DNA from: an uncultured Akkermansia sp.
GTDB taxonomy: Bacteria > Verrucomicrobiota > Verrucomicrobiia > Verrucomicrobiales > Akkermansiaceae
Length of the DNA stretch: 64,000 nt
Direction: 5' to 3'
Assembly: GCA_947588735.1 (NCBI GenBank)
Contig: CANQAD010000003.1
Coordinates: 1-64,000, forward strand
The position numbers were made by a program, and so were the translations under genes. The first letter of the stretch is position 1. Each line of letters opens with the position of its first letter. Shown piece by piece: positions 1 through 64,000 of this stretch. The notes under the pieces were generated by a model. It saw nothing but the letters and a program-made list of their open reading frames with translations. It did no database searches and was not told the DNA's origin.

Positions 1-3000
1 CTCAACGTTGTTCCTTCCCCGCTGAGGGTCAAGTGCCCGAAGCTGCCGGTCAGTTTTAAGTTGCTGCCGACGTTCCCAATGTCCTTCAGCGTGACATCGC
101 CTCCGCCTCCCTGAATCGTAAGAGCTTCTTCCGTTACGCTGACGGATCCGCTGATCGTCAATCCCGAAGCCTCACCTTGGAGATCGATGGAACCGCCCTG
201 CGTCACCGTAAGCCCGGTGAGGGTAAGTGAACTGCCATTTTTCAGCGTCAAACTGCTGGCGTTCTCCAGCGTCAGGGCTGCGCTCCAGCTGTGCGCCTGG
301 CTCTCGCCTATTCCCTCCAGGCTCAGACTTGCTCCGTTCTGCAGCGTGATATTCCCGCTGGTGCCGCCCTCGGCCGCTCCAGTCAGGAGATCCTGCACCT
401 GCACGCTCACCCCATCCAACGTCAGTGCCGAAGCGACCTCCAGATTGTTGAGCAACAGGTCAGCGCTTTCGATGCCACCCCCTCGTGTGATGATGTAATC
501 GCCTGTTGTTGCCTGCACACTGAGTTTGCCCGCAGATGTATGCTCCTGTCCCAGCAAAACGCGGCAACCTTGCCCCTTGAAGGTAACATTTGCTCCCATG
601 GCAAATTTCCTTCCCTCCTCATCCCAATCGGCGCTTTGAGTGTCCCACGTGAAGTCTTGTCCGTCTACGCCGCTGTGAGTGACATCTTCTCCCTTAGAGC
701 GGATAGTGATCTGGCCTTGGTCATTCAGTGTCACTTCATACGATTCTCCGGCATCAAAGACGAGCTTCTGCTGTTCAACTAGTCCCTCAAGTTGACTGTA
801 ATATTGCGACATCGCACTCCCAAAGAGTTGGTAGGCCTCTCCACTGAGCGCTAATTCTGCAATGCCTCCGGTCAAGCTGATTGTGAGCGCTCCTGACCAA
901 GACGGATCAGAGTTCAGGATAATGCTTGTGTCCGTGCTGGGGCCTATGTTCACCTCCAATTTCCCCGCACCTGTGAGTGTGAGTTGGCTTAGAGTAAGAG
1001 CTCCCCTTGACAACTTCAAGCAGTCATTTTTCCCTTCCCGGAAGGTTACTGAGCCCAAGGTGGCTCCCCCGGCCACATCCAGCGTCAAGACACCTCCTGC
1101 ATCTCCGGTAAAGGTGACACCTCCGGTGATGCTCAAGGCCCCCGTCCATTCGCCTGTCCCTCCGGTCCCGGTGATTGTCAGCTGAGAAACCCCGTTCACC
1201 TCTACTCCCGCCAAAGAGGCGTCACTCTTTAAGGAATTGATGCTAAAATTACTATTTGTTAACTTCAGGGTGCCCCCGCTGCCGGTTAATCGCTCGGCGC
1301 TCGCTTCTCCTATTCCCGACAACTCCAGTCTGGAACCACTGCCCAAACTTAATTCTCCGCTTCCACTCTTCGTCACCCGAAACGCTTCGTCCACTTTAAG
1401 CGATGAGGAGGCCTCAAGTGTCAATCTACACACCGCGCTTATTTTTATCTTTCCCCCACCGCTCGTCACGATATTCGCATTTGAACTGACCTTGCACTCG
1501 TTGGGGTACGATTTGTCCCCACAATCCAAGTCTATCGTCCCGCTAAACGAACTCAAGGAGACCGATTGACCAAATACAAGCTTTCCCCCATAGTTATTTG
1601 TTACCCACCTCATCGTCCCTGTCCCAGAGATGGGTCCGTTTATTTCGAGTTGGCTTTCTCCTCTACTGCTTGGGTTGTTGAGCGTAACAGTCATCTCTCC
1701 CCCATCCAACGTTAAATTGCCTACTTTAAAAACACAGCCTGTGTTATTATTTACAGGCTCAAGAGTCAGTTTTCCGTTGCCTAATTGGAGACTTCCTAAT
1801 GCAACAGCAGTGCTGCTGGTTGGAGCCAATGTCAAAGTTGCTCCCTCTGCAACTTGGATAAGCGACATATTTGTTGCCGAAAGAGAGGCGGTTATGGCAG
1901 TGCTGTTTCCCTTCACTGTCAATCCTCCCCCCCCTTTGATCGTCAGTCCGCTGCTGACTGTGCCTCCGCCAATGTTCAAGGTGGCTCCACTTGCAAGATT
2001 GACGCTCGCTCCTCCCTCGCCCAAGGTGAACGTGCCCGGTGCCAAGGTGCCCGCTTGCAGAGTCAAGGTGACTCCCCCGCTGAGTGTCAGTCCGCCGGAC
2101 CAGCTTTCCTCCTCCACGTTCCCCAGCGTCACGCTGCCCGCGCCGGAGAATGTGACCGATGCCCCTGCCGCCACCGTCGTGTCGCCGGAGATCGTCAGAG
2201 AATTGTCCTCAGAAAGACCGTTAAAGGTCCAATCTCCCTGCTGAACGGTCATGCTGGATGCCGAAATGTGTCCGGAAATCGCTACGCTGTGGGAACCCGC
2301 AGTGTTAAAAGTCACATGATCATCCTCGTAAAATGCTCCATCCCCCCCTTCCGTATCACTCCAACCCGTCCCTTGTATCGACCACGTACTCACCCCGTCC
2401 TGCCAAGTCAGCTGATGCGGTCCCCCGCTTATCGTAATTTGCCCGGTGTCATCAACGCTCACCGTAGATCGCCCCAGGGCTGTTTTGTCCAGTACGGCAT
2501 CCAGGAAACTCTGCAAGACACCCTGATCCACACCGGTCACATCGAAGAGGTCATATATCGCATGTTCCTCAATGTCCGCCAGGCGCAGACTCAATTGACC
2601 GGCCGTCCCCATCTGGGTAAGCGTAGACATGCTATCGCTGTCCAATTTAATTTTGGCGCTCCCGTTGAGAGAAACCTCCAAAACGAGACCGGAGATCGTG
2701 GTGGCTTCGGTCAAATCCAACACGCCGCTGTTCAACGTCCACGCAGAGCTGCCGGAGGCAGTCACGTTCACCAGCTTCAGCGCACCGCCGTTCAGGGTGA
2801 CGGAGGAGTTGACCGTAGCTGCCGAACCATTGCCAAGCACGAGCTTCCCGTTCGTGCCGACCTCAATGCTCACCCCTGCCTCCACCGTGCCCGTAAAGGC
2901 GGTCGGGGATTCTTCTTGAAGACCGTCTGCACTCAGCACGAGAGTGCCGATGCCACTCCCCGCCGTGACCGTTCCGGCGCCGCTCAACGCTGTGATGGTA

Positions 3001-4331
3001 GATTTTGAACCGATTTGCAAGACGCTGCCGCTGGCCAGTTGAACGGCGCTGTTGAGTTCACCTTCTCCCGTCATGCCACTCACATCAAGCTTGCCCCCCT
3101 GCACATCAAACACTGAAATACCGCTGACCGTGCCGTCGATCTGCAAAGTACCGGCGCCCTTTTTTGTGATCCTCACCTGAGCGCCACTCTCTCCCGAACC
3201 GGCAATGCTCCCGCTGGAAGTAACGTGAATCTTCGCCTTCTTATTTTCAGTGTTGAATTCAGCATCTTGGGACAGACTCACCTGAGCTTGAAACTGGAAG
3301 CAGTCACCGAGAGCCGCGTCATTCGATCCGTTACTTATCACGCCTTCTACGGTAAATGTGTAGTACCCGCTTACTTCCCCGGTGAAATACAGTCCCTTGA
3401 TGCCCCCTGCACTCGACACCTTTGAAATTTTGAGCGTATGTTGGTTTGTGCCAGTTAACCCGCCATGTACTGTGACGTGCCCGTACCCTTTGCTCACGAC
3501 ATCTCTTAAATCGACAAGACCAGCGTAGATGTGCGTCTCGGAGGACTGGCCTATTGAAAGGGTCAACGTATGACCGTTCATGTTAATCGTCCCGCCGAAA
3601 TTGTAATCCAGGCAGTTATTGAAGAGCAGTGCGCCATGCATATCCAACGTCCCGCTAAACTGCGTCCCCTCCCCTGTCCCGTAGTCTCTCGCCGTGCCGG
3701 CGTTGACGCCGACAAAAGTCAGCTGCTGTCCCCAGAACTCAACCGTACCACCGCCTTCCATGACATAACCCTCATTGAGTTGGAGTGTGTACGACCCGTT
3801 CGCAGCCGTCTCTCCGTTTTTTCCGCCAAAACGGAGCGTCCCTCCCTGCTCAACATTGACCGAATGGGCATACGTTGAGAGACCGGTTGCGGTAAGGGTC
3901 GTGCTGCCTCCCACCTTGATCCCGGCCAGAGTCGGACTCGCTGAAAAACTCGCCGACACATCCCCAGTGTGCGTAAAATACAGCGTGTCCGTAGAATCAA
4001 AAGACGTTGCTCCCCCGCCTCCGCTCCCCGGGGTGACTTGGCTGCTGTCGATGGTGTAGCTTGCCCCATCCAGGGTGATCTCCGCATTGTTGACAAGCAT
4101 CACCCCATGGTCATCCGGCTCGAGTTGATCATCCTCATCATCGAAAAGGGGAGCGTCGTCAGGGAGAGAGGGGTCGGAAGCAGTCGGTTCATCGGCGCGC
4201 GCGGGGGAGAAGGCTGCCAAGGCGGCCAAACCGGAGGCCGAGGCGAGCGTAGTGGGCAGGGCCGGACAAGCCAGTGAAGCCAGGCAGGCCAAAAGAGCCG
4301 CGCGTAAGCGAGAAGGTAAGTGCAACTTCAT
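1..4331 (-). CDS. Large beta-helix/autotransporter-type surface protein, N-terminal part (runs off the left edge; >1443 codons)
   Basis: I translated the minus strand from ATG at 4331 to position 1 and found no stop. It starts MKLHLPSRLRAALLACLASLACPALP...FSPARADEP (signal-peptide-like), followed by an acidic linker and many G/S/T-rich beta-helix repeats (e.g. LTLSGGVTLTLQAGTLAPGTFTLGEGG). It is absent from the ORF track because no stop lies inside the window. Confidence 0.9.
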   Translation of the reverse strand, partial: MKLHLPSRLRAALLACLASLACPALPTTLASASGLAALAAFSPARADEPTASDPSLPDDAPLFDDEDDQLEPDDHGVMLVNNAEITLDGASYTIDSSQVTPGSGGGGATSFDSTDTLYFTHTGDVSASFSASPTLAGIKVGGSTTLTATGLSTYAHSVNVEQGGTLRFGGKNGETAANGSYTLQLNEGYVMEGGGTVEFWGQQLTFVGVNAGTARDYGTGEGTQFSGTLDMHGALLFNNCLDYNFGGTINMNGHTLTLSIGQSSETHIYAGLVDLRDVVSKGYGHVTVHGGLTGTNQHTLKISKVSSAGGIKGLYFTGEVSGYYTFTVEGVISNGSNDAALGDCFQFQAQVSLSQDAEFNTENKKAKIHVTSSGSIAGSGESGAQVRITKKGAGTLQIDGTVSGISVFDVQGGKLDVSGMTGEGELNSAVQLASGSVLQIGSKSTITALSGAGTVTAGSGIGTLVLSADGLQEESPTAFTGTVEAGVSIEVGTNGKLVLGNGSAATVNSSVTLNGGALKLVNVTASGSSAWTLNSGVLDLTEATTISGLVLEVSLNGSAKIKLDSDSMSTLTQMGTAGQLSLRLADIEEHAIYDLFDVTGVDQGVLQSFLDAVLDKTALGRSTVSVDDTGQITISGGPHQLTWQDGVSTWSIQGTGWSDTEGGDGAFYEDDHVTFNTAGSHSVAISGHISASSMTVQQGDWTFNGLSEDNSLTISGDTTVAAGASVTFSGAGSVTLGNVEEESWSGGLTLSGGVTLTLQAGTLAPGTFTLGEGGASVNLASGATLNIGGGTVSSGLTIKGGGGLTVKGNSTAITASLSATNMSLIQVAEGATLTLAPTSSTAVALGSLQLGNGKLTLEPVNNNTGCVFKVGNLTLDGGEMTVTLNNPSSRGESQLEINGPISGTGTMRWVTNNYGGKLVFGQSVSLSSFSGTIDLDCGDKSYPNECKVSSNANIVTSGGGKIKISAVCRLTLEASSSLKVDEAFRVTKSGSGELSLGSGSRLELSGIGEASAERLTGSGGTLKLTNSNFSINSLKSDASLAGVEVNGVSQLTITGTGGTGEWTGALSITGGVTFTGDAGGVLTLDVAGGATLGSVTFREGKNDCLKLSRGALTLSQLTLTGAGKLEVNIGPSTDTSIILNSDPSWSGALTISLTGGIAELALSGEAYQLFGSAMSQYYSQLEGLVEQQKLVFDAGESYEVTLNDQGQITIRSKGEDVTHSGVDGQDFTWDTQSADWDEEGRKFAMGANVTFKGQGCRVLLGQEHTSAGKLSVQATTGDYIITRGGGIESADLLLNNLEVASALTLDGVSVQVQDLLTGAAEGGTSGNITLQNGASLSLEGIGESQAHSWSAALTLENASSLTLKNGSSLTLTGLTVTQGGSIDLQGEASGLTISGSVSVTEEALTIQGGGGDVTLKDIGNVGSNLKLTGSFGHLTLSGEGTTL

Positions 4332-4423
4332 GTCAGTTCTTGCGTTGAGCTGTTGTTATACGGAGGCTCGTGCGTGCGCGCATCCCTCCCGCGCGCGCTG
4401 TCCACCCCCGAGCAGAAACCAGT

Positions 4424-4446
4424 TTATCTCTTTTCAAAAGAGATAA
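4424..4446. promoter_or_regulatory. Perfect 23-bp palindrome TTATCTCTTTTCAAAAGAGATAA upstream of the autotransporter gene
   Basis: 11-bp arms around a central C. Related TCTC-N9-GAGA palindromes occur at 4585-4601 and 4724-4740. Confidence 0.5.
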
Positions 4447-4770
4447 GCGGCTTTCAGCCGACAAATAGGCTTATGATAAGCAAATTAGGCAATTTTCAGC
4501 TTCCTCCGTTCAAGGGGGTGCGACGGCGCTTTTTTTCTGTGTCATACACGTAACAAGGAAGGCATCAAAGCCCCCGTTTATTTATCTCTTTCCGGGAGAG
4601 AAACGCCGGAAAATGGATCCCTTATCCTTTGCTCGTCAATTTCCCTGATTGCGAAACAATTTTGGGCGTTGCTCGTGAGGTCTCTGCCATTATTTTTCAA
4701 AAATTGAAAAAAGCAACTGGACTTCTCTTTTGAAAAGAGATGAACAAACGCAAAACATTGGAGGTTGGGG

Positions 4771-4995
4771 AATTACGATTGACGAGTTACGATTTTCGAT
4801 TTGGAAAGTTAGCGAGCCGAAGGCTCGGGAGATGCGGAGCGGTAGCGACGGGGGAAGAGGGAACCGCGCGCGGGACTGGCTAGAAAGCTGAATGGGGGGG
4901 AGCGGAGCTGAAACACAGGTGGATTTTCGATTGACGAGTTACGATTGACGATTTGGGAAATTTGCGCGCTGGCGCGCGGGGGGTGCGGAGCAGGG
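4771..4995. repeat. Interspersed repeat family B, copy 1
   Basis: Shares acgattgacga(g)ttacgatt...tagcgagccg(a/g)aggctcgg...atgcggagcggtagcgacgggg...gatttgggaaatttgcgcgctggcgcgc with 25333-25556. Confidence 0.75.
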
Positions 4996-5040
4996 GCGGT
5001 GGCATTCAAATTAATTCGTTAATCCCCATCGACAATAGCA

Positions 5041-5275
5041 ACCCGCATTTGAAAGAAGTTCATCAACGGAGAAAATGGCCTTGTTGGCTGATATGATCGT
5101 TGATACGCATCAAAAAAATGACAACAGGCAGTCATCATGATGATGGCTCTCAAGAACTCTCCTGCCTACGTTCATGATTCGAAAAACCTGCGCAACGCGC
5201 ACATGATCAATAAATCGTAATTCGTAACTCATCAATCGTCAATAGCAAGCGCATTTGCTCATGCGGTTGCCCTGG
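5041..5275. repeat. Interspersed repeat family A, copy 1 (MITE-like)
   Basis: About 235 bp sharing cgcatttgaaagaagttcatc...ggctctcaagaactctcc...gcgcaacgcgcac...cgcatttgctcatgcggttgccctg with copies at 25023 and 36315. Confidence 0.75.
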
Positions 5276-5337
5276 CTGACGGGCGATTTGGCTTGATAAG
5301 ACAGGAAAATTAGCGTACCATGACCGGACCGGAAGGT

Positions 5338-8094
5338 ATGATGGATCGGATAGACAGCAAAGATCTTGGCCTGTGGGGAGATAGAAAGCCACAAACAACC
5401 TGGCCGACTCGATTGGTCGGCGGATTCCTCGCGACACTGGGTTTTTTGCTCCTGCTGGCACTGCTGACATATCGGTCTGCCGAGGTGGGTTGGGATGCTC
5501 TGCGCCCGTCTGGACAGGCAGCGCAAGAGGGCTGCAGTAATTGGCTGGGAGGCGTGGGACTTTACACCGCAGCCATCCTCTATTGGTTACTGGGTGCAGG
5601 GGCGTTGTACGGGGTTGTTTTGTTGCAGGTGCCTGCTTGGGATATGCTGCTCTACCCCGTGGCAAAGCGCCGGGGACAGTGGATTGCGCTTGTTGTTATG
5701 TTCATAACCTCCAGCTGGGCCATGGCCGTTCAGCCTTGGATCCTCAGTGAATGGACTCAGCATCTTGGGCTGCGCAGCGCTGGCGGATGGATCGGGTATC
5801 TGGGAGGGAGCATCGGGATGAAATCGGTCATGGGCATATATTGGACGCTTGAGGTGCTCATCGTGGTGCATGCTGTTGCGCTCATATATTTGGCACGCCT
5901 TACTCCGAAGGCACTGTATGATGCAGAAAAGCAGGAACTGCGCAATTTGATTGCCCACTGGCAGAAGCGTCGTGAGCTTGCTCGTGAGCTCAGAGAAAAG
6001 CAAAAGCTTGCTTGGCGTCTTGAGGATGATGGAGAATTTACCTCGATGCCGCACGGACAGAAGCAAAGCAATTTACCCATACGTCTGTCTGTTCCTCAAC
6101 AATTTGAAACACCCCTCTCATCCAATCCCGCACACTCTTTTAACGACGAGCTGGAGGAATCCCGCGAGGAGTCGCGCGAGAGAGAGGGCGAACATATGCG
6201 CCGCGCCCAAGTCCCGCCCCGAGCGCCTGCACGGTCAATTGGTGGCAAGAACCTATTGGATTTGAACGATGACGCGGATGACGATGCGCCCCTGAACTTC
6301 CGTACACCCCCGCTCGGAGAGGAAGGAACTGGACAAGACGATGATTTACCGGAACTCAACCCGAACACTCGGGCTCTCGTCCGGCATTTTGACACTGAAA
6401 AAGCAACCCAAACACATACTCAGGTCAAAAAAAACCCCAAACCCGTCAACAAGCCGAAAAGGTCAGCACGCTGCGTGGAAACGGAATTGGAGGATTATCC
6501 TCTCCCACCATATGAACTTCTTAATTATAAACCAGTTTCAGAAGCAGTTCGCGAGCGGGCGAGTGAGGAAATGCACAAAACCCAGGCTCTGATTATTGAT
6601 GCGCTGGAATCCTTCAATATTCCGGTGCAGCCGGGAGATATTACCCGCGGCCCCAGCGTCACTCGCTACGAATTTTCGGTTCCTCGCGGGCAGTCTGTAA
6701 AAGCTGTAGCGGGCAAGAGCAAAGACATCATGGCTGCCACGCAGAGCACCTCCGTGAATATCCTCGCTCCAATACCCGGCAAATCCACAGTGGGGGTGGA
6801 ACTGGAAAACACTGTCAAGGAACCGGTGTACCTGCGGGAGCTGCTCCAATCTCCAGAATTTCACAACCCCAAGATGCGCATCCCTGTGGCTCTTGGCAAG
6901 GATGTGTATGGTAACCCCGTCATCGGCGACTTGGCGGCTATGCCACACGTTCTCGTTGCAGGATCCACCGGATCTGGGAAGTCAGTATGCATCAACAGCA
7001 TGCTTGTTTCCCTCCTCTACAAGTTCCGCCCGGATGAGCTGCGTCTTGTGCTCGTGGATCCAAAAGTGGTGGAGATGCAGCCTTACAAAAAGTTGCCGCA
7101 CCTCGCCGTTCCTGTCGTCACAGACCCCACGCGAGTGATCAGTGCACTGCGCTGGGCTGTCAACGAGATGGAACACCGCTACAAGCTCTTCAGTAAAATG
7201 GGCGTGCGTAATCTGGAAGATTACAATAATCTTCCCCCGGATGCTCAACCGGTAGATGATGCCGATGATAAGGAATCGCACGGCCGGGAAAACCCGGATG
7301 CAGCCGATGCCATCGTGCGCGATGTCATGGAGTCTCAGGGGCTCGATCTGCCCCCCGATGACGGACAAGAGGAACTTGACTTCGAGGACGATGGCTCCAT
7401 CCCTACCCGTCTTCCCTACATCGTTATCGTCATCGATGAGCTGGCTGACCTTATGATGCAAGTGAAACAGGATTTGGAGATATATATTGGACGCCTCACA
7501 CAGAAGGCACGCGCAGCTGGCCTGCACCTCATCGTTGCCACACAATCACCCAGAGCCCAAGTTGTTACAGGAATTATTAAGACCAATTTACCTTCGCGCA
7601 TAGCCCTGAAGGTATCAAGCCAACTGGATTCGCGAGTTATCTTGGATGAGGGGGGAGCCGAAAACTTGCTTGGCAAAGGTGATTTGCTCTACCTGCCCCC
7701 CGGCGGTCCGAGCAAAATGGCACGTGCCCAGGGCGCCTTTGTATCCGATGCAGAAATAGCCTCGATCATTAGCCACTGCGCCTCTCACGCCCGCCAGAAT
7801 TTCGTGCAGAGCGCAACCGCTGCCATCAATGATGCGGGAGGGGAAACGGATTCCTCAAAATCCTCCTCGCGGTCCGGGGGGAATGGTTCCGGCGGAGATG
7901 ATGAGGAACTTTACACCCGCTGCGTTAATCTCGTTGTCACTGAGCGCAAAGCCAGCACATCTCTTCTCCAGAGGCGTTTTTCCATAGGCTATGGCAAAGC
8001 CGCCAAGATGATTGATATGATGGAGGAGCGTGGCGTCATCTCCCCTGCCGGAGGGGCGAATAGGGCACGCGAAGTGCTTGTGGACAAGCCATAG
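5338..8094 (+). CDS. ftsK: DNA translocase FtsK
   Basis: N-terminal TM segments, Walker A GSTGSGKSVCINSM, DELADLMM, C-terminal gamma winged-helix domain (RRFSIGYGKAAKMIDMMEERGVISP). The tracked start at 5320 lies inside a likely -10 box (TACCAT), so the start is probably ATG 5338 or 5341. Confidence 0.95.
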   Translation: MMDRIDSKDLGLWGDRKPQTTWPTRLVGGFLATLGFLLLLALLTYRSAEVGWDALRPSGQAAQEGCSNWLGGVGLYTAAILYWLLGAGALYGVVLLQVPAWDMLLYPVAKRRGQWIALVVMFITSSWAMAVQPWILSEWTQHLGLRSAGGWIGYLGGSIGMKSVMGIYWTLEVLIVVHAVALIYLARLTPKALYDAEKQELRNLIAHWQKRRELARELREKQKLAWRLEDDGEFTSMPHGQKQSNLPIRLSVPQQFETPLSSNPAHSFNDELEESREESREREGEHMRRAQVPPRAPARSIGGKNLLDLNDDADDDAPLNFRTPPLGEEGTGQDDDLPELNPNTRALVRHFDTEKATQTHTQVKKNPKPVNKPKRSARCVETELEDYPLPPYELLNYKPVSEAVRERASEEMHKTQALIIDALESFNIPVQPGDITRGPSVTRYEFSVPRGQSVKAVAGKSKDIMAATQSTSVNILAPIPGKSTVGVELENTVKEPVYLRELLQSPEFHNPKMRIPVALGKDVYGNPVIGDLAAMPHVLVAGSTGSGKSVCINSMLVSLLYKFRPDELRLVLVDPKVVEMQPYKKLPHLAVPVVTDPTRVISALRWAVNEMEHRYKLFSKMGVRNLEDYNNLPPDAQPVDDADDKESHGRENPDAADAIVRDVMESQGLDLPPDDGQEELDFEDDGSIPTRLPYIVIVIDELADLMMQVKQDLEIYIGRLTQKARAAGLHLIVATQSPRAQVVTGIIKTNLPSRIALKVSSQLDSRVILDEGGAENLLGKGDLLYLPPGGPSKMARAQGAFVSDAEIASIISHCASHARQNFVQSATAAINDAGGETDSSKSSSRSGGNGSGGDDEELYTRCVNLVVTERKASTSLLQRRFSIGYGKAAKMIDMMEERGVISPAGGANRAREVLVDKP

Positions 8095-8159
8095 CAAACC
8101 CGTCTAAATAAAGTTTTGCTTGACTTTATCGGACGCATAGGCTACCGTGACGTCGTACC

Positions 8160-9416
8160 ATGAAAGACCGACGAATTGTCATCACAGGCATTGGCGCGCT
8201 TTCCCCCCTCGGCAATAGCGCCGCTGACACATGGGAAGCCATGAAAAATGGAAAATGCGGCATCGGACACATCGAGAGCCTGGAGGGTGTAGAAAATTTC
8301 CCTGTTCAAATAGCTGGCGAGGTTAAGGGATTCGACCCCGCTCCATATTTTCTAAAAGATCCGAAGGCTGTGCGTCGTTGTGACCGCTTTGAGCAGCTCG
8401 CTATGGCGGCCACCGTGATGGCCATGAAGGATGCCTCGCTCGACCCCGAAAAGGTGGACCGCAATCGCGTGGGCGTGATGATCGGGTCAGGCATTGGCGG
8501 ATTAGGTATCCATGGGCAAAACTGCGAATTGCTTATCAAATCCGGGATGCGCCGTGTCTCCCCCTTCTGCATCCCTTACATGATCACCAATATGGCCAGT
8601 GGCATGGTAAGTATTGAGTTCGGCTTTGGTGGTCCCAACATGAGCATCTCAACGGCCTGCGCCACTTCAAATCACTCCATCGGCGAGGCTTGGCGCATCA
8701 TGAAGTTCGGGGATGCGGACGTGATGATCTGCGGCGGAGCGGAAGCTTCCATCCTTCCCATCGGCATCGCCGGGTTTGCCAATATGAAGGCCCTCTCGAC
8801 CCGCAATGATGATCCCGCCACGGCCTCCCGCCCCTACGATATTGATCGCGATGGCTTTGTGATGGGCGAGGGCGCAGGGGTGATCGTGCTGGAGACGTTG
8901 GAGCACGCGCAGGCACGCGGGGCGCGCATTTTGGCGGAGCTGGTGGGCTACGGACTAAGCGCAGACGGCTACCACCTGACATCCCCCATGCCGGAAGGCG
9001 AAGGAGCGGCCCGCTGCATGCAGATGGCGTTGGACCACGCCGGGCTGCACCCGCAGGACGTGGACTATGTGAACACACACGGAACTTCTACGCACTTGGG
9101 CGATATCTGCGAGGTGAAAGCCATCAAGCAAACCTTTGGCGACTACGCCAAGAACGGTCTCGTGGTGAGCTCAACCAAATCCATGACCGGGCACCTGCTG
9201 GGCGCTGCCGGCGGCATTGAGCTGCTCGCCTGTGTGATGGCAATTCGCGACAACTTCATCCCGCCGACGATCAATGTCTTCAACCAAGACCCGGAATGCG
9301 ACTTGGACGTCTGCGCCAATTCCGGTCGCAGCCATGCCGTCCATGTCGCGCTCAGCAACTCCTTTGGCTTTGGCGGCCATAATGCCTCGCTCATTGTCAA
9401 GCGCTTTGCCGACTGA
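8160..9416 (+). CDS. fabF: 3-oxoacyl-ACP synthase II
   Basis: KAS II signature: STACATSNHSIGEAW, NTHGTSTHLGD, STKSMTGHLLGAAGG. Confidence 0.96.
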   Translation: MKDRRIVITGIGALSPLGNSAADTWEAMKNGKCGIGHIESLEGVENFPVQIAGEVKGFDPAPYFLKDPKAVRRCDRFEQLAMAATVMAMKDASLDPEKVDRNRVGVMIGSGIGGLGIHGQNCELLIKSGMRRVSPFCIPYMITNMASGMVSIEFGFGGPNMSISTACATSNHSIGEAWRIMKFGDADVMICGGAEASILPIGIAGFANMKALSTRNDDPATASRPYDIDRDGFVMGEGAGVIVLETLEHAQARGARILAELVGYGLSADGYHLTSPMPEGEGAARCMQMALDHAGLHPQDVDYVNTHGTSTHLGDICEVKAIKQTFGDYAKNGLVVSSTKSMTGHLLGAAGGIELLACVMAIRDNFIPPTINVFNQDPECDLDVCANSGRSHAVHVALSNSFGFGGHNASLIVKRFAD

Positions 9417-9446
9417 CCCCTCAGAGCGTCCTGCTTCTCACTGTCC

Positions 9447-9926
9447 ATGCTGCATCGCCTTTCCACAGCTCTGCGCCGCCAACTGGAATTCTTGGTGCAG
9501 CGCGGAGCGCAGGATGGTTTTATGCTGCGCTGGGCCATCCTGAGCTTCGGGGTCCTGGCGGGGATTGTGGCGCTGCAAGCATGCCGGGCATTTCGATTTC
9601 TGGATGAGGCGCAGCTGGTGGTGCTGGCAGGACACCCGTTTTACCTGAGTGCGCAGGATGCCCAAGTTTCCCTGCTTTCGTCGGCCGGACAATTCGCGCT
9701 TTGCGTCATTGTCACGCTGTACTTTGGCGGCGTGCTCATGATGCAAAGGCGCATGGGTCGACGCAGTCACATTTGTCTGCTGGCCGCAGTTGTCTTTGCC
9801 CTGCCAGGGCTGCTGTGCGTACTTTGGCACGGCGTGCTCTACGTAAGCCAGGTGCTCACCTGTATCCTGCTGCTCTGGGTGATTCTCGTTCCCATTTCTG
9901 CCTGCTTTCGCCTCCGCCGTTCATGA
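9447..9926 (+). CDS. Hypothetical multi-pass membrane protein
   Basis: 159-aa ORF with several hydrophobic segments between fabF and recR; its end overlaps the recR start. Confidence 0.6.
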   Translation: MLHRLSTALRRQLEFLVQRGAQDGFMLRWAILSFGVLAGIVALQACRAFRFLDEAQLVVLAGHPFYLSAQDAQVSLLSSAGQFALCVIVTLYFGGVLMMQRRMGRRSHICLLAAVVFALPGLLCVLWHGVLYVSQVLTCILLLWVILVPISACFRLRRS

Positions 9927-10534
9927 ACCCGCAGGACTACCCGCCCGATGTGCGCGAGCTCATCGACAGCCTCACCCGCATGCCCGGCACCGGTCGACGC
10001 ACAGCGGAGCGGCTGGCGCTTTGGTTTCTGCTGCGTGCCGGGGAGGATGCCACGCGCATCGCCCAAGCCATCTATCGCGCTGTGGAAAACACCGGCACCT
10101 GCCCCAACTGCGGCTTTTTTGCGAAGCAGGGTGAGCTCTGCACAGCCTGCAGCGATCCCACCCGCGATGCCTCCGTCATCTGCGTTGTCGAGCATGCCAC
10201 GGATGTGCTGCCCATTGAGCGCAGCGGCTCTTTCCACGGCCTCTACCACTGCCTCGGCGGCAAAATATCCCCGCTGGATGGGATTCTACCCGAGCATCTC
10301 GCCATTGACCAGCTCGTGCAGCGCGTAAGGGAGCACTCCAACTGCGAAGTCATTCTGGCCGTGGGCAGCGATGTGGAAGGAGAAGCCACGGCTCTCTACC
10401 TCACGGATCGGCTGACTGATCTTCCTTGCCGTGTCTCACGCCTCGCACAGGGCATGCCTGCCGGGACCGGGTTGGCCCAAGCAGATGCTGTCACCGTGAT
10501 GCGAGCCCTCAACGGTCGGGTAAATCTGCGTTGA
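9923..10534 (+). CDS. recR: Recombination protein RecR
   Basis: MNPQDYPPDVRELIDSLTRMPGTGRRTAERLALW, CxNCG...CxxC zinc finger, Toprim ...YHCLGGKISPLDGI. The tracked start at 9701 is too early; ATG 9923 fits. Confidence 0.95.
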   Translation: MNPQDYPPDVRELIDSLTRMPGTGRRTAERLALWFLLRAGEDATRIAQAIYRAVENTGTCPNCGFFAKQGELCTACSDPTRDASVICVVEHATDVLPIERSGSFHGLYHCLGGKISPLDGILPEHLAIDQLVQRVREHSNCEVILAVGSDVEGEATALYLTDRLTDLPCRVSRLAQGMPAGTGLAQADAVTVMRALNGRVNLR

Positions 10535-10587
10535 TTTTCCTCTTTCATCTTGACTCTTGCGCCTCCACACGCTACCCTGATTATACC

Positions 10588-11523
10588 ATGCAACGCAGAG
10601 ACTTTATCAAACTCGGTTTTGCCGTGGGCGCCGGTTTTTCGCTGGATACTCTCAGCGGCCTGTTTCCGGTCGCCAACGCCGAAGAATCCGCGGTACCCAC
10701 AGAAAAGTATCCCTTGGTAGCCGTACGCGGTAATGACCGTGTGGCCATGCTGTCTGCCGCTCTCACGGCGTTGGGAAGCGGGGGAGGCATGTCTGCCTTT
10801 GTCAAACCCGGACAAAGCGTTGTCATCAAGCCAAATTGCGCGTGGGACAAGGGACCTGAAATGAGCGCCAACACCCACCCTTCTCTGGTGGGGCATATGG
10901 TCAAACTATGCAAACAAGCGGGGGCCTCCAAGGTACTTGTTTTTGACCACTCATGCGACGACTGGCAGCGCACTTACCGCAACAGCGGCATCCAAGCTGC
11001 CGTAGAAGCAGCAGGCGGAGAGATGATCAGCGGAGCAGATGAAAGCATGTACCGTGACCACGATAACCCCGGCGCACGTAATCTTAAACGCGCCAAGGTA
11101 CACTCGGCCATCCTTGATTCCGACGTCTTCATCAACATGCCCGTGCTGAAAAATCACGGCGGCGCTCGCATGACTGCCTGCATGAAAAACGCCATGGGGA
11201 TCGTATGGAATCGAGGATATTTTCACAGTCATGATCTTCACCAATGCATCGCCGACAGCATTCTGCTGCGCAAGCCAGATCTCAACGTCCTGGACGCTTT
11301 TGCGCCCATGTTGCGCAACGGTCCCAAAGGCAAGGATGAAAATGACCTTATTCAGACACATGCCCTGCTAGCGGGGAAGGATATTGTGGCCATTGATGCT
11401 GCAGCCGCCAAACTTTTGGGCTATGCGGACGGTGAAGTGCGCCATATCGATCTGGCAGCCTCCATGGGACTGGGTGAAAAAGACCTCTCCAAGACCTGGA
11501 TTCGCCGTATCTCCGTTGCTTAA
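10588..11523 (+). CDS. DUF362-family protein with Tat-like signal
   Basis: MQRRDFIKLGFAVGAGFSLD (twin-arginine), then DUF362-like VVIKPNCAWDKGPEMSANTHPSLVGHMVKLC...VFINMPVLKNHGGARMTACMKNAMG. Confidence 0.75.
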   Translation: MQRRDFIKLGFAVGAGFSLDTLSGLFPVANAEESAVPTEKYPLVAVRGNDRVAMLSAALTALGSGGGMSAFVKPGQSVVIKPNCAWDKGPEMSANTHPSLVGHMVKLCKQAGASKVLVFDHSCDDWQRTYRNSGIQAAVEAAGGEMISGADESMYRDHDNPGARNLKRAKVHSAILDSDVFINMPVLKNHGGARMTACMKNAMGIVWNRGYFHSHDLHQCIADSILLRKPDLNVLDAFAPMLRNGPKGKDENDLIQTHALLAGKDIVAIDAAAAKLLGYADGEVRHIDLAASMGLGEKDLSKTWIRRISVA

Positions 11524-11651
11524 CTCGGCATCGACCCGGTTCATCTTCTCATGTCGGGGATTTTCCCAGATTCCTTCCGTGCTTTCGTCGTTCCCGCATC
11601 TCCGAGCACTTCAGTGCAACATGTTCTCTTTTTTCATGCTTCGTAGCTCCT

Positions 11652-13397
11652 ATGTGGCGATTTTTACGTATTGTCTGTGCTTTCTTGGTGGGGTTTCTCC
11701 TCGTGTGGGGGTTCATCAATCTGTGCAACACTGAGCCTGCCGCTTGGGAATATCTTGTTGAGCGCGTCCAGTTCATCCCGGCTCTGCTCGGCACACTAAG
11801 CGGCGTAGCATGGGCCGGCGTCGTTTTGGGCGCGCTCGTTGTTCTCACGCCCATTTTTGGGCGCGTATACTGCTCTTTTCTTTGCCCGCTCGGCATCGCA
11901 CAAGATATCGTTATACGCTTACACAGAGCCATGGATCATCTTCGCGGCAAAAAGAGTACCGGGTCTGCGCATCGTTTTACGCCACCGGTTCCCTACGTGC
12001 GCTACACCGTTTTGGTGCTTGTAGCGGTTGGATCACTGTTCACTGGCGCTGCCATTCTCGCCTGGGTGGATCCCTACAGTATCTGCGCACGCTTCCTGGC
12101 GGGCGTGCTGAACCCATTGGCTGCGGATGCTGCAAATATGCTGAGGGACGAGCAAGTGACCGCCCCGGCATGGTCGCGCTACGGGTGGTTACTTCTGCTC
12201 GTGGGAGGCATGTTCCTGCTGCCGCTCATCTTAGCTTGGTGGCGCGGGCGTATCTATTGCAACACACTTTGCCCCGTGGGCGCACTGCTTGGTTTGCTCT
12301 CCCGCCGACCCCTGATACGCATTGGCATGGATCCCAACAGTTGTGTGCGCTGCGCCGCCTGTGTGCGTGCCTGTAAAGCTCAATGTATTGATTTGAAAAA
12401 TTATCGCGTGGATACAACCCGCTGCGTGAACTGTTACGACTGCATCAGCGCGTGCGAGCATGGTCTGCGACCCCATCTTGTTAATCCTTTTGCCGCGCCC
12501 GGCACCGAATTTGGCGGCTCTCTCTCTCGCAAAAATCATTCTGCGGATTCACCGATGAGTACCTCGCGACGCGCGTTTTTGGGGCTGTTAGCCATGAGTG
12601 TTCCCGTGGCAGCCGTGACCTCCCGCCCGGCTGCTGCCACCCCGACACCCGCAGACGGCAATAATACCGCTCCTGCAACTTCCCCTCCCGGCAGTGTGAG
12701 TGTGCCGCGTTTTCTAAGCCACTGTACCGGCTGCGGGCTGTGCATCACTGCCTGCCCTACCCGGGTGCTGCAACCTGCCACCCTGCAGCACGGGTTCTCG
12801 GGCTTTCTGAAACCCTATCTGGATTTTACCCAAGGTTTCTGCAACTTTGATTGCACGGCTTGCAGCTCCGTGTGTCCGGTTGGCGCGATTCTCCCCCTCT
12901 CGCGCGCCGAAAAAAAACGCACGCAGATTGCCCTGGCCTCGTTCCATTCTGAACGCTGCATCGTGTATGGCCACCAAACGGAGTGCGGCGCCTGCACCGA
13001 ACATTGCCCCACCAAGGCGCTCTCCACGATCGAGGGCAAAGTCCCCTGCTACACGCCGGAAAACTGCATCACCTGCGGCGCCTGTGTGGACATTTGCCCG
13101 CAGCATGCGCTCTCGTTACAACCGGGAGGCGAGCACGTGCAGATTGACCGCGCCAAGTGCATCGCCTGCGGCAAGTGCTCGCGGGTGTGCCCCACGGGGG
13201 CTATGACCAGCAAACGACTGATGGTGCCGGTGCTGGACAGCAAACTCTGCATCGGCTGCGGAGCCTGCGCCTACGCCTGCCCGGTGCGGCCGGAGCGAGC
13301 CATGCAGATCACCCCGCTCAGTCGACACGGAAGCGCCGAGGTGCTCCACGAAGCGCCTGCTCAAAACCCTGTCAGCGCCGACGAGTTCCCCTTCTAA
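11652..13397 (+). CDS. NapH-like membrane protein fused to a Tat-motif polyferredoxin (multiple 4Fe-4S)
   Basis: N-terminal TMs with CPLG/CPVGALL motifs, many CxxCxxCxxxCP clusters, internal STSRRAFLGLLAMSVPVAAVTS. Confidence 0.8.
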   Translation: MWRFLRIVCAFLVGFLLVWGFINLCNTEPAAWEYLVERVQFIPALLGTLSGVAWAGVVLGALVVLTPIFGRVYCSFLCPLGIAQDIVIRLHRAMDHLRGKKSTGSAHRFTPPVPYVRYTVLVLVAVGSLFTGAAILAWVDPYSICARFLAGVLNPLAADAANMLRDEQVTAPAWSRYGWLLLLVGGMFLLPLILAWWRGRIYCNTLCPVGALLGLLSRRPLIRIGMDPNSCVRCAACVRACKAQCIDLKNYRVDTTRCVNCYDCISACEHGLRPHLVNPFAAPGTEFGGSLSRKNHSADSPMSTSRRAFLGLLAMSVPVAAVTSRPAAATPTPADGNNTAPATSPPGSVSVPRFLSHCTGCGLCITACPTRVLQPATLQHGFSGFLKPYLDFTQGFCNFDCTACSSVCPVGAILPLSRAEKKRTQIALASFHSERCIVYGHQTECGACTEHCPTKALSTIEGKVPCYTPENCITCGACVDICPQHALSLQPGGEHVQIDRAKCIACGKCSRVCPTGAMTSKRLMVPVLDSKLCIGCGACAYACPVRPERAMQITPLSRHGSAEVLHEAPAQNPVSADEFPF

Positions 13398-13445
13398 ACG
13401 CGGCTTGACGCGGAAGCGTTTGAATGGTATAAAGACTCCCGACCA

Positions 13446-14435
13446 ATGGCAGCCCGAAATTCGCACCAGGAGATTGCTCAAACGCTCATCGCTCTCAATG
13501 AGATAGCGGTTATCTCACACATGCGACCGGACGGCGATGCCGTGGGCAGCTCCATTGCGCTTGGGCTGGCTCTGCAAGCGCTCGGCAAGCGCGTGCACGT
13601 GTGGATCGAAGATGGCGTACCGGAACGCTTCCGCTTTCTGGAAGGCGCGCAGTTTGTCACCCCTCCGCCGAACGCTCTGCCACCCGGGCTGGAGTGCGTG
13701 GTCTGTCTGGATTGCGGAGAACCCAAACGCTTGGGCGGCAATGGTCAACTACTTGTAGAATCAGCCCCCCTCACCATCAATATCGACCACCACGAAACCA
13801 ACACCCTGTACGCCACAATGAACCTCGTGCAGGAGAAAGCCGCAGCCTGCGCCTGCGTGCTCGCTCCCCTGCTGGATGCTCTCGGCGTCGCGCTCACTCC
13901 ACCCATGGCTGCGGCGCTCTACGTTGCCGTCAACACGGATACGGGCTCTTTCCAATACAGCTCGACCACGCCGGAAGTTATGCGCTTAGGCGCACGGCTC
14001 ATTGAAGTCGGGGTGGACGTGGGAGACGTCAACCGCCGCCTCTACCAGGAACTCCCCCTGGCTGCCTTGCACCTGCAACGCGAGGTGCTCTGCAACATGG
14101 AGCTGGACGCCGGGGGGCTCATTGTGCACTATTCGCTCACCATCGCCCGTCGACAGGAGCTTCACCTGCGACTTGAAGACACGAAAGACCTGGTGGATAT
14201 CATCCGCGTTTTGCGCGGGGCCAGGGTGGCGCTCATCTTTGAGGAGCTGGAGGACGGGCTTGCCCGCATCTCCCTGCGCTCGAAAGACCCCGCCGTACGA
14301 GTGAATGATCTGGCTGCTCAATTTGGCGGCGGGGGACACCCCATGGCTGCCGGCATCCGCATGCGCGGCGCGCTTGGCGACGTGCGTTCCGCCGTGTTGC
14401 AAGCCACTTGCAAAGCCCTGAGCTCACGTGCATGA
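13446..14435 (+). CDS. nrnA: DHH/DHHA1 phosphoesterase, NrnA-like (oligoribonuclease/PAP phosphatase)
   Basis: SHMRPDGDAVGSS, IDHHETN, C-terminal FGGGGHPMAAG. Confidence 0.9.
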   Translation: MAARNSHQEIAQTLIALNEIAVISHMRPDGDAVGSSIALGLALQALGKRVHVWIEDGVPERFRFLEGAQFVTPPPNALPPGLECVVCLDCGEPKRLGGNGQLLVESAPLTINIDHHETNTLYATMNLVQEKAAACACVLAPLLDALGVALTPPMAAALYVAVNTDTGSFQYSSTTPEVMRLGARLIEVGVDVGDVNRRLYQELPLAALHLQREVLCNMELDAGGLIVHYSLTIARRQELHLRLEDTKDLVDIIRVLRGARVALIFEELEDGLARISLRSKDPAVRVNDLAAQFGGGGHPMAAGIRMRGALGDVRSAVLQATCKALSSRA

Positions 14436-15163
14436 CCTCCCCGTTCCCCGAGAGCCCCGGCGGCGTGTTGCTGGTGGATAAAGACCCCGGTTTTACCTCC
14501 CACAATGCCGTGGCGCTCTGTCGCCGTATTCTGGGCACACGCAAGGTAGGACATTGCGGTACGCTGGACCCCATGGCCACCGGCATGCTGATTCTGGTCA
14601 TCGGCAAGGCCACGCGTCTGCAGGAGCGCCTCATGAGCGAAGATAAAGTTTACACGGCTACCATGCAGCTTGGGATTGAAACCAATAGCCAGGACGCCGA
14701 TGGTGAGGTAGTAGCCACAAAGCTGACCGACGGTGTCACCGCAGCCGATATTCAACGCGCCTTTGAGCATTTTCACACCGAGTTTGACCAAGTGCCGCCC
14801 ATGTTTTCTGCGGTGAAAATCAACGGCGTGCCCTGCTACAAGCTCGCACGCCGCGGCGAAGAAGTCGCCCGACGAGCCCGGCGGGTACGCGTGTTTGACT
14901 ACACGATCACCCGAATTGACTTATCCAACGCCCAGGTGGACTTTTTGGTGCATTGCTCCAAGGGCTTTTACGTGCGCACTTATGCGCACGACATCGGACA
15001 ACTGCTGGGTTGCGGAGCGCACCTCACCGCCTTGCGCCGCATTCGATCCGGGCAGTTTGACATCGCTCAGGCCATAAGCGTACCCGAGCTGAAGTCCGCC
15101 TCTCGCCAGCAGGTTCTCTCCCGTCTCATTCCCGTGGAGCAATTGATTCCCCCTACTCCTTGA
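14432..15163 (+). CDS. truB: tRNA pseudouridine(55) synthase
   Basis: GVLLVDKDPGFTSHNAV, RKVGHCGTLDPMATG. ATGA overlap with nrnA; the tracked start at 14408 is too early. Confidence 0.95.
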   Translation: MTSPFPESPGGVLLVDKDPGFTSHNAVALCRRILGTRKVGHCGTLDPMATGMLILVIGKATRLQERLMSEDKVYTATMQLGIETNSQDADGEVVATKLTDGVTAADIQRAFEHFHTEFDQVPPMFSAVKINGVPCYKLARRGEEVARRARRVRVFDYTITRIDLSNAQVDFLVHCSKGFYVRTYAHDIGQLLGCGAHLTALRRIRSGQFDIAQAISVPELKSASRQQVLSRLIPVEQLIPPTP

Positions 15164-15166
15164 GCC

Positions 15167-16078
15167 ATGCAGATTTTCAATTCGCTTGATGAGCTTCGCA
15201 CTCTTAATCAACCCATCCACTGGGCTATTGGGTTCTTTGACGGCGTGCATCGTGGGCATGTACGCGTGATGCATAGTGCAGCCACTCCAGGTGCCTTAAG
15301 AGGGATTATGACCTTTGCGCATCACCCGTTGGCTTTGCTACGCCCAGCCGAACAACCCCTGCTCATCACCCCCGGCGCACTGTATAAGGCACAGCTCATT
15401 GCCGAGTTAGGGGGGGCAGATATTCTGCTGCGTCTGCCATTTAACGTGGAGCTTGCTGGGCTCACCCCAGTGCAATTTTTGGATATCTTGGGGGAAAGCT
15501 GCCGTGTAGCAGGCATTTCCGTCGGCGCGAATTGGCGCTTCGGCGCTGAGGGCACAGGAAACACCGAACTGCTCGCCCACGAAGGGGCTCGCCGAGGCTG
15601 GGACATCCGCATCTGTCCGCTGGCTCAGCACACTGGGGCACCTGTGAGCTCACAGCGCATTCGCACCGTTCTGGCCGCTGGAGATCTGCCCCTGGCCACA
15701 GACCTGCTCGGACACCCGTTCGCCATTAGCGGAACAGTAGAGCACGGGCAGCATTTAGCGCGACGTCTGGGTTTTCCAACAGCCAATATACCCATTCCTC
15801 CAGGCAGTGCCCTACCACCCGCCGGTGTGTATGCCATCTCCGCCTGCGTGGGCCATTGCACCCTGACCGGGATTGCCAATCTCGGTCTGCGCCCGAGTAT
15901 TGCCGAGCAGAGCAAACTGCCGCGACTTGAAGTCCATTTCACCGATTGGCATGGTGATCTATACGGGTCCTACCTCTCTGTGTATCTCCACCATTTCATA
16001 CGCCCGGAAGTGCCATTCTCTTCCTTAGAGGCCTTGCAAAAGCAAGTCCTTTCTGACATTTCATCCCTGCAATCTTAA
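15167..16078 (+). CDS. ribF: Bifunctional riboflavin kinase/FAD synthetase
   Basis: GFFDGVHRGHVRVM; RKLGFPTANI-like RRLGFPTANIPIP; ends in a kinase domain. Confidence 0.94.
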   Translation: MQIFNSLDELRTLNQPIHWAIGFFDGVHRGHVRVMHSAATPGALRGIMTFAHHPLALLRPAEQPLLITPGALYKAQLIAELGGADILLRLPFNVELAGLTPVQFLDILGESCRVAGISVGANWRFGAEGTGNTELLAHEGARRGWDIRICPLAQHTGAPVSSQRIRTVLAAGDLPLATDLLGHPFAISGTVEHGQHLARRLGFPTANIPIPPGSALPPAGVYAISACVGHCTLTGIANLGLRPSIAEQSKLPRLEVHFTDWHGDLYGSYLSVYLHHFIRPEVPFSSLEALQKQVLSDISSLQS

Positions 16079-16204
16079 GCCTCAAGGCATTTTTACCCCA
16101 TTTTTAAACGAAAAGTTAGATTTTTATAAGTACTTATTTTAAACTAGTTTTGCTTTTTTTAGTTCTCTTGCCTCGTTGATTTGTCATTTTTTTTCATTTT
16201 AGAC

Positions 16205-16232
16205 TTGCCATCAATGGCAAATTAGCTATAAT
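16205..16232 (+). promoter_or_regulatory. Sigma70-like promoter TTGCCA-N16-TATAAT for the small lipoprotein
   Basis: Direct hexamer match. Followed by a CTTCTGCC/GGCAGAAG stem-loop in the 5' UTR (about 16243-16265). Confidence 0.7.
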
Positions 16233-16294
16233 AGCTCCGCGTCTTCTGCCTACAGTGGGCAGAAGAACTTCAACCTAGTAAATCAAAGAAAAAT

Positions 16295-16423
16295 ATGAAG
16301 ACCATCTCTGTTCTCGCTCTTACGGCGGTTGCAATTCTTGCCAGCTGCCAGCAGCAGCAGCAACAGCAGCAGGCCCCTGAGGCTCCTGTTGCTCCTGTGG
16401 CTCCCGCTACTGTCACCAAGTAA
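16295..16423 (+). CDS. 42-aa lipoprotein with polyglutamine tract
   Basis: MKTISVLALTAVAILASCQQQQQQQQAPEAPVAPVAPATVTK; lipobox ILASC, upstream promoter and downstream terminator. Below the ORF-track size cutoff. Confidence 0.75.
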   Translation: MKTISVLALTAVAILASCQQQQQQQQAPEAPVAPVAPATVTK

Positions 16424-16468
16424 GGGTTTCAAGGGGGGCGGACAACCGCTTCTCCTACGGAAATTCGC

Positions 16469-16506
16469 AAGCGCGTCGGAATTTAATTTCCGGCGCGCTT
16501 TCTTCA
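16469..16506 (+). terminator. Rho-independent terminator after the small lipoprotein
   Basis: AAGCGCGTCGGAA/TTCCGGCGCGCTT 13-bp stem with one G:U pair, then TCTTC. Confidence 0.75.
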
Positions 16507-16532
16507 TGCCCTCTTATCTGTCCTCCTAAATG

Positions 16533-16988
16533 TCAATTGCCTGCCTGCCGCATCCACACGCGCCGCGAGGTCTCCCCTATGATCTCAATTTGCACCCATA
16601 CGGCACCCGACGGCATGAGCTCACCACCAAATCGATCTGCCCACTCCACGAGCAAAACCATCCCGCTCGTCAAATACTCATCCCAACCTATTTCCAACGC
16701 CTCGTCCATTTGCCTAAGCCGGTATAAATCAAAGTGAGCCACCGGCAAACGCCCGTCCGTATGTTCGTGCACAAGATTGAAAGTAGGACTGTTACCGGCA
16801 TTTGCGCAGCCCAAGCCATCCAAGACTCCCTGCACGAAGCGTGTTTTACCGGCACCCAGCTCGCCCACGAGCCCGAGCACATCTCCAACTTCCAGATCCT
16901 CAGATAAGCGGCTCCCCAACTCCCGCATCGCTTCTTCTCCCTGCAATACCACTCCTGTTTTTTGAAAAATTTTATCTATATTCTTCAT
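16533..16988 (-). CDS. tsaE: tRNA threonylcarbamoyladenosine biosynthesis ATPase
   Basis: LGLVGELGAGKTRFVQGVLDGLG...VNSPTF-type motif (NSPTFNLVHEH), HFDLYRL. Confidence 0.93.
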   Translation of the reverse strand: MKNIDKIFQKTGVVLQGEEAMRELGSRLSEDLEVGDVLGLVGELGAGKTRFVQGVLDGLGCANAGNSPTFNLVHEHTDGRLPVAHFDLYRLRQMDEALEIGWDEYLTSGMVLLVEWADRFGGELMPSGAVWVQIEIIGETSRRVWMRQAGN

Positions 16989-17005
16989 TTTTTAATAAAT
17001 TTTGC

Positions 17006-17033
17006 TTGCCAAAACGCACGGCTTGTTTATAAT
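17006..17033 (+). promoter_or_regulatory. Promoter TTGCCA-N16-TATAAT for rplU-rpmA
   Basis: Direct hexamer match upstream of rplU. Confidence 0.75.
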
Positions 17034-17077
17034 GTGCCAGCCCGTACTCTCGGGCGCAACTAAAAAAAAAAAAAAAT

Positions 17078-17398
17078 ATGGCATACGCAATATTTGCATC
17101 CGGCAGCAAGCAATACCGGGTTACTGTGGGCGATGTGGTGGAAGTCGATCGCCTTCCTGACACGCAGAATGATGGTGAGGCAAAGTTTGACAACGTGCTG
17201 TTGGTGGAGGACGGAGAAACGACGAAGGTTGGCACCCCGGTTGTGGAGGGAGCCAGCGTGACAGCTCTGGTGCTGGATGCTGAGGCTCGCGGACCAAAGG
17301 GTATCGCTTTCAAGTTCAAGCGTCGCAAAGGTTTCCACAAAAAGAAGGGATTTCGCGCTGCTCTTACCAAGGTCAAGATCACGTCTATCAATGCTTAA
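17078..17398 (+). CDS. rplU: 50S ribosomal protein L21
   Basis: MAYAIFASGSKQYRVTVGDVVEVDRL...KFKRRKGFHKKKGFR. Confidence 0.97.
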   Translation: MAYAIFASGSKQYRVTVGDVVEVDRLPDTQNDGEAKFDNVLLVEDGETTKVGTPVVEGASVTALVLDAEARGPKGIAFKFKRRKGFHKKKGFRAALTKVKITSINA

Positions 17399-17426
17399 TC
17401 ATTAACCTGATACAATTTTAACAGTC

Positions 17427-17678
17427 ATGGCACATAAAAAAGGACAAGGCTCTGTACGCAACGGGCGTGACTCTCGCAGCAAGCGTCTCGGTGTGAAAAA
17501 ATTCGGCGGTCAGTCCGTCATCGCCGGCAACATCATCATTCGCCAACGCGGTACCAAGTACCACCCAGGCAAAGGTGTGGGTATGGGGCGTGATTACACG
17601 ATTTTTTCACTGGTGGACGGCCGCGTGTTCTTCGACCGCGAAGGCCGCCGCGTTAATGTGGCAGAAGAAAGCAAGTAA
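17427..17678 (+). CDS. rpmA: 50S ribosomal protein L27
   Basis: [29 protein letters not shown]. Confidence 0.97.
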
Positions 17679-17710
17679 TCCCCGCTGCACACGCATTCTT
17701 TCTAGTTTAC

Positions 17711-17744
17711 AGAGCCGAACTTCGAACAAGTTCGGCTCTTTTTG
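17711..17744 (+). terminator. Rho-independent terminator after rpmA
   Basis: AGAGCCGAACTT-CGAAC-AAGTTCGGCTCT perfect 12-bp stem followed by TTTTT. Confidence 0.9.
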
Positions 17745-17749
17745 TGTTT

Positions 17750-18631
17750 TTAGGAACGCACGAAGCTCAAATAATCATCCACTGCACGGTATATGCTCTC
17801 TCGAGCGCCTGGCATCGGGATGCCTAAGCGGAGCAGCTCACTGTTATCCATAGCTGTGTGAGCTGGGCGTGGAGCACGAAATCTGCTGATATTGCAGACT
17901 CTCTGCGCTTCCACGAATGGCATTTCCGGCAGGATGCCTACATTGCAAGCGTGCTCCAGAGCCATCTTTGCACCACTGTAACGGCTCATCGGCTCACCGC
18001 AGCTCGTTACCTGAAGTACTCCGCTCACCCCCTCCAATTGTGGGCTGAGAATGACGCGAGCGATATCCTGAGCATGCGTAGGCAATGAGTCTTGATCCGC
18101 CGCAGCAAACAATTTTTCTCCTCGTAGAGCCTGCGCCAGCGCGTTCTCCACAAAAGATGGTTTACGTGGATTCCCACACACCCAAGAAACGCGCAATATG
18201 AGTGCATCCGTGTTATTCTCACGAACTTGGAACTCAGCCTCCGCCTTGGACATACCATAAAAATTGACAGGCTTACATCGGGTATCTACTGGTTTGAGCC
18301 CCGGACGACGACCATCAAGCACATAATCCGTTGAAAGGTGGATAAAGCGTGCCCCGGTATGGCGGCACGCCAACGCCATGGCTGCCGGGCTCATTGCGTT
18401 CACTATATGCGCACGCAGCGCATTGTCTTCACACTCATCCACACGTGAAATGGCCGCGCAATTCACCACCAACTCCGCCTTACTGCGCAGCACTCGCTCC
18501 CCCACCGTCACCGGATGTTCCAAATCACACTCTGTATGCGAGGGAGTGGACAATTCGTGGCCTGCAGCCAGCGCGACTTCTCTCAACACCTCCCCTACCC
18601 GCCCACTCGCGCCGAATATGAGTATTTTCAC
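17750..18631 (-). CDS. rfbD: dTDP-4-dehydrorhamnose reductase-like NAD(P)-dependent protein
   Basis: MKILIFGASGRVGEVL, ISRVDECEDN, FIHLSTDYVLDG, FYGMSKAEAE, RVSWVCG. Confidence 0.85.
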   Translation of the reverse strand: MKILIFGASGRVGEVLREVALAAGHELSTPSHTECDLEHPVTVGERVLRSKAELVVNCAAISRVDECEDNALRAHIVNAMSPAAMALACRHTGARFIHLSTDYVLDGRRPGLKPVDTRCKPVNFYGMSKAEAEFQVRENNTDALILRVSWVCGNPRKPSFVENALAQALRGEKLFAAADQDSLPTHAQDIARVILSPQLEGVSGVLQVTSCGEPMSRYSGAKMALEHACNVGILPEMPFVEAQRVCNISRFRAPRPAHTAMDNSELLRLGIPMPGARESIYRAVDDYLSFVRS

Positions 18632-19068
18632 GCGTTTCTCCTCCCCTCCCGCGTACTGCTGCCGCGTGCCAATCTCAACAGCGCATCATACGCACGCGAT
18701 TCCCCCCGTACTGCAGCTTTACGGTACCAATATGCTGCCATCTCATTACTCTGTGGCGCACCAATTCCTCGCTCAAAGCACGCACCGAGCTTCAGCGCGG
18801 CAGAGACGTGCCCACGATGTGCAGCATTCTCCAAGCAACTCACTGCCCCTTCTGGATCCTTGATGCAGCCTACCCCTTTCAAATAGCACTTACCCATCAG
18901 GTAGAACGCGTCCGCGTCCCCCGCCCTGGCCGCGGCATCAAAGCATGCCAGCGCGCGCTCATAATTCCGCGCCACCCCGCGCCCACGCAACAATCGTCGC
19001 CCAAACTGAACGCAGGCCTTCGCATCCTCAGCGTCGCATTTTTCCGGGCTAACTTCATCAGTGGTCAT
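18628..19068 (-). CDS. Sel1-repeat protein
   Basis: Sel1 repeats: ALACFDAAARAGDADAFYLMGKCYLKGVGCIKDPEGAVSCLENAAHRGHVSAALKLGACFERGIG. Confidence 0.85.
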   Translation of the reverse strand: MTTDEVSPEKCDAEDAKACVQFGRRLLRGRGVARNYERALACFDAAARAGDADAFYLMGKCYLKGVGCIKDPEGAVSCLENAAHRGHVSAALKLGACFERGIGAPQSNEMAAYWYRKAAVRGESRAYDALLRLARGSSTREGRRNA

Positions 19069-19074
19069 AGGTTT

Positions 19075-20337
19075 TTAGTGCGGGATGAGCTCACAGACCA
19101 GTTCTTCCAACTTCATATGCCGGGATTCACGGGTGGCCATATGCTTGAGCTCAATGCTCGGGAATTCTGTGCCGATGATAGCAGCGTAGGTAGCGCCGCA
19201 GCGCTCTGCTCGCCGCAGTTGCTTGGTCATCTTTGACCACCCCAAAGGCACATCGACGCTCACACCTGCATCCCTCAAAGTAGAGGCCAGCAGCAGCAAA
19301 CTCTGCCACATCTCCGGAGCGGCGAGCACCAAACACACGTCGCATGTGTGCGGGGCAAGCGCGGCATCGCGTAATGCACGTGCCTCCGGGCACGCCTCAA
19401 CCAAGTGAGCTATGACCGCATCCCCCATCGCAAATCCCGTCGCGGGGATATCAACAGATCCATCCGTAAGTGTCGATATAAGCCTGTCATACCGCCCTCC
19501 ACCAGCCACTGCACGCAGGTTGTGCCCTTTGTCGAAGATCTCAAAAACCAGCCCCGTGTAGTACGCCAACCCACGCACGACACTCAAGTCCAGCTGCACA
19601 TATTCTGCCAGCCCGCGCGCCTGTAAGTCCTCCATCACCTCATCGTAGCGAGGCGATACTCCCGATGGTGGATTTGCAATGAAATCTGTGATCTGATCGA
19701 GAGTGAGGCCAAAGGACGCCAGCTTTTGCTCCGATATCTCCGGCCGTTCACGCTCTAATTTATCAATCACGGCCAAAAAATCCTGCGTTCGTTCCTTGGC
19801 AATGCCGTGCTCCTGAGCATACTTGAGCCACACATCGCGATCACTGACGCGTACCGCAAAGTCCGCCGCCTTGAATCCCAATATCCTCATGCTGTCGATG
19901 GCTAACGCCAGCAACTCTGCATCGGCCCTCGCTCCTTCCTCGCCCAGAATATCAACATTGAACTGCACAAACTCACGCTGTCGGCCCTTTTGCGGCTTTT
20001 CGTAGCGAAAACACGGCCCAATTTCGTACCATTTTAACGGCTTGTTGTAATCCAAATGCCGAGTGCACACAATACGGGCTAACGAGGCCGTCAGCTCCGG
20101 ACGCAATGACACATCGCGCTCCCCTTGGTCCTTAAAGCGAAACAGCTGTGCAGGCAACTCGCCACCGCTTTTCTTGATGTACAAATCCGTTGGCTCAACT
20201 ATTGGCGCTTCCCACTCCACAAACCCGTACCGGTGAGCCACCTTTCTCCACGCGTCAAATAAATATGTTCGTAATGCGTATTCCTGCGGGTCCAAATCGC
20301 GGAATCCCGGCAACGGCTGATATCGTGCGTCTGACAT
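19075..20337 (-). CDS. hisS: Histidyl-tRNA synthetase
   Basis: Class II motifs: GGELPAQLFRFKDQGERDVSLRPELTASLAR, FRYEKPQKGRQREFVQFNVD, AGGGRYDRL. Upstream TTGCGC-N17-TATAAT and a strong SD (AAGGAGGGG). Confidence 0.95.
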   Translation of the reverse strand: MSDARYQPLPGFRDLDPQEYALRTYLFDAWRKVAHRYGFVEWEAPIVEPTDLYIKKSGGELPAQLFRFKDQGERDVSLRPELTASLARIVCTRHLDYNKPLKWYEIGPCFRYEKPQKGRQREFVQFNVDILGEEGARADAELLALAIDSMRILGFKAADFAVRVSDRDVWLKYAQEHGIAKERTQDFLAVIDKLERERPEISEQKLASFGLTLDQITDFIANPPSGVSPRYDEVMEDLQARGLAEYVQLDLSVVRGLAYYTGLVFEIFDKGHNLRAVAGGGRYDRLISTLTDGSVDIPATGFAMGDAVIAHLVEACPEARALRDAALAPHTCDVCLVLAAPEMWQSLLLLASTLRDAGVSVDVPLGWSKMTKQLRRAERCGATYAAIIGTEFPSIELKHMATRESRHMKLEELVCELIPH

Positions 20338-20537
20338 ATCCCCTCCTTCTCGGCGGCATTATACGCTATTTTTTCCCAATGCGCAAGACACTTGCCCCTA
20401 CGTTCATAGCAAATCCGCATTTGTCCCAGGAAAAAGCGATTCCAACAGACGGTCATCGCCGCATGAGTGACACACGTGAAAGGAGAAGAGAGATCATCAT
20501 TATATCTTCAGGAATACCAAAGAGCGCAACTCAATTT

Positions 20538-21599
20538 TTACTGACCGTCATACATTTCTGCGTAATAGCGTTCATACGAACCGTTGACAACGGCTGCCAA
20601 CCATTCCTTGTGTCCAAGATACCAGCGCACGGTATCGCTCAGGCCTTTTTCAAAATCGTGTTTCGGGGTCCAACCTAGTTCGCTGTGCAATTTGCCCGCA
20701 TTGATGGCATAGCGAAGATCGTGTCCGGCACGGTCTTCAATGTGGTTGATAAGATGCTCGCTACTGCCTGGTGCGCGACCGAGTTCCTCATCAACGATGC
20801 GGATGAGCAGCTTCACGACATCTATATTTCTTCGCTCATTGGAACCTCCTATGTTGTAGCTTTCGCCATTGCGTCCGTGGTGAAAAACCACATCAATCGC
20901 CTCTGCATGGTCTTTTACATGCAGCCAATCGCGCACATTCTCTCCCTTGCCGTAAATGGGCAGAAGCTTATTCGCGCAGATATTGCGTATGCATAAAGGA
21001 ATCAGTTTTTCTGGAAATTGGTATGGTCCATAGTTGTTCGAACAATGAGTGATCACCACAGGCAAGCCATACGTGGTATGGTACGCACGCACAAAGTGAT
21101 CAGCCCCCGCCTTGGAAGCGGAATACGGACTGTGCGGGTTGTAGCTTGTCGTCTCGCTAAATGCCTCCTCACCGAACTGCAAAGCTCCGTACACTTCGTC
21201 AGTCGATACATGATGAAACCTCCTCTCCACCTCGGACGAGTCGCCCCATGCTTCACGAGCTGCTTGCAATAACGTGAGTGTGCCCAACACATTTGTGCGT
21301 ACGAAAAGAAAGGGGTCACGAATGGAGCGATCCACGTGACTTTCTGCCGCCAGATGGATGACTCCATCAATGTTGTGTTCCCGAAAAAGTGTACGCACAA
21401 GACACATATCACATATGTCTCCCCGCACAAAATGGTAGTTGGGCGCCTGTTGTACATCGTGCAAATTTTCAAGGTTCCCGGCATACGTGAGCAAATCCAA
21501 ATTCACAACCTCGTAGCCCGCATATTTGCGCACAAAATGACGCACGACATGTGACCCAATGAATCCAGCTCCGCCTGTAATCAAAATGTGTCGCTTCAT
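20538..21599 (-). CDS. rfbB: dTDP-glucose 4,6-dehydratase
   Basis: ILITGGAGFIGSHVVRHF, AAESHVDRSI, STDEVYG, SPYSASKAGADH. Confidence 0.95.
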   Translation of the reverse strand: MKRHILITGGAGFIGSHVVRHFVRKYAGYEVVNLDLLTYAGNLENLHDVQQAPNYHFVRGDICDMCLVRTLFREHNIDGVIHLAAESHVDRSIRDPFLFVRTNVLGTLTLLQAAREAWGDSSEVERRFHHVSTDEVYGALQFGEEAFSETTSYNPHSPYSASKAGADHFVRAYHTTYGLPVVITHCSNNYGPYQFPEKLIPLCIRNICANKLLPIYGKGENVRDWLHVKDHAEAIDVVFHHGRNGESYNIGGSNERRNIDVVKLLIRIVDEELGRAPGSSEHLINHIEDRAGHDLRYAINAGKLHSELGWTPKHDFEKGLSDTVRWYLGHKEWLAAVVNGSYERYYAEMYDGQ

Positions 21600-21643
21600 T
21601 ATCTTTGCAGCCTTATTCTACATTGCGCAATACTACGGGCGCA

Positions 21644-21678
21644 AGCAAAAAAGGCCGTCTCACTACGAGACGGCCTTT
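21644..21678 (-). terminator. Terminator downstream of the HU gene
   Basis: AAAGGCCGTCTC-ACTAC-GAGACGGCCTTT perfect inverted repeat; T-run on the minus strand. Confidence 0.88.
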
Positions 21679-21708
21679 GAAATCTATGAAATTAATCAGG
21701 AGAGAGAA

Positions 21709-22008
21709 TTACTTCTTCTTGGCAGGCTTCTTACCAACCTTCTTCTTGAAGACAGAGGACGGTTTGAAAGCCAAGGTGGTGGAAGCAGCGATCTTGATCG
21801 CCTCACGCGTACGGGGATTAAGACCAGTGCGGGCAGCACGCGTCTTCATCTCAAACGTACCGAAGCCGATGAGCTGAACCTTCTCGCCCTTCTTCACAGC
21901 AGCGGTGATGGAGTCGAGAACGGCGCTCAGAGCAGCCTCAGCGCACTTCTTGGTAGCGCCTTCACCAAGTTTTCCATGAATGCTCTCTACGAGTTCAGTC
22001 TTGTTCAT
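21709..22008 (-). CDS. HU-family DNA-binding protein
   Basis: MNKTELVESIHGKLG...IGFGTFEMKTRAARTGLNPRTREAIKIAASTTLAFKPS. Confidence 0.95.
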   Translation of the reverse strand: MNKTELVESIHGKLGEGATKKCAEAALSAVLDSITAAVKKGEKVQLIGFGTFEMKTRAARTGLNPRTREAIKIAASTTLAFKPSSVFKKKVGKKPAKKK

Positions 22009-22137
22009 AGGGCTTCATGATAGCACCCTGTTCAGGCTTTTCAAGCATAAAAGCCGTGATCCCGCGTTTTTTCGCACTTTTTTACCGATGATCGCCGATT
22101 TGACGCGCTTTTGCAGCTCTTTTGCCCCAGAATGGAC

Positions 22138-22656
22138 TCATTTTACCGCCTGATTTTCGTGATCATCTCTCTCTACCTTCAGTCCTCTTGCGCGCCATTC
22201 CGCGAGCAAATTTTGCACGTCTTCCAAGTTGAGCAATGAACTGCTAATTTCTATCTCGCCGCCCGACGAAAAGGAAAGAAAAATGGCACATTGTGCAACT
22301 CCCATCAACTCGCTCTCACACACGCGCGCACTACGCAAGTGCTGCCACTTGTAACGCCGCATGCAAAGCGTGCCAATTTCCACTCCCGTTGCATCCACAT
22401 GCACGCGGTAGAGCGTATAGTATCCTCCCCACAGCACGGCTAACGAGCCACATACCACCACCAGCGCCCGCTGCCAGCCGTACCACTCATCTCCCTTCAT
22501 CATCCACGCCACGATCACACACACAACTACTGCCACAGCAAGCACTCCATACAGTGCGGCATTCGCACTGCGCAAAGTCCGTTCATAATCTTCCGGCAAT
22601 TTCGGCGGATCAACGCGCATCGGTTCTTTGGTCAGAGCGGAGCTGCGCATCGTCAC
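22138..22656 (-). CDS. Hypothetical membrane protein (two TMs, PH-like tail)
   Basis: Hydrophobic AALYGVLAVAVVVCVIVAWMM and LVVVCGSLAVLWGGYYTLY; overlaps the L,D-transpeptidase stop. Confidence 0.65.
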   Translation of the reverse strand: MTMRSSALTKEPMRVDPPKLPEDYERTLRSANAALYGVLAVAVVVCVIVAWMMKGDEWYGWQRALVVVCGSLAVLWGGYYTLYRVHVDATGVEIGTLCMRRYKWQHLRSARVCESELMGVAQCAIFLSFSSGGEIEISSSLLNLEDVQNLLAEWRARGLKVERDDHENQAVK

Positions 22657-23473
22657 TGTGGTCTCCGCCGGGTCGATACTTCACATCGGCGGGCATCACC
22701 AGGCCACCGCGGTTATAATCCTCTATTGCACGCGAGACATATACCGGCATACCAAGTACCGTGTACTCATACAGTTTGCGGGCCACCGGATATGGGGAGC
22801 GTATGCAACCATGTGAAAGCCGACGTCCAGGCACTACGCGTCCTCCATGTATGCCCACACCATCCCAAGTCAGTCTATGCCAGCATGGCATGGAAGATGG
22901 GCGAAAATTCGCTCCGGCAGGCGCCTTTTTAGTGAGATCGGCGTTGGAATCTATCACACGGCCGCCGGCGCTGACCCATTTACCATAGCGACCGGAATGG
23001 TGGTCACGTTCTTTTTCCAGTATCCGAAATACCCCGGTAGGTGTCTCGTGCCCGTCACTTCCAGTTGACACGGGCCAATCCATCGCCACGCGGCCCAGCA
23101 CGTAAAGTCGCGCACGTTGCTGCGGCAAGCACACGATAATTTTCGAATTCGTGGCGGTGATCACATTGAGCAACGGGTCGTAGCAATACACCTTATCCGT
23201 TTTGGGGTACGCTTTGGAGGCGGCAAAGTGCTCGTAGCTTCCCTCAGGAAAGGGGTTGATATAACCCGGCATATCTTTACCCGGCATGTGCAGCGGGTTC
23301 CTGCCCTGCGTGTCTGCACGTTGGGGTAATTCTTCCTCCTCAAGCTTCGGCGGTTCCTGCCTAATCGTCGGGACAGGCACCGGCTCCTCCTTTACCGAGT
23401 GAGACGGCTCGGCGCACCCGGTTACCAAGACAGCCAGCCCGCAGACGACCCCCAACTTATGGAGATCTTTCAT
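22610..23473 (-). CDS. L,D-transpeptidase (YkuD) lipoprotein
   Basis: VGIHGGRVVPGRRLSHGCIRSPYPVARKLYEYT (HxxG...SHGCIR); lipobox LVTGC. Confidence 0.92.
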   Translation of the reverse strand: MKDLHKLGVVCGLAVLVTGCAEPSHSVKEEPVPVPTIRQEPPKLEEEELPQRADTQGRNPLHMPGKDMPGYINPFPEGSYEHFAASKAYPKTDKVYCYDPLLNVITATNSKIIVCLPQQRARLYVLGRVAMDWPVSTGSDGHETPTGVFRILEKERDHHSGRYGKWVSAGGRVIDSNADLTKKAPAGANFRPSSMPCWHRLTWDGVGIHGGRVVPGRRLSHGCIRSPYPVARKLYEYTVLGMPVYVSRAIEDYNRGGLVMPADVKYRPGGDHSDDAQLRSDQRTDAR

Positions 23474-24087
23474 CTCCTACGCGGTATCGTCAGCTTCTGC
23501 CCATCGCGGATGTGCCCCGCCTGGTCATTCTTCATCCCATTGGCTCGCAAAATGGCAGATACCGTCGTATGGTGCCGCGAGGCAATACCCGAAAGAGTTT
23601 CACCGGGCTTGACAATATACGTGTCCCCAAGTGACCTGGCCATGGCCTTAACCTTGGCAGGTCGAGTCATGGCGGGCATGCTGCTCTGCCGCGCGGCTCC
23701 GGTTCCGGCCTGCACGCCTTGTGAGGGAGATGGTATAATGAGCCTCTGCCCACTACGGATCGGTGAGGCGGGGGAGATCCCATTTGCCGCGCACAGAGCG
23801 GAGAGCGTCACTCCATTCTTTCGCGCAATTGCAGAGAGAGTTTCGCCGCGCTGCACGACAACATGCCGCTGCCCGTGGGTTGACGCAGGAAGGGCCGGAC
23901 TTGCCGCCACAACAGGCATCCCCCCGCTTCCGCCCTCTACTACCACATCATCCGCTCGAGCTTTGCTCACCGTGTCGTTCATCAACGACAAGTTTTTGCC
24001 CAGAAATTGACACGAACACAAACCGCCAACCGATGCCGCCAGCAGCCCGGTCACAATAGCCTGTTCTATCCGCTCTTTCATTTTCAC
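23470..24087 (-). CDS. LysM-domain lipoprotein
   Basis: Two LysM repeats (VVQRGETLSAIARKNGVTLSALCAANG; YIVKPGETLSGIASRHHTTVSAILRANG). Confidence 0.9.
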   Translation of the reverse strand: MKMKERIEQAIVTGLLAASVGGLCSCQFLGKNLSLMNDTVSKARADDVVVEGGSGGMPVVAASPALPASTHGQRHVVVQRGETLSAIARKNGVTLSALCAANGISPASPIRSGQRLIIPSPSQGVQAGTGAARQSSMPAMTRPAKVKAMARSLGDTYIVKPGETLSGIASRHHTTVSAILRANGMKNDQAGHIRDGQKLTIPRRR

Positions 24088-24115
24088 TCCCTCGCGTGAC
24101 GTGGACTCACGGGTC

Positions 24116-24976
24116 TCAGCGTTTTGCAGGTATCTTCAACTTGCGCCCGGCACGTATTTTGTCGGCCTGATCTTTCGAGATGCCGTTAGCCTTCATGAGA
24201 GCAGCAGTGCTCACGCCGTACTTAGCCGCAATGCCGGAGAGAGTTTGCCCAGAGGCAACGGTATGCGTTTTGCCGGTGACTGCCGACTTGCCGCCGCTGC
24301 CCTTCCGATCAGTCTTTTTACCATCCTTCTCAGGTTTGTACCCCTTCGGTGTGTAACGCACCTTGATTACTTGACCTGGGTAAATTGTGGTCCCCTTCAG
24401 GTTGGAATCCTTGCGGATTTGAGCCACGGTGGTATGACTGCGCTTGGCGATGACGGTCAGGTTATCACCCGGACGTACTTTGTACACCACCAAGGTCGGT
24501 CTCCTGAGTTTTTTACCTTGAGCAAGCTTCTTGCCAGAGCCCTTCTTAGCTTCAGTTTTCTTCTTGCCTCCCGGCGTCGCAACCAGTTTGGGTTCACCGA
24601 CCGACTCACTCGGCGTGGCAACACCAGCTGCCATCGGATCCACCCCGCCGCTGGAAGTCTCCACCACCGTGTTATCCTGCTCAACTCCCGCAAGCTTGGG
24701 TTGATTCTGGCGAGCGCCAGTGGTCTTCGGTTCCTCCGGCTCAGGTATGGTGTAGTTATTCCGACTAACTATGGTCGGGGTGTGGGTGCCTGCTCCTATC
24801 TGACGATTTCCGTCATCCTCCAGCAACCAAGGCGGTATCTCGCCATCCGCCACCTCACTGATGGGAAGAGCGGACTCCGCATACCCGTCCGCATCTGAAC
24901 TCGAGCATGCACTCAACATGAACCCCGCACATGCTCCTGCACCGAGTGCTATCGTAGGTAAAATTTTCATACGCAT
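24116..24976 (-). CDS. LysM-domain lipoprotein
   Basis: YKVRPGDNLTVIAKRSHTTVAQIRKDSNL and HTVASGQTLSGIAAKYGVSTAALMKANG; lipobox LSAC. Confidence 0.9.
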   Translation of the reverse strand: MRMKILPTIALGAGACAGFMLSACSSSDADGYAESALPISEVADGEIPPWLLEDDGNRQIGAGTHTPTIVSRNNYTIPEPEEPKTTGARQNQPKLAGVEQDNTVVETSSGGVDPMAAGVATPSESVGEPKLVATPGGKKKTEAKKGSGKKLAQGKKLRRPTLVVYKVRPGDNLTVIAKRSHTTVAQIRKDSNLKGTTIYPGQVIKVRYTPKGYKPEKDGKKTDRKGSGGKSAVTGKTHTVASGQTLSGIAAKYGVSTAALMKANGISKDQADKIRAGRKLKIPAKR

Positions 24977-25022
24977 TCACTGTACCATATTTGCAACGCT
25001 CTATCAAGTCTTTTCGCGTTTT

Positions 25023-25260
25023 CAGGGCAAACGCATTTGAAAGAAGTTCATCGACGGAAAAAATGCTCTTGTTGGATGATATTATTCTTGATACTCTTCA
25101 AAAATTATAACAAAAAGCAGTCATCATGATGGTAGCTCTCAAGAACTCTCCGGCCCACGTTCATGATTCATAAAAAACTGCGCGATACGCACATTATCAA
25201 CAAACGGCAAATCCTCAATCGTCAATAACAACCGCATTTTCTAGTGCGATTGCCCTGAGG
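25023..25260. repeat. Interspersed repeat family A, copy 2
   Basis: Begins cagggcaaacgcatttg and ends tgcgattgccctgagg (imperfect terminal inverted repeat); alignable by eye to copies 1 and 3. Confidence 0.75.
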
Positions 25261-25332
25261 GCACACGTGTCCCAAGAAAAAGCACCCCCGACAGGTCGTT
25301 AACGGCACATCATGAAGCATAATCCTTTGGTT

Positions 25333-25556
25333 ATTTACGATTTACGAATTACGATTGACGATTTGAAAAGCTAGCGAGCCGGAGGCTCGGGAAATGCGGA
25401 GCGGTAGCGACGGGGAAGGACGGAACCGCGCGCAAGACTGATGAGAAAGCTGAGTGGGAGAGCGAAGTTGAAACACAAGGGGATTTTCGAGTTACGATTT
25501 TTGATTTTCGATTTGGGAAATTTGCGCGCTGGCGCGCTGGGAGGCGAAGCGCTCTG
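25333..25556. repeat. Interspersed repeat family B, copy 2
   Basis: Matches 4771-4995, including the GAGCCnnAGGCTC and GCGCGCTGGCGCGC hairpins. Confidence 0.75.
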
Positions 25557-25698
25557 CCATTTTCGTCTGAAAAAAATGCATGGGAAATGGGTTCAATGAA
25601 CCCGGAGAATATTTTATTGGGACACGTGTGCCCTGAGGGCGTTTTATGCCACATAATTCTTGCTCCGTTTGGAGAAAGGTGCTAGAGTAAACGGCGAG

Positions 25699-26832
25699 AT
25701 GCATGACTGCTCCCCCAGGGCCATTGTGGAGGTGGATGTGGACGCCATAGCCCACAATCTCCACCTTGCTCGGCAAGCGGCTCCCGGCTGTCGTATTATT
25801 GCAGTAGTGAAGGCCAACGCTTATGGTCACGGACTGGAGCAGGTAGTGCGCCGTTTGGATGCCGAACAACCCGCTTTTTTCGGCGTAGCCAATGCGGCGG
25901 AGGCCCGCCAAGTGCAAGCGACGGGTTGCTCAGCGCGCCCATTTCTGCTCGGCCCCAATCCACCGACTGAGCGCGCAGAAATTGCAGCTTCCGGCTGGGG
26001 GTTCACGATTTCTTCGATCGAAGAGGCTGACCATTTTGCTAGTTTGGCGGCAGACGCGCAACGCGTTTTGCCTGTGCATTTGGCGGTGGACACCGGCATG
26101 GGACGCGAGGGGTTTTTGCCCACAGAATTAGGCGAGGTGCTCGCGCATCTGCAGGGCCTTCCCTCCCTGCGTGTGGATGGCGTTATGTCGCACATGCCGG
26201 TGGCCGATGAGGATGAGGTTTTCTCGCATGCGCAGGTGGAACTCTTTGAGCAATGTGTACGCGAGGTTTCTATGCATGCGCAGCCGCGCTACGTGCATTT
26301 GGCGGCAAGTGCGGGTATACTGCGCTACAAGGTCCCCTGTGCCAATACAGTCCGGCCCGGGCTTATGCTTTACGGCATTGCGCCGGTGCACTGCACGTGG
26401 GAAAAACAGCTGCGCCCTGCCCTCCGCCTACGCGCTGCAGTCACATTGGTACGATCCCTGCCAACCGGACACGGAGTTTCATACGGGCGCTGCTTTGTGA
26501 CACCACACTCCCTGCGAGTGGCTACTATCGGCATTGGTTATGCAGATGGTTGGCGCCGCCACCTCTCCGGCAGAGGAGTACATGCGCTCATACACGGGCA
26601 GCTCTGTCCTCTTCTTGGACGTGTGACAATGGATCAAATCATGGCGGATGTATCTGCCGTTCCAGGAGTGCAGTCAGGAGATATGGCCGAGCTGATCGGG
26701 CCATCGCTCAGTGTTGAAGAGCTCGCGATGCAAGCCGGCACCATCCCATGGGATATACTCACCGGACTCGGTCCGCGCCTCCCGCGCGTGAGTTGCTCGA
26801 TGGGCGGTTTTTCGCGTTGCGCCGCTGTTTGA
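25699..26832 (+). CDS. alr: Alanine racemase
   Basis: IVEVDVDAIAHNL...VVKANAYGHG (PLP Lys), VRPGLMLYG. The tracked start at 25660 coincides with a -35 box; ATG 25699 is preferred. Confidence 0.94.
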   Translation: MHDCSPRAIVEVDVDAIAHNLHLARQAAPGCRIIAVVKANAYGHGLEQVVRRLDAEQPAFFGVANAAEARQVQATGCSARPFLLGPNPPTERAEIAASGWGFTISSIEEADHFASLAADAQRVLPVHLAVDTGMGREGFLPTELGEVLAHLQGLPSLRVDGVMSHMPVADEDEVFSHAQVELFEQCVREVSMHAQPRYVHLAASAGILRYKVPCANTVRPGLMLYGIAPVHCTWEKQLRPALRLRAAVTLVRSLPTGHGVSYGRCFVTPHSLRVATIGIGYADGWRRHLSGRGVHALIHGQLCPLLGRVTMDQIMADVSAVPGVQSGDMAELIGPSLSVEELAMQAGTIPWDILTGLGPRLPRVSCSMGGFSRCAAV

Positions 26833-27259
26833 CCGCAAAGCAACGGTTGAGTTTGCGCGCAGAAAAAACGGGCGGTTTTTCTCCCTTTGCCACGGCGGCG
26901 AGCATTATGCCATAATGCTCGATTTTGAGGTCCAAATAATCCAGGCATTTCTTGAGTTCGAGGCGCTGATGACGCAGACGATCCCGGGTTTGCTCCAAGA
27001 GTTCGCGTCGCACACGCAGTGTGTCCTCCCCATCTTCCACCATTGCAAAATACCTCTTCATCTCAGGCAACGATAATCCCGCTGTGCGCAAGCAACGTAT
27101 GGTATTCACACGACTCATTTCTGGTTCTCCGTAACGCCGATTCCCCGATCCATCCCGCGGAACAGGAGGTATCAGCCCCTGGTCTTCGTAAAATCGCAGT
27201 GTTGCAGCAGACAGTCCGGATGCCGCCGCCACTTGGGCTATGGTTTGAGAGGTACACAT
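26759..27259 (-). CDS. MerR-family transcriptional regulator
   Basis: TIAQVAAASGLSAATLRFYEDQGLIPPVPRDGSGNRRYGEPEMSRVNTIRCLRTAGLSLPEMKRY. 3' end overlaps the alr 3' end antisense. Confidence 0.9.
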   Translation of the reverse strand: MCTSQTIAQVAAASGLSAATLRFYEDQGLIPPVPRDGSGNRRYGEPEMSRVNTIRCLRTAGLSLPEMKRYFAMVEDGEDTLRVRRELLEQTRDRLRHQRLELKKCLDYLDLKIEHYGIMLAAVAKGEKPPVFSARKLNRCFAVKQRRNAKNRPSSNSRAGGADRVR

Positions 27260-27339
27260 GGCTGCATTATACTGGTTCAAGCCACTTGAAGGAAAGTAAA
27301 ATTGACATTTCGACGCGTAGCATGGTACAATAAGCGACG

Positions 27340-28455
27340 ATGACGGGGGAATGGACAGATCTCATGCGGATCGATAGTGCATGGTGGCAAGTAGCGTTTC
27401 TGGCACTTGTCGGGGCTTGTATCGGGTCATTTTTGAACGTAGTGATCTACCGTATCCCACGCGGTATGAGCGTCAACAACCCGCCGCGCTCATTCTGTCC
27501 ATCCTGCAAAGCCGCCATCCCGTGGTACCTGAACCTGCCCATCATCAGCTGGCTCATGCTGCGTGGCAAGAGTGCATGCTGTCACCAACCCATCAGCCTT
27601 CGTTACATACTAATTGAGTCAGCCTGCTTCTTGTTGTTCGGAGGCATCGCAATTTATTTCGATTATGAATCCCTTCTCGCACGCTTTCTCATCTGCCTGT
27701 GGGGTGCAGGTTTGCTTTGTTTGCTCCTCATGGATTGGGAGTTCATGGTTGTGCACGCCCGAATTTCCAGCATTTGCGCAGTCTTCGGATTACTGGCATC
27801 CGTTTTTGCCCCTACGCTCGCGGGCGCCAGCACGCTCAGACCATGGGAAGGTCTGCTGTGGGGGTGTGTCGGGATCGCCTGCGGTTACGTGCTTTTCCGG
27901 TTTATTGCTTTAGTCGGACGCTTACTTTTTGGCCGTCGCAACTTGCACTTCTCGGAGCCAACACCTTGGGAGCTGCGCCAAATCGGTGACAATCTGGACA
28001 TTGAACTCGCCGTAGGCAACCATTCCATACGCTGGGGAATGGTCTTTGCTGAGCAACGCGGTGCACTCATTCTCGAAGATGCCACGGTGGAACAGATCCC
28101 CGGCGCCTCCTGCCGCGTACGCTTCACCGACACGCAAATGATTATTGGTGATTCTTCCTACGATTTGGAAGAGTACGACACGCTCCGCGGTACATGCCGC
28201 GCGGTGTGTTCCCAAGGCGCTACCATGGGTTCCGGCGATGCGTGGATCGCCATGGCCATCGGCGCACTCTGCGGCTGGCAGGGGGTCATCTTTTCGCTTG
28301 TTGTCGGTAGTTACATTGGGCTCGTCTATGCGCTCATCATGCGCATCCGCCGCGGAGACCCCATGCCTTTTGGCCCGGCACTCATTCTTGCCGCATTCTT
28401 GTGGTTATTTTCCGGCCCTCAGCTTGTATCATGGTTCCTGACTCATCTCAGATAA
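27340..28455 (+). CDS. Prepilin peptidase (A24 family) with cytoplasmic insertion
   Basis: GACIGSFLNVVIYRIPRGMSVNNPPRSFCPSC, LLMDWEF, GSGDAWIAMAIGALCGW (GxGD). Confidence 0.88.
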   Translation: MTGEWTDLMRIDSAWWQVAFLALVGACIGSFLNVVIYRIPRGMSVNNPPRSFCPSCKAAIPWYLNLPIISWLMLRGKSACCHQPISLRYILIESACFLLFGGIAIYFDYESLLARFLICLWGAGLLCLLLMDWEFMVVHARISSICAVFGLLASVFAPTLAGASTLRPWEGLLWGCVGIACGYVLFRFIALVGRLLFGRRNLHFSEPTPWELRQIGDNLDIELAVGNHSIRWGMVFAEQRGALILEDATVEQIPGASCRVRFTDTQMIIGDSSYDLEEYDTLRGTCRAVCSQGATMGSGDAWIAMAIGALCGWQGVIFSLVVGSYIGLVYALIMRIRRGDPMPFGPALILAAFLWLFSGPQLVSWFLTHLR

Positions 28456-28463
28456 CTGGGCGC

Positions 28464-29183
28464 TCACCCCTCCCATTCCATGGTGATGACTGCGCGTAGT
28501 TTTCCGCCGCCTTCAATGCGGTGCTGGCTTAGCGATCCTGCCGCGCGGTGGATTATGCACAGCGGTTCGCTCATCATACTCTCGTGTTTGTAAGTCACAT
28601 GGATACGGCGTGGCGCACAACCGGGAGGATTCGGCATCGTATCGATTGCCCAGGTCAAATAGGCGGAGTTGTTAATATGGCCGTTGAAATCGACATCTCG
28701 GCGTGACGTCACCAAATATGCGGTTCCCAAATCCTTTGCCTGATCTTCCGGGAACTTTGGCAGCTCAGCCGTGATGATTGGAGGACACGCCGCCGGCACA
28801 TCAAGGTCTGCCCGTTTCAGCGGCATAGGCCGACGCGTGTTCATGTCGATAATCACCCACATTAAATCAGCACGTCCTATCACTTCCCCCTCCCTATCGC
28901 GCATCTCTACGAATCGGCGCGCTTGCAACGGCGAAGCCTGCCCGGTATTCGTGCGCAAACTCACCTGCTCCTTCCATTTTGGTCGGCGCAGCAGTTCGAA
29001 GTTACCTTGCACTTCCACCCAGATCATGCCGTGCTCCACCACCCAATCATAGCCCATTTTGTTACGCGAAGCGTGCAGCTCCGCCATTTCCTGACAAAAC
29101 AAAAGGTAGAACTCCGGCTTGAGCAGCAAATCTGCCCCGCATTCGTAACTCGCAATGCTGTGTGACAACACCAAATCTTCCAT
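28464..29183 (-). CDS. Acyl-ACP thioesterase family protein
   Basis: YECGADLLLKPEFYLLFCQEMAELHA...DVDFNGHINNSAYLTWAIDTMP. Confidence 0.85.
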   Translation of the reverse strand: MEDLVLSHSIASYECGADLLLKPEFYLLFCQEMAELHASRNKMGYDWVVEHGMIWVEVQGNFELLRRPKWKEQVSLRTNTGQASPLQARRFVEMRDREGEVIGRADLMWVIIDMNTRRPMPLKRADLDVPAACPPIITAELPKFPEDQAKDLGTAYLVTSRRDVDFNGHINNSAYLTWAIDTMPNPPGCAPRRIHVTYKHESMMSEPLCIIHRAAGSLSQHRIEGGGKLRAVITMEWEG

Positions 29184-29260
29184 GCCGCCACTCTATCATA
29201 CCGTTTTCCATTGTCAAGTTCGCACTTGACCAACCACAACTGCCACCGTATCATACCCGC

Positions 29261-30169
29261 ATGCGTTTTCTCCGTCTTCTTTTCTGCCTGTGCGCGGGGG
29301 CGCTGGCGGCCTGCAGCCAGGTGTCTCGCAGCCCGCGCACCTCACAACTCGTAGTGCTTGATATTGGGCACTTCCTGACCTCACCAGGGGCTAGTACACC
29401 CGGGGAAGTCGGCGGCCGCGTGTTGCGTGAGTGTGAATTTTGGCATCAATACGCAGGCGAGGTAAAGCAAGAAGTGCAACGCGCCGGGTTTCGCTGCGTC
29501 ATCATCAACCGCGGCAACCCTCCCACCACACAACCTCTGCTTTCCTACGCAAGAGCGGCGGACGTCTCTTACCTGCGCCATCCGGATGCTGGCGCAGAGC
29601 GTTACCCCTCCCGCTATTTCCCAGACCGTGTAGCTTCCGGCATGGTGAGTGCCGACTACGCCATCTACAACCGCGCCGCCTGTATCGTATTCCTGCATCA
29701 CAACAGTTTATCAAACCGGTGGACAAGCGGAGCTTCTCCCTCCGTGATCTTGCGCAACAAATATAACGGCGGTGCACTCGCAGAAGCTCTGCGCTCCACC
29801 ATGGAATGTGAAATCCTCAACCACGGCATGCCCAATGCCGGCAGAGGATGCAGGACGGAAGTGCGCTGTGTGGATGCCGATCGTGCGGCAGGTTGGCTGA
29901 ACGCCTGCGATGATGCCGGCATTCCAGCTGCCGTCGTGGAATCTGCCTTCCTGAACAATCGCGCCCACGCCGCCTTTCTGGCCACGGACTCCGGCGCACG
30001 TGCCTACGCGAGAGCCGTGGGACGTGGCATCGTGCGTTTCATGCGCATTTCACCGAGCATCCAGCGCCACGTTCGGGCCAACCCGGATGCACCCGACCAA
30101 GGTTCTTTCGGCTACGCCGAGGAATCGCGACAACTGCACGTTCCCGGCGCTAAGCTTCTCATCCGTTGA
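29261..30169 (+). CDS. N-acetylmuramoyl-L-alanine amidase-like lipoprotein
   Basis: Lipobox AGALAACSQ; amidase_3-like LVVLDIGH, CIVFLHHNS, PAAVVESAFLNNRAHAAFL. Confidence 0.8.
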   Translation: MRFLRLLFCLCAGALAACSQVSRSPRTSQLVVLDIGHFLTSPGASTPGEVGGRVLRECEFWHQYAGEVKQEVQRAGFRCVIINRGNPPTTQPLLSYARAADVSYLRHPDAGAERYPSRYFPDRVASGMVSADYAIYNRAACIVFLHHNSLSNRWTSGASPSVILRNKYNGGALAEALRSTMECEILNHGMPNAGRGCRTEVRCVDADRAAGWLNACDDAGIPAAVVESAFLNNRAHAAFLATDSGARAYARAVGRGIVRFMRISPSIQRHVRANPDAPDQGSFGYAEESRQLHVPGAKLLIR

Positions 30170-31049
30170 TGGCCGCGCGCATGACGCGCTCATCTGCCCG
30201 CTTCCCAAACCATTTTTCGAAGGAAAGCGCGCCCTGCCCCACGAGCATATCCCGGCCATCGCAAACACGGCACCTCGCTGCCGCTGCCGCCCGTTGCAGG
30301 GGCGTTGCATGAGTGATCAGATCGAAGACAATATGCCTCCCACTCAGCAATTCGGCGGCTATTGGCAAGGGGTCTTCCGCAGCCAAGCCCAAGCTCGTGG
30401 CGTTAACAATGAGGTCCGCCTCTTGCACAGCCGCTCGCATCTGATTACCGTCAACCAACGAACAAACGCCGATGTTCATCTCCGGCGCCAGTGAGCGAAG
30501 ACGATCTGCAAGGCGTCCCAGCTCCGGCCGCGGACGATTCGCCAAAATCAATTGCCGACATCCGGAAATCACGCACTGCATCGCCAGAGCGCTTCCCGCT
30601 CCGCCGCACGCTCCAAGGATCAGGACTCTTTTTTCTGCGAGTCGGCTGCCGCAATGCGACGCCAACGCGTGTTCAAAGCCCGGACCGTCTGTGTTGCTCC
30701 CCTCAATTTTTCCCTCGCGAAATACAAGCGTATTCACCGCCCCGCTCAGCTCGGAAAGACGATCCACTTGATCCGCCACTATCCGCGCCTCCCGCTTAAA
30801 AGGCACGGTGACGTTCACCCCAAGAAACCCCAACAGACGCAAGCGCTCCGTCAAGCCGCGAAAAGCTCCCTCCTCCTTTGGACACAAAATACGGACATAC
30901 GAACCGCCTATGCCCACTGCACTCATGGCGGCCTCCTGAATGTCCGGAGAGAGCGAATGCGCAATGGGATGCCCCACGACCCCGAGTCGCGGGACAGGTA
31001 AAGGAGCCGACAGCTTCTCCAATTCTTCAATGGTGTAAACGTCCTGCAT
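30159..31049 (-). CDS. aroE: Shikimate dehydrogenase
   Basis: GVVGHPIAHSLSPDIQEAAM, GVNVTVPFKREA, NTDGPGF, ILGACGGAGSALAM. Confidence 0.93.
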   Translation of the reverse strand: MQDVYTIEELEKLSAPLPVPRLGVVGHPIAHSLSPDIQEAAMSAVGIGGSYVRILCPKEEGAFRGLTERLRLLGFLGVNVTVPFKREARIVADQVDRLSELSGAVNTLVFREGKIEGSNTDGPGFEHALASHCGSRLAEKRVLILGACGGAGSALAMQCVISGCRQLILANRPRPELGRLADRLRSLAPEMNIGVCSLVDGNQMRAAVQEADLIVNATSLGLAAEDPLPIAAELLSGRHIVFDLITHATPLQRAAAAARCRVCDGRDMLVGQGALSFEKWFGKRADERVMRAAING

Positions 31050-31055
31050 GAACCC

Positions 31056-31385
31056 TTATTCCTCCGGCGAGCCGTCTTTACCGACAGTTTGCACCACCTG
31101 GCTCTTCACGATTTTGATGATGGTATTGGGGGCCACCTCCAGGCGAACGGTGGTATCTTTCACCTCGCGCACAATGCCGTAGATTCCGCCGGCAGTAATG
31201 ACTTTATCGCCGCTTTTCAGAGCATCTTGACGGGCCTTGAGTTCTTTCTGCTGCTTGCGTTGCGGACGAATGAGCAAGAAGTAAAATATCACAAAAATGA
31301 GACCGAGTGTGATAAACATGCTCATGGGATTGCCTTGAGTGTTCTGTGCGGCGGCTTGCGCCAGGATGAGTGCAGTTGTATTCAT
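31056..31385 (-). CDS. yajC: Preprotein translocase subunit YajC
   Basis: ILFVIFYFLLIRPQRKQQKELKARQDALKSGDKVITAGGIYGIV. Confidence 0.94.
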   Translation of the reverse strand: MNTTALILAQAAAQNTQGNPMSMFITLGLIFVIFYFLLIRPQRKQQKELKARQDALKSGDKVITAGGIYGIVREVKDTTVRLEVAPNTIIKIVKSQVVQTVGKDGSPEE

Positions 31386-32512
31386 GGTATTTGATTGGCT
31401 TGGTAACGCGCGATGAAACTGCTCTTGAAAGCAGCATATTGTCCGGCCGCTATGGAGTTTCGCGCTTGCTCCATGAGCCGCAAGTAAAAGTGAAGGTTCT
31501 GAAATGAAAGCACTCTTTGCGCCAACATCTCTCCCGCTCGGAAAAAGTGCCGTATCGCCGCGCGGGAAAATCGTGCCACGTGCGGGTGACTCTCCTCGTG
31601 AATAGGACGTTCATCGGATTTCCAGCGTTCATTCGTGATGTGCATCGGACCATCCGGAGTGAGGGCAATGCCGTGTCTTGCCAGGCGCGTTGGCATCACA
31701 CAATCAAACATGTCAACGCCGCGCCCAATCATCTCCAGCATCTGTACCGGTGTGCCGAGCCCCATGGCATAACGCGCTTTCCCCACCGGCAGGTACGGCG
31801 TCGCATTCTCAATGGCCCGCAGCATCTCCTCCTCAGGCTCCCCCACGGATACGCCGCCGATGGCATAGCCGTCAAAATCCATCTCCGCGAGTTGTTCAGC
31901 GCAGGCGCGGCGCAAATCCGCGAACACAGAACCCTGCACGATGCCGAAGTGTTGCTGCAGAGCATTACCACTCATGGGATGGTGCTCCTGCACCCAAGTC
32001 TTGCAACGCGCCGCCCAGCGCAATGTATAACCCATGGATTTCTCAGCGTAAGCGCGGTCGCAAGGGTAAGGCGGGCATTCATCAAAGAGCATGGCGATAT
32101 CCGCCCCCAAGTTCGCTTGAATTTCCATGCTCTTCTCCGGCGTCAACAACATGTACGCCCCATCAACATGATTGCGAAAGCGCACTCCCTCTTCCGTAAT
32201 TTTTCGCAGTTGCGCCAGACTCCACACCTGAAATCCTCCTGAATCCGTAAGCATCGGCCTCCTCCATCCGGCAAACTGGTGCAATCCACCCAGATCGCGT
32301 ATCACTTCATCCCCCGGCCGCAAGCACAGATGGTAAGTATTGCCCAGAACAATCTGGGCACCCAATTCTTCCAGCTCCTCCGGGTGCAGCGTTTTCACGG
32401 CGCCCTGCGTACCGACCGGCATGAAGATCGGCGTGGGCACATCGCCATGCGCCAGGTGCAACGTGCCAAATCGTGCACCGGTTGGGTCCGTGCTGTGCAA
32501 GGTAAAGCTCAT
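31382..32512 (-). CDS. tgt: tRNA-guanine transglycosylase
   Basis: PIFMPVGTQGAVKTL, LTDSGGFQVWSL, FDCVMPTRLARHG. Confidence 0.95.
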   Translation of the reverse strand: MSFTLHSTDPTGARFGTLHLAHGDVPTPIFMPVGTQGAVKTLHPEELEELGAQIVLGNTYHLCLRPGDEVIRDLGGLHQFAGWRRPMLTDSGGFQVWSLAQLRKITEEGVRFRNHVDGAYMLLTPEKSMEIQANLGADIAMLFDECPPYPCDRAYAEKSMGYTLRWAARCKTWVQEHHPMSGNALQQHFGIVQGSVFADLRRACAEQLAEMDFDGYAIGGVSVGEPEEEMLRAIENATPYLPVGKARYAMGLGTPVQMLEMIGRGVDMFDCVMPTRLARHGIALTPDGPMHITNERWKSDERPIHEESHPHVARFSRAAIRHFFRAGEMLAQRVLSFQNLHFYLRLMEQARNSIAAGQYAAFKSSFIARYQANQIP

Positions 32513-33093
32513 GAGTTGCGCACAAAGCGTGCCGAGTATGTTGTCCTACCCTGCGATTCCCAATGAAGCTGGAAGTCTGTAACAGGGTACTCGGTCAAAT
32601 CTGGCCACGGTTCACGGTGAAACAATGCTGAATCTCCCACAACTCTGCACACCCAGCTGTAATATTCCTCATGATCAGTACGAAAAAGGAGTTCTCCCCC
32701 CGGCGTCAAAACGCGGTGTAACACCGGTACAACATTCTCTTGCATCATACGCTTTTTATGATGCTTTTCCTTGGGCCATGGATCAGGGAAAAGATAGTGC
32801 AGACGCCGCACGCTCCCCTCCTGCAGCATCCATTCCAACAGATAGCGGTTCTCCGCCCGCACCGCGCGCACATTGTCCAGCTCCAATTCATCCGCACGAC
32901 GACAAACCTTGCGCAAACGGCCCAGCAAACGCTCCACTCCCAAAAATAATCGCTCCGGATGTTGCTGCGCCACCGCCAACAGAAACCCGCCATCCCCACA
33001 CCCTAAATCCACCTCACATTCCTGTCCGCTTCCAAAAATATCCGTCACGCTGTAGCGGCGGAAATAATCCGGCGGTATGAAAGCGGTTGCCAT
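32509..33093 (-). CDS. trmB: tRNA (guanine-N7-)-methyltransferase
   Basis: EVDLGCGDGGFLLAVA, HYLFPDPWPKEKHHKKR. Confidence 0.93.
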   Translation of the reverse strand: MATAFIPPDYFRRYSVTDIFGSGQECEVDLGCGDGGFLLAVAQQHPERLFLGVERLLGRLRKVCRRADELELDNVRAVRAENRYLLEWMLQEGSVRRLHYLFPDPWPKEKHHKKRMMQENVVPVLHRVLTPGGELLFRTDHEEYYSWVCRVVGDSALFHREPWPDLTEYPVTDFQLHWESQGRTTYSARFVRNS

Positions 33094-33099
33094 AACGGC

Positions 33100-34143
33100 T
33101 CAGCGCTTATTGTTCTTCTTTGGCTTGAGCGGCACAGCATGCATCGGCTGCGGCTGCTCTCCCTTGTACTGTGGGTTCATGGAAGCAATCTGCTCATTGG
33201 TCACCGCAAAGGTGAAATTGCCTCCTTTTGCCTCATCCTCCGCATCCAGCACATGGTCGAACACGCACACGGGTCGGTTCCCCGCCGTTTCGGGCATCAC
33301 AAACACACCAATAGCCATGCCTGGATGATCCTGTTCATTGCTGCTGGGCTTGATACTGTATGCAATGGTGTTGGTGCCTCTCCTCAATCCTCCGGATATG
33401 GTGTCAGCGCGTCTTTCATCATCAAAATTGTGAACGGAGACGCCGTTAATGCGTATCTCGATTTCGCGGCCGGGACAATCGACAAAGACTTCGCCGATGA
33501 GCTCTGGATTGGCACATGCGGGAGGCACAGTCGGAATACTGCGGTAGGGGTGGAATCCATCTTGCTCACGCAGGACACTCAGATCCCGACCCTCCAATCT
33601 CTTGAGCACGCCAGGCAATTTACTCAAATCAAAGAACCGCGTCTGATCCAACCGCCATTTCCCGTTCTCGTGCACAAACTCCAGCACAAAAGCATTCTGC
33701 TTGGCCACGTCGTCCCCTAGTTGCATCTTCCCGAGATAGGTAGCTGCCATGGTGCGTCCGGCACACCCGCTGAGCGCTCCTACAAAACGGAAATTTTCCA
33801 ACTGCGGAGCTTGCCGGGCACTGCGAAAGAAATCTCTCGGGAAGGTACCGCGCTCCGAAATGATGAGGTTGCGCACCTTCATCTGTCGAGCAGAGGAGGT
33901 ACTGTTGCGCCACGCAGTTTCATCCCCACGCTGCACACTCAATCGCCAGGTATTGTACGTAGTCTCCGCAAGAGCTCGCGCCTTCTCCTGATTCGGAGTA
34001 GCGATGCCATCTGGCGTTACTTGAAGCTTTCCACTCGCCTGCGGCGTTGTCGGTATGGGTGCAGGAATTGATGTCTGCTGCGCCGTAACTACCCCAGCGC
34101 ATGTGATGGTAGCCACGATGATGGCTGCAAAAAGTTTTCTCAT
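33100..34143 (-). CDS. Secreted hypothetical protein
   Basis: Signal peptide MRKLFAAIIVATITCAGVVTAQQ; 347 aa, no family recognised. Confidence 0.65.
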   Translation of the reverse strand: MRKLFAAIIVATITCAGVVTAQQTSIPAPIPTTPQASGKLQVTPDGIATPNQEKARALAETTYNTWRLSVQRGDETAWRNSTSSARQMKVRNLIISERGTFPRDFFRSARQAPQLENFRFVGALSGCAGRTMAATYLGKMQLGDDVAKQNAFVLEFVHENGKWRLDQTRFFDLSKLPGVLKRLEGRDLSVLREQDGFHPYRSIPTVPPACANPELIGEVFVDCPGREIEIRINGVSVHNFDDERRADTISGGLRRGTNTIAYSIKPSSNEQDHPGMAIGVFVMPETAGNRPVCVFDHVLDAEDEAKGGNFTFAVTNEQIASMNPQYKGEQPQPMHAVPLKPKKNNKR

Positions 34144-34207
34144 TGCTCCTCAATTCATACATCAGACTTGCCTTTTTGGCAAGAAAATTGCATACTCTTG
34201 CGCGGGT

Positions 34208-35092
34208 ATGACGCCTTTTACCGGCCAGTATCGCACGCAGTCCGTGCGCAATAATAATCACGAATTGCTCGATTCTGCCCCCTCCGTCATTTGGAAGCGC
34301 TTTGCAGACGGTTATTCCTTGCGAGCCTTCATCTTCTCACCACCCGGTCATTCCCTTCAACAGCTCCGCCCAGCCGTCCTTTTCTTTTCCGGCGGTATGT
34401 GGTCCCACAACCGTGCCGACGATTTCGCCCCCTGGGCTCTGCATCTTGCCCACCGCGGCATCGTCTGCATCATCCCGGAATACCGCAACTACGACCATTT
34501 TGAGGTGGCCGCTGATGAAATCATTATGGAAGGCCTCGATGCATGGCGCTGGCTGCACGACAACGCGCATGGTCTCGGCGTTGATCCGCGTCGCATCACT
34601 TTGGCGGGCGAAGACGCCGGAGGGCTCATGGCCCTCAACGCCGGTATGCAGCCAATCATCCGTAAACGCAAATTCTGGCAATTCGGCAAACGCGATATTC
34701 TGCCCATTTCTCCGTGTGCCATCGCAATTTTCCGCGGTATCGTGGACCCTGAGACTCCAGAAGCCCGCTCCCTCTGCATCCACTTGGACAGCTCCTCTCC
34801 AGAACGCGTGAATCCCTGCGAGCTTCTGCGCAAAAATCTGCCGCCGCTCTTCTGTGTGCATGGCATGCGCGATCCCTTGCTGGATTATGAACTACGCGAG
34901 TGGTTCTGCAAACGATGGCGACATTTCGGCAATGATGTGCAGTTTCTCCTCTGCCCCCGTGCGGACCACTCGATTACCCACTTTGAGGTGAATCCTGCCG
35001 TCTTCGAGTACATTCTCCTCGCATGGGAAGAGTTCATGATTACCCGTTCCCTCTGGCCGGAAGACGTGATGGAGGAGCCCACGCTCAACTAA
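34208..35092 (+). CDS. Alpha/beta hydrolase-fold protein (HSL/BD-FAE-like) with Asp at the nucleophile position
   Basis: FFSGGMWSHN (oxyanion-type loop), AGEDAGGLMAL in place of GDSAGG, late Asp (HGMRDPLLDYE) and His (PRADHSITHFE). Confidence 0.75.
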   Translation: MTPFTGQYRTQSVRNNNHELLDSAPSVIWKRFADGYSLRAFIFSPPGHSLQQLRPAVLFFSGGMWSHNRADDFAPWALHLAHRGIVCIIPEYRNYDHFEVAADEIIMEGLDAWRWLHDNAHGLGVDPRRITLAGEDAGGLMALNAGMQPIIRKRKFWQFGKRDILPISPCAIAIFRGIVDPETPEARSLCIHLDSSSPERVNPCELLRKNLPPLFCVHGMRDPLLDYELREWFCKRWRHFGNDVQFLLCPRADHSITHFEVNPAVFEYILLAWEEFMITRSLWPEDVMEEPTLN

Positions 35093-35149
35093 CGCGTAAA
35101 GCTCGACCCACCGCCGATCCAGTCTCCTTAACCTCTCCCGCGCCGAGCA

Positions 35150-36178
35150 CTACTTCTTTTCATCAAGCTTGGCTCGCACCTTTGCTTCCACCTCAGCATA
35201 CAGCTGCTCACTCTTGCGCAGTTCGTCTTTAGCAGCATCGCGCCCCTGCGCCAGTTGAGCTCCATTGTAACTGAACCACGACCCGCGTTTTTGAATGATA
35301 TCGTATTCCATCGCCAAGTCGATCAAACTTCCTACGGAAGATATGCCCTCGTTGTACATGATGTCGAACTCGCATTCTGTAAAGGGAGGCGCCACCTTAT
35401 TTTTCACTACTTTCAGTCTTGTACGATTCCCCACAACTGCGCCATCCGTCCCCTTAATCTGACCTATACGCCGTATGTCACAACGTACCGAGGCGTAGAA
35501 CTTCAGAGCTCGTCCTCCCGGCGTAGTCTCAGGATTGCCAAACATCACCCCGATCTTCTCGCGAATCTGGTTTGTAAAAATGCATACTGTGCGCGCCTTT
35601 GCGATAAGTGAGGTAAGCTTGCGCAGCGCTGCGCTCATCAATCGCGCCTGCGCACCCACCGTGCTGTCGCCTATATCACCCTCCAGCTCCTGTCGAGTTA
35701 CCAGCGCAGCCACAGAATCCACCACGATCACATCGATGGTGTTGGAGCGGACCAACGCCTCACATATCTGCAACGCTTCTTCTCCGCTGCCCGGCTGGGA
35801 TACCAGCAAATCGTCCAACTTCACCCCTAGCTTCGCAGCATATGAAGGATCCAGTGCATGCTCCACATCAATGAAAGCTGCCAATCCTCCCGCCTTCTGC
35901 GCCTGTGCGATTGCAGTGAGCGTTAGTGTCGTTTTACCGGATGACTCAGGTCCGAATATTTCCACGACTCTCCCTCTCGGGAATCCGCCCACCCCCAATG
36001 CGCGATCAATCAGCAAATTGCCTGTTGGTATCACGTCCACTTCCATCTTCTTTTGATCCCCCAGCCTCATGATGGCATTCTCCCCAAAATCCTTCTGGAT
36101 CTGCAGCATCGCTGCATCGAGCGCCCGCTGCCTCTGCGCACGTATTTTCTCCTGTTCAGGTGTCGTTTCCTTGCTCAT
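35150..36178 (-). CDS. recA: Recombinase RecA
   Basis: [54 protein letters not shown]. Start at ATG 36178, not 36343. Confidence 0.97.
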
Positions 36179-36314
36179 ACCACCTGAGCATACCTGTTTC
36201 CTCTCTCCCATGCAAGCTGAATTTTCGCCATGGCGCTGTCCCCCTTCCGGACCGCAATGCCTCAAAAACAGAGTCACCGAAGGATGTCTAAAAACGGGGA
36301 AAGGAAATTCCCAA

Positions 36315-36555
36315 GGTAAACGCATTTGCGAGAAGTTCATCAACGGAGGAAATGCTCTTGTTGGCTGATATCATCGTTGATATGCATTAAAAATCATGTC
36401 AGCAAGCGGTCATCATATGATGGCTTTAAAGACCCTTTTGCATACATTCATGATTCGATAAAATCTGCACAACGCGCACGCTATCACCATTTTAAATCGT
36501 AATTCGTAACTCGTAAAGAGGCAACCGCATTTCCTCATGCGTTTTGCCCTGAGGG
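36315..36555. repeat. Interspersed repeat family A, copy 3
   Basis: ggaaattcccaaggtaaacgcatttg ... cctcatgcgttttgccctgagggaattcc; extended inverted termini. Confidence 0.75.
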
Positions 36556-36725
36556 AATTCCCCGAAGGCTTGACGCCTCAAAAATGAAGGGGCAACATCA
36601 AACACATCTCACTCAAAATGAATAAACAAGAAAGAACAAAGCCACTTCCTTCTCAAAAGAGAAATTTTTTGTCAGAGAACCTATCAATAAAGACAGAAAA
36701 AATTTGGTTGAGAGAGGTCTGTAAC

Positions 36726-38621
36726 TCATCTGCTTGCACAGATATCGCGGAGCCTGGGCAGAATGTCTGTGTTGATGGAGAGAATGAGGATCTCCGGCTT
36801 AAAGGCGAGAATTTCCTTTTTGTGCAACTTGAGGATTTTAAACTCGTCGGACGCCTTGATCCATCCCGTGTTAAGTCTGATGTATTTCGTTTGAGCCGCT
36901 GAGTAAGGTAAGAATTGGAGGAGATTCTCGCTTTGTGATGTACCAAACAGCATGATTTTATGCTTCCCCTCAGGGTAAACGAAATCCTTGGTAAACTTCC
37001 CAATTTTAACCGACATCTTGCCGCTGTTCTTGTGATCGTAGTAATGATGGAGACAGGGTGGTGTTGCGGGGATTCTTTGAAGATTGCAAAAACGGTAGAG
37101 ATAACCCGGGTAATAATTTCGTGACCAATCATCGCGGATCAGTCGATTTTGGGATTGGTTGTAATTATCAAGGGATGCCACGGGCATGTCCGGATAATCT
37201 CTGCCTATTTCTTTCATAAGCTCACGATAGCCGACAAATGCACCCCAATCTGTCCAATGCCATGTCCTCTTGAAAAACACAAAATCGTCCTTAGCTGCAT
37301 CGCGAAGCGCCTCGTACGGGTAAACGTAGGGAATATGATGCTTCCTCACTTTGTTTCTGATCGTTTCTTGCACCTGAGAAGTTTTAACAAAGGCTCTCTC
37401 ATCAAATCCATATCTCCGCGAGAGAAGTCCCTTGTAAATACTTTCCTTTCGAGGCACCTCAAGGATGTAAAATCGGATTTTATTCTGTCGACAAAATTGG
37501 TTCAATTGAAGCAGGTTTTGCACAATAGAGCGGATGAAAGCAGGATTGTCATTCATTTTGGAGACGAGAGGCTTAAGGAAAAACCAGTCGTCTTTCTTGA
37601 AATAAATGGCATTTCGCGCACAGATAGCGCGGGACAGTTCATTCCGGATGACGTCGTGCAGCCTCATGAGGGCAGTGTGCCCACAAAAATGGTCGTTGAA
37701 CCAATTTTCATACCGTCTCCCATAGTCAGACTGCTCTTTAAAGATATCCTTCCACTCAGGCTTCACGGCAAGCATTCTGTTTCCCCGCACAGATCTTACG
37801 GCATCTGAAATATCAAGCATCGGAATAAACAGGCAGGAAAAGAACGTGATTAAAAGAAGAGTATTGCTCAATCGCAGTCGCTCCCGGTTTTTGGCAAAGA
37901 TGGAAAGTAGGCACCAACTCAGGGAGAAGAACAACAAATTCCCGGTGATAATGTACCAGACCTTCCCGGATTTCAGCAATGTAAAATCGTGAACAGAAAA
38001 GGGATGCCGACGAAACTCAACTTCTATCTGAACGCATTCATGTTTCCGGACAGGAATAGATTGGGCGTGTTTCCCTATGTAGGGGAAATTCCCGGGATCA
38101 GCGAACATTAAATCATAGTTAAAGCGAGGAAGCTCATACTTTTTCTCAGGAATGTATTTGGCGTCATTTCCCACGTACGAAAAAGTCCTGGGCTCAGTAA
38201 AGGCCACCTTGTCGTTAATTTTCAAATTCCTCCAATCTGTCAGGGCGGCAAAGGGTTCATCGTCGTCATTGCGGGCATTCGGTCCTCTCAACAGCACGGT
38301 GATCTTACCATCTTGAAGAGCCTCGACTTGAAAAGAGAGTTTCTGCCATCTCCTTCTTGCCCTCAGATTCAGATTAGCCCGTCGAGAATTTCTCGCCTCA
38401 TATCCGTACCAGTAAGTGGCAGTTACGGGTTGAGAAAGAGATTGGAGGAAGAATGGTTCAGTCCCGGTAAGTTTGCCGGAATACACCAAGTCAAGGCGAG
38501 CCTCTTTGTTGGAAAGGGTCCGAATAAAACTGCCATAGTCATACTCTGTCCACAAGGGCAGACATAAGACGTTAAAGAAGATGGTTACCAATACGGAAAC
38601 CACGAACCTCTTGCCGGTCAT
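36726..38621 (-). CDS. AlgX/AlgJ-like (SGNH-type) O-acetyltransferase-related membrane protein
   Basis: NWFNDHFCGHTALMRLHDVIRNEL..KKDDWFFLKP, FFKRTWHWTDWGAFVGYRELM; two TM segments and an N-terminal beta-rich domain. Confidence 0.75.
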   Translation of the reverse strand: MTGKRFVVSVLVTIFFNVLCLPLWTEYDYGSFIRTLSNKEARLDLVYSGKLTGTEPFFLQSLSQPVTATYWYGYEARNSRRANLNLRARRRWQKLSFQVEALQDGKITVLLRGPNARNDDDEPFAALTDWRNLKINDKVAFTEPRTFSYVGNDAKYIPEKKYELPRFNYDLMFADPGNFPYIGKHAQSIPVRKHECVQIEVEFRRHPFSVHDFTLLKSGKVWYIITGNLLFFSLSWCLLSIFAKNRERLRLSNTLLLITFFSCLFIPMLDISDAVRSVRGNRMLAVKPEWKDIFKEQSDYGRRYENWFNDHFCGHTALMRLHDVIRNELSRAICARNAIYFKKDDWFFLKPLVSKMNDNPAFIRSIVQNLLQLNQFCRQNKIRFYILEVPRKESIYKGLLSRRYGFDERAFVKTSQVQETIRNKVRKHHIPYVYPYEALRDAAKDDFVFFKRTWHWTDWGAFVGYRELMKEIGRDYPDMPVASLDNYNQSQNRLIRDDWSRNYYPGYLYRFCNLQRIPATPPCLHHYYDHKNSGKMSVKIGKFTKDFVYPEGKHKIMLFGTSQSENLLQFLPYSAAQTKYIRLNTGWIKASDEFKILKLHKKEILAFKPEILILSINTDILPRLRDICASR

Positions 38622-38723
38622 AAATCAATTGGATATAATGAAATAAGGCCACACCGCTCTGCCGCATCCAATCTTGCTCTCTACATCTCACGAAACGGGG
38701 GTTCAGAGAAGACTTCGCTACCC

Positions 38724-38858
38724 TCAACTCGACGTAATTTGCTTTTTAAACCTCTCCGAATGTTCGTCCTCCTTCAGCACGACCACTTGAGCGGGTATCT
38801 TGCAGGGAACGAGCCGGGTCTTGCATATCCCCCTGGAAAGAATATTTTCCCGGTTTTT
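38724..38858 (-). pseudogene. C-terminal remnant of an AMP-dependent acyl ligase
   Basis: Minus-strand translation ...SRGICKTRLVPCKIPAQVVVLKEDEHSERFKKQITSS* resembles an ANL-ligase C-terminus. The frame is closed by a stop inside the ACP end, so no N-terminal part remains. Confidence 0.5.
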
Positions 38859-38859
38859 C

Positions 38860-39102
38860 CTACCCTATTTTCTGCAGGATGAGGTCCACCATCTCGCCGA
38901 CATTGTGCAAGTTCACAACCTCCTTCATGGCGAAACGAAAGCCGAACTCCTGCTCGATGGCGGCAATGAGGCTGATGTGTGCCAAAGAATCCCACCCCTC
39001 CACGTCATCAGCCGTGGTGGTATCGGTAAGCTCAATTTCCTCGAGGTCAAGGTTTTCTTTGAATATCTCCGTCAATTTGGCGTATATTTCGTCTCTATTC
39101 AT
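38860..39102 (-). CDS. Acyl carrier protein
   Basis: DVEGWDSLAHISLIAAIEQEFGFRF (DSL phosphopantetheine motif). Confidence 0.92.
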   Translation of the reverse strand: MNRDEIYAKLTEIFKENLDLEEIELTDTTTADDVEGWDSLAHISLIAAIEQEFGFRFAMKEVVNLHNVGEMVDLILQKIG

Positions 39103-39103
39103 A

Positions 39104-40891
39104 TCAATGTTCGATGGTTATGATTGATTGTAAGTTTTTGTAGTTCTCCGTATCCCGGACCCACACGGTGTCGTCCCCGCGTGTTTCCGCAAGCGTGAAG
39201 CCAAAATCACGGTACAGCTCCGCAACCATGCCGTTTTTGGCGGTTCGATAATAGTATCCCCAGATTCGAGTAATCCCTCGTTCCATGGCGTGGCGCACCA
39301 TTTCATCCATCATCGCCTGCTCCATCCCCCGCTTCAGCACCCGGCAGCTCATGAGGAACAGCTCGATATGGAGGGTTTCCTTCTCCTGGCGTCCGATCAT
39401 GACGCTCACCACGCCATTATCCCCGAACTTATCCGTGAGCTTGCCGTAGAGGGTGATACAGTTCGGATCAGCCGCCGCAGCCTCAATCTCCGCCTGGGTG
39501 TACCGCTTCGTCGTGAGGTTAAACTGGTTGGATTTGTTGGTGAGCTGGGCAATGCGCGCCATGTACACTGCCGAAAACGGCTTGATTTCTGCGTGCATAT
39601 CCAGGGAGCGCAGGTAATCCTCATAATTCCCGAAACTCTGCGCCGCCTGCACGCGTTGTGCATTCGCCTTGTACATCTGCGTGCGGGCGAGGTCGTCCTG
39701 CGACAGCGAAGTCACCTCGAAAAAGCCCGCGCGGTCGATCTCGCGGATGTAGTTCTCGGGGCAGCTGATGGGCACCACACAGGCATGGGGCACCTGCGTG
39801 CTCACAATCTCGCGCTCAGCCGGGTTGTCGTCCACAAACACCAAACTTTCCGGCAGCAGGTTGAGCTCCTGAGCGATCTCTACCATGTTCCGGCTCTTCG
39901 GATTCCAGTTCGCCTTAATTGAGATAAAGTCCTCCTGCCGCAGCACACCCTCCGGATGGGCAAGCCCCGCCAGCGCATTCTCGCGGTCGTTCTTGGAGTT
40001 GATGTTCAGCAGCACGCCGAGACCCTGGTGCGCTTTCAGATACTGTTGGAACTCTTGGTAAGCCTGCGCAGCGGCGGTTTCCGAGCCTATTTCCAGATTC
40101 TGCACACCATCATCCCCCACAACGCCTCCCCACAGCGTGTTGTCCAGATCCAGCACAAAGCCCTTCTTGTTCTTCCCGTAGAGAGACTTGATGATACGCG
40201 CCACACTGTGCGCCAGGCAGGGAATAGCCTCGATGCGGCAGCAATACTTGTACAGGTACCACGCGGATAAATCATGCCAGCGGGGTAATCCATAATCCGC
40301 CGCCACGTAATTGAGATCGTGGATGTGGAAGTTCTCGTGACTTTGGGCGTAATCGTAGAACGCCGCATTGAGGTGCTGGATGTAGTTAGTGAGCCCATGG
40401 ATGTCGGAAGCGTCCTTGTTGCCCAGCAGGCGGTAAAAGGGGTATTCAAAGTTGTTCTGGATGATGGTGCATCCCAATTCCTCCGTACATTTCTCCCACA
40501 TCCCACGGAAACGCCCTACCTCCGCCTCATATTTCTCCTCCACCTCTTCCCGGGTATCACGGGTATCGGGGGTGTGGAGGATATTGCGGTAGGAGGTATG
40601 GAACCAGACAATATCCGGCCGGAAGCTCTTAAGCTCCTCGTTATTGAACATCACCTCCTCGTAGTACTGGTTGTACTCACATTCGTAGAACTCCGCTTCA
40701 ATACCGTTGTAAAGCAGGAAGAGGTCGAGGATCTCGCGGATATCATGCGTCGTGGAGCCGCCGAGGATAGCGATTTTCTTCTGAACTCGCTTCTCGCCGG
40801 TCTTCAGCAAAAGCTTACGTATCGTGTTGCGTTTCCGTAGCACGAGCCCCGGATCCGTTGGGTATTGCAGCTGGTAGAGGAGGTCATTCAT
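39104..40891 (-). CDS. FkbH-type HAD-IIIC family protein
   Basis: FVLDLDNTLWGGVVGDDG, LVFVDDNPAEREIV, C-terminal GNAT-like KFGDNGVVSVMIG. Confidence 0.92.
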   Translation of the reverse strand: MNDLLYQLQYPTDPGLVLRKRNTIRKLLLKTGEKRVQKKIAILGGSTTHDIREILDLFLLYNGIEAEFYECEYNQYYEEVMFNNEELKSFRPDIVWFHTSYRNILHTPDTRDTREEVEEKYEAEVGRFRGMWEKCTEELGCTIIQNNFEYPFYRLLGNKDASDIHGLTNYIQHLNAAFYDYAQSHENFHIHDLNYVAADYGLPRWHDLSAWYLYKYCCRIEAIPCLAHSVARIIKSLYGKNKKGFVLDLDNTLWGGVVGDDGVQNLEIGSETAAAQAYQEFQQYLKAHQGLGVLLNINSKNDRENALAGLAHPEGVLRQEDFISIKANWNPKSRNMVEIAQELNLLPESLVFVDDNPAEREIVSTQVPHACVVPISCPENYIREIDRAGFFEVTSLSQDDLARTQMYKANAQRVQAAQSFGNYEDYLRSLDMHAEIKPFSAVYMARIAQLTNKSNQFNLTTKRYTQAEIEAAAADPNCITLYGKLTDKFGDNGVVSVMIGRQEKETLHIELFLMSCRVLKRGMEQAMMDEMVRHAMERGITRIWGYYYRTAKNGMVAELYRDFGFTLAETRGDDTVWVRDTENYKNLQSIITIEH

Positions 40892-42287
40892 AGATTAATT
40901 CTTTCTCGAATTGTTGCATCGCGGGAAATAACACATCTTCCGCCTCCGCTGCCTCCACGGGCAGCAGCACCTGAGTCTGCGCGGTATGAATTCGAGGAAA
41001 CCTCGGCATGTACATACGCACCCCTTTCTTTTTGTCCGCATTCATCGCACGCCCCCAGCATTCCATCGCTTCTTTCGCCATCGCGTACTCCACCATGTCT
41101 TTCGGAAGTTCGTCAATAAACACTGTTGAAGGAGCAAAGACATTTCTCAGTCCCATTGGCTTCAGTTGTTCAATAAGACGATTCAATGCAAAAATGTAAT
41201 ACAGACAGAAAGTCGAGAACTTTTCCTCGCTGATGCTTTTCCCAGACGGACTTATCTTCGGCGTCGCGAAATAGTAAAGATGAGTGGGAGCAAAGGCGCG
41301 TATCTTCTCCAGCGAATCGGCTGTGGGCTGCGCAGCATCTAACTGCACGGCCTCCACCGTGCAACCATAGTCCCGAAGCTCATCGAGAAGATTCATTGTG
41401 TCTGCAATAGATTTATTATAAGTAGTTAATACCCACCCCGACTAACCGATTGCGAGCAACCTCGCGCACTGCATACCGATACCTCGGCTGGCGCCGACAA
41501 CAAGAGCTCGCTGGCGAGAAAAGTCGCCTATCAATTTTTTCTCGAGCAGCACGGAGATGGGGTTGTACTGGATAACGGGAGGACGGAAAAACGCGCTGAG
41601 TTCGCCCTGCACGAAAGGAGCTTGCAGGGAAACCTTACACTCACCGAAAAGGGATTGCTGGGGTACAGCCTCGCAGCAGACTGTAGCGCTGAAAGGAACA
41701 ACCGGGAGCTTGAAGCGAAGGTTGAGACCGCGGAAGAGGGAATCCTGCCCTGGGTAGCGCATGCCGATGATACGGGTAGCAGCCAGCAAAGAACCCAAAT
41801 TGACCGCATGAATCATTGCGCCAGCATTGGAAAAAAGACTACGGCAGAAAGCAGCATCGTAGCCAACCGTATCCTCAAAGCTCACCGGTACATCGCGCTG
41901 GGAGGTAGACGGACACGCGGGGAAGTCATCCGGTTTTGCCGCCTGCCCTGGGTCTGTGTGGGGAGTGTACTGGATCTTGACCTTGGAGAAGACCGCAGCG
42001 GGGTCCTTCACGCTCAGAATGGCACTGCCCTCCCCGACTTTCACGTCAATCTCAAAACATTCACCCACAGCGAGCGGTCGTCGAAATTCGGCCTTGATAC
42101 TTGTAATGAACACGGGCTGCTGCATCTGCCTCGCGAACTCCTCCAGGCAAAGCATCACCTGCTGCACACCGTACACGATTTGCCCACCGAACATGGTTTG
42201 CCGTGCATACTGCTCATCCACATGCACGGGATTGAAGTCACCGGAGAGCCGAGCGAATTGCTCCGCATCGCTGCTGTTGACAATCAT
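40884..42287 (-). pseudogene. MaoC-like dehydratase/SDR fusion interrupted by an in-frame amber (TAG) codon
   Basis: ORFs 41442-42287 and 40884-41396 are in the same frame. The first ends RALVVGASRGIGMQCARLLAIG*; readthrough gives SGWVLTTYNKSIADTMNLLDELRDYG... with YAMAK downstream. Confidence 0.75.
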
Positions 42288-42288
42288 A

Positions 42289-43734
42289 TCAGAAACGGAA
42301 ATAAATAAACGGGTTGTACGTGGAAGCAGCTATTGAAGCGGCAGATAGAATAAAGAGAGCCATCAGCCAGATATTCAACGCCCCCACGCACAGCTGACTC
42401 TTCCCTTCATCCACGACCATCCGCTTGCATAATGGCGCGGAGCAGACGATACCCACGATGAGTGCGATAATCTCAATGCGATCCACGTAGTAGATGAGGT
42501 GGTACATGGTCTCTCCTCTTTCTGCTCCGAACATGGTCAAAAGGTAATGCCAGGCGTAAGTCATGGTGTCTGACCGGAATATGACGAACCCAAGGATAAT
42601 GACCAGCAGGGCGTAAAGATGTTGTATAAACTTGCCAAACAGGCTTTTACGTTCACGGCTCCACCCCGTGATAATTTCCAAGAAAATGAAGAAGCCGTTA
42701 TAGAGACCCCAGACAATAAAGGACCAAGCGGCTCCATGCCAGAATCCGGTCGAAAACCAAACGACAACCAAAGAAATGACCGTAATGAGTGTATTGGTCA
42801 ATTTCCTACCTACATGTTTGCAGAGAAAAGAGTAAGGTTTAGAAAGCGTAAGAGTACGCGAGAGCGGCAAGAACATATAGTCCCTGAACCAGCTTCCCAG
42901 CGATATGTGCCAACGTCGCCAATATTCGGAGATTGATTTCGAGATGTACGGATAGTTGAAGTTCTCCAGGAATTTGAACCCGAAGATGGAGCCGAGGCCG
43001 ATCGCCATATCCGAGTACCCGCTGAAGTCGTAGTAGATCTGCAACGTGTAGCAGATTGCTCCCAGCCAAGTGGTCACGCAGTCCAGTTGGTCAATCGGTT
43101 GCGTAAAAACTTTATCCGCCACAGCTCCCAGCGTATTGGCGAGGAGAACTTTCTTGGCGAGTCCCACGATGAAGCGTTTCACGCCATAGGTCACTTTCTC
43201 GAAGTCCACGGTGCGATGTTCAATTTGGTCGGCTACATCGTGGTATTTAACGATAGGACCTGCCACCAACTGCGGGAAAAGCGTGATGTAGAGCGCGAGC
43301 TTGTAGATGTTTTTCTGCGGCTCAACTTCCTCCCGGTAAACATCCACAACATAGCTGATGGCTTGGAAGGTGTAGAAGGAGATGCCGATAGGCATGATGA
43401 CCTTGATGAAGTCGATATGCCCGCCGAAAAGCTCGTTGACGTTCTCGACAAAGAAGTTGAAGTACTTGAAATAGAACAGAAAGCTCAAGTCTCCCAGGAT
43501 GGTGAGCAGAAGCAGAGTCTTCTTATACTTGTACTTCGAGATCAGAATGGCACCGACGTAGTTGATGATGATGGTGAGCAGCATGACCGCCACGTACCGA
43601 GGCTCGCCCCAGGCGTAGAAGAAAATGCTGGCCAAGAGCAGGACGTAATCCTTCAGCTCTTTCCTCACCAGAAGGTAGAGGGCACACACGATCGGCAGGA
43701 ACAAAAACAGAAATGTCGTGGATGAGAATAACAT
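42289..43734 (-). CDS. MBOAT family O-acyltransferase (AlgI-like)
   Basis: YYFKYFNFF, FPQLVAGPIVKYHDVADQI, FKFLENFNYPYISKSISEYWRRWHISLGSWFRDYMFLPL, FWHGAAWSFIVWGLYNG. Confidence 0.94.
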   Translation of the reverse strand: MLFSSTTFLFLFLPIVCALYLLVRKELKDYVLLLASIFFYAWGEPRYVAVMLLTIIINYVGAILISKYKYKKTLLLLTILGDLSFLFYFKYFNFFVENVNELFGGHIDFIKVIMPIGISFYTFQAISYVVDVYREEVEPQKNIYKLALYITLFPQLVAGPIVKYHDVADQIEHRTVDFEKVTYGVKRFIVGLAKKVLLANTLGAVADKVFTQPIDQLDCVTTWLGAICYTLQIYYDFSGYSDMAIGLGSIFGFKFLENFNYPYISKSISEYWRRWHISLGSWFRDYMFLPLSRTLTLSKPYSFLCKHVGRKLTNTLITVISLVVVWFSTGFWHGAAWSFIVWGLYNGFFIFLEIITGWSRERKSLFGKFIQHLYALLVIILGFVIFRSDTMTYAWHYLLTMFGAERGETMYHLIYYVDRIEIIALIVGIVCSAPLCKRMVVDEGKSQLCVGALNIWLMALFILSAASIAASTYNPFIYFRF

Positions 43735-44321
43735 GGATGAGCGGCTAGTGTACCTCTTTCTAAATACGATATACTTTTTATTAGATTGTTATTTATTATC
43801 AATCAATACTCAGTATAATATTTAAGTATCCTGTTTTGATAACCTTTCGCCCTACTTTCAATAGAGAAAAAAACTCGAAACTCGCATCACCCCGCAATTT
43901 CTGGATAATTTTGGTGGACATCTCCTTTAGAAAGAGATATTCAGGTAAAAATAGCCCTTGGATTACTAAAATAAAGTCATTACAAATAATTTGTTATAAA
44001 AAATAAAAGAAGGCGGACTTAGGGTTCAATTGTCTCTTTAGTATTTTGATATGGAGGGAGATAGTGTCACTATCCAAAAACAAGTCATTCCTCCTTCACA
44101 TTGGGCATGGCTTGCATGGGGCAAAGAAATGAACTCTCACGGTTACCTATTCTGTTTTGACCCGCCGCAAAGTTGAAAAGGAGCCCGCCAGTACTGAAAG
44201 AGCCCCCGCTTTCTTCATGTATCGATCGAATGGCAACCACTGACAACAGGGAATTCTGTCCTGTTCAGTAGAGGGTAGGAGGCCTCCGGGAAGTACAGGG
44301 GGGCGTGGTTATATTGCGAGT

Positions 44322-44981
44322 TTATACGCCAAGGCGAGTGTCCCAAAGCTCAATGTGGAGGCGTGGGCTGAGACGAACATGGTGTTCGAGACAGATGCCA
44401 GCCACAATTGGAAGCAGGTGACGGTAAGAGGCACGATCTGCAGCACAAGGCATGAGCATAATTTTCTCAGGAGGAAGGCGAAGGTGGGCGATCGACGGCC
44501 AATCCTCTTCTCCAGTGATGACAAACTTAAACCAGGAGTTCGACAAAGCAGCGAACGCGGTGAGTACAGGCAGTTGCAAACTCTCCATAGCATTGCCGGC
44601 ATGTGGCAGCTTAGGTGACACATTCCATTGACTTACACGCGCAAGCAGATCTGGAGATGGGAAGAAGGTACCGTTGGTTTCCACTTCAATCGCATAATCT
44701 CGGGGGAGCATGAGAAGCAATTCCGTGAGTTCATTAGCCTGCATAAGCGGTTCACCACCAGTGACGATCATGTGTTTGGAAGGAAATTCCAGCAGACGTG
44801 TCACCACTTCTCGCGGCGATAACTCAATGGAGTCACCCCAGGAATGTTTAGAGTCGCACCACGAACAATGCAGGTTACAACCGGCCAGCCGCAGGAAAAC
44901 GGCAGGAACTCCTGCGCTGGTTCCCTCCCCCTGCAGGGAGAAAAAGACCTCCGGCGCGTTATTCAGGCGTGCAATGCGCAT
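44322..44981 (-). CDS. queE: 7-carboxy-7-deazaguanine synthase
   Basis: FFSLQGEGTSAGVPAVFLRLAGCNLHCSWCDSKHSWG, VTGGEPLMQ. Confidence 0.9.
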   Translation of the reverse strand: MRIARLNNAPEVFFSLQGEGTSAGVPAVFLRLAGCNLHCSWCDSKHSWGDSIELSPREVVTRLLEFPSKHMIVTGGEPLMQANELTELLLMLPRDYAIEVETNGTFFPSPDLLARVSQWNVSPKLPHAGNAMESLQLPVLTAFAALSNSWFKFVITGEEDWPSIAHLRLPPEKIMLMPCAADRASYRHLLPIVAGICLEHHVRLSPRLHIELWDTRLGV

Positions 44982-45052
44982 GGCGATGTGCTATGATGTG
45001 CGGCGCGTCAATACATACCAGAAATATCGGGTCCGGTCAACGCAAATTGCTT

Positions 45053-45565
45053 ATGTCCACACTACCCCAGTTTTGCATCCTCTTTGTATGTCTCGGCAAT
45101 ATTTGCCGTAGTCCGGCAGCAGAAATAATATGTCGTGCTGTATTGCGAAAGACCGAGATGGCAGGGCGGGTCAGGGTGGATTCCTGCGGCACGGCCTCTT
45201 ACCATGTGGGCAGCAGACCGGATGCGCGCATGCTCGCTGCGCTGGAGCGCGCCGGGTTCCAGTATGATGGACACCATGCACGTCAGTTGCGCAAGGAAGA
45301 TGGGACGAGATTTGATCTCATCATTCCACAAGATTCAGAGAACATGCGCGATGTACAGCGGTTGCTGAGTGGGCCTACAGCGCGAGTGATCCCCATGCGA
45401 GCATGGTTTCCGGCAGGCTGTACATTGCGGGAAGTGCCGGACCCCTACTACGGCGGGGCTGCAGACTTCGACGGCGTGGTCCAGCTGCTGGCAAGCAGCA
45501 TGCCTCAGCTTATCAGGGAGCTGCGGACAGAACTTTCAGCGCGTGATCGTAATACGGCCGTATGA
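45053..45565 (+). CDS. Low-molecular-weight protein-tyrosine-phosphatase family
   Basis: ILFVCLGNICRSPAAE (CX5R), late VPDPYYGG Asp loop. The tracked start at 44969 is too early. Confidence 0.92.
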   Translation: MSTLPQFCILFVCLGNICRSPAAEIICRAVLRKTEMAGRVRVDSCGTASYHVGSRPDARMLAALERAGFQYDGHHARQLRKEDGTRFDLIIPQDSENMRDVQRLLSGPTARVIPMRAWFPAGCTLREVPDPYYGGAADFDGVVQLLASSMPQLIRELRTELSARDRNTAV

Positions 45566-46801
45566 ATCGCTGCGGCCATTTTGGTCGCAACTTTTACTCT
45601 GGTCGAACAGGATGAAGAGGTGCGGGTCTTTTGGTGGATTTTCCACTGTAAGAGTGTACACGTTGTCCTTGGCAGTCTTGCCGGCAGAGCCGTCGTGTTC
45701 GTCCTGTGCAACGAGTTGTGAGCCATCATAGAGCTTGACGGAGCGGATATTGGCTGAATGCCGCCCTCTGGTGTAAGTGAAAGTCACTTTGTAGGTGCCG
45801 GGTGTAGTGATGGGCAGCGGCCCAGACAACTCAATCGGTTCACTTGGTCCACTCACGGCGTCCGGTGTCCATCCCTCTATGAGGTTGAGTCCAATTCCCC
45901 AATCACGCTCCACTACTTTGGCAGATTGGCCCAGGTAGTTGTCCGGATTGAGGGACGCCATAGCCCGCGCGTACTCACGGATTTTAGAAGCAGCTCTGGC
46001 GCCCATGTGGCGGCGCATGATACCAATGCTGATGGCATAAAGAGCCTGTTTCTGTTCGGTGTTGTACACAGAATCCTTCAGATAAGCCTCAGCTTGAGTG
46101 AGAGCGGCTTGCCAACCTTTTCCGGCGTCCTTGCTTGTCTCAATGCCGAAAATCTCCATTGACAAATCAAATGGGTTGATAAGTTTGCGGGCATAGCCGG
46201 TCTCATTATTGGGGTCAAGCTTTTTGATTTGGGCAATGATGTTGCCCATGCGTTCCGGAGGGTTGATGCCGGGCTGGCTGGCGGCCTCGCCGAGCAGTCG
46301 CGCTTTTTCAACTCCCTTTGCGTTCGCAGCTTGGGTAAGTAGCTCCTCCTGCTTGTGCATAGAGGCCAAATGATCCGAGATAGTCTTGGCGACATCTTGC
46401 AGTTTTCCGCTACGAATGGCGGGACCGCAGAGGGTGGCATAATGGCGTCCGCCTTTGGTGAGCATGAGAATGGCGGGGTAATCCGGGGCATCAGGCACCG
46501 TCAGCTTCCCATACTTAGCCTTATTGGCCTCCTTGAGCTCATCCGTCAAGATGTTTGGCACGGGCACCGGCATGAACACGGCATTGCCTGCCGCTTGTTT
46601 GACAGCTTGTGAGTTCATGAGTTTACGGCATATTTTGGAGCTGCTGTTATCCCAACCTTGCGCATAGGCGAAAAGGATATAGCCGTCATCCTGCAAAACA
46701 GATTGAGCCGCATCATAGGAATCTACAAGGACAGGCTCAGCCATTGTCGGGGCTTGCATGACCAGCCCGGCAATCAAAAGGGAAAGAGTGTATTTTTTCA
46801 T
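45536..46801 (-). CDS. Secreted thioredoxin-like protein without CxxC plus C-terminal jelly-roll-like domain (cassette copy 2)
   Basis: Signal peptide MKKYTLSLLIAGLVMQAPTMA; YILFAYAQGWDNSSSKICRKLMNSQAVKQAAGNAVFMPVPVPN; paralog of 49386-50639. Confidence 0.7.
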   Translation of the reverse strand: MKKYTLSLLIAGLVMQAPTMAEPVLVDSYDAAQSVLQDDGYILFAYAQGWDNSSSKICRKLMNSQAVKQAAGNAVFMPVPVPNILTDELKEANKAKYGKLTVPDAPDYPAILMLTKGGRHYATLCGPAIRSGKLQDVAKTISDHLASMHKQEELLTQAANAKGVEKARLLGEAASQPGINPPERMGNIIAQIKKLDPNNETGYARKLINPFDLSMEIFGIETSKDAGKGWQAALTQAEAYLKDSVYNTEQKQALYAISIGIMRRHMGARAASKIREYARAMASLNPDNYLGQSAKVVERDWGIGLNLIEGWTPDAVSGPSEPIELSGPLPITTPGTYKVTFTYTRGRHSANIRSVKLYDGSQLVAQDEHDGSAGKTAKDNVYTLTVENPPKDPHLFILFDQSKSCDQNGRSDSYGRITITR

Positions 46802-46839
46802 GGTTGATCTCGTGGTTGAATTCATAACGAAAGTAGAAC

Positions 46840-49359
46840 TTAAGCAGCAGGTTTCCCATAAATAAAGATGCCGCGCAGGTGGAAAAACTCAGGTCCGCCT
46901 GGACGAAGGATGCGCACAAACTTTGCCAGCGGGCGCGCGTTGCTCAAATCGACCTGCAGCACCTTCTGCTTGCAGGGGCCGAGTTGGGCCACATCGTGCC
47001 AGTCGCTGTCCTTACCTGTCTCTGATACCTGCACTTTCATATTATTGAGGCGTTGCAGATTGCCGTCCGTTGTCACCAGCACCACGCCGGTGATATTCGC
47101 CTGCTTGGGGAGAGTGACTACGACCCAAGCATCCTTATCCTTGCCGGTGTGGAAACTGCCGCCTACTTCCGGTTCCAATATGCCCCAGTGTCCGCAAGGT
47201 TTGTCCCAGTTGGATGTAGAGGAGGCTCGAATCATGCCGCCGCGTGATACCAATTGGTCTTGGTGGACAGGGATTGGGGGCAACTTGGTCGATGGGTTCT
47301 TGTATTTATCAGGCAGGGAGGAGGCCAGGGAATTGTAGCTATTGAGGTCGCCAGCGGCTTCGGCAGCCAAAATCACCGGGCCAAACAATTTTTCACGGTC
47401 TTCATCGGATCCGGCAGATGCGCTACCCCCCAGCGCACTGGTCATGGCGCCAAGGAAAGCTGCCTTCCTGTCCTGGGACATCGTTTTGCTGAGTTCTGAG
47501 CCCCAAGAGAGCATCACTGTGGCATAATCTGTTTTCCCGGCCACATGTCCCAACACAGTGCGCAGAACATCCAGCACAGCATCATCTTTCTTCGGGTCGA
47601 TGCCCAGCAAATTCAGCTGCTGGTTGAGCATATCCTCTACACGCCAGCGTCCCTTGAATCCCTTGTCCCATTCGGGATCAGGACCCATCTCCTGCACATT
47701 TTTCCAGAAATCAAGGGTGACTCGACGCAGTTCCTCCTTGTTTACCCCTTGCATTTCTTTGAGTTTGGGGTACACAAGCTGGCAGAGCATGGTAGCTGCC
47801 ATTTCCGGGAACGCTTTAGCGAGGTTTGCATTCAGGTTATCACAAAGCTCAAGCCAGGGAGCGGGATCGTTCGCGGCTGTCGTTGTCAGAAAATTGGCGT
47901 AGTCACGCCATGCGTAATAATTGAGTGGTTGAGACTTGATAGCATCCAGGTAAAGTCCCCGTGCCTTTTCTGCATCGCCAGTCGCGTACAGATTGGCAAG
48001 ACTCAGTTGCGCACGTGAAAGATTTGTTTGCTTCTCTTCTTCCGGCGAGAACAGCTTGTCCGCCATGTGCAGAGAGCTGAAAACATGAACTCCTGAGAAC
48101 ACCTGCCAATGCAGTCCGCGCTGCCAGCTCAACGAATATGCAGGCGTCCATTTGCCGTCCACCAACACGACATAGGAACAGTGAGCGGGCTCGCCGGCGG
48201 TCATGGCGGGGATACCGTTAGCTGTGGCGGTGGTGGCTCCGTAGTGCGACAGACCACCGCACACGCCACCGACCTCACGCGTGAACTGGTTGAATGTGCC
48301 GCCATAGCACTCATCAAATGCTGTGTGATAGAAAGCCCCATGCACAGAATCGCCGTAAATGTTGTAGGTGCGGTAGGGGGCCTGCCAGCACGAGCCCGTG
48401 TAGCGATAAGCCGGCAGATGAACATTCTGCTGGCTATATTTCATACTGCTGACGGAGCCTGACTGATCATTGCCGCCGAAAACGCCATCGAGCACGCCGC
48501 GACCTTTCAGTCCGCACACCACACGCATCTGCCACATAGGAAGCTTACTAAAACTGTTATTAAGCTTGCCCTTTTTCCACGCCTTTGTCAGCAATTCAGC
48601 ACGATTCACAGCATCATCTTGTGAGAGCCCCTGACGCGCAAACTCGAGAGCTGTGGCAGTGGCGATATTGCGTTCCATAGTATTGTAGGGCATATTGGGG
48701 TTCCTGTCCGCGATTTTTTGGAGGATGGACAAAGTCTCGCCGGTGTGGGAATCCTCGCCGCTGGAGCTCAGTTGAGCAGCCCAGTCGAGGTTACTTCCCA
48801 CCAGCTCTGCCATGTTGGATGATTGAGGGATGGAATGGTGAGACTCCAATTCGTTTTCGATCGTTTTGATACGCTGCATCCGCATATCATCAAGGTGAGC
48901 AAACTTGGCGGGAAGTTGGGAGCCTTGGGGATTGTTCTTCAGGAGTTCAGCATGTTCCTTTTTGAGCTGTTCATGATCGGCGCGGCGTTTTGCATCAATT
49001 TTGGCGCGCGTTTGCTCGCCCCGTTTCTCGGCTGTGAGCATATTGGCATCTGCCAGCAGCAGCCGGTTTTGAGGATTAGCAATAAACTGCGCTATGGCCT
49101 CTGGAGCCGTGGATTGAAGTCGCTCGTCAATAAGCTTGATAAGCTCGGCGGCAGCAAGATCCGGATTGCTCCAATCCTGTGCAGAAAGTACGCGCTGGAC
49201 GTAGCTACCGGGCATAACACGCGGGATATGCAACGTATTGCAGATCTTGGCGGGCAAATATTTGCGCGCCAGTTCCGGTTTGTAGTAACAGACTACTGCG
49301 CCCGCTGCCAAGATGACGATAAGGCCGAAGGCTGTTTTTTTTGTATATGAGTGTGACAT
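46840..49359 (-). CDS. Membrane-anchored transglutaminase-like/TPR-like/F5-8C-like protein (cassette copy 2)
   Basis: N-terminal TM; GGVCGGLSHYGATTATANGIPAMTAGEPAHCSYVVLVDGKWTPAYSLSW; C-terminal discoidin-like domain; paralog of 50657-53206. Confidence 0.7.
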   Translation of the reverse strand: MSHSYTKKTAFGLIVILAAGAVVCYYKPELARKYLPAKICNTLHIPRVMPGSYVQRVLSAQDWSNPDLAAAELIKLIDERLQSTAPEAIAQFIANPQNRLLLADANMLTAEKRGEQTRAKIDAKRRADHEQLKKEHAELLKNNPQGSQLPAKFAHLDDMRMQRIKTIENELESHHSIPQSSNMAELVGSNLDWAAQLSSSGEDSHTGETLSILQKIADRNPNMPYNTMERNIATATALEFARQGLSQDDAVNRAELLTKAWKKGKLNNSFSKLPMWQMRVVCGLKGRGVLDGVFGGNDQSGSVSSMKYSQQNVHLPAYRYTGSCWQAPYRTYNIYGDSVHGAFYHTAFDECYGGTFNQFTREVGGVCGGLSHYGATTATANGIPAMTAGEPAHCSYVVLVDGKWTPAYSLSWQRGLHWQVFSGVHVFSSLHMADKLFSPEEEKQTNLSRAQLSLANLYATGDAEKARGLYLDAIKSQPLNYYAWRDYANFLTTTAANDPAPWLELCDNLNANLAKAFPEMAATMLCQLVYPKLKEMQGVNKEELRRVTLDFWKNVQEMGPDPEWDKGFKGRWRVEDMLNQQLNLLGIDPKKDDAVLDVLRTVLGHVAGKTDYATVMLSWGSELSKTMSQDRKAAFLGAMTSALGGSASAGSDEDREKLFGPVILAAEAAGDLNSYNSLASSLPDKYKNPSTKLPPIPVHQDQLVSRGGMIRASSTSNWDKPCGHWGILEPEVGGSFHTGKDKDAWVVVTLPKQANITGVVLVTTDGNLQRLNNMKVQVSETGKDSDWHDVAQLGPCKQKVLQVDLSNARPLAKFVRILRPGGPEFFHLRGIFIYGKPAA

Positions 49360-49385
49360 AGAAAAATAGGGTGAAGATAGTTGAA

Positions 49386-50639
49386 TTAGTGGGTAATGGA
49401 GATCATTCCGTATGAGTCGCAGTATCCGGAGGAATCGCGATCGTGGCTTTGATCGAACTCGATGAATAGCCGTGGTTGCTTCACTGGAACCGTCATCGTA
49501 AGTGTGTAGATATGATCAATGTGCTCCAGACCGCTGCGTCCCACATGACGATCCTCTGCCACCTTTTTGTCGCCATCATAAAGCGTTACCGCCTTGATGC
49601 ATGCGGCATGCCGTCCCCGTGTGAAGATAAAGGCAATTTTATATGTGCCAGGAGTCGAGATAGGCAAGGGGCCCTCCAGTTCAATGGGATCGTTACAATC
49701 TTGCAACACTTCGGGGGACCAGCCCTCCGCCAACGAAAATGAAGGGACCCAATCACGCATCACAAAATCGGCAGTTTTGGCGAGTACAGTGTTGGGATTA
49801 ATCGCTTTCATTGCCTGAGCATGCATGCAGATCTCCTTCGCGCCCTTAATGCCGCCGTGACGATGCAGAAGTCCAATAGCGATGGCATGGAAAGCTTGGC
49901 GCTGCTCATCGTTGTATACAGGGTCATGAAGCCACGCATCCACTTGGTTCAAGGCAACTTTCCAATCCTTGTTCCGCTCCAAATCGAGAGCCTCGCCCAC
50001 AAAACTCATTGGCGGGCGCAATTTTTTTTGATATCCAGTGGTATCTTGAGGATCGAGTTTCTTAAAAGTGTTCACAAGCCTGTCGGGCCAGTCCGGCGGC
50101 TGCACATCCTTGATCAGCGCCGCTTCGCCAAGCAGTTTCACCTTGTCAATGCCTTGCGCCCTCTCTGCTTGCTCTAGTAGAGGCGTCTGCCTGATGACAC
50201 CTTTCACTCGCACTTGAAGCATCTCTGCGATTTGTGTCGGATCAGGAGAACGCATAAAGTCTCCCCATATGACAGCGCTGTGCCGACCGTGCTTGTTAAA
50301 AATGAGAATGGCCGGGTAACTCCGGGGGGCAGTGTCATCATCGAACCTCAACGCGCCGTAACGTTCATCACGCGCCTTTTTCAACTCATCGGTCAATACA
50401 TTCGGTACCGGAAATGGCATGAAGACGGCATCTCCTGCAGCGGCTTTCACCTGCTCGTCTTTCATCAGTTTTTCCATCAGTTTTTTGCTGTAGTCATCCC
50501 ACCCATCGGCATAAGCAAACAGCACATACACGTTATCCTTCACCTTATCTTTGGCCTCGGCATAATTCTGCGCGTATTGGACGCCATGCGCCGACAGGAT
50601 GCACGCTGCAAAAAGGAGACTTGCAAAAATCGTTTTCAT
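49386..50639 (-). CDS. Secreted thioredoxin-like protein without CxxC plus C-terminal jelly-roll-like domain (cassette copy 1)
   Basis: YVLFAYADGWDDYSKKLMEKLMKDEQVKAAAGDAVFMPFPVPNVLTDELKKA; shares TPGTYKIAFIFTRGRHAACIKAVTLYDG with 45536-46801. Confidence 0.7.
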   Translation of the reverse strand: MKTIFASLLFAACILSAHGVQYAQNYAEAKDKVKDNVYVLFAYADGWDDYSKKLMEKLMKDEQVKAAAGDAVFMPFPVPNVLTDELKKARDERYGALRFDDDTAPRSYPAILIFNKHGRHSAVIWGDFMRSPDPTQIAEMLQVRVKGVIRQTPLLEQAERAQGIDKVKLLGEAALIKDVQPPDWPDRLVNTFKKLDPQDTTGYQKKLRPPMSFVGEALDLERNKDWKVALNQVDAWLHDPVYNDEQRQAFHAIAIGLLHRHGGIKGAKEICMHAQAMKAINPNTVLAKTADFVMRDWVPSFSLAEGWSPEVLQDCNDPIELEGPLPISTPGTYKIAFIFTRGRHAACIKAVTLYDGDKKVAEDRHVGRSGLEHIDHIYTLTMTVPVKQPRLFIEFDQSHDRDSSGYCDSYGMISITH

Positions 50640-50656
50640 GGGACAGCAGATTGGAA

Positions 50657-53206
50657 TTATGCAGCGGGTTCCCCGTATACATAGACAGCCATGAGATGGA
50701 AGTACTCTGGCCCGCCGGGACGAAGAATTCGCACGTACTTAGCACGCGGTTTGGAGGTGCTCAAATCGACTCGCAGGGCCCTCTGCTTGCACTCGCCGAG
50801 ATCTGCCACAACATCCCTCCAATCACCGTCAGCACCGGTTTCGGAAACTTGAACCTTCATGTGATTCAAGCGCTGCATGGACTCGGGAGTGGTGATAATG
50901 ACGATACCACTCACGTAGGCCTGCTTTGGTAGTGTAATGGTTACGTACGGGTCCTTTACCTTATCGGTGCAGAAATGGCCACCAACACCCGGCTCCAGAA
51001 TGCCCCAGTGGAAACATTCGTTGTTCCAACCAGGATGGGGGTTACTCACACGCACCAACCCACCGCGCGAGACATTCTTCCCCTCAAAAGGTTGAAAATC
51101 AGGCAAAGGGCCTTTAGCATTCAATTGGCGATATTTTTTTGGCAATGCCTGAGCCAGCGAGTGGAATCCGTTAAGATCTCCACTTTGCTCAGCGTTTGCG
51201 ATAAGGGGTTTCAGCATTTTCTCACGGTCAGCGTCCGAAGCGACGTCGGTTTCAGCTCCTGAGCCTATATTACTGATGAGTTTCTGTGTGTAAGCGAGGC
51301 GGAGTTCAGGATCTGCTTTGTCAGCCAGGGAACTGCCCCAAGCCAGAATGACAGGTGAATACACGGAAGAATCCTTGGTATATTGGGCAATTCTCCCAAA
51401 AGCCTCCACTCCCCTTGGATCCTTCCGGGGATCCACATCGAGAAGGGCAAGCTGTGCCTCTGCCAATGCTTCGACAGCCCAGCGACCTTTGTTTCCGAGA
51501 TCCCAATCCGGATCAGGCCCCATTGCAGACACATGCTTCCAAAAGTCAGTCACAGTATCAGTAAGCCTTGCAACATCTCCTTTGAGAGCCTGTTTCAACC
51601 CCGCGTACACTTCGCCAATAAGCAATTCAGCCGCCATCTCCGGATAAACAGGAGCGAAACTCTGATTTACAGAGAGGCAAAGCAAAACCCAAGCATCGGC
51701 ATCATGTGGCATCTTGCTGACCAAAAAGCGGGCGTAATCTCGCCAAGCGTAGTAATTGACAGGTTGCGCCTTTGTTGCCCCTTCGTAAAATTTTCTGGCT
51801 TTTTGGGGATCAATGTCAGCGTACACATCACCCAATTTGCGCATGGCCTGGGAGAGGCAGGTTTTCTCCTTTTCTGAAGGAGAAAACAAATGATCCACAA
51901 GATGCAGTTGGCTGTAACGTTTGATCCCGCTCACAGGCTGATAGTGCAACCCGCGCTCCCAACTCAGGGAATAAGCGGGAGTCCACCGATCTCCCACCAG
52001 CACAATATAGGAACAGTGCCCTGGTTCGCCAGAGGTTGTCGCAGGTATGCCATTGGCAAGAGCCGATGTTGCGCCAAAGTGAGAAAGCCCCCCACACACG
52101 CCGCCGGCTGCATAGGTCGCAGAGCAAAATTGATCCGGGTACAGCTGCAAAAAATTGTCGTAAAACGGTGCCGAGCCAAAGATGCTTTCACCGTATATGT
52201 TATTCGTTTGGTAGGAGCATTGCCAGCAACAACCGGGGTAGCGGTCCGCGGGCAAATGCACGTGATCCAAACACCATTGCAAATTGGAGGCGGAGCCGAC
52301 ACTATCATTGAGGATAGCTCCAGAGGCCTTCCCCATTCCTTTGTACCCCCCCAACACTCGGCGTTGGTGGAAGGGTAATTTATCGTAGATTTTGTTGAAA
52401 AGGTGTTTCCGGTGGTTACGGATAAAGAAATCCGCGCGGTCAACGGCATCCTCCTGCGTCCACCCGTGGCGTGCAAACTCAAGAGCAACGGCGGTGGCTA
52501 TGTCGCGATCTACGCGAGATTCCGTAAAATCCGGATATTTTTTTGCAATTAAGGCAAGAATAGCAACTGCAACGCCCGGCCTCGTGTATTCCCCGGACGA
52601 AGAAAATTGATTGAGCCAGTCCAGGTCGTTGCCCAGCACCTGCATGATGCGGTTAGCAGAGGGGTCAGCAATGATTTTCTCTAGTGAATGTGGCTTTGCA
52701 AGTTCGTTGCGAAGTGCTTGGATGCGCTCTTCAGCAGCTTTTTCCTGGGCAAGTTTTTTTTCGGTAAGCTGTACGCCTGGAGGCAATCCCTCGTGCATGG
52801 CCGCCACCTGATTGACAATTTTCGACAGATCATCTGCATAAGTCTTTTCGTCCTCCGTCCAGAAAGCAGCGCTTGCCAGCTCCGAGTTGATTAGCGAATG
52901 CTGTTCCAAAATTAACCGATTTTCCGGATTTTTCAGGAAAATGCGCACGGCATCCGCATCCGTACCCTGCAGGCGTTCACTAACCATGTGGCGTAATTTA
53001 TTGCGCAGTGATCCTATATCCGCCCACTCATCCACACCTACCGTGGAACCAATGTAGCCCTCAGAGCCCTCCTTTTTTGTGCCTTCCAGATCACACAACG
53101 CCTCCGGGAGATATTGCCGCACCTTTTCCTGGTACACATACCCAATCACACCTACAGTTACGCCCAAAAAGATTAATGCATAAAGGCATTTAGTGATCGC
53201 TTTCAT
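50657..53206 (-). CDS. Membrane-anchored transglutaminase-like/TPR-like/F5-8C-like protein (cassette copy 1)
   Basis: GGVCGGLSHFGATSALANGIPATTSGEPGHCSYIVLVGDRWTPAYSLSW; KVQVSETGADGDWRDV...YVRILRPGGPEYFHL. Confidence 0.7.
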   Translation of the reverse strand: MKAITKCLYALIFLGVTVGVIGYVYQEKVRQYLPEALCDLEGTKKEGSEGYIGSTVGVDEWADIGSLRNKLRHMVSERLQGTDADAVRIFLKNPENRLILEQHSLINSELASAAFWTEDEKTYADDLSKIVNQVAAMHEGLPPGVQLTEKKLAQEKAAEERIQALRNELAKPHSLEKIIADPSANRIMQVLGNDLDWLNQFSSSGEYTRPGVAVAILALIAKKYPDFTESRVDRDIATAVALEFARHGWTQEDAVDRADFFIRNHRKHLFNKIYDKLPFHQRRVLGGYKGMGKASGAILNDSVGSASNLQWCLDHVHLPADRYPGCCWQCSYQTNNIYGESIFGSAPFYDNFLQLYPDQFCSATYAAGGVCGGLSHFGATSALANGIPATTSGEPGHCSYIVLVGDRWTPAYSLSWERGLHYQPVSGIKRYSQLHLVDHLFSPSEKEKTCLSQAMRKLGDVYADIDPQKARKFYEGATKAQPVNYYAWRDYARFLVSKMPHDADAWVLLCLSVNQSFAPVYPEMAAELLIGEVYAGLKQALKGDVARLTDTVTDFWKHVSAMGPDPDWDLGNKGRWAVEALAEAQLALLDVDPRKDPRGVEAFGRIAQYTKDSSVYSPVILAWGSSLADKADPELRLAYTQKLISNIGSGAETDVASDADREKMLKPLIANAEQSGDLNGFHSLAQALPKKYRQLNAKGPLPDFQPFEGKNVSRGGLVRVSNPHPGWNNECFHWGILEPGVGGHFCTDKVKDPYVTITLPKQAYVSGIVIITTPESMQRLNHMKVQVSETGADGDWRDVVADLGECKQRALRVDLSTSKPRAKYVRILRPGGPEYFHLMAVYVYGEPAA

Positions 53207-53226
53207 AACTGGGTACGGCAGTTCCC

Positions 53227-54741
53227 TTATCGGTCTTGAAAATTGGCACGTAAATCGTTGTTGCGTAGTGATGGCGGGGTATCCAAATCATCTACTGCAG
53301 CACCGCCTGACATACGGTTCCCGCCAGCGGGAATATATCGGTGAGTGGGTGAGGCGACATAACGGGCTTCTCCAGATGGCTCGCGCTCAACACGGGGTCT
53401 CAACTCTCCAGCGTGTACCGTAGCCACAGGTGGCATGTATCCCTCCTCCTTCTCACGATGGGCGGACTGCTGCGGAACGGAGAAAAGGTCGAGCTGTCGG
53501 GGGGAGGGTACCGCAGATACGGGCTGACGGTCTTCACGCGGCTCAGGGATGTGCCGTTGCTTTTCCTCGTCCTCATTGTAAAGATTTTCATCTTCACCGG
53601 CCTCCTCCTCGGCTTCGGGCTCCCCGGAGGGAGAGTCCTCCTCCTCACCAGCGGGATTCTCCTCGTCTTTTTCTTCGGACAGCTCATCGCTGCAGGTCGG
53701 CTCAACCTGCTGTTCTTCCTCCGGGCGCAGAGGAACTGGCGAGGTTTCGCAAGCGGCTTTGAATTCCTGTGCATCGATGGATGCGATAACCGTTACGCGC
53801 ATTTCCTCACCCAGACTCGCTTTCACGGAGACGCCAAAGAATATCTGCACATCTTCGCCCCCCAAAGCCATACGCACCACGTCCATGGCTTGACGAACCT
53901 CGCTCATGGAAAGGGAGTCGCCGCCAGCAATATGGACGATGACCTTACGGGCATAGCGTAGAGCACCGTGGTATGCAGCGAGTGGGGATTCCACAGCGGC
54001 GCGGGCCGCTTGTTCTGCACGGTCAGAGCCATATCCGCTGCCAGAACCAAACACGCAGCGTGAATCGCTGTTTTCAAGGGCCGCAGCCAGCTCATCCAGC
54101 CCCAAATTGATGAGCCCGGGAGAAGTCGCCATCATCGGCACAGAAGCAGTAGCTTTGGCGAGCAGGCGATCCACTTCTTCAAATACCTCTCTTGCGCCGC
54201 TTCTGTCGCGAAAAAGCTCCTCCATGTAGTCATTTTCAAAACAGAAGACAATATCAGAAAGGCGAGTGATTTGCTCGTACGCCTGTTCCGCTTGTTCCAG
54301 GCGACGTTTGCCTTCGAAACTGAAGGGCATGATAAGCACGCTTACCAGGAATACCCCGGCTTCTCGTGCGAGACGCGCCAGCTCAGGCGCAGCACCGGAA
54401 CCTGTGCCGCCACCCAGTCCTACCACCATGACGACCAGCTTGCTACCCTGCAGAGCTTCCTGCACACGTTGCTCGCTCTCTCCAATGGCTTGCCTGCCCA
54501 CTTCCGGGTCGCCGCCGGATCCTAGCCCATGGCTAATGCCCTCGCCCAACTGAATAAACCCGACATTGCCGCCGACACGCCCGACTCGCTCATCCAGCGA
54601 CATGACGTAGAGGCGCACATGATCGGCACTGGAGGCATTAAAACACTTGAGCACATTAGCGCCGGCTCCGCCGATGCCGATGATGGCGATGCCGCCCTCT
54701 TGTGGATCATTGTCACGATATTCTAGCATACTACGAAACAA
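53227..54741 (-). CDS. ftsZ: Cell division protein FtsZ (divergent)
   Basis: IAIIGIGGAGANVL, GLGGGTGSGAAPELARLAREAG, PFSFEGKRR, C-terminal LDTPPSLRN peptide. Confidence 0.92.
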   Translation of the reverse strand: MFRSMLEYRDNDPQEGGIAIIGIGGAGANVLKCFNASSADHVRLYVMSLDERVGRVGGNVGFIQLGEGISHGLGSGGDPEVGRQAIGESEQRVQEALQGSKLVVMVVGLGGGTGSGAAPELARLAREAGVFLVSVLIMPFSFEGKRRLEQAEQAYEQITRLSDIVFCFENDYMEELFRDRSGAREVFEEVDRLLAKATASVPMMATSPGLINLGLDELAAALENSDSRCVFGSGSGYGSDRAEQAARAAVESPLAAYHGALRYARKVIVHIAGGDSLSMSEVRQAMDVVRMALGGEDVQIFFGVSVKASLGEEMRVTVIASIDAQEFKAACETSPVPLRPEEEQQVEPTCSDELSEEKDEENPAGEEEDSPSGEPEAEEEAGEDENLYNEDEEKQRHIPEPREDRQPVSAVPSPRQLDLFSVPQQSAHREKEEGYMPPVATVHAGELRPRVEREPSGEARYVASPTHRYIPAGGNRMSGGAAVDDLDTPPSLRNNDLRANFQDR

Positions 54742-54747
54742 TTGGTG

Positions 54748-55968
54748 TTATCTTCCGCGAAAGAGGACCCTGCGTACCCAGTCAAGCCAGGACGGCCAAC
54801 TGGCAGCTCGAGCTGTTTCATCCTCGTATTTTTGCGCGTAGCGGATGAGTCCGATAGCTGTGAAATAACGCGGATCATTCAGGTAGCTCTTTTCCTCTCC
54901 TATCGGCTGCATAGGCCAACGCTGCACACGGGTACCAAAAATCTCGCTGGACAGCCCATCCAATCCACGCATTAAGCTCGTGCCACCAGACAAATATACT
55001 TCTAACGCGTTTTTACGCCACAGTTCTTCCGGGATACACTTTTTGACGCGTTCCATAATGTCGCGCAGCCTGTCCTGGATGATCTGGTTGAGCTCGCCGC
55101 GCATGATAGCTACATCATGAAGCCCCGTATCCGTGCGATACACGGCAAGAGAGCGGTCCTTCGTATCGCCGGTGGCATTACCTTCTCGGCACTTAAGTGC
55201 CTCAGCAGCCTCCATGGAAACGCTGTGCCCTGTCACCAATGTAATGTCGTTATTGATGGTGCGACCGCCCGCGGGGATGCACCCGCAGGTCACAATTTCA
55301 CCGCCTTTGTAGCAAATGAAGTCCGTAGTGCCGCCACCAATGTCTATCACCAGGGCTCCGCTTTCTTTCTGTGAGCGCTTGAGCACACGCATAGCGGTGG
55401 CCAGTGGCGCAAAGACCATGCAACTCACTTCCAAAGGCACATCCATAACACATTGAAGCGAATTTTGAAGCCGCGTGCGCATGCCGTGAATCACGTGGCA
55501 ATTCACATCAATCGTGCGCCCGCTGAGTCCCTCCGGGAAGAGTGTTGGCGGTCGCCCGTCAATGGAGTAACCACCAAGCTCGCGATTGATGACAAAACGA
55601 TCCGAGGCCAAATCTAAGTTCTCTGCTTTTTCGCGAGCCCGAGCCATGTATTCCTCATCGATGAGTGTCTCATCCTCCGGCAATCGGTATGATCCTACGT
55701 TGGTTTCCCCGTAGATATGCTCGCCAGTAACGCTCAGGTATACATTCACAATATCAGCATTGGCGCTGTTTTGAGCCTGCTCAAGCGCATCGCGCACGCA
55801 CTGGCGTGCATGCTGGGGTTTCTCGATTTCACCTTTCAGCACACCAGCACTCGGTACACACCCGGCACCAATAATGGTTGCCGTTGCATCCGGCTTCACC
55901 TCGCCAACGACCATACAGGTTTTAGAGGTTCCTATCTCCAATCCGACGTATATTTGTGATTGCGCCAT
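54748..55968 (-). CDS. ftsA: Cell division protein FtsA
   Basis: MAQSQIYVGLEIGTSKTCMVVGEV, ALVIDIGGGTTDF, VYLSGGTSLMRGL, C-terminal amphipathic WLDWVRRVLFRGR. The tracked GTG start at 56025 is probably upstream of the true start. Confidence 0.93.
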   Translation of the reverse strand: MAQSQIYVGLEIGTSKTCMVVGEVKPDATATIIGAGCVPSAGVLKGEIEKPQHARQCVRDALEQAQNSANADIVNVYLSVTGEHIYGETNVGSYRLPEDETLIDEEYMARAREKAENLDLASDRFVINRELGGYSIDGRPPTLFPEGLSGRTIDVNCHVIHGMRTRLQNSLQCVMDVPLEVSCMVFAPLATAMRVLKRSQKESGALVIDIGGGTTDFICYKGGEIVTCGCIPAGGRTINNDITLVTGHSVSMEAAEALKCREGNATGDTKDRSLAVYRTDTGLHDVAIMRGELNQIIQDRLRDIMERVKKCIPEELWRKNALEVYLSGGTSLMRGLDGLSSEIFGTRVQRWPMQPIGEEKSYLNDPRYFTAIGLIRYAQKYEDETARAASWPSWLDWVRRVLFRGR

Positions 55969-56177
55969 TGTAGCTTTCCATGGTTCTGCTATTTTTGCTG
56001 CGAAGCACCTGCGGTATCCTATCACACATCATCATCTTTTTTCCAGCTATTTTTTAGCTTTTCTGCACAAAAAAAATTGGCGGGAACCCATGCATGCTTA
56101 TCGGAGCTGAAACACATTATTTTGCACTGCGTCATTGTGCTTGCCTGTGAACGGAAAGATGTGTACAATGGCACGCT

Positions 56178-57233
56178 GTGCGCGCCTACGATTTCGATAC
56201 TAGACCTTTTATCCTTTTTTGGGAGTTGACGCGTGCGTGCTCGTTGGCGTGTCGGCACTGTCGAGCAATTGCCCAACCCCGAGCGCACCCTCAGGAACTT
56301 ACACCCTCTGAAGCTCAGCACTTGGTGAATGATATTCGAGAGCTCAACCCGGCGATGTTGGTACTCACCGGTGGCGACCCGATGGTGCGCCGCGACCTGT
56401 TGGAGATCATTCATACGGCAGCAGGGGCCGGGCTGCATGTTGCTCTGAGTCCGGCGGCCACGCCGCGTCTGTTGCATGCGAATTTTCACGCGTTGAAGGA
56501 AGCCGGGGTCCGCAGCTTGAGCCTAAGTTTGGACGGCGCAAGGGCCGAGACACATGACCGATTTCGCGGTGTGCCACATACTTTCGAACGCACCTTGCAG
56601 GCGGCACAGCTCGCCAAACAGGCAGGTATCATGCTCCAGATGAATACGACCCTTTCACGCGCGACAGTGCCTGAATTTGACGCATTTGTGGAGCTGATGC
56701 GTCAGGTTCAGCCAGATGTGTGGAGTCTTTTTGTGCTGGTGCCTACCGGGCGAGCGCAGGTTGTGGATTTGCCCACGGCGCAGGATTTAGAGGACATCTG
56801 GCGAAAACTTGTACGCCTGCGCGGGGATCTGCCTTTTGCGGTGAAGACTACGGAAGGACATCATTACCGCCGCGTGCTGCTGCAGGAGGCTGAGAGGGGA
56901 GGTAAACCGCTGCGCCATCTTATCCCCACGCGCGACGGCAAAGGCGTGCTTTTCATCTCCCACACCGGGGAAGTGCAGCCCAGCGGGTTTTTGCCCATCA
57001 CGCTCGGGAATGTGAGGACTGATCATTTAGCCCGACTATACCGTGAGCACCCCATCATGAAAAAACTGCGGGATGACAATGCCCTGGGTGGCAAATGCGG
57101 GGAGTGTGAGTTTCGGCATATATGCGGCGGGTCGCGCTCCCGGGCCTACGGACTCACTGGTGATGCCTTTGCTGCCGAGCCGCTCTGCAGTTACCAGCCC
57201 GAGAAACACCAGAAGCCACACATGATACCATGA
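56178..57233 (+). CDS. Radical SAM/SPASM protein, AhbD/TIGR04053-like
   Basis: ELTRACSLACRHCRAIAQP (CxxxCxxC), SPASM-like CGECEFRHICGGSRSRAYGLTGDAFAAEPLC. GTG start. Confidence 0.8.
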   Translation: MRAYDFDTRPFILFWELTRACSLACRHCRAIAQPRAHPQELTPSEAQHLVNDIRELNPAMLVLTGGDPMVRRDLLEIIHTAAGAGLHVALSPAATPRLLHANFHALKEAGVRSLSLSLDGARAETHDRFRGVPHTFERTLQAAQLAKQAGIMLQMNTTLSRATVPEFDAFVELMRQVQPDVWSLFVLVPTGRAQVVDLPTAQDLEDIWRKLVRLRGDLPFAVKTTEGHHYRRVLLQEAERGGKPLRHLIPTRDGKGVLFISHTGEVQPSGFLPITLGNVRTDHLARLYREHPIMKKLRDDNALGGKCGECEFRHICGGSRSRAYGLTGDAFAAEPLCSYQPEKHQKPHMIP

Positions 57234-58465
57234 TCAACATATCTCGACTATGGAGCGGCATTGAGCAGCCCGCCGATCACCTGCGTTACGGATTGCAGGC
57301 CGCTGTCGGCCGGGCTCCTGCATCCTCCCGCGCTCGCAAGCCCATTGTAGTGTGGAATATTACGCGAACGTGCAATTTGCGCTGTGTGCACTGCTATGCT
57401 GATGCTCACGCGAAGACGTACCCCGGGGAGCTGACGCTGGAGCAATGCAATGCCGTGATAGACGATTTGTCGGATTATGGGGCAAACGCGCTTCTGCTTT
57501 CCGGCGGGGAACCTTTGCTGCACCCCCATTTGCAGAATATTTTGGAGAGAGCCACAGCACGGGGGCTCAAGGTGACCATCTCAACCAACGGTACGCGTAT
57601 CACCCCGGAATGGGCCAGGCGTTTCAAAGATTTTGGCGTGGCCTACGTGGGCATTTCATTGGACGGTATCGGTTCCGTGCATGACCAATTTCGTGGGGTA
57701 ACCGGCGCCTTTGACGCCGCCATCCGTGGCTTTCGACTGTGTGAACAAGTCGGTCAAAAAATCGGCTTGCGCCTTACTCTCACTCGCAACAATGTGCAGA
57801 GCTTGTCCCAGATCCTGGACTATATTGAGAACGAGGGAATTCCGCGCGTGTGTTTCTACCATCTGGTGCCCACAGGACGAGGGGTGGATGTGGCGGCGCT
57901 GACGCCTGAAGAATCACGCGCGGCGCTCGATATGCTGTTGGAACGAGCTGCGGCTTGGCATGCCGTCGGCAGTACGCGGGAACTGCTCACAGTTACTCAA
58001 CCGGCGGATGGAGTGTATATTTTGCTGCGCCAGATTCGGGAAGGAAAACGTGAAGCCGCTGCGCAGACGCTCCGTCTGCTCACGTGGAACGGAGGCGGGG
58101 CAAATAGTTCCGGTCGAGGCATTGCCAACATTGATACTCAAGGTAATATCCATCCTGATCAATTTTGGCAACAAGTCACTCTTGGCAACGTCAAAAAGGA
58201 GCCTCTGTCACGCGTATGGGAAGCTTCTCTCTCCCCCAGTGCCGCGCAACTACGTGAGTTGCGTGGCAGTGATGAACCTGCCGAACGCCAGAGAAGGCTC
58301 AGTGGCCCGTGCGCTACCTGTCGGCATTTTGCTCTTTGCGGCGGGGGATATCGCACGCGCGCCGCTATCGCCAATGGCCATTGGTTTGGCAGTGATCCTG
58401 CCTGTTATCTAACTGATGAAGAACGTCAAACGCCAATTTCGGCAGGAGACGTGGCGGCAGAATGA
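57230..58465 (+). CDS. Radical SAM/SPASM protein, AhbC/NirJ-like
   Basis: MINISRLWSGIEQPADHLRYG...KPIVVWNITRTCNLRCVHCYADAH; SPASM-like C-terminal CATCRHFALCGGGYRTRA. ATGA overlap with the previous gene. Confidence 0.8.
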   Translation: MINISRLWSGIEQPADHLRYGLQAAVGRAPASSRARKPIVVWNITRTCNLRCVHCYADAHAKTYPGELTLEQCNAVIDDLSDYGANALLLSGGEPLLHPHLQNILERATARGLKVTISTNGTRITPEWARRFKDFGVAYVGISLDGIGSVHDQFRGVTGAFDAAIRGFRLCEQVGQKIGLRLTLTRNNVQSLSQILDYIENEGIPRVCFYHLVPTGRGVDVAALTPEESRAALDMLLERAAAWHAVGSTRELLTVTQPADGVYILLRQIREGKREAAAQTLRLLTWNGGGANSSGRGIANIDTQGNIHPDQFWQQVTLGNVKKEPLSRVWEASLSPSAAQLRELRGSDEPAERQRRLSGPCATCRHFALCGGGYRTRAAIANGHWFGSDPACYLTDEERQTPISAGDVAAE

Positions 58466-58478
58466 GGGGTCCAATATA

Positions 58479-61400
58479 CTAACTGTGCGTCTCGGCACGC
58501 GGGATGGCGGCATCCGCCTGGGTCATTTGGCCAAGTACCCGTCGGTACTCCATGGGGAAGACCTTGACAAAGTTGGGGAGGGCATTCTCAAAGTCGGCCA
58601 GGATGTCGCGAGCACGCTGGGAACCGGTTGCACGGGCGTGCTCTTCAATGAGCGCGCGGAGACGTTCAATATCCTCCGGGTCAGAGACGGGATCGAGGTC
58701 AATCATATCGAGATTGCAGTAGCGGTCAAAGAGGTGTTGTTCGTCCCAGACGTAGGCGATGCCACCGCTCATACCGGCACCAAAGTTGTGACCTGTTGGA
58801 CCGAGCACGACAACACACCCGCCGGTCATATATTCACAGCAGTGGTCGCCTGTGCCCTCCACCACAGCACAGGCGCCGGAGTTGCGCACGGCAAAACGTT
58901 CTCCCACTTGTCCGCGAATGAACATTTTGCCACTCGTAGCGCCGTAGAGAAGCACGTTACCCGAAATGACATTGTCTCCCGGCACATAGGGACTCTCCGG
59001 GAAAGGAGTGAGGATGATTTTACCTCCCGACAGCCCTTTCCCGACATAATCATTGGCTTGACCGTGAAGTAATAAAGTGATTCCATGCGCAAGGAAAGCG
59101 CCGAAGCTTTGTCCCGCCGTGCCGTCCAGCTCGACCGTCAGCGTATCATCTGGCAGACCGGCGTGCCCGTACTTGGAGGCGATGTGGTAGGAGAGGCGGG
59201 TACCGACAGCCCGCTCCGTGTTGCGGATGGTGGTCCGGATTTTTACCGGCATGCCTTCGTTGAGAGCCGGCGCAGCTTCATCCATCAGGGAATCGTCGAA
59301 AGTTGGGCAGACATTCGTCGTGTGCGCCGCTCCGGATACGTGGAGCGACTCAGGACGCAGAATGCGCGAAAAGTCAAGACGTTGCGTCTTCCAGAAGTCA
59401 ATCGCGCGATTGACCCGCAACAGGTCGGCTCGTCCCACGGCATCGTCCAGCCGACGCAGTCCCAGAGCCGCTAAGTATTCGCGTACTTCCCGTGCAACGA
59501 AACGCATGAAGGACACGATGTACTCTGGCTTCCCTCGGAAGCGTTTGCGCAATTCGGGGTCCTGAGTTGCCACCCCCACGGGACAAGTGTTTTTATTGCA
59601 CACGCGCGCCATGATACAGCCGAGCGCAATGAGCATGGAGGTGGCAAAGCCGTATTCTTCCGCTCCGAGCAATGTGGCGATGATTACATCACGACCATTC
59701 TTGATGAGGCCGTCTACTTGCAGGCGTACTTTATCACGCAATCCATTGAGGACAAGTGTTTGGTGTGCTTCAGCAACGCCGAGCTCCCAAGGCATCCCGG
59801 CATATTTGACGGAGGTCAGCGGCGAGGCGCCTGTGCCGCCATCGTGTCCGGAAATGAGCACCATATCTGCTCCGCCTTTCGCGACACCGGCGGCCACTGT
59901 TCCTACACCGAGTTCAGAGACGAGCTTCACACTCACGCGAGCTTGCGGATTGGCATTGCGGAGGTCGAAAATCAGTTCTGCCAAATCTTCAATGGAATAA
60001 ATATCATGGTGCGGTGGCGGTGAGATGAGTGTGACTCCCGGCGTCGAGTGTCGGACACGGGCAATTTCTTCGTTAACCTTGCCACCTGGGAGCTGACCAC
60101 CCTCACCCGGTTTAGCCCCTTGAGCCACCTTAATTTGCAACTCATTCGCATGAGCAAGATATTCAGCAGTTACCCCGAAGCGTCCGCTCGCTATTTGTTT
60201 CACGGCGGAGCAACGGTTTTCGCCATCCGCTTGGGGAGTGTAACGGGCGGGGTCTTCGCCTCCTTCGCCACAGTTGCTCATAGCGCCGATACGGTTCATC
60301 GCAACGGCAATCATTTCATGCGCTTCCTTGGAGATAGCGCCAAAACTCATGGCGCCGGAGACGAAACGTTGCATGATGCTTTCTTCGCTCTCCACTTCTT
60401 CCAATGGAACAGAATGGGTCTCAGCGAAATCCAGCAGACCGCGCAGCGTGCAGCGCGTCTCCGAGTTCTCATTGACCATTTCAGAAAACGCCTTGAATTG
60501 CGCATAGTCATCATTCCTCAGCGCTTTCTGGAATTGCCCGATCACCTTGGATGTCCAAATGTGCTTTTCACCACCCTTTTTCCACTTGTAGAGGCCGGCA
60601 TTTTCGAGCTGGTCCTGAGGCTCAAAGATGAGTCCTTTGGCGCGGTGGAGGCGTTCGACAGCTTCGCGAGCAATTTCAGAGAGGCCGATGCCGCCGATGC
60701 GTGAAGCCGTTCCCGGGAAGAAACGAGAGACGACGTCTTCTCCAAGGCCAATGGCCTCAAAGATTTGAGCGCCGCGGTAGGAGCGCAGGGTGGATATCCC
60801 CATCTTGCTCATGGTCTTAAGCAGGCCAAAATCCACCGCCTCCAAGTAGTTTTCCAAGGCTTTGGTGGCAGAGACGGATGGAGAGAGTTTGCCGGTTTGA
60901 GCCAGCTGCACGAGCGTACTCATGGCTAGCCAGGGACATACGGCCGTGGCGCCGTAGCCAAGCAACAGTGCAATGTGCATCACCTGCCGCGCTTCTCCTG
61001 TTTCGGCAATAACCCCCGTGCCCGTGCGCACCCCCATTTCACGCAATTTACCATTCACCGCGGCTACGGCCAGCAGACTGGGAATGGGAGCCTCGTTGCC
61101 GGAGAGTTCACGGTCGGAGAGAATGATGATACGGTAGCCACGGGCAATTGCCTGCTCAGTTTGCTTTTCAAGCTCACTGATAGCCTCTTGGAGCCCTGAT
61201 GGAGAGAGGGAAGAAAAGCCGGTGGAGAGTGTGATGCATCGAAAATCTTCTTCTTTGTTGCTTTTCAGAGCTTCCAAATCACTCAGTGTCAAGACAGGGC
61301 GTGCCAACTTGATAATGCGTGCCATCCGCGGAGTCTCATCTAAGATATTGGCAGGGTTACCAATAAAGGTGGTGAGAGACATCACGAGCTGTTCTCGGAT

Positions 61401-62993
61401 GGGATCGATGGGCGGGTTGGTAACTTGGGCGAACTGCTGCTTGAAATAGTCGAAAAGCAACTGCGGTCGTTCTGAGAGTACAGCGAGCGCAGCATCATTA
61501 CCCATGGCATACACAGCATCATGTGCGGTGTCGGCCATGGGGAGAAGGAAGTGTTCCACTTCATCTGCCGTGTAGCCAAAGAGGGTCTGGGAAAACTGGA
61601 TGCGACCGGGGTTGACATGCGGAGCATCCACACTGTCAAAAATACCGTGAATCTTGATGCGATTTTCCTGGCACCATCGACGGTATGGTCGCAGACGCGC
61701 CACTTGAGTTTTTATCTCCGCGCTGTATGAGATGCGTTTTGTGGCGAAGTCAATCCATACGATATCGCCGGGCTTCAGGCTACCGCGTTTTACGACCTTG
61801 GCCGGGTCGGTGTCGAGCACGCCAGCCTCGCTTGCGAGCACAAAAAGGCCCTCGTCACTCAGCTCGTAGCGGGCGGGGCGCAGGCCATTGCGGTCCAAAA
61901 TAGCGCCGGCCCCCAGGCCATTGGAAAAGCACACAGCCGCCGGGCCATCCCACGGGGCCATAAAGCCAGAGTGAAAATCGTAGAAGCCCCGGAGGTCCTC
62001 CCCGATGAAATAGCGAGAGCCAAATGCTTGTGGGATGAGCATCATCATGCTGTGCGGCAGACTGCGTCCGGCGCTTGTCAGCAATTCCAGAGCATTATCC
62101 AGGCAGGCAGAGTCGCTCTGTCCCGATGGGATGATGGGCAGCAACTTTTTAATGTCATCGCCGAAGAGGGGGCTGGACAAGCTGTGCTCACATGCACTCA
62201 TCTGGTTCAGATTGCCCCGCAGGGTGTTCACTTCGCCGTTGTGGGCGAGGTAACGGAAGGGGTGAGCGAGCGGCCAGCTTGGAAATGTGTTGGTGGAGTA
62301 GCGTTGGTGGACAATAGCAAGAGCGCTTTTGAAGAGCGGGTGGGCTAAATCTTTGTAAAAGAGGGGAAGCTGCGGCGCAAGCAGCAGCCCTTTGTACACG
62401 ATGGTGCGTGCCGAGAGCGATACCACATAAAAGCGGTCGCCCAACTCCGGCATAGCCTCTGCCACGCGTTTTTCCATGACACGGCGCAGGATGTAGAGGC
62501 GCCGCTCAGTGGCATCGCCATCATGGCAGGGCGCTGCAAAGAAAAATTGCTCAATATACGGAGCGCACTCGCGCGCAGTGCGGCCAATGGCGTCTTCATC
62601 CACCGGCACCGCACGACGCCCCAGCATCGTGATACCCTCGGCAGAGGCCGCGGCCTGGATTTGTTCGCAACAGGCGCTGCGCAGAGCCTCGTCCTTCGGT
62701 AGGAAAAACATTCCTACTGCGTAGTTGCCCGACCCCGGCAACGAAAAGGCGCACTGCTCAGAAAAGAACTCATGAGGAATTTGCAAGAGCATGCCTGCGC
62801 CGTCACCGGTATTCGGGTCGCTCCCGGCAGCGCCGCGGTGGAGCAAACGCTCCAAGATTGCAATGCCCTTTGCCACGATATCGTGGGAAGCCACGGCATG
62901 CGTGTCCACGACCATACCAACTCCGCAGGCGTCATGCTCCAGCGTGGGACTGTAGAGCCCCTGCTCCTGCGGTAAATACGAGCTAGTTCTCAC
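58479..62993 (-). CDS. gltB: Glutamate synthase large subunit
   Basis: HDACGVGMVVDTHA (class II Gln amidotransferase; GTG start), HQRYSTNTFPSWPLAHPFRYLAHNGEVNTLRGN, FMN/3Fe-4S region, GXGXG repeats at the C-terminus. Confidence 0.96.
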   Translation of the reverse strand: MRTSSYLPQEQGLYSPTLEHDACGVGMVVDTHAVASHDIVAKGIAILERLLHRGAAGSDPNTGDGAGMLLQIPHEFFSEQCAFSLPGSGNYAVGMFFLPKDEALRSACCEQIQAAASAEGITMLGRRAVPVDEDAIGRTARECAPYIEQFFFAAPCHDGDATERRLYILRRVMEKRVAEAMPELGDRFYVVSLSARTIVYKGLLLAPQLPLFYKDLAHPLFKSALAIVHQRYSTNTFPSWPLAHPFRYLAHNGEVNTLRGNLNQMSACEHSLSSPLFGDDIKKLLPIIPSGQSDSACLDNALELLTSAGRSLPHSMMMLIPQAFGSRYFIGEDLRGFYDFHSGFMAPWDGPAAVCFSNGLGAGAILDRNGLRPARYELSDEGLFVLASEAGVLDTDPAKVVKRGSLKPGDIVWIDFATKRISYSAEIKTQVARLRPYRRWCQENRIKIHGIFDSVDAPHVNPGRIQFSQTLFGYTADEVEHFLLPMADTAHDAVYAMGNDAALAVLSERPQLLFDYFKQQFAQVTNPPIDPIREQLVMSLTTFIGNPANILDETPRMARIIKLARPVLTLSDLEALKSNKEEDFRCITLSTGFSSLSPSGLQEAISELEKQTEQAIARGYRIIILSDRELSGNEAPIPSLLAVAAVNGKLREMGVRTGTGVIAETGEARQVMHIALLLGYGATAVCPWLAMSTLVQLAQTGKLSPSVSATKALENYLEAVDFGLLKTMSKMGISTLRSYRGAQIFEAIGLGEDVVSRFFPGTASRIGGIGLSEIAREAVERLHRAKGLIFEPQDQLENAGLYKWKKGGEKHIWTSKVIGQFQKALRNDDYAQFKAFSEMVNENSETRCTLRGLLDFAETHSVPLEEVESEESIMQRFVSGAMSFGAISKEAHEMIAVAMNRIGAMSNCGEGGEDPARYTPQADGENRCSAVKQIASGRFGVTAEYLAHANELQIKVAQGAKPGEGGQLPGGKVNEEIARVRHSTPGVTLISPPPHHDIYSIEDLAELIFDLRNANPQARVSVKLVSELGVGTVAAGVAKGGADMVLISGHDGGTGASPLTSVKYAGMPWELGVAEAHQTLVLNGLRDKVRLQVDGLIKNGRDVIIATLLGAEEYGFATSMLIALGCIMARVCNKNTCPVGVATQDPELRKRFRGKPEYIVSFMRFVAREVREYLAALGLRRLDDAVGRADLLRVNRAIDFWKTQRLDFSRILRPESLHVSGAAHTTNVCPTFDDSLMDEAAPALNEGMPVKIRTTIRNTERAVGTRLSYHIASKYGHAGLPDDTLTVELDGTAGQSFGAFLAHGITLLLHGQANDYVGKGLSGGKIILTPFPESPYVPGDNVISGNVLLYGATSGKMFIRGQVGERFAVRNSGACAVVEGTGDHCCEYMTGGCVVVLGPTGHNFGAGMSGGIAYVWDEQHLFDRYCNLDMIDLDPVSDPEDIERLRALIEEHARATGSQRARDILADFENALPNFVKVFPMEYRRVLGQMTQADAAIPRAETHS

Positions 62994-63088
62994 GGTGCTG
63001 TCATCATTTAACGAATTGTCGGCTCCACAGCTTAGCCGGGGCGCATTGTAGCACAGGGAGCACGCGATTGCAACCCCGTATTTTCTGT

Positions 63089-63988
63089 TTAAAACTCTTT
63101 ACGCGCCAAAAGCCACGCGGCGAGCAACAAATGCAGCAGCATGTAGGCCAGAGCAATGAGCACCAGCTCGCCCATCAAGGTGGGTGGCACCACTTCGCCG
63201 GCAGCCGTAGCATCCGTGAGTGAAAAGAGGGAAAAATCTGGGATGAGTACGGCAAAAACTTGCTGCGCCCACTGCATGCCTGAATTCGTTCCGATACTTC
63301 CAGCGGCGATGATCCCTTGAAACAGCTGCCCCTGGAACATGCCGATAAAGTAGGCGCCGAGCGAAATCACAATGCTCACAATAGTGCCGCTCGTGACGCT
63401 GGAGATCAGCAACGTCAATGTACTCAGCACCGCAAGGCCGAGGAACATGGCAAAAATGCCTGCCTGGGTTGGTAATGGATCACCGGCAGCACGCACTTGT
63501 CGCAAGTACGGCTCCATATCACCTGATGAAAAACCGGCGGCAGCAAGTTGATGACGCACCTGAGCTTCAATTCCTGGTTCGCGTAGCTGCATGAGCAACG
63601 CCATCAGCCCATCCATGACCAGCAGCATCACAGCCAGTAGGGCAATTACTCCCAGCGCCTTGCCTGCCAAATAATCAAAACGCGGCACCGGTTTGCAGAG
63701 GATGGTATAGAGGATACGATCTTCGGCGTCGCGGGGAATGAGCAAGGCTGTGGCGGCGACGCAAAAGATCATGCCAAAGAGGCGCATGCAGCCGGTAGCC
63801 ACATCTTGAATGAGCTGCAACTGTCCAACCCCGGCAAACTCCACACCCAGATTTTGCTGGTAAGGCAAAAATTGCAGCGCCAAAAAGCCCACCGCAAAAA
63901 GCGCCAACACAATGAAAAGCCTCATGCGTACCAATTGGGTGAAAGTCACCCCGGCGACCGCAGCGATGCGGCCCGGTGCATGCAGCAT
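63089..63988 (-). CDS. ABC-2-type transporter permease
   Basis: Multi-TM; RDAEDRILYTILCKPVPRFDYLAGKALGVIALLAVMLLVMDGLMALL typical of ABC-2 permeases. Start near the window edge. Confidence 0.75.
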   Translation of the reverse strand: MLHAPGRIAAVAGVTFTQLVRMRLFIVLALFAVGFLALQFLPYQQNLGVEFAGVGQLQLIQDVATGCMRLFGMIFCVAATALLIPRDAEDRILYTILCKPVPRFDYLAGKALGVIALLAVMLLVMDGLMALLMQLREPGIEAQVRHQLAAAGFSSGDMEPYLRQVRAAGDPLPTQAGIFAMFLGLAVLSTLTLLISSVTSGTIVSIVISLGAYFIGMFQGQLFQGIIAAGSIGTNSGMQWAQQVFAVLIPDFSLFSLTDATAAGEVVPPTLMGELVLIALAYMLLHLLLAAWLLARKEF

Positions 63989-64000
63989 GTGGCTTACGAG

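Follow-up and report, generated by a model that had tools for sequence, protein, structure and literature searches.

The locus described here joins a membrane-bound O-acyltransferase (MBOAT) gene to genes for building an acyl group on a carrier protein (ACP), and it raises the question of which group is made and where it is placed. The window, that is, the whole stretch of 64,000 nucleotides of Akkermansia DNA that was analysed, comes from contig C3 of a draft genome of 2.2 Mb, which is 89% complete. An earlier note on this DNA had given the gene order as MBOAT, MaoC-SDR, FkbH, ACP, AMP-ligase remnant and AlgX-like gene, and all six elements are indeed in place (Table 1). The tight packing it had described for the first four genes was borne out by distances of 1 nt between MBOAT and MaoC, -8 nt between SDR and FkbH and 1 nt between FkbH and ACP, and its AMP-ligase remnant proved to be real, matching the end of an intact gene in a congener. 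The start of the AlgX-like gene lies 238 nt beyond the ACP gene. The operon is flanked by recA and queE, with no glycan cluster around it.

Table 1. Features of the acylation operon, which occupies positions 43734-36726 of the window, in order of transcription.
Feature	Position	Strand	Supporting evidence
MBOAT O-acyltransferase, DltB/AlgI-like, 481 aa	43734-42289	minus	PF03062 E=7e-17; GFWHG catalytic-His motif
MaoC-SDR gene, whole extent	42287-40884	minus	
MaoC hot-dog dehydratase, second hot-dog domain and SDR start	42287-41442	minus	PF01575 E=1e-12; ends at in-frame TAG
SDR remainder	41396-40884	minus	Same frame as MaoC part, past the TAG; Ser and YAMAK motif kept
FkbH-type protein: FkbH_N, HAD-IIIC and GNAT-like C-terminal domain	40891-39104	minus	TIGR01686 283 bits (cut-off 147)
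Stand-alone ACP, 80 aa	39102-38860	minus	PF00550; GWDSL phosphopantetheine site
AMP-ligase C-terminus scrap, 84 nt	38825-38742	minus	87% nucleotide identity to the end of the intact gene in L019
AlgX/DHHW-like membrane-anchored protein, 631 aa	38621-36726	minus	PF16822 E=3e-12

We consider it probable that these genes belong to an acylation system of the Dlt type, which would use glyceryl as its donor and a surface glycan as its target and in which FkbH would take the role of DltA. In the Dlt system, DltB receives its acyl group from the carrier protein DltC. Like DltABCD, which D-alanylates teichoic acids, the operon combines a DltB-homologous MBOAT, a dedicated carrier (here a DltC-like ACP), a carrier-charging enzyme and a membrane-anchored, SGNH-like partner comparable to DltD. 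It differs in that the carrier would be charged by FkbH and not by the AMP-forming ligase DltA (the window has only a scrap of an AMP-ligase), in the tailoring enzymes for the carrier-bound group, in its AlgX/DHHW-like partner and in its Gram-negative lineage.

The FkbH protein gives this reading its chemistry. FkbH proteins convert 1,3-bisphosphoglycerate into a glyceryl group on carrier proteins, and the glyceryl-ACP routes to methoxymalonyl-ACP, tetronates, suomilide and vioprolide share with the present operon an FkbH homologue, a stand-alone ACP and tailoring at the ACP level (PMC7489565, PMC8949500, PMC13122637). Unlike the polyketide and non-ribosomal peptide pathways in this family, the system studied here has no PKS or NRPS and has an MBOAT or another sugar acyltransferase as its partner; in a further difference from them, its FkbH has FkbH_N as an additional domain, which is also found in BF1531 of Bacteroides fragilis (PDB 3slr). 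Residues D248, D250, T252, K332, D354 and D355 of the HAD-IIIC domain are invariant in a 40-sequence alignment, and the C-terminal domain resembles GNAT acyltransferases in a predicted model (pLDDT 89) and in structure matches. The loss of the acyl-transfer cysteine would have counted against the reading in the earlier note; this domain does have a conserved cysteine, Cys516, which is invariant in the 40-sequence alignment and, among 78 homologues, kept by at least 97%, and we infer that it is the glyceryl carrier. From what is established for the family, the protein would dephosphorylate 1,3-bisphosphoglycerate and pass the glyceryl group through its GNAT-like domain to the ACP, whose gene directly follows its own as that of a dedicated carrier.

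For the transfer step, the MBOAT matches DltB of PDB 6bug (E=8e-27) with the His of GFWHG aligned, and it matches TIGR04091 with E=2e-46, a score below the cut-off of that model. By analogy with DltB/DltC and AlgI/AlgX, it would accept the acyl group from holo-ACP on the inner side of the membrane, then move it onto an exported surface glycan, with the AlgX-like protein as its partner. An MBOAT with an SGNH/AlgX-type partner and an exported glycan is also the arrangement of O-acetylation by AlgI/AlgJ/AlgX, WssH and PatA/PatB. Unlike those acetyl systems, the operon has a dedicated ACP and acyl-building enzymes, and in its AlgX-like protein TWHW replaces the TDHHW of homologues. The His and the Ser of GTS are present, and the D-x-H/Ser triad of the AlgX/DHHW SGNH-like acyltransferases is thus incomplete. 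Because the motif Asp is missing, this protein may not be a standard transferase, and its role in transfer is uncertain.

Within the genus the same MBOAT is found mostly with an AlgX-like gene ahead of it and then with differing donor cassettes. The MaoC-SDR/FkbH/ACP cassette follows it in G000, G084 and G195, FkbH follows it without MaoC-SDR in L139 (AlgX-MBOAT-FkbH), and a DltA-like cassette of ACP, FabG and AMP-ligase follows it at L141-L144, L146 and L147 and in a second copy in L019. The AMP-ligase scrap in the window shows that a cassette of this last type once stood there. Since the same AlgX-MBOAT pair carries alternative cassettes, the comparison supports the view that the pair is an acyl-export module fed by swappable ACP-bound acyl groups. 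Several MBOAT loci of the genus are surrounded by surface-polysaccharide genes for cytidylyltransferases, glycosyltransferases and epimerases, as read from their sequences and, for part of them, from scans.

The combination of genes also recurs far beyond the genus. We surveyed the best 80 FkbH loci among 85,462 species, with similarity of FkbH as the sole criterion of choice; they came mostly from gut Clostridia, with some from Alphaproteobacteria, Synergistaceae and Treponema. In the 55 of these best 80 that were flanked by over 3 kb on each side, ACP was found at 53/55, MBOAT at 46/55 and MaoC at 13/55, while AlgX/DHHW (12), SDR (8), split transketolase (6) and VOC (4) genes were less frequent. 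Ten of the sampled genomes (35 Mb) contained 51 MBOAT and 5 MaoC places, and the number of loci expected by chance among 55 is approximately 1.2 with MBOAT and 0.12 with MaoC; these density controls reject the possibility that the co-occurrence is an artefact of common genes. The FkbH-ACP-MBOAT neighbourhood, whose absence elsewhere would have spoken against the earlier note, is thus the usual setting of the best-matching FkbH loci. SDR was confined to MaoC-bearing loci (8/8 among the 55; Fisher p=1e-6, which is overstated since the loci are partly non-independent), and MaoC also occurred without SDR, a pattern that fits dehydration before reduction.

The association of MaoC and SDR with FkbH, also expected by the earlier note, takes the form of a recurrent optional module, and the fused form was seen only beside FkbH. 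When MaoC or MaoC-SDR, and not FkbH, served as the query, 77 genomes of the genus yielded full fusion loci in G000, G084 and G195 (two in the last), and 390 genomes of the phylum yielded one in G367, which belongs to a different family; 5/5 of these adjoin FkbH with ACP. Two further loci were reached via FkbH: an alphaproteobacterial MAG (L031) has MBOAT, MaoC-SDR, FkbH and ACP with the MaoC-SDR frame open, and a Niveispirillum plasmid (L113) has FkbH, ACP, a WcbI-type acyltransferase instead of MBOAT, and MaoC-SDR. The fusions thus come from Verrucomicrobiota and Alphaproteobacteria; in G095 (L020) and many Clostridia, MaoC and SDR are separate genes.

On chemical grounds, the MaoC half of full versions would eliminate the 3-hydroxyl of glyceryl-ACP to give enolpyruvyl- or pyruvyl-ACP, and the SDR half would reduce pyruvyl-ACP to lactyl-ACP. 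A similar sequence of FkbH action, dehydration and reduction to D-lactyl-ACP has been proposed for the loading of the lactyl starter of bryostatin, where it takes place in a PKS loading module and not, as here, through separate genes with an MBOAT. The SDR, for its part, is more like beta-keto than alpha-keto reductases.

This route is interrupted in the window. The MaoC-SDR protein is a single chain of 466 aa in L028 and L029 and of 459 aa in L031, whereas an in-frame TAG splits the SDR domain of the window's copy, in which 45 nt separate the two parts; GxxxGxG and the Ser-Tyr-Lys residues consequently do not stand in one intact domain. The SDR motifs are conserved in the intact relatives, and Ser, Tyr400 and Lys404 are kept. 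In the MaoC part, the SGDxNPVH motif is kept, and its Asp-His dyad (D17/H22) is invariant in the intact fusions. The double hot-dog has structural matches in the PDB, from a model that was built on only 4 sequences (pLDDT 61) and is usable for the hot-dog part alone. When the draft assembly was searched with the fusion protein, no intact MaoC-SDR copy was found elsewhere in its 2.2 Mb (89% complete). With its reductase half broken and no second copy recovered, this genome is unlikely to produce lactyl groups, and in its assembled form it cannot support the lactyl route. The window's copy would deliver an untailored group, namely glyceryl, or pyruvyl if MaoC works alone, or else it would be decaying or switched off.

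How the lesion arose can be approached by comparison with L019, the locus of congener G084, which carries a frameshift within the same ~10 bp, with a 4-nt gap beside a run of eight G. Recoding of the TAG was rejected, given the single stop, the frameshift at the same spot in L019 and two intact congener copies. A shared ancient pseudogene is also unlikely, as the SDR parts are under purifying selection (dN/dS ~0.14) and L019 groups with the intact copies; a short converted tract shared by the two loci may link their lesions. The DNA of the MaoC part is just 66% identical to that of congeners, as against 97% protein identity of FkbH with that of L019, which is a sign of mosaic recombination. 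The only G/C run of at least eight in L019 falls inside the MaoC-SDR gene, and the intact fusion of L031 contains a run of nine G. Because of these runs, slipped-strand switching of the SDR is possible but unproven. Slipped-strand switching has also been suggested for a capsule acyltransferase of Akkermansia muciniphila, a species with a phase-variable capsule (PMC13343947).

One alternative view is that the copy in the window is a dead remnant that has persisted by chance, with the function surviving only in relatives. The in-frame TAG, the AMP-ligase scrap, the position of the operon away from glycan clusters and a gene order that is odd in comparison with L029, where AlgX is upstream, are all in keeping with this view. 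However, the genes for FkbH, ACP and MBOAT are unbroken and their conservation is strong, and there are no further breaks in the operon. Between the window and its relatives, dN/dS is 0.06-0.08 for FkbH, 0.17-0.19 for MaoC and 0.14-0.15 for the SDR remainder, and the MaoC-SDR gene was therefore functional for most of its history. On balance we regard a dead remnant as somewhat unlikely.

A second possibility, which we think slightly less probable still, is that the acyl group stays plain D-glyceryl, so that the system acts purely as a glyceryl ester transferase and MaoC-SDR has a side activity or another ACP substrate. MaoC and SDR are absent from most FkbH-ACP-MBOAT loci among the 55, L139 dispenses with them, and the SDR of the window is broken. 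Nevertheless, the confinement of the fusion to the vicinity of FkbH and the low dN/dS of the SDR half point to a linked role in intact loci. That the product of the operon is a small secreted acylated metabolite or an amino-sugar amide, and not a polymer ester, is improbable: FkbH is familiar mainly from the polyketide and NRPS pathways, and L020 places FkbH, MaoC and SDR with a GNAT-type transferase and no MBOAT in an amino-sugar cluster, but neither the window nor the MBOAT loci contain PKS or NRPS genes, an MBOAT with an AlgX-like partner is a glycan-export arrangement, and several MBOAT loci of the genus stand in polysaccharide clusters.

Surface-glycan acylation with a glyceryl donor remains the reading that we prefer, against which stand the beta-keto-like SDR, the Asp-less AlgX-like protein, the non-glycan neighbourhood, the broken gene and the transketolase variants. 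To judge from the sequences, the recurrent gene system is real and looks like a new form of MBOAT glycan acylation, of which the window has a partly broken copy. In the open-licence literature, no report of FkbH with MBOAT in a polysaccharide context was found, co-mentions of the two concerning cyanobacterial peptides, and nothing relevant was found on a gellan glyceryl transferase. The reading accounts for the clusters of 'HAD-IIIC phosphatase + ACP + MBOAT' without a known product in numerous genomes. If it is true, surface-sugar chemistry would be directly coupled to a high-energy intermediate of glycolysis, and hydroxyacid esters (glyceryl, lactyl) would join acetyl and D-alanyl as MBOAT-moved decorations in many gut bacteria.

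More tentatively, and with rather less than even confidence, we suggest a widespread class of glycan esterification in gut bacteria, in which FkbH would divert 1,3-bisphosphoglycerate onto ACP, the glyceryl group could be converted to lactyl by MaoC-SDR or epimerised by VOC, export would depend on a DltB-like MBOAT, and cassettes would be swapped, some of them being switched by mutable SDR tracts. Some FkbH loci have MaoC and a split transketolase but no SDR, and the simple lactyl scheme does not account for them. The VOC protein at other loci has methylmalonyl-CoA epimerase as its nearest match (TIGR03081, with a score under the cut-off), which suggests that it may invert C2 of glyceryl-ACP.

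In the AlgX-like proteins of the genus, the aspartate of the TDHHW motif is replaced by threonine or glycine, whereas it is retained in the Clostridial homologues. The window's own genome carries a second MBOAT gene, the N-terminal half of which is 98% identical, and an AMP-ligase end; both lie at contig ends, where the assembly is broken, and more copies of the module therefore exist.

Coordinates of the features described
Feature	Location	Positions	Strand
AlgX-like gene, TDHHW motif site	window	37254-37274	minus
SDR lesion (TAG)	window	41430-41450	
SDR lesion (frameshift)	congener locus L019	9880-9900	
FkbH N-terminus scrap	L019	8927-9045	
Second MBOAT and AMP-ligase end	own genome, C68 and C105	11262-11996 and 1-261	
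~189-aa protein	L142	3067-3636	
~189-aa protein	L145	9301-9870	
~189-aa protein	L146	9166-9732	
~189-aa protein	L147	7118-7687	
VOC, MBOAT, gene annotated TonB receptor, ACP, FkbH, consecutive	L114, Sinorhizobium meliloti pSymB	4519-10398	

One ~10-bp stretch of the SDR is damaged differently in two congeners, by a TAG in the window and by a frameshift at a G8 run in L019, and a G9 run lies inside the intact MaoC-SDR fusion of an alphaproteobacterial MAG (L031); the lesion site is a possible contingency locus. Between the VOC gene (methylmalonyl-CoA-epimerase-like) and MaoC-SDR of L019 lies a 28-aa FkbH scrap, 75% identical, which is a trace of cassette recombination. Several congener operons encode, between MBOAT and ACP, a ~189-aa protein that by eye looks like a TIR-domain protein.

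At seven further FkbH loci (L036, L044, L046, L048, L053, L085 and L095), a transketolase split into N and C subunits comes after FkbH, and MaoC and MBOAT often lie downstream of it; these loci represent a putative acyl-tailoring variant whose chemistry is not obvious. The L114 gene row sits on the symbiotic megaplasmid of S. meliloti, and FkbH is present in many pSymB records. Finally, in L022 (G107 contig 24), three KAS III genes, SDRs, VOC and an ACP-AMP-ligase accompany a divergent FkbH, and a NeuB-like gene lies alongside; the locus presumably encodes another carrier-bound acyl pathway, probably serving a nonulosonic acid.
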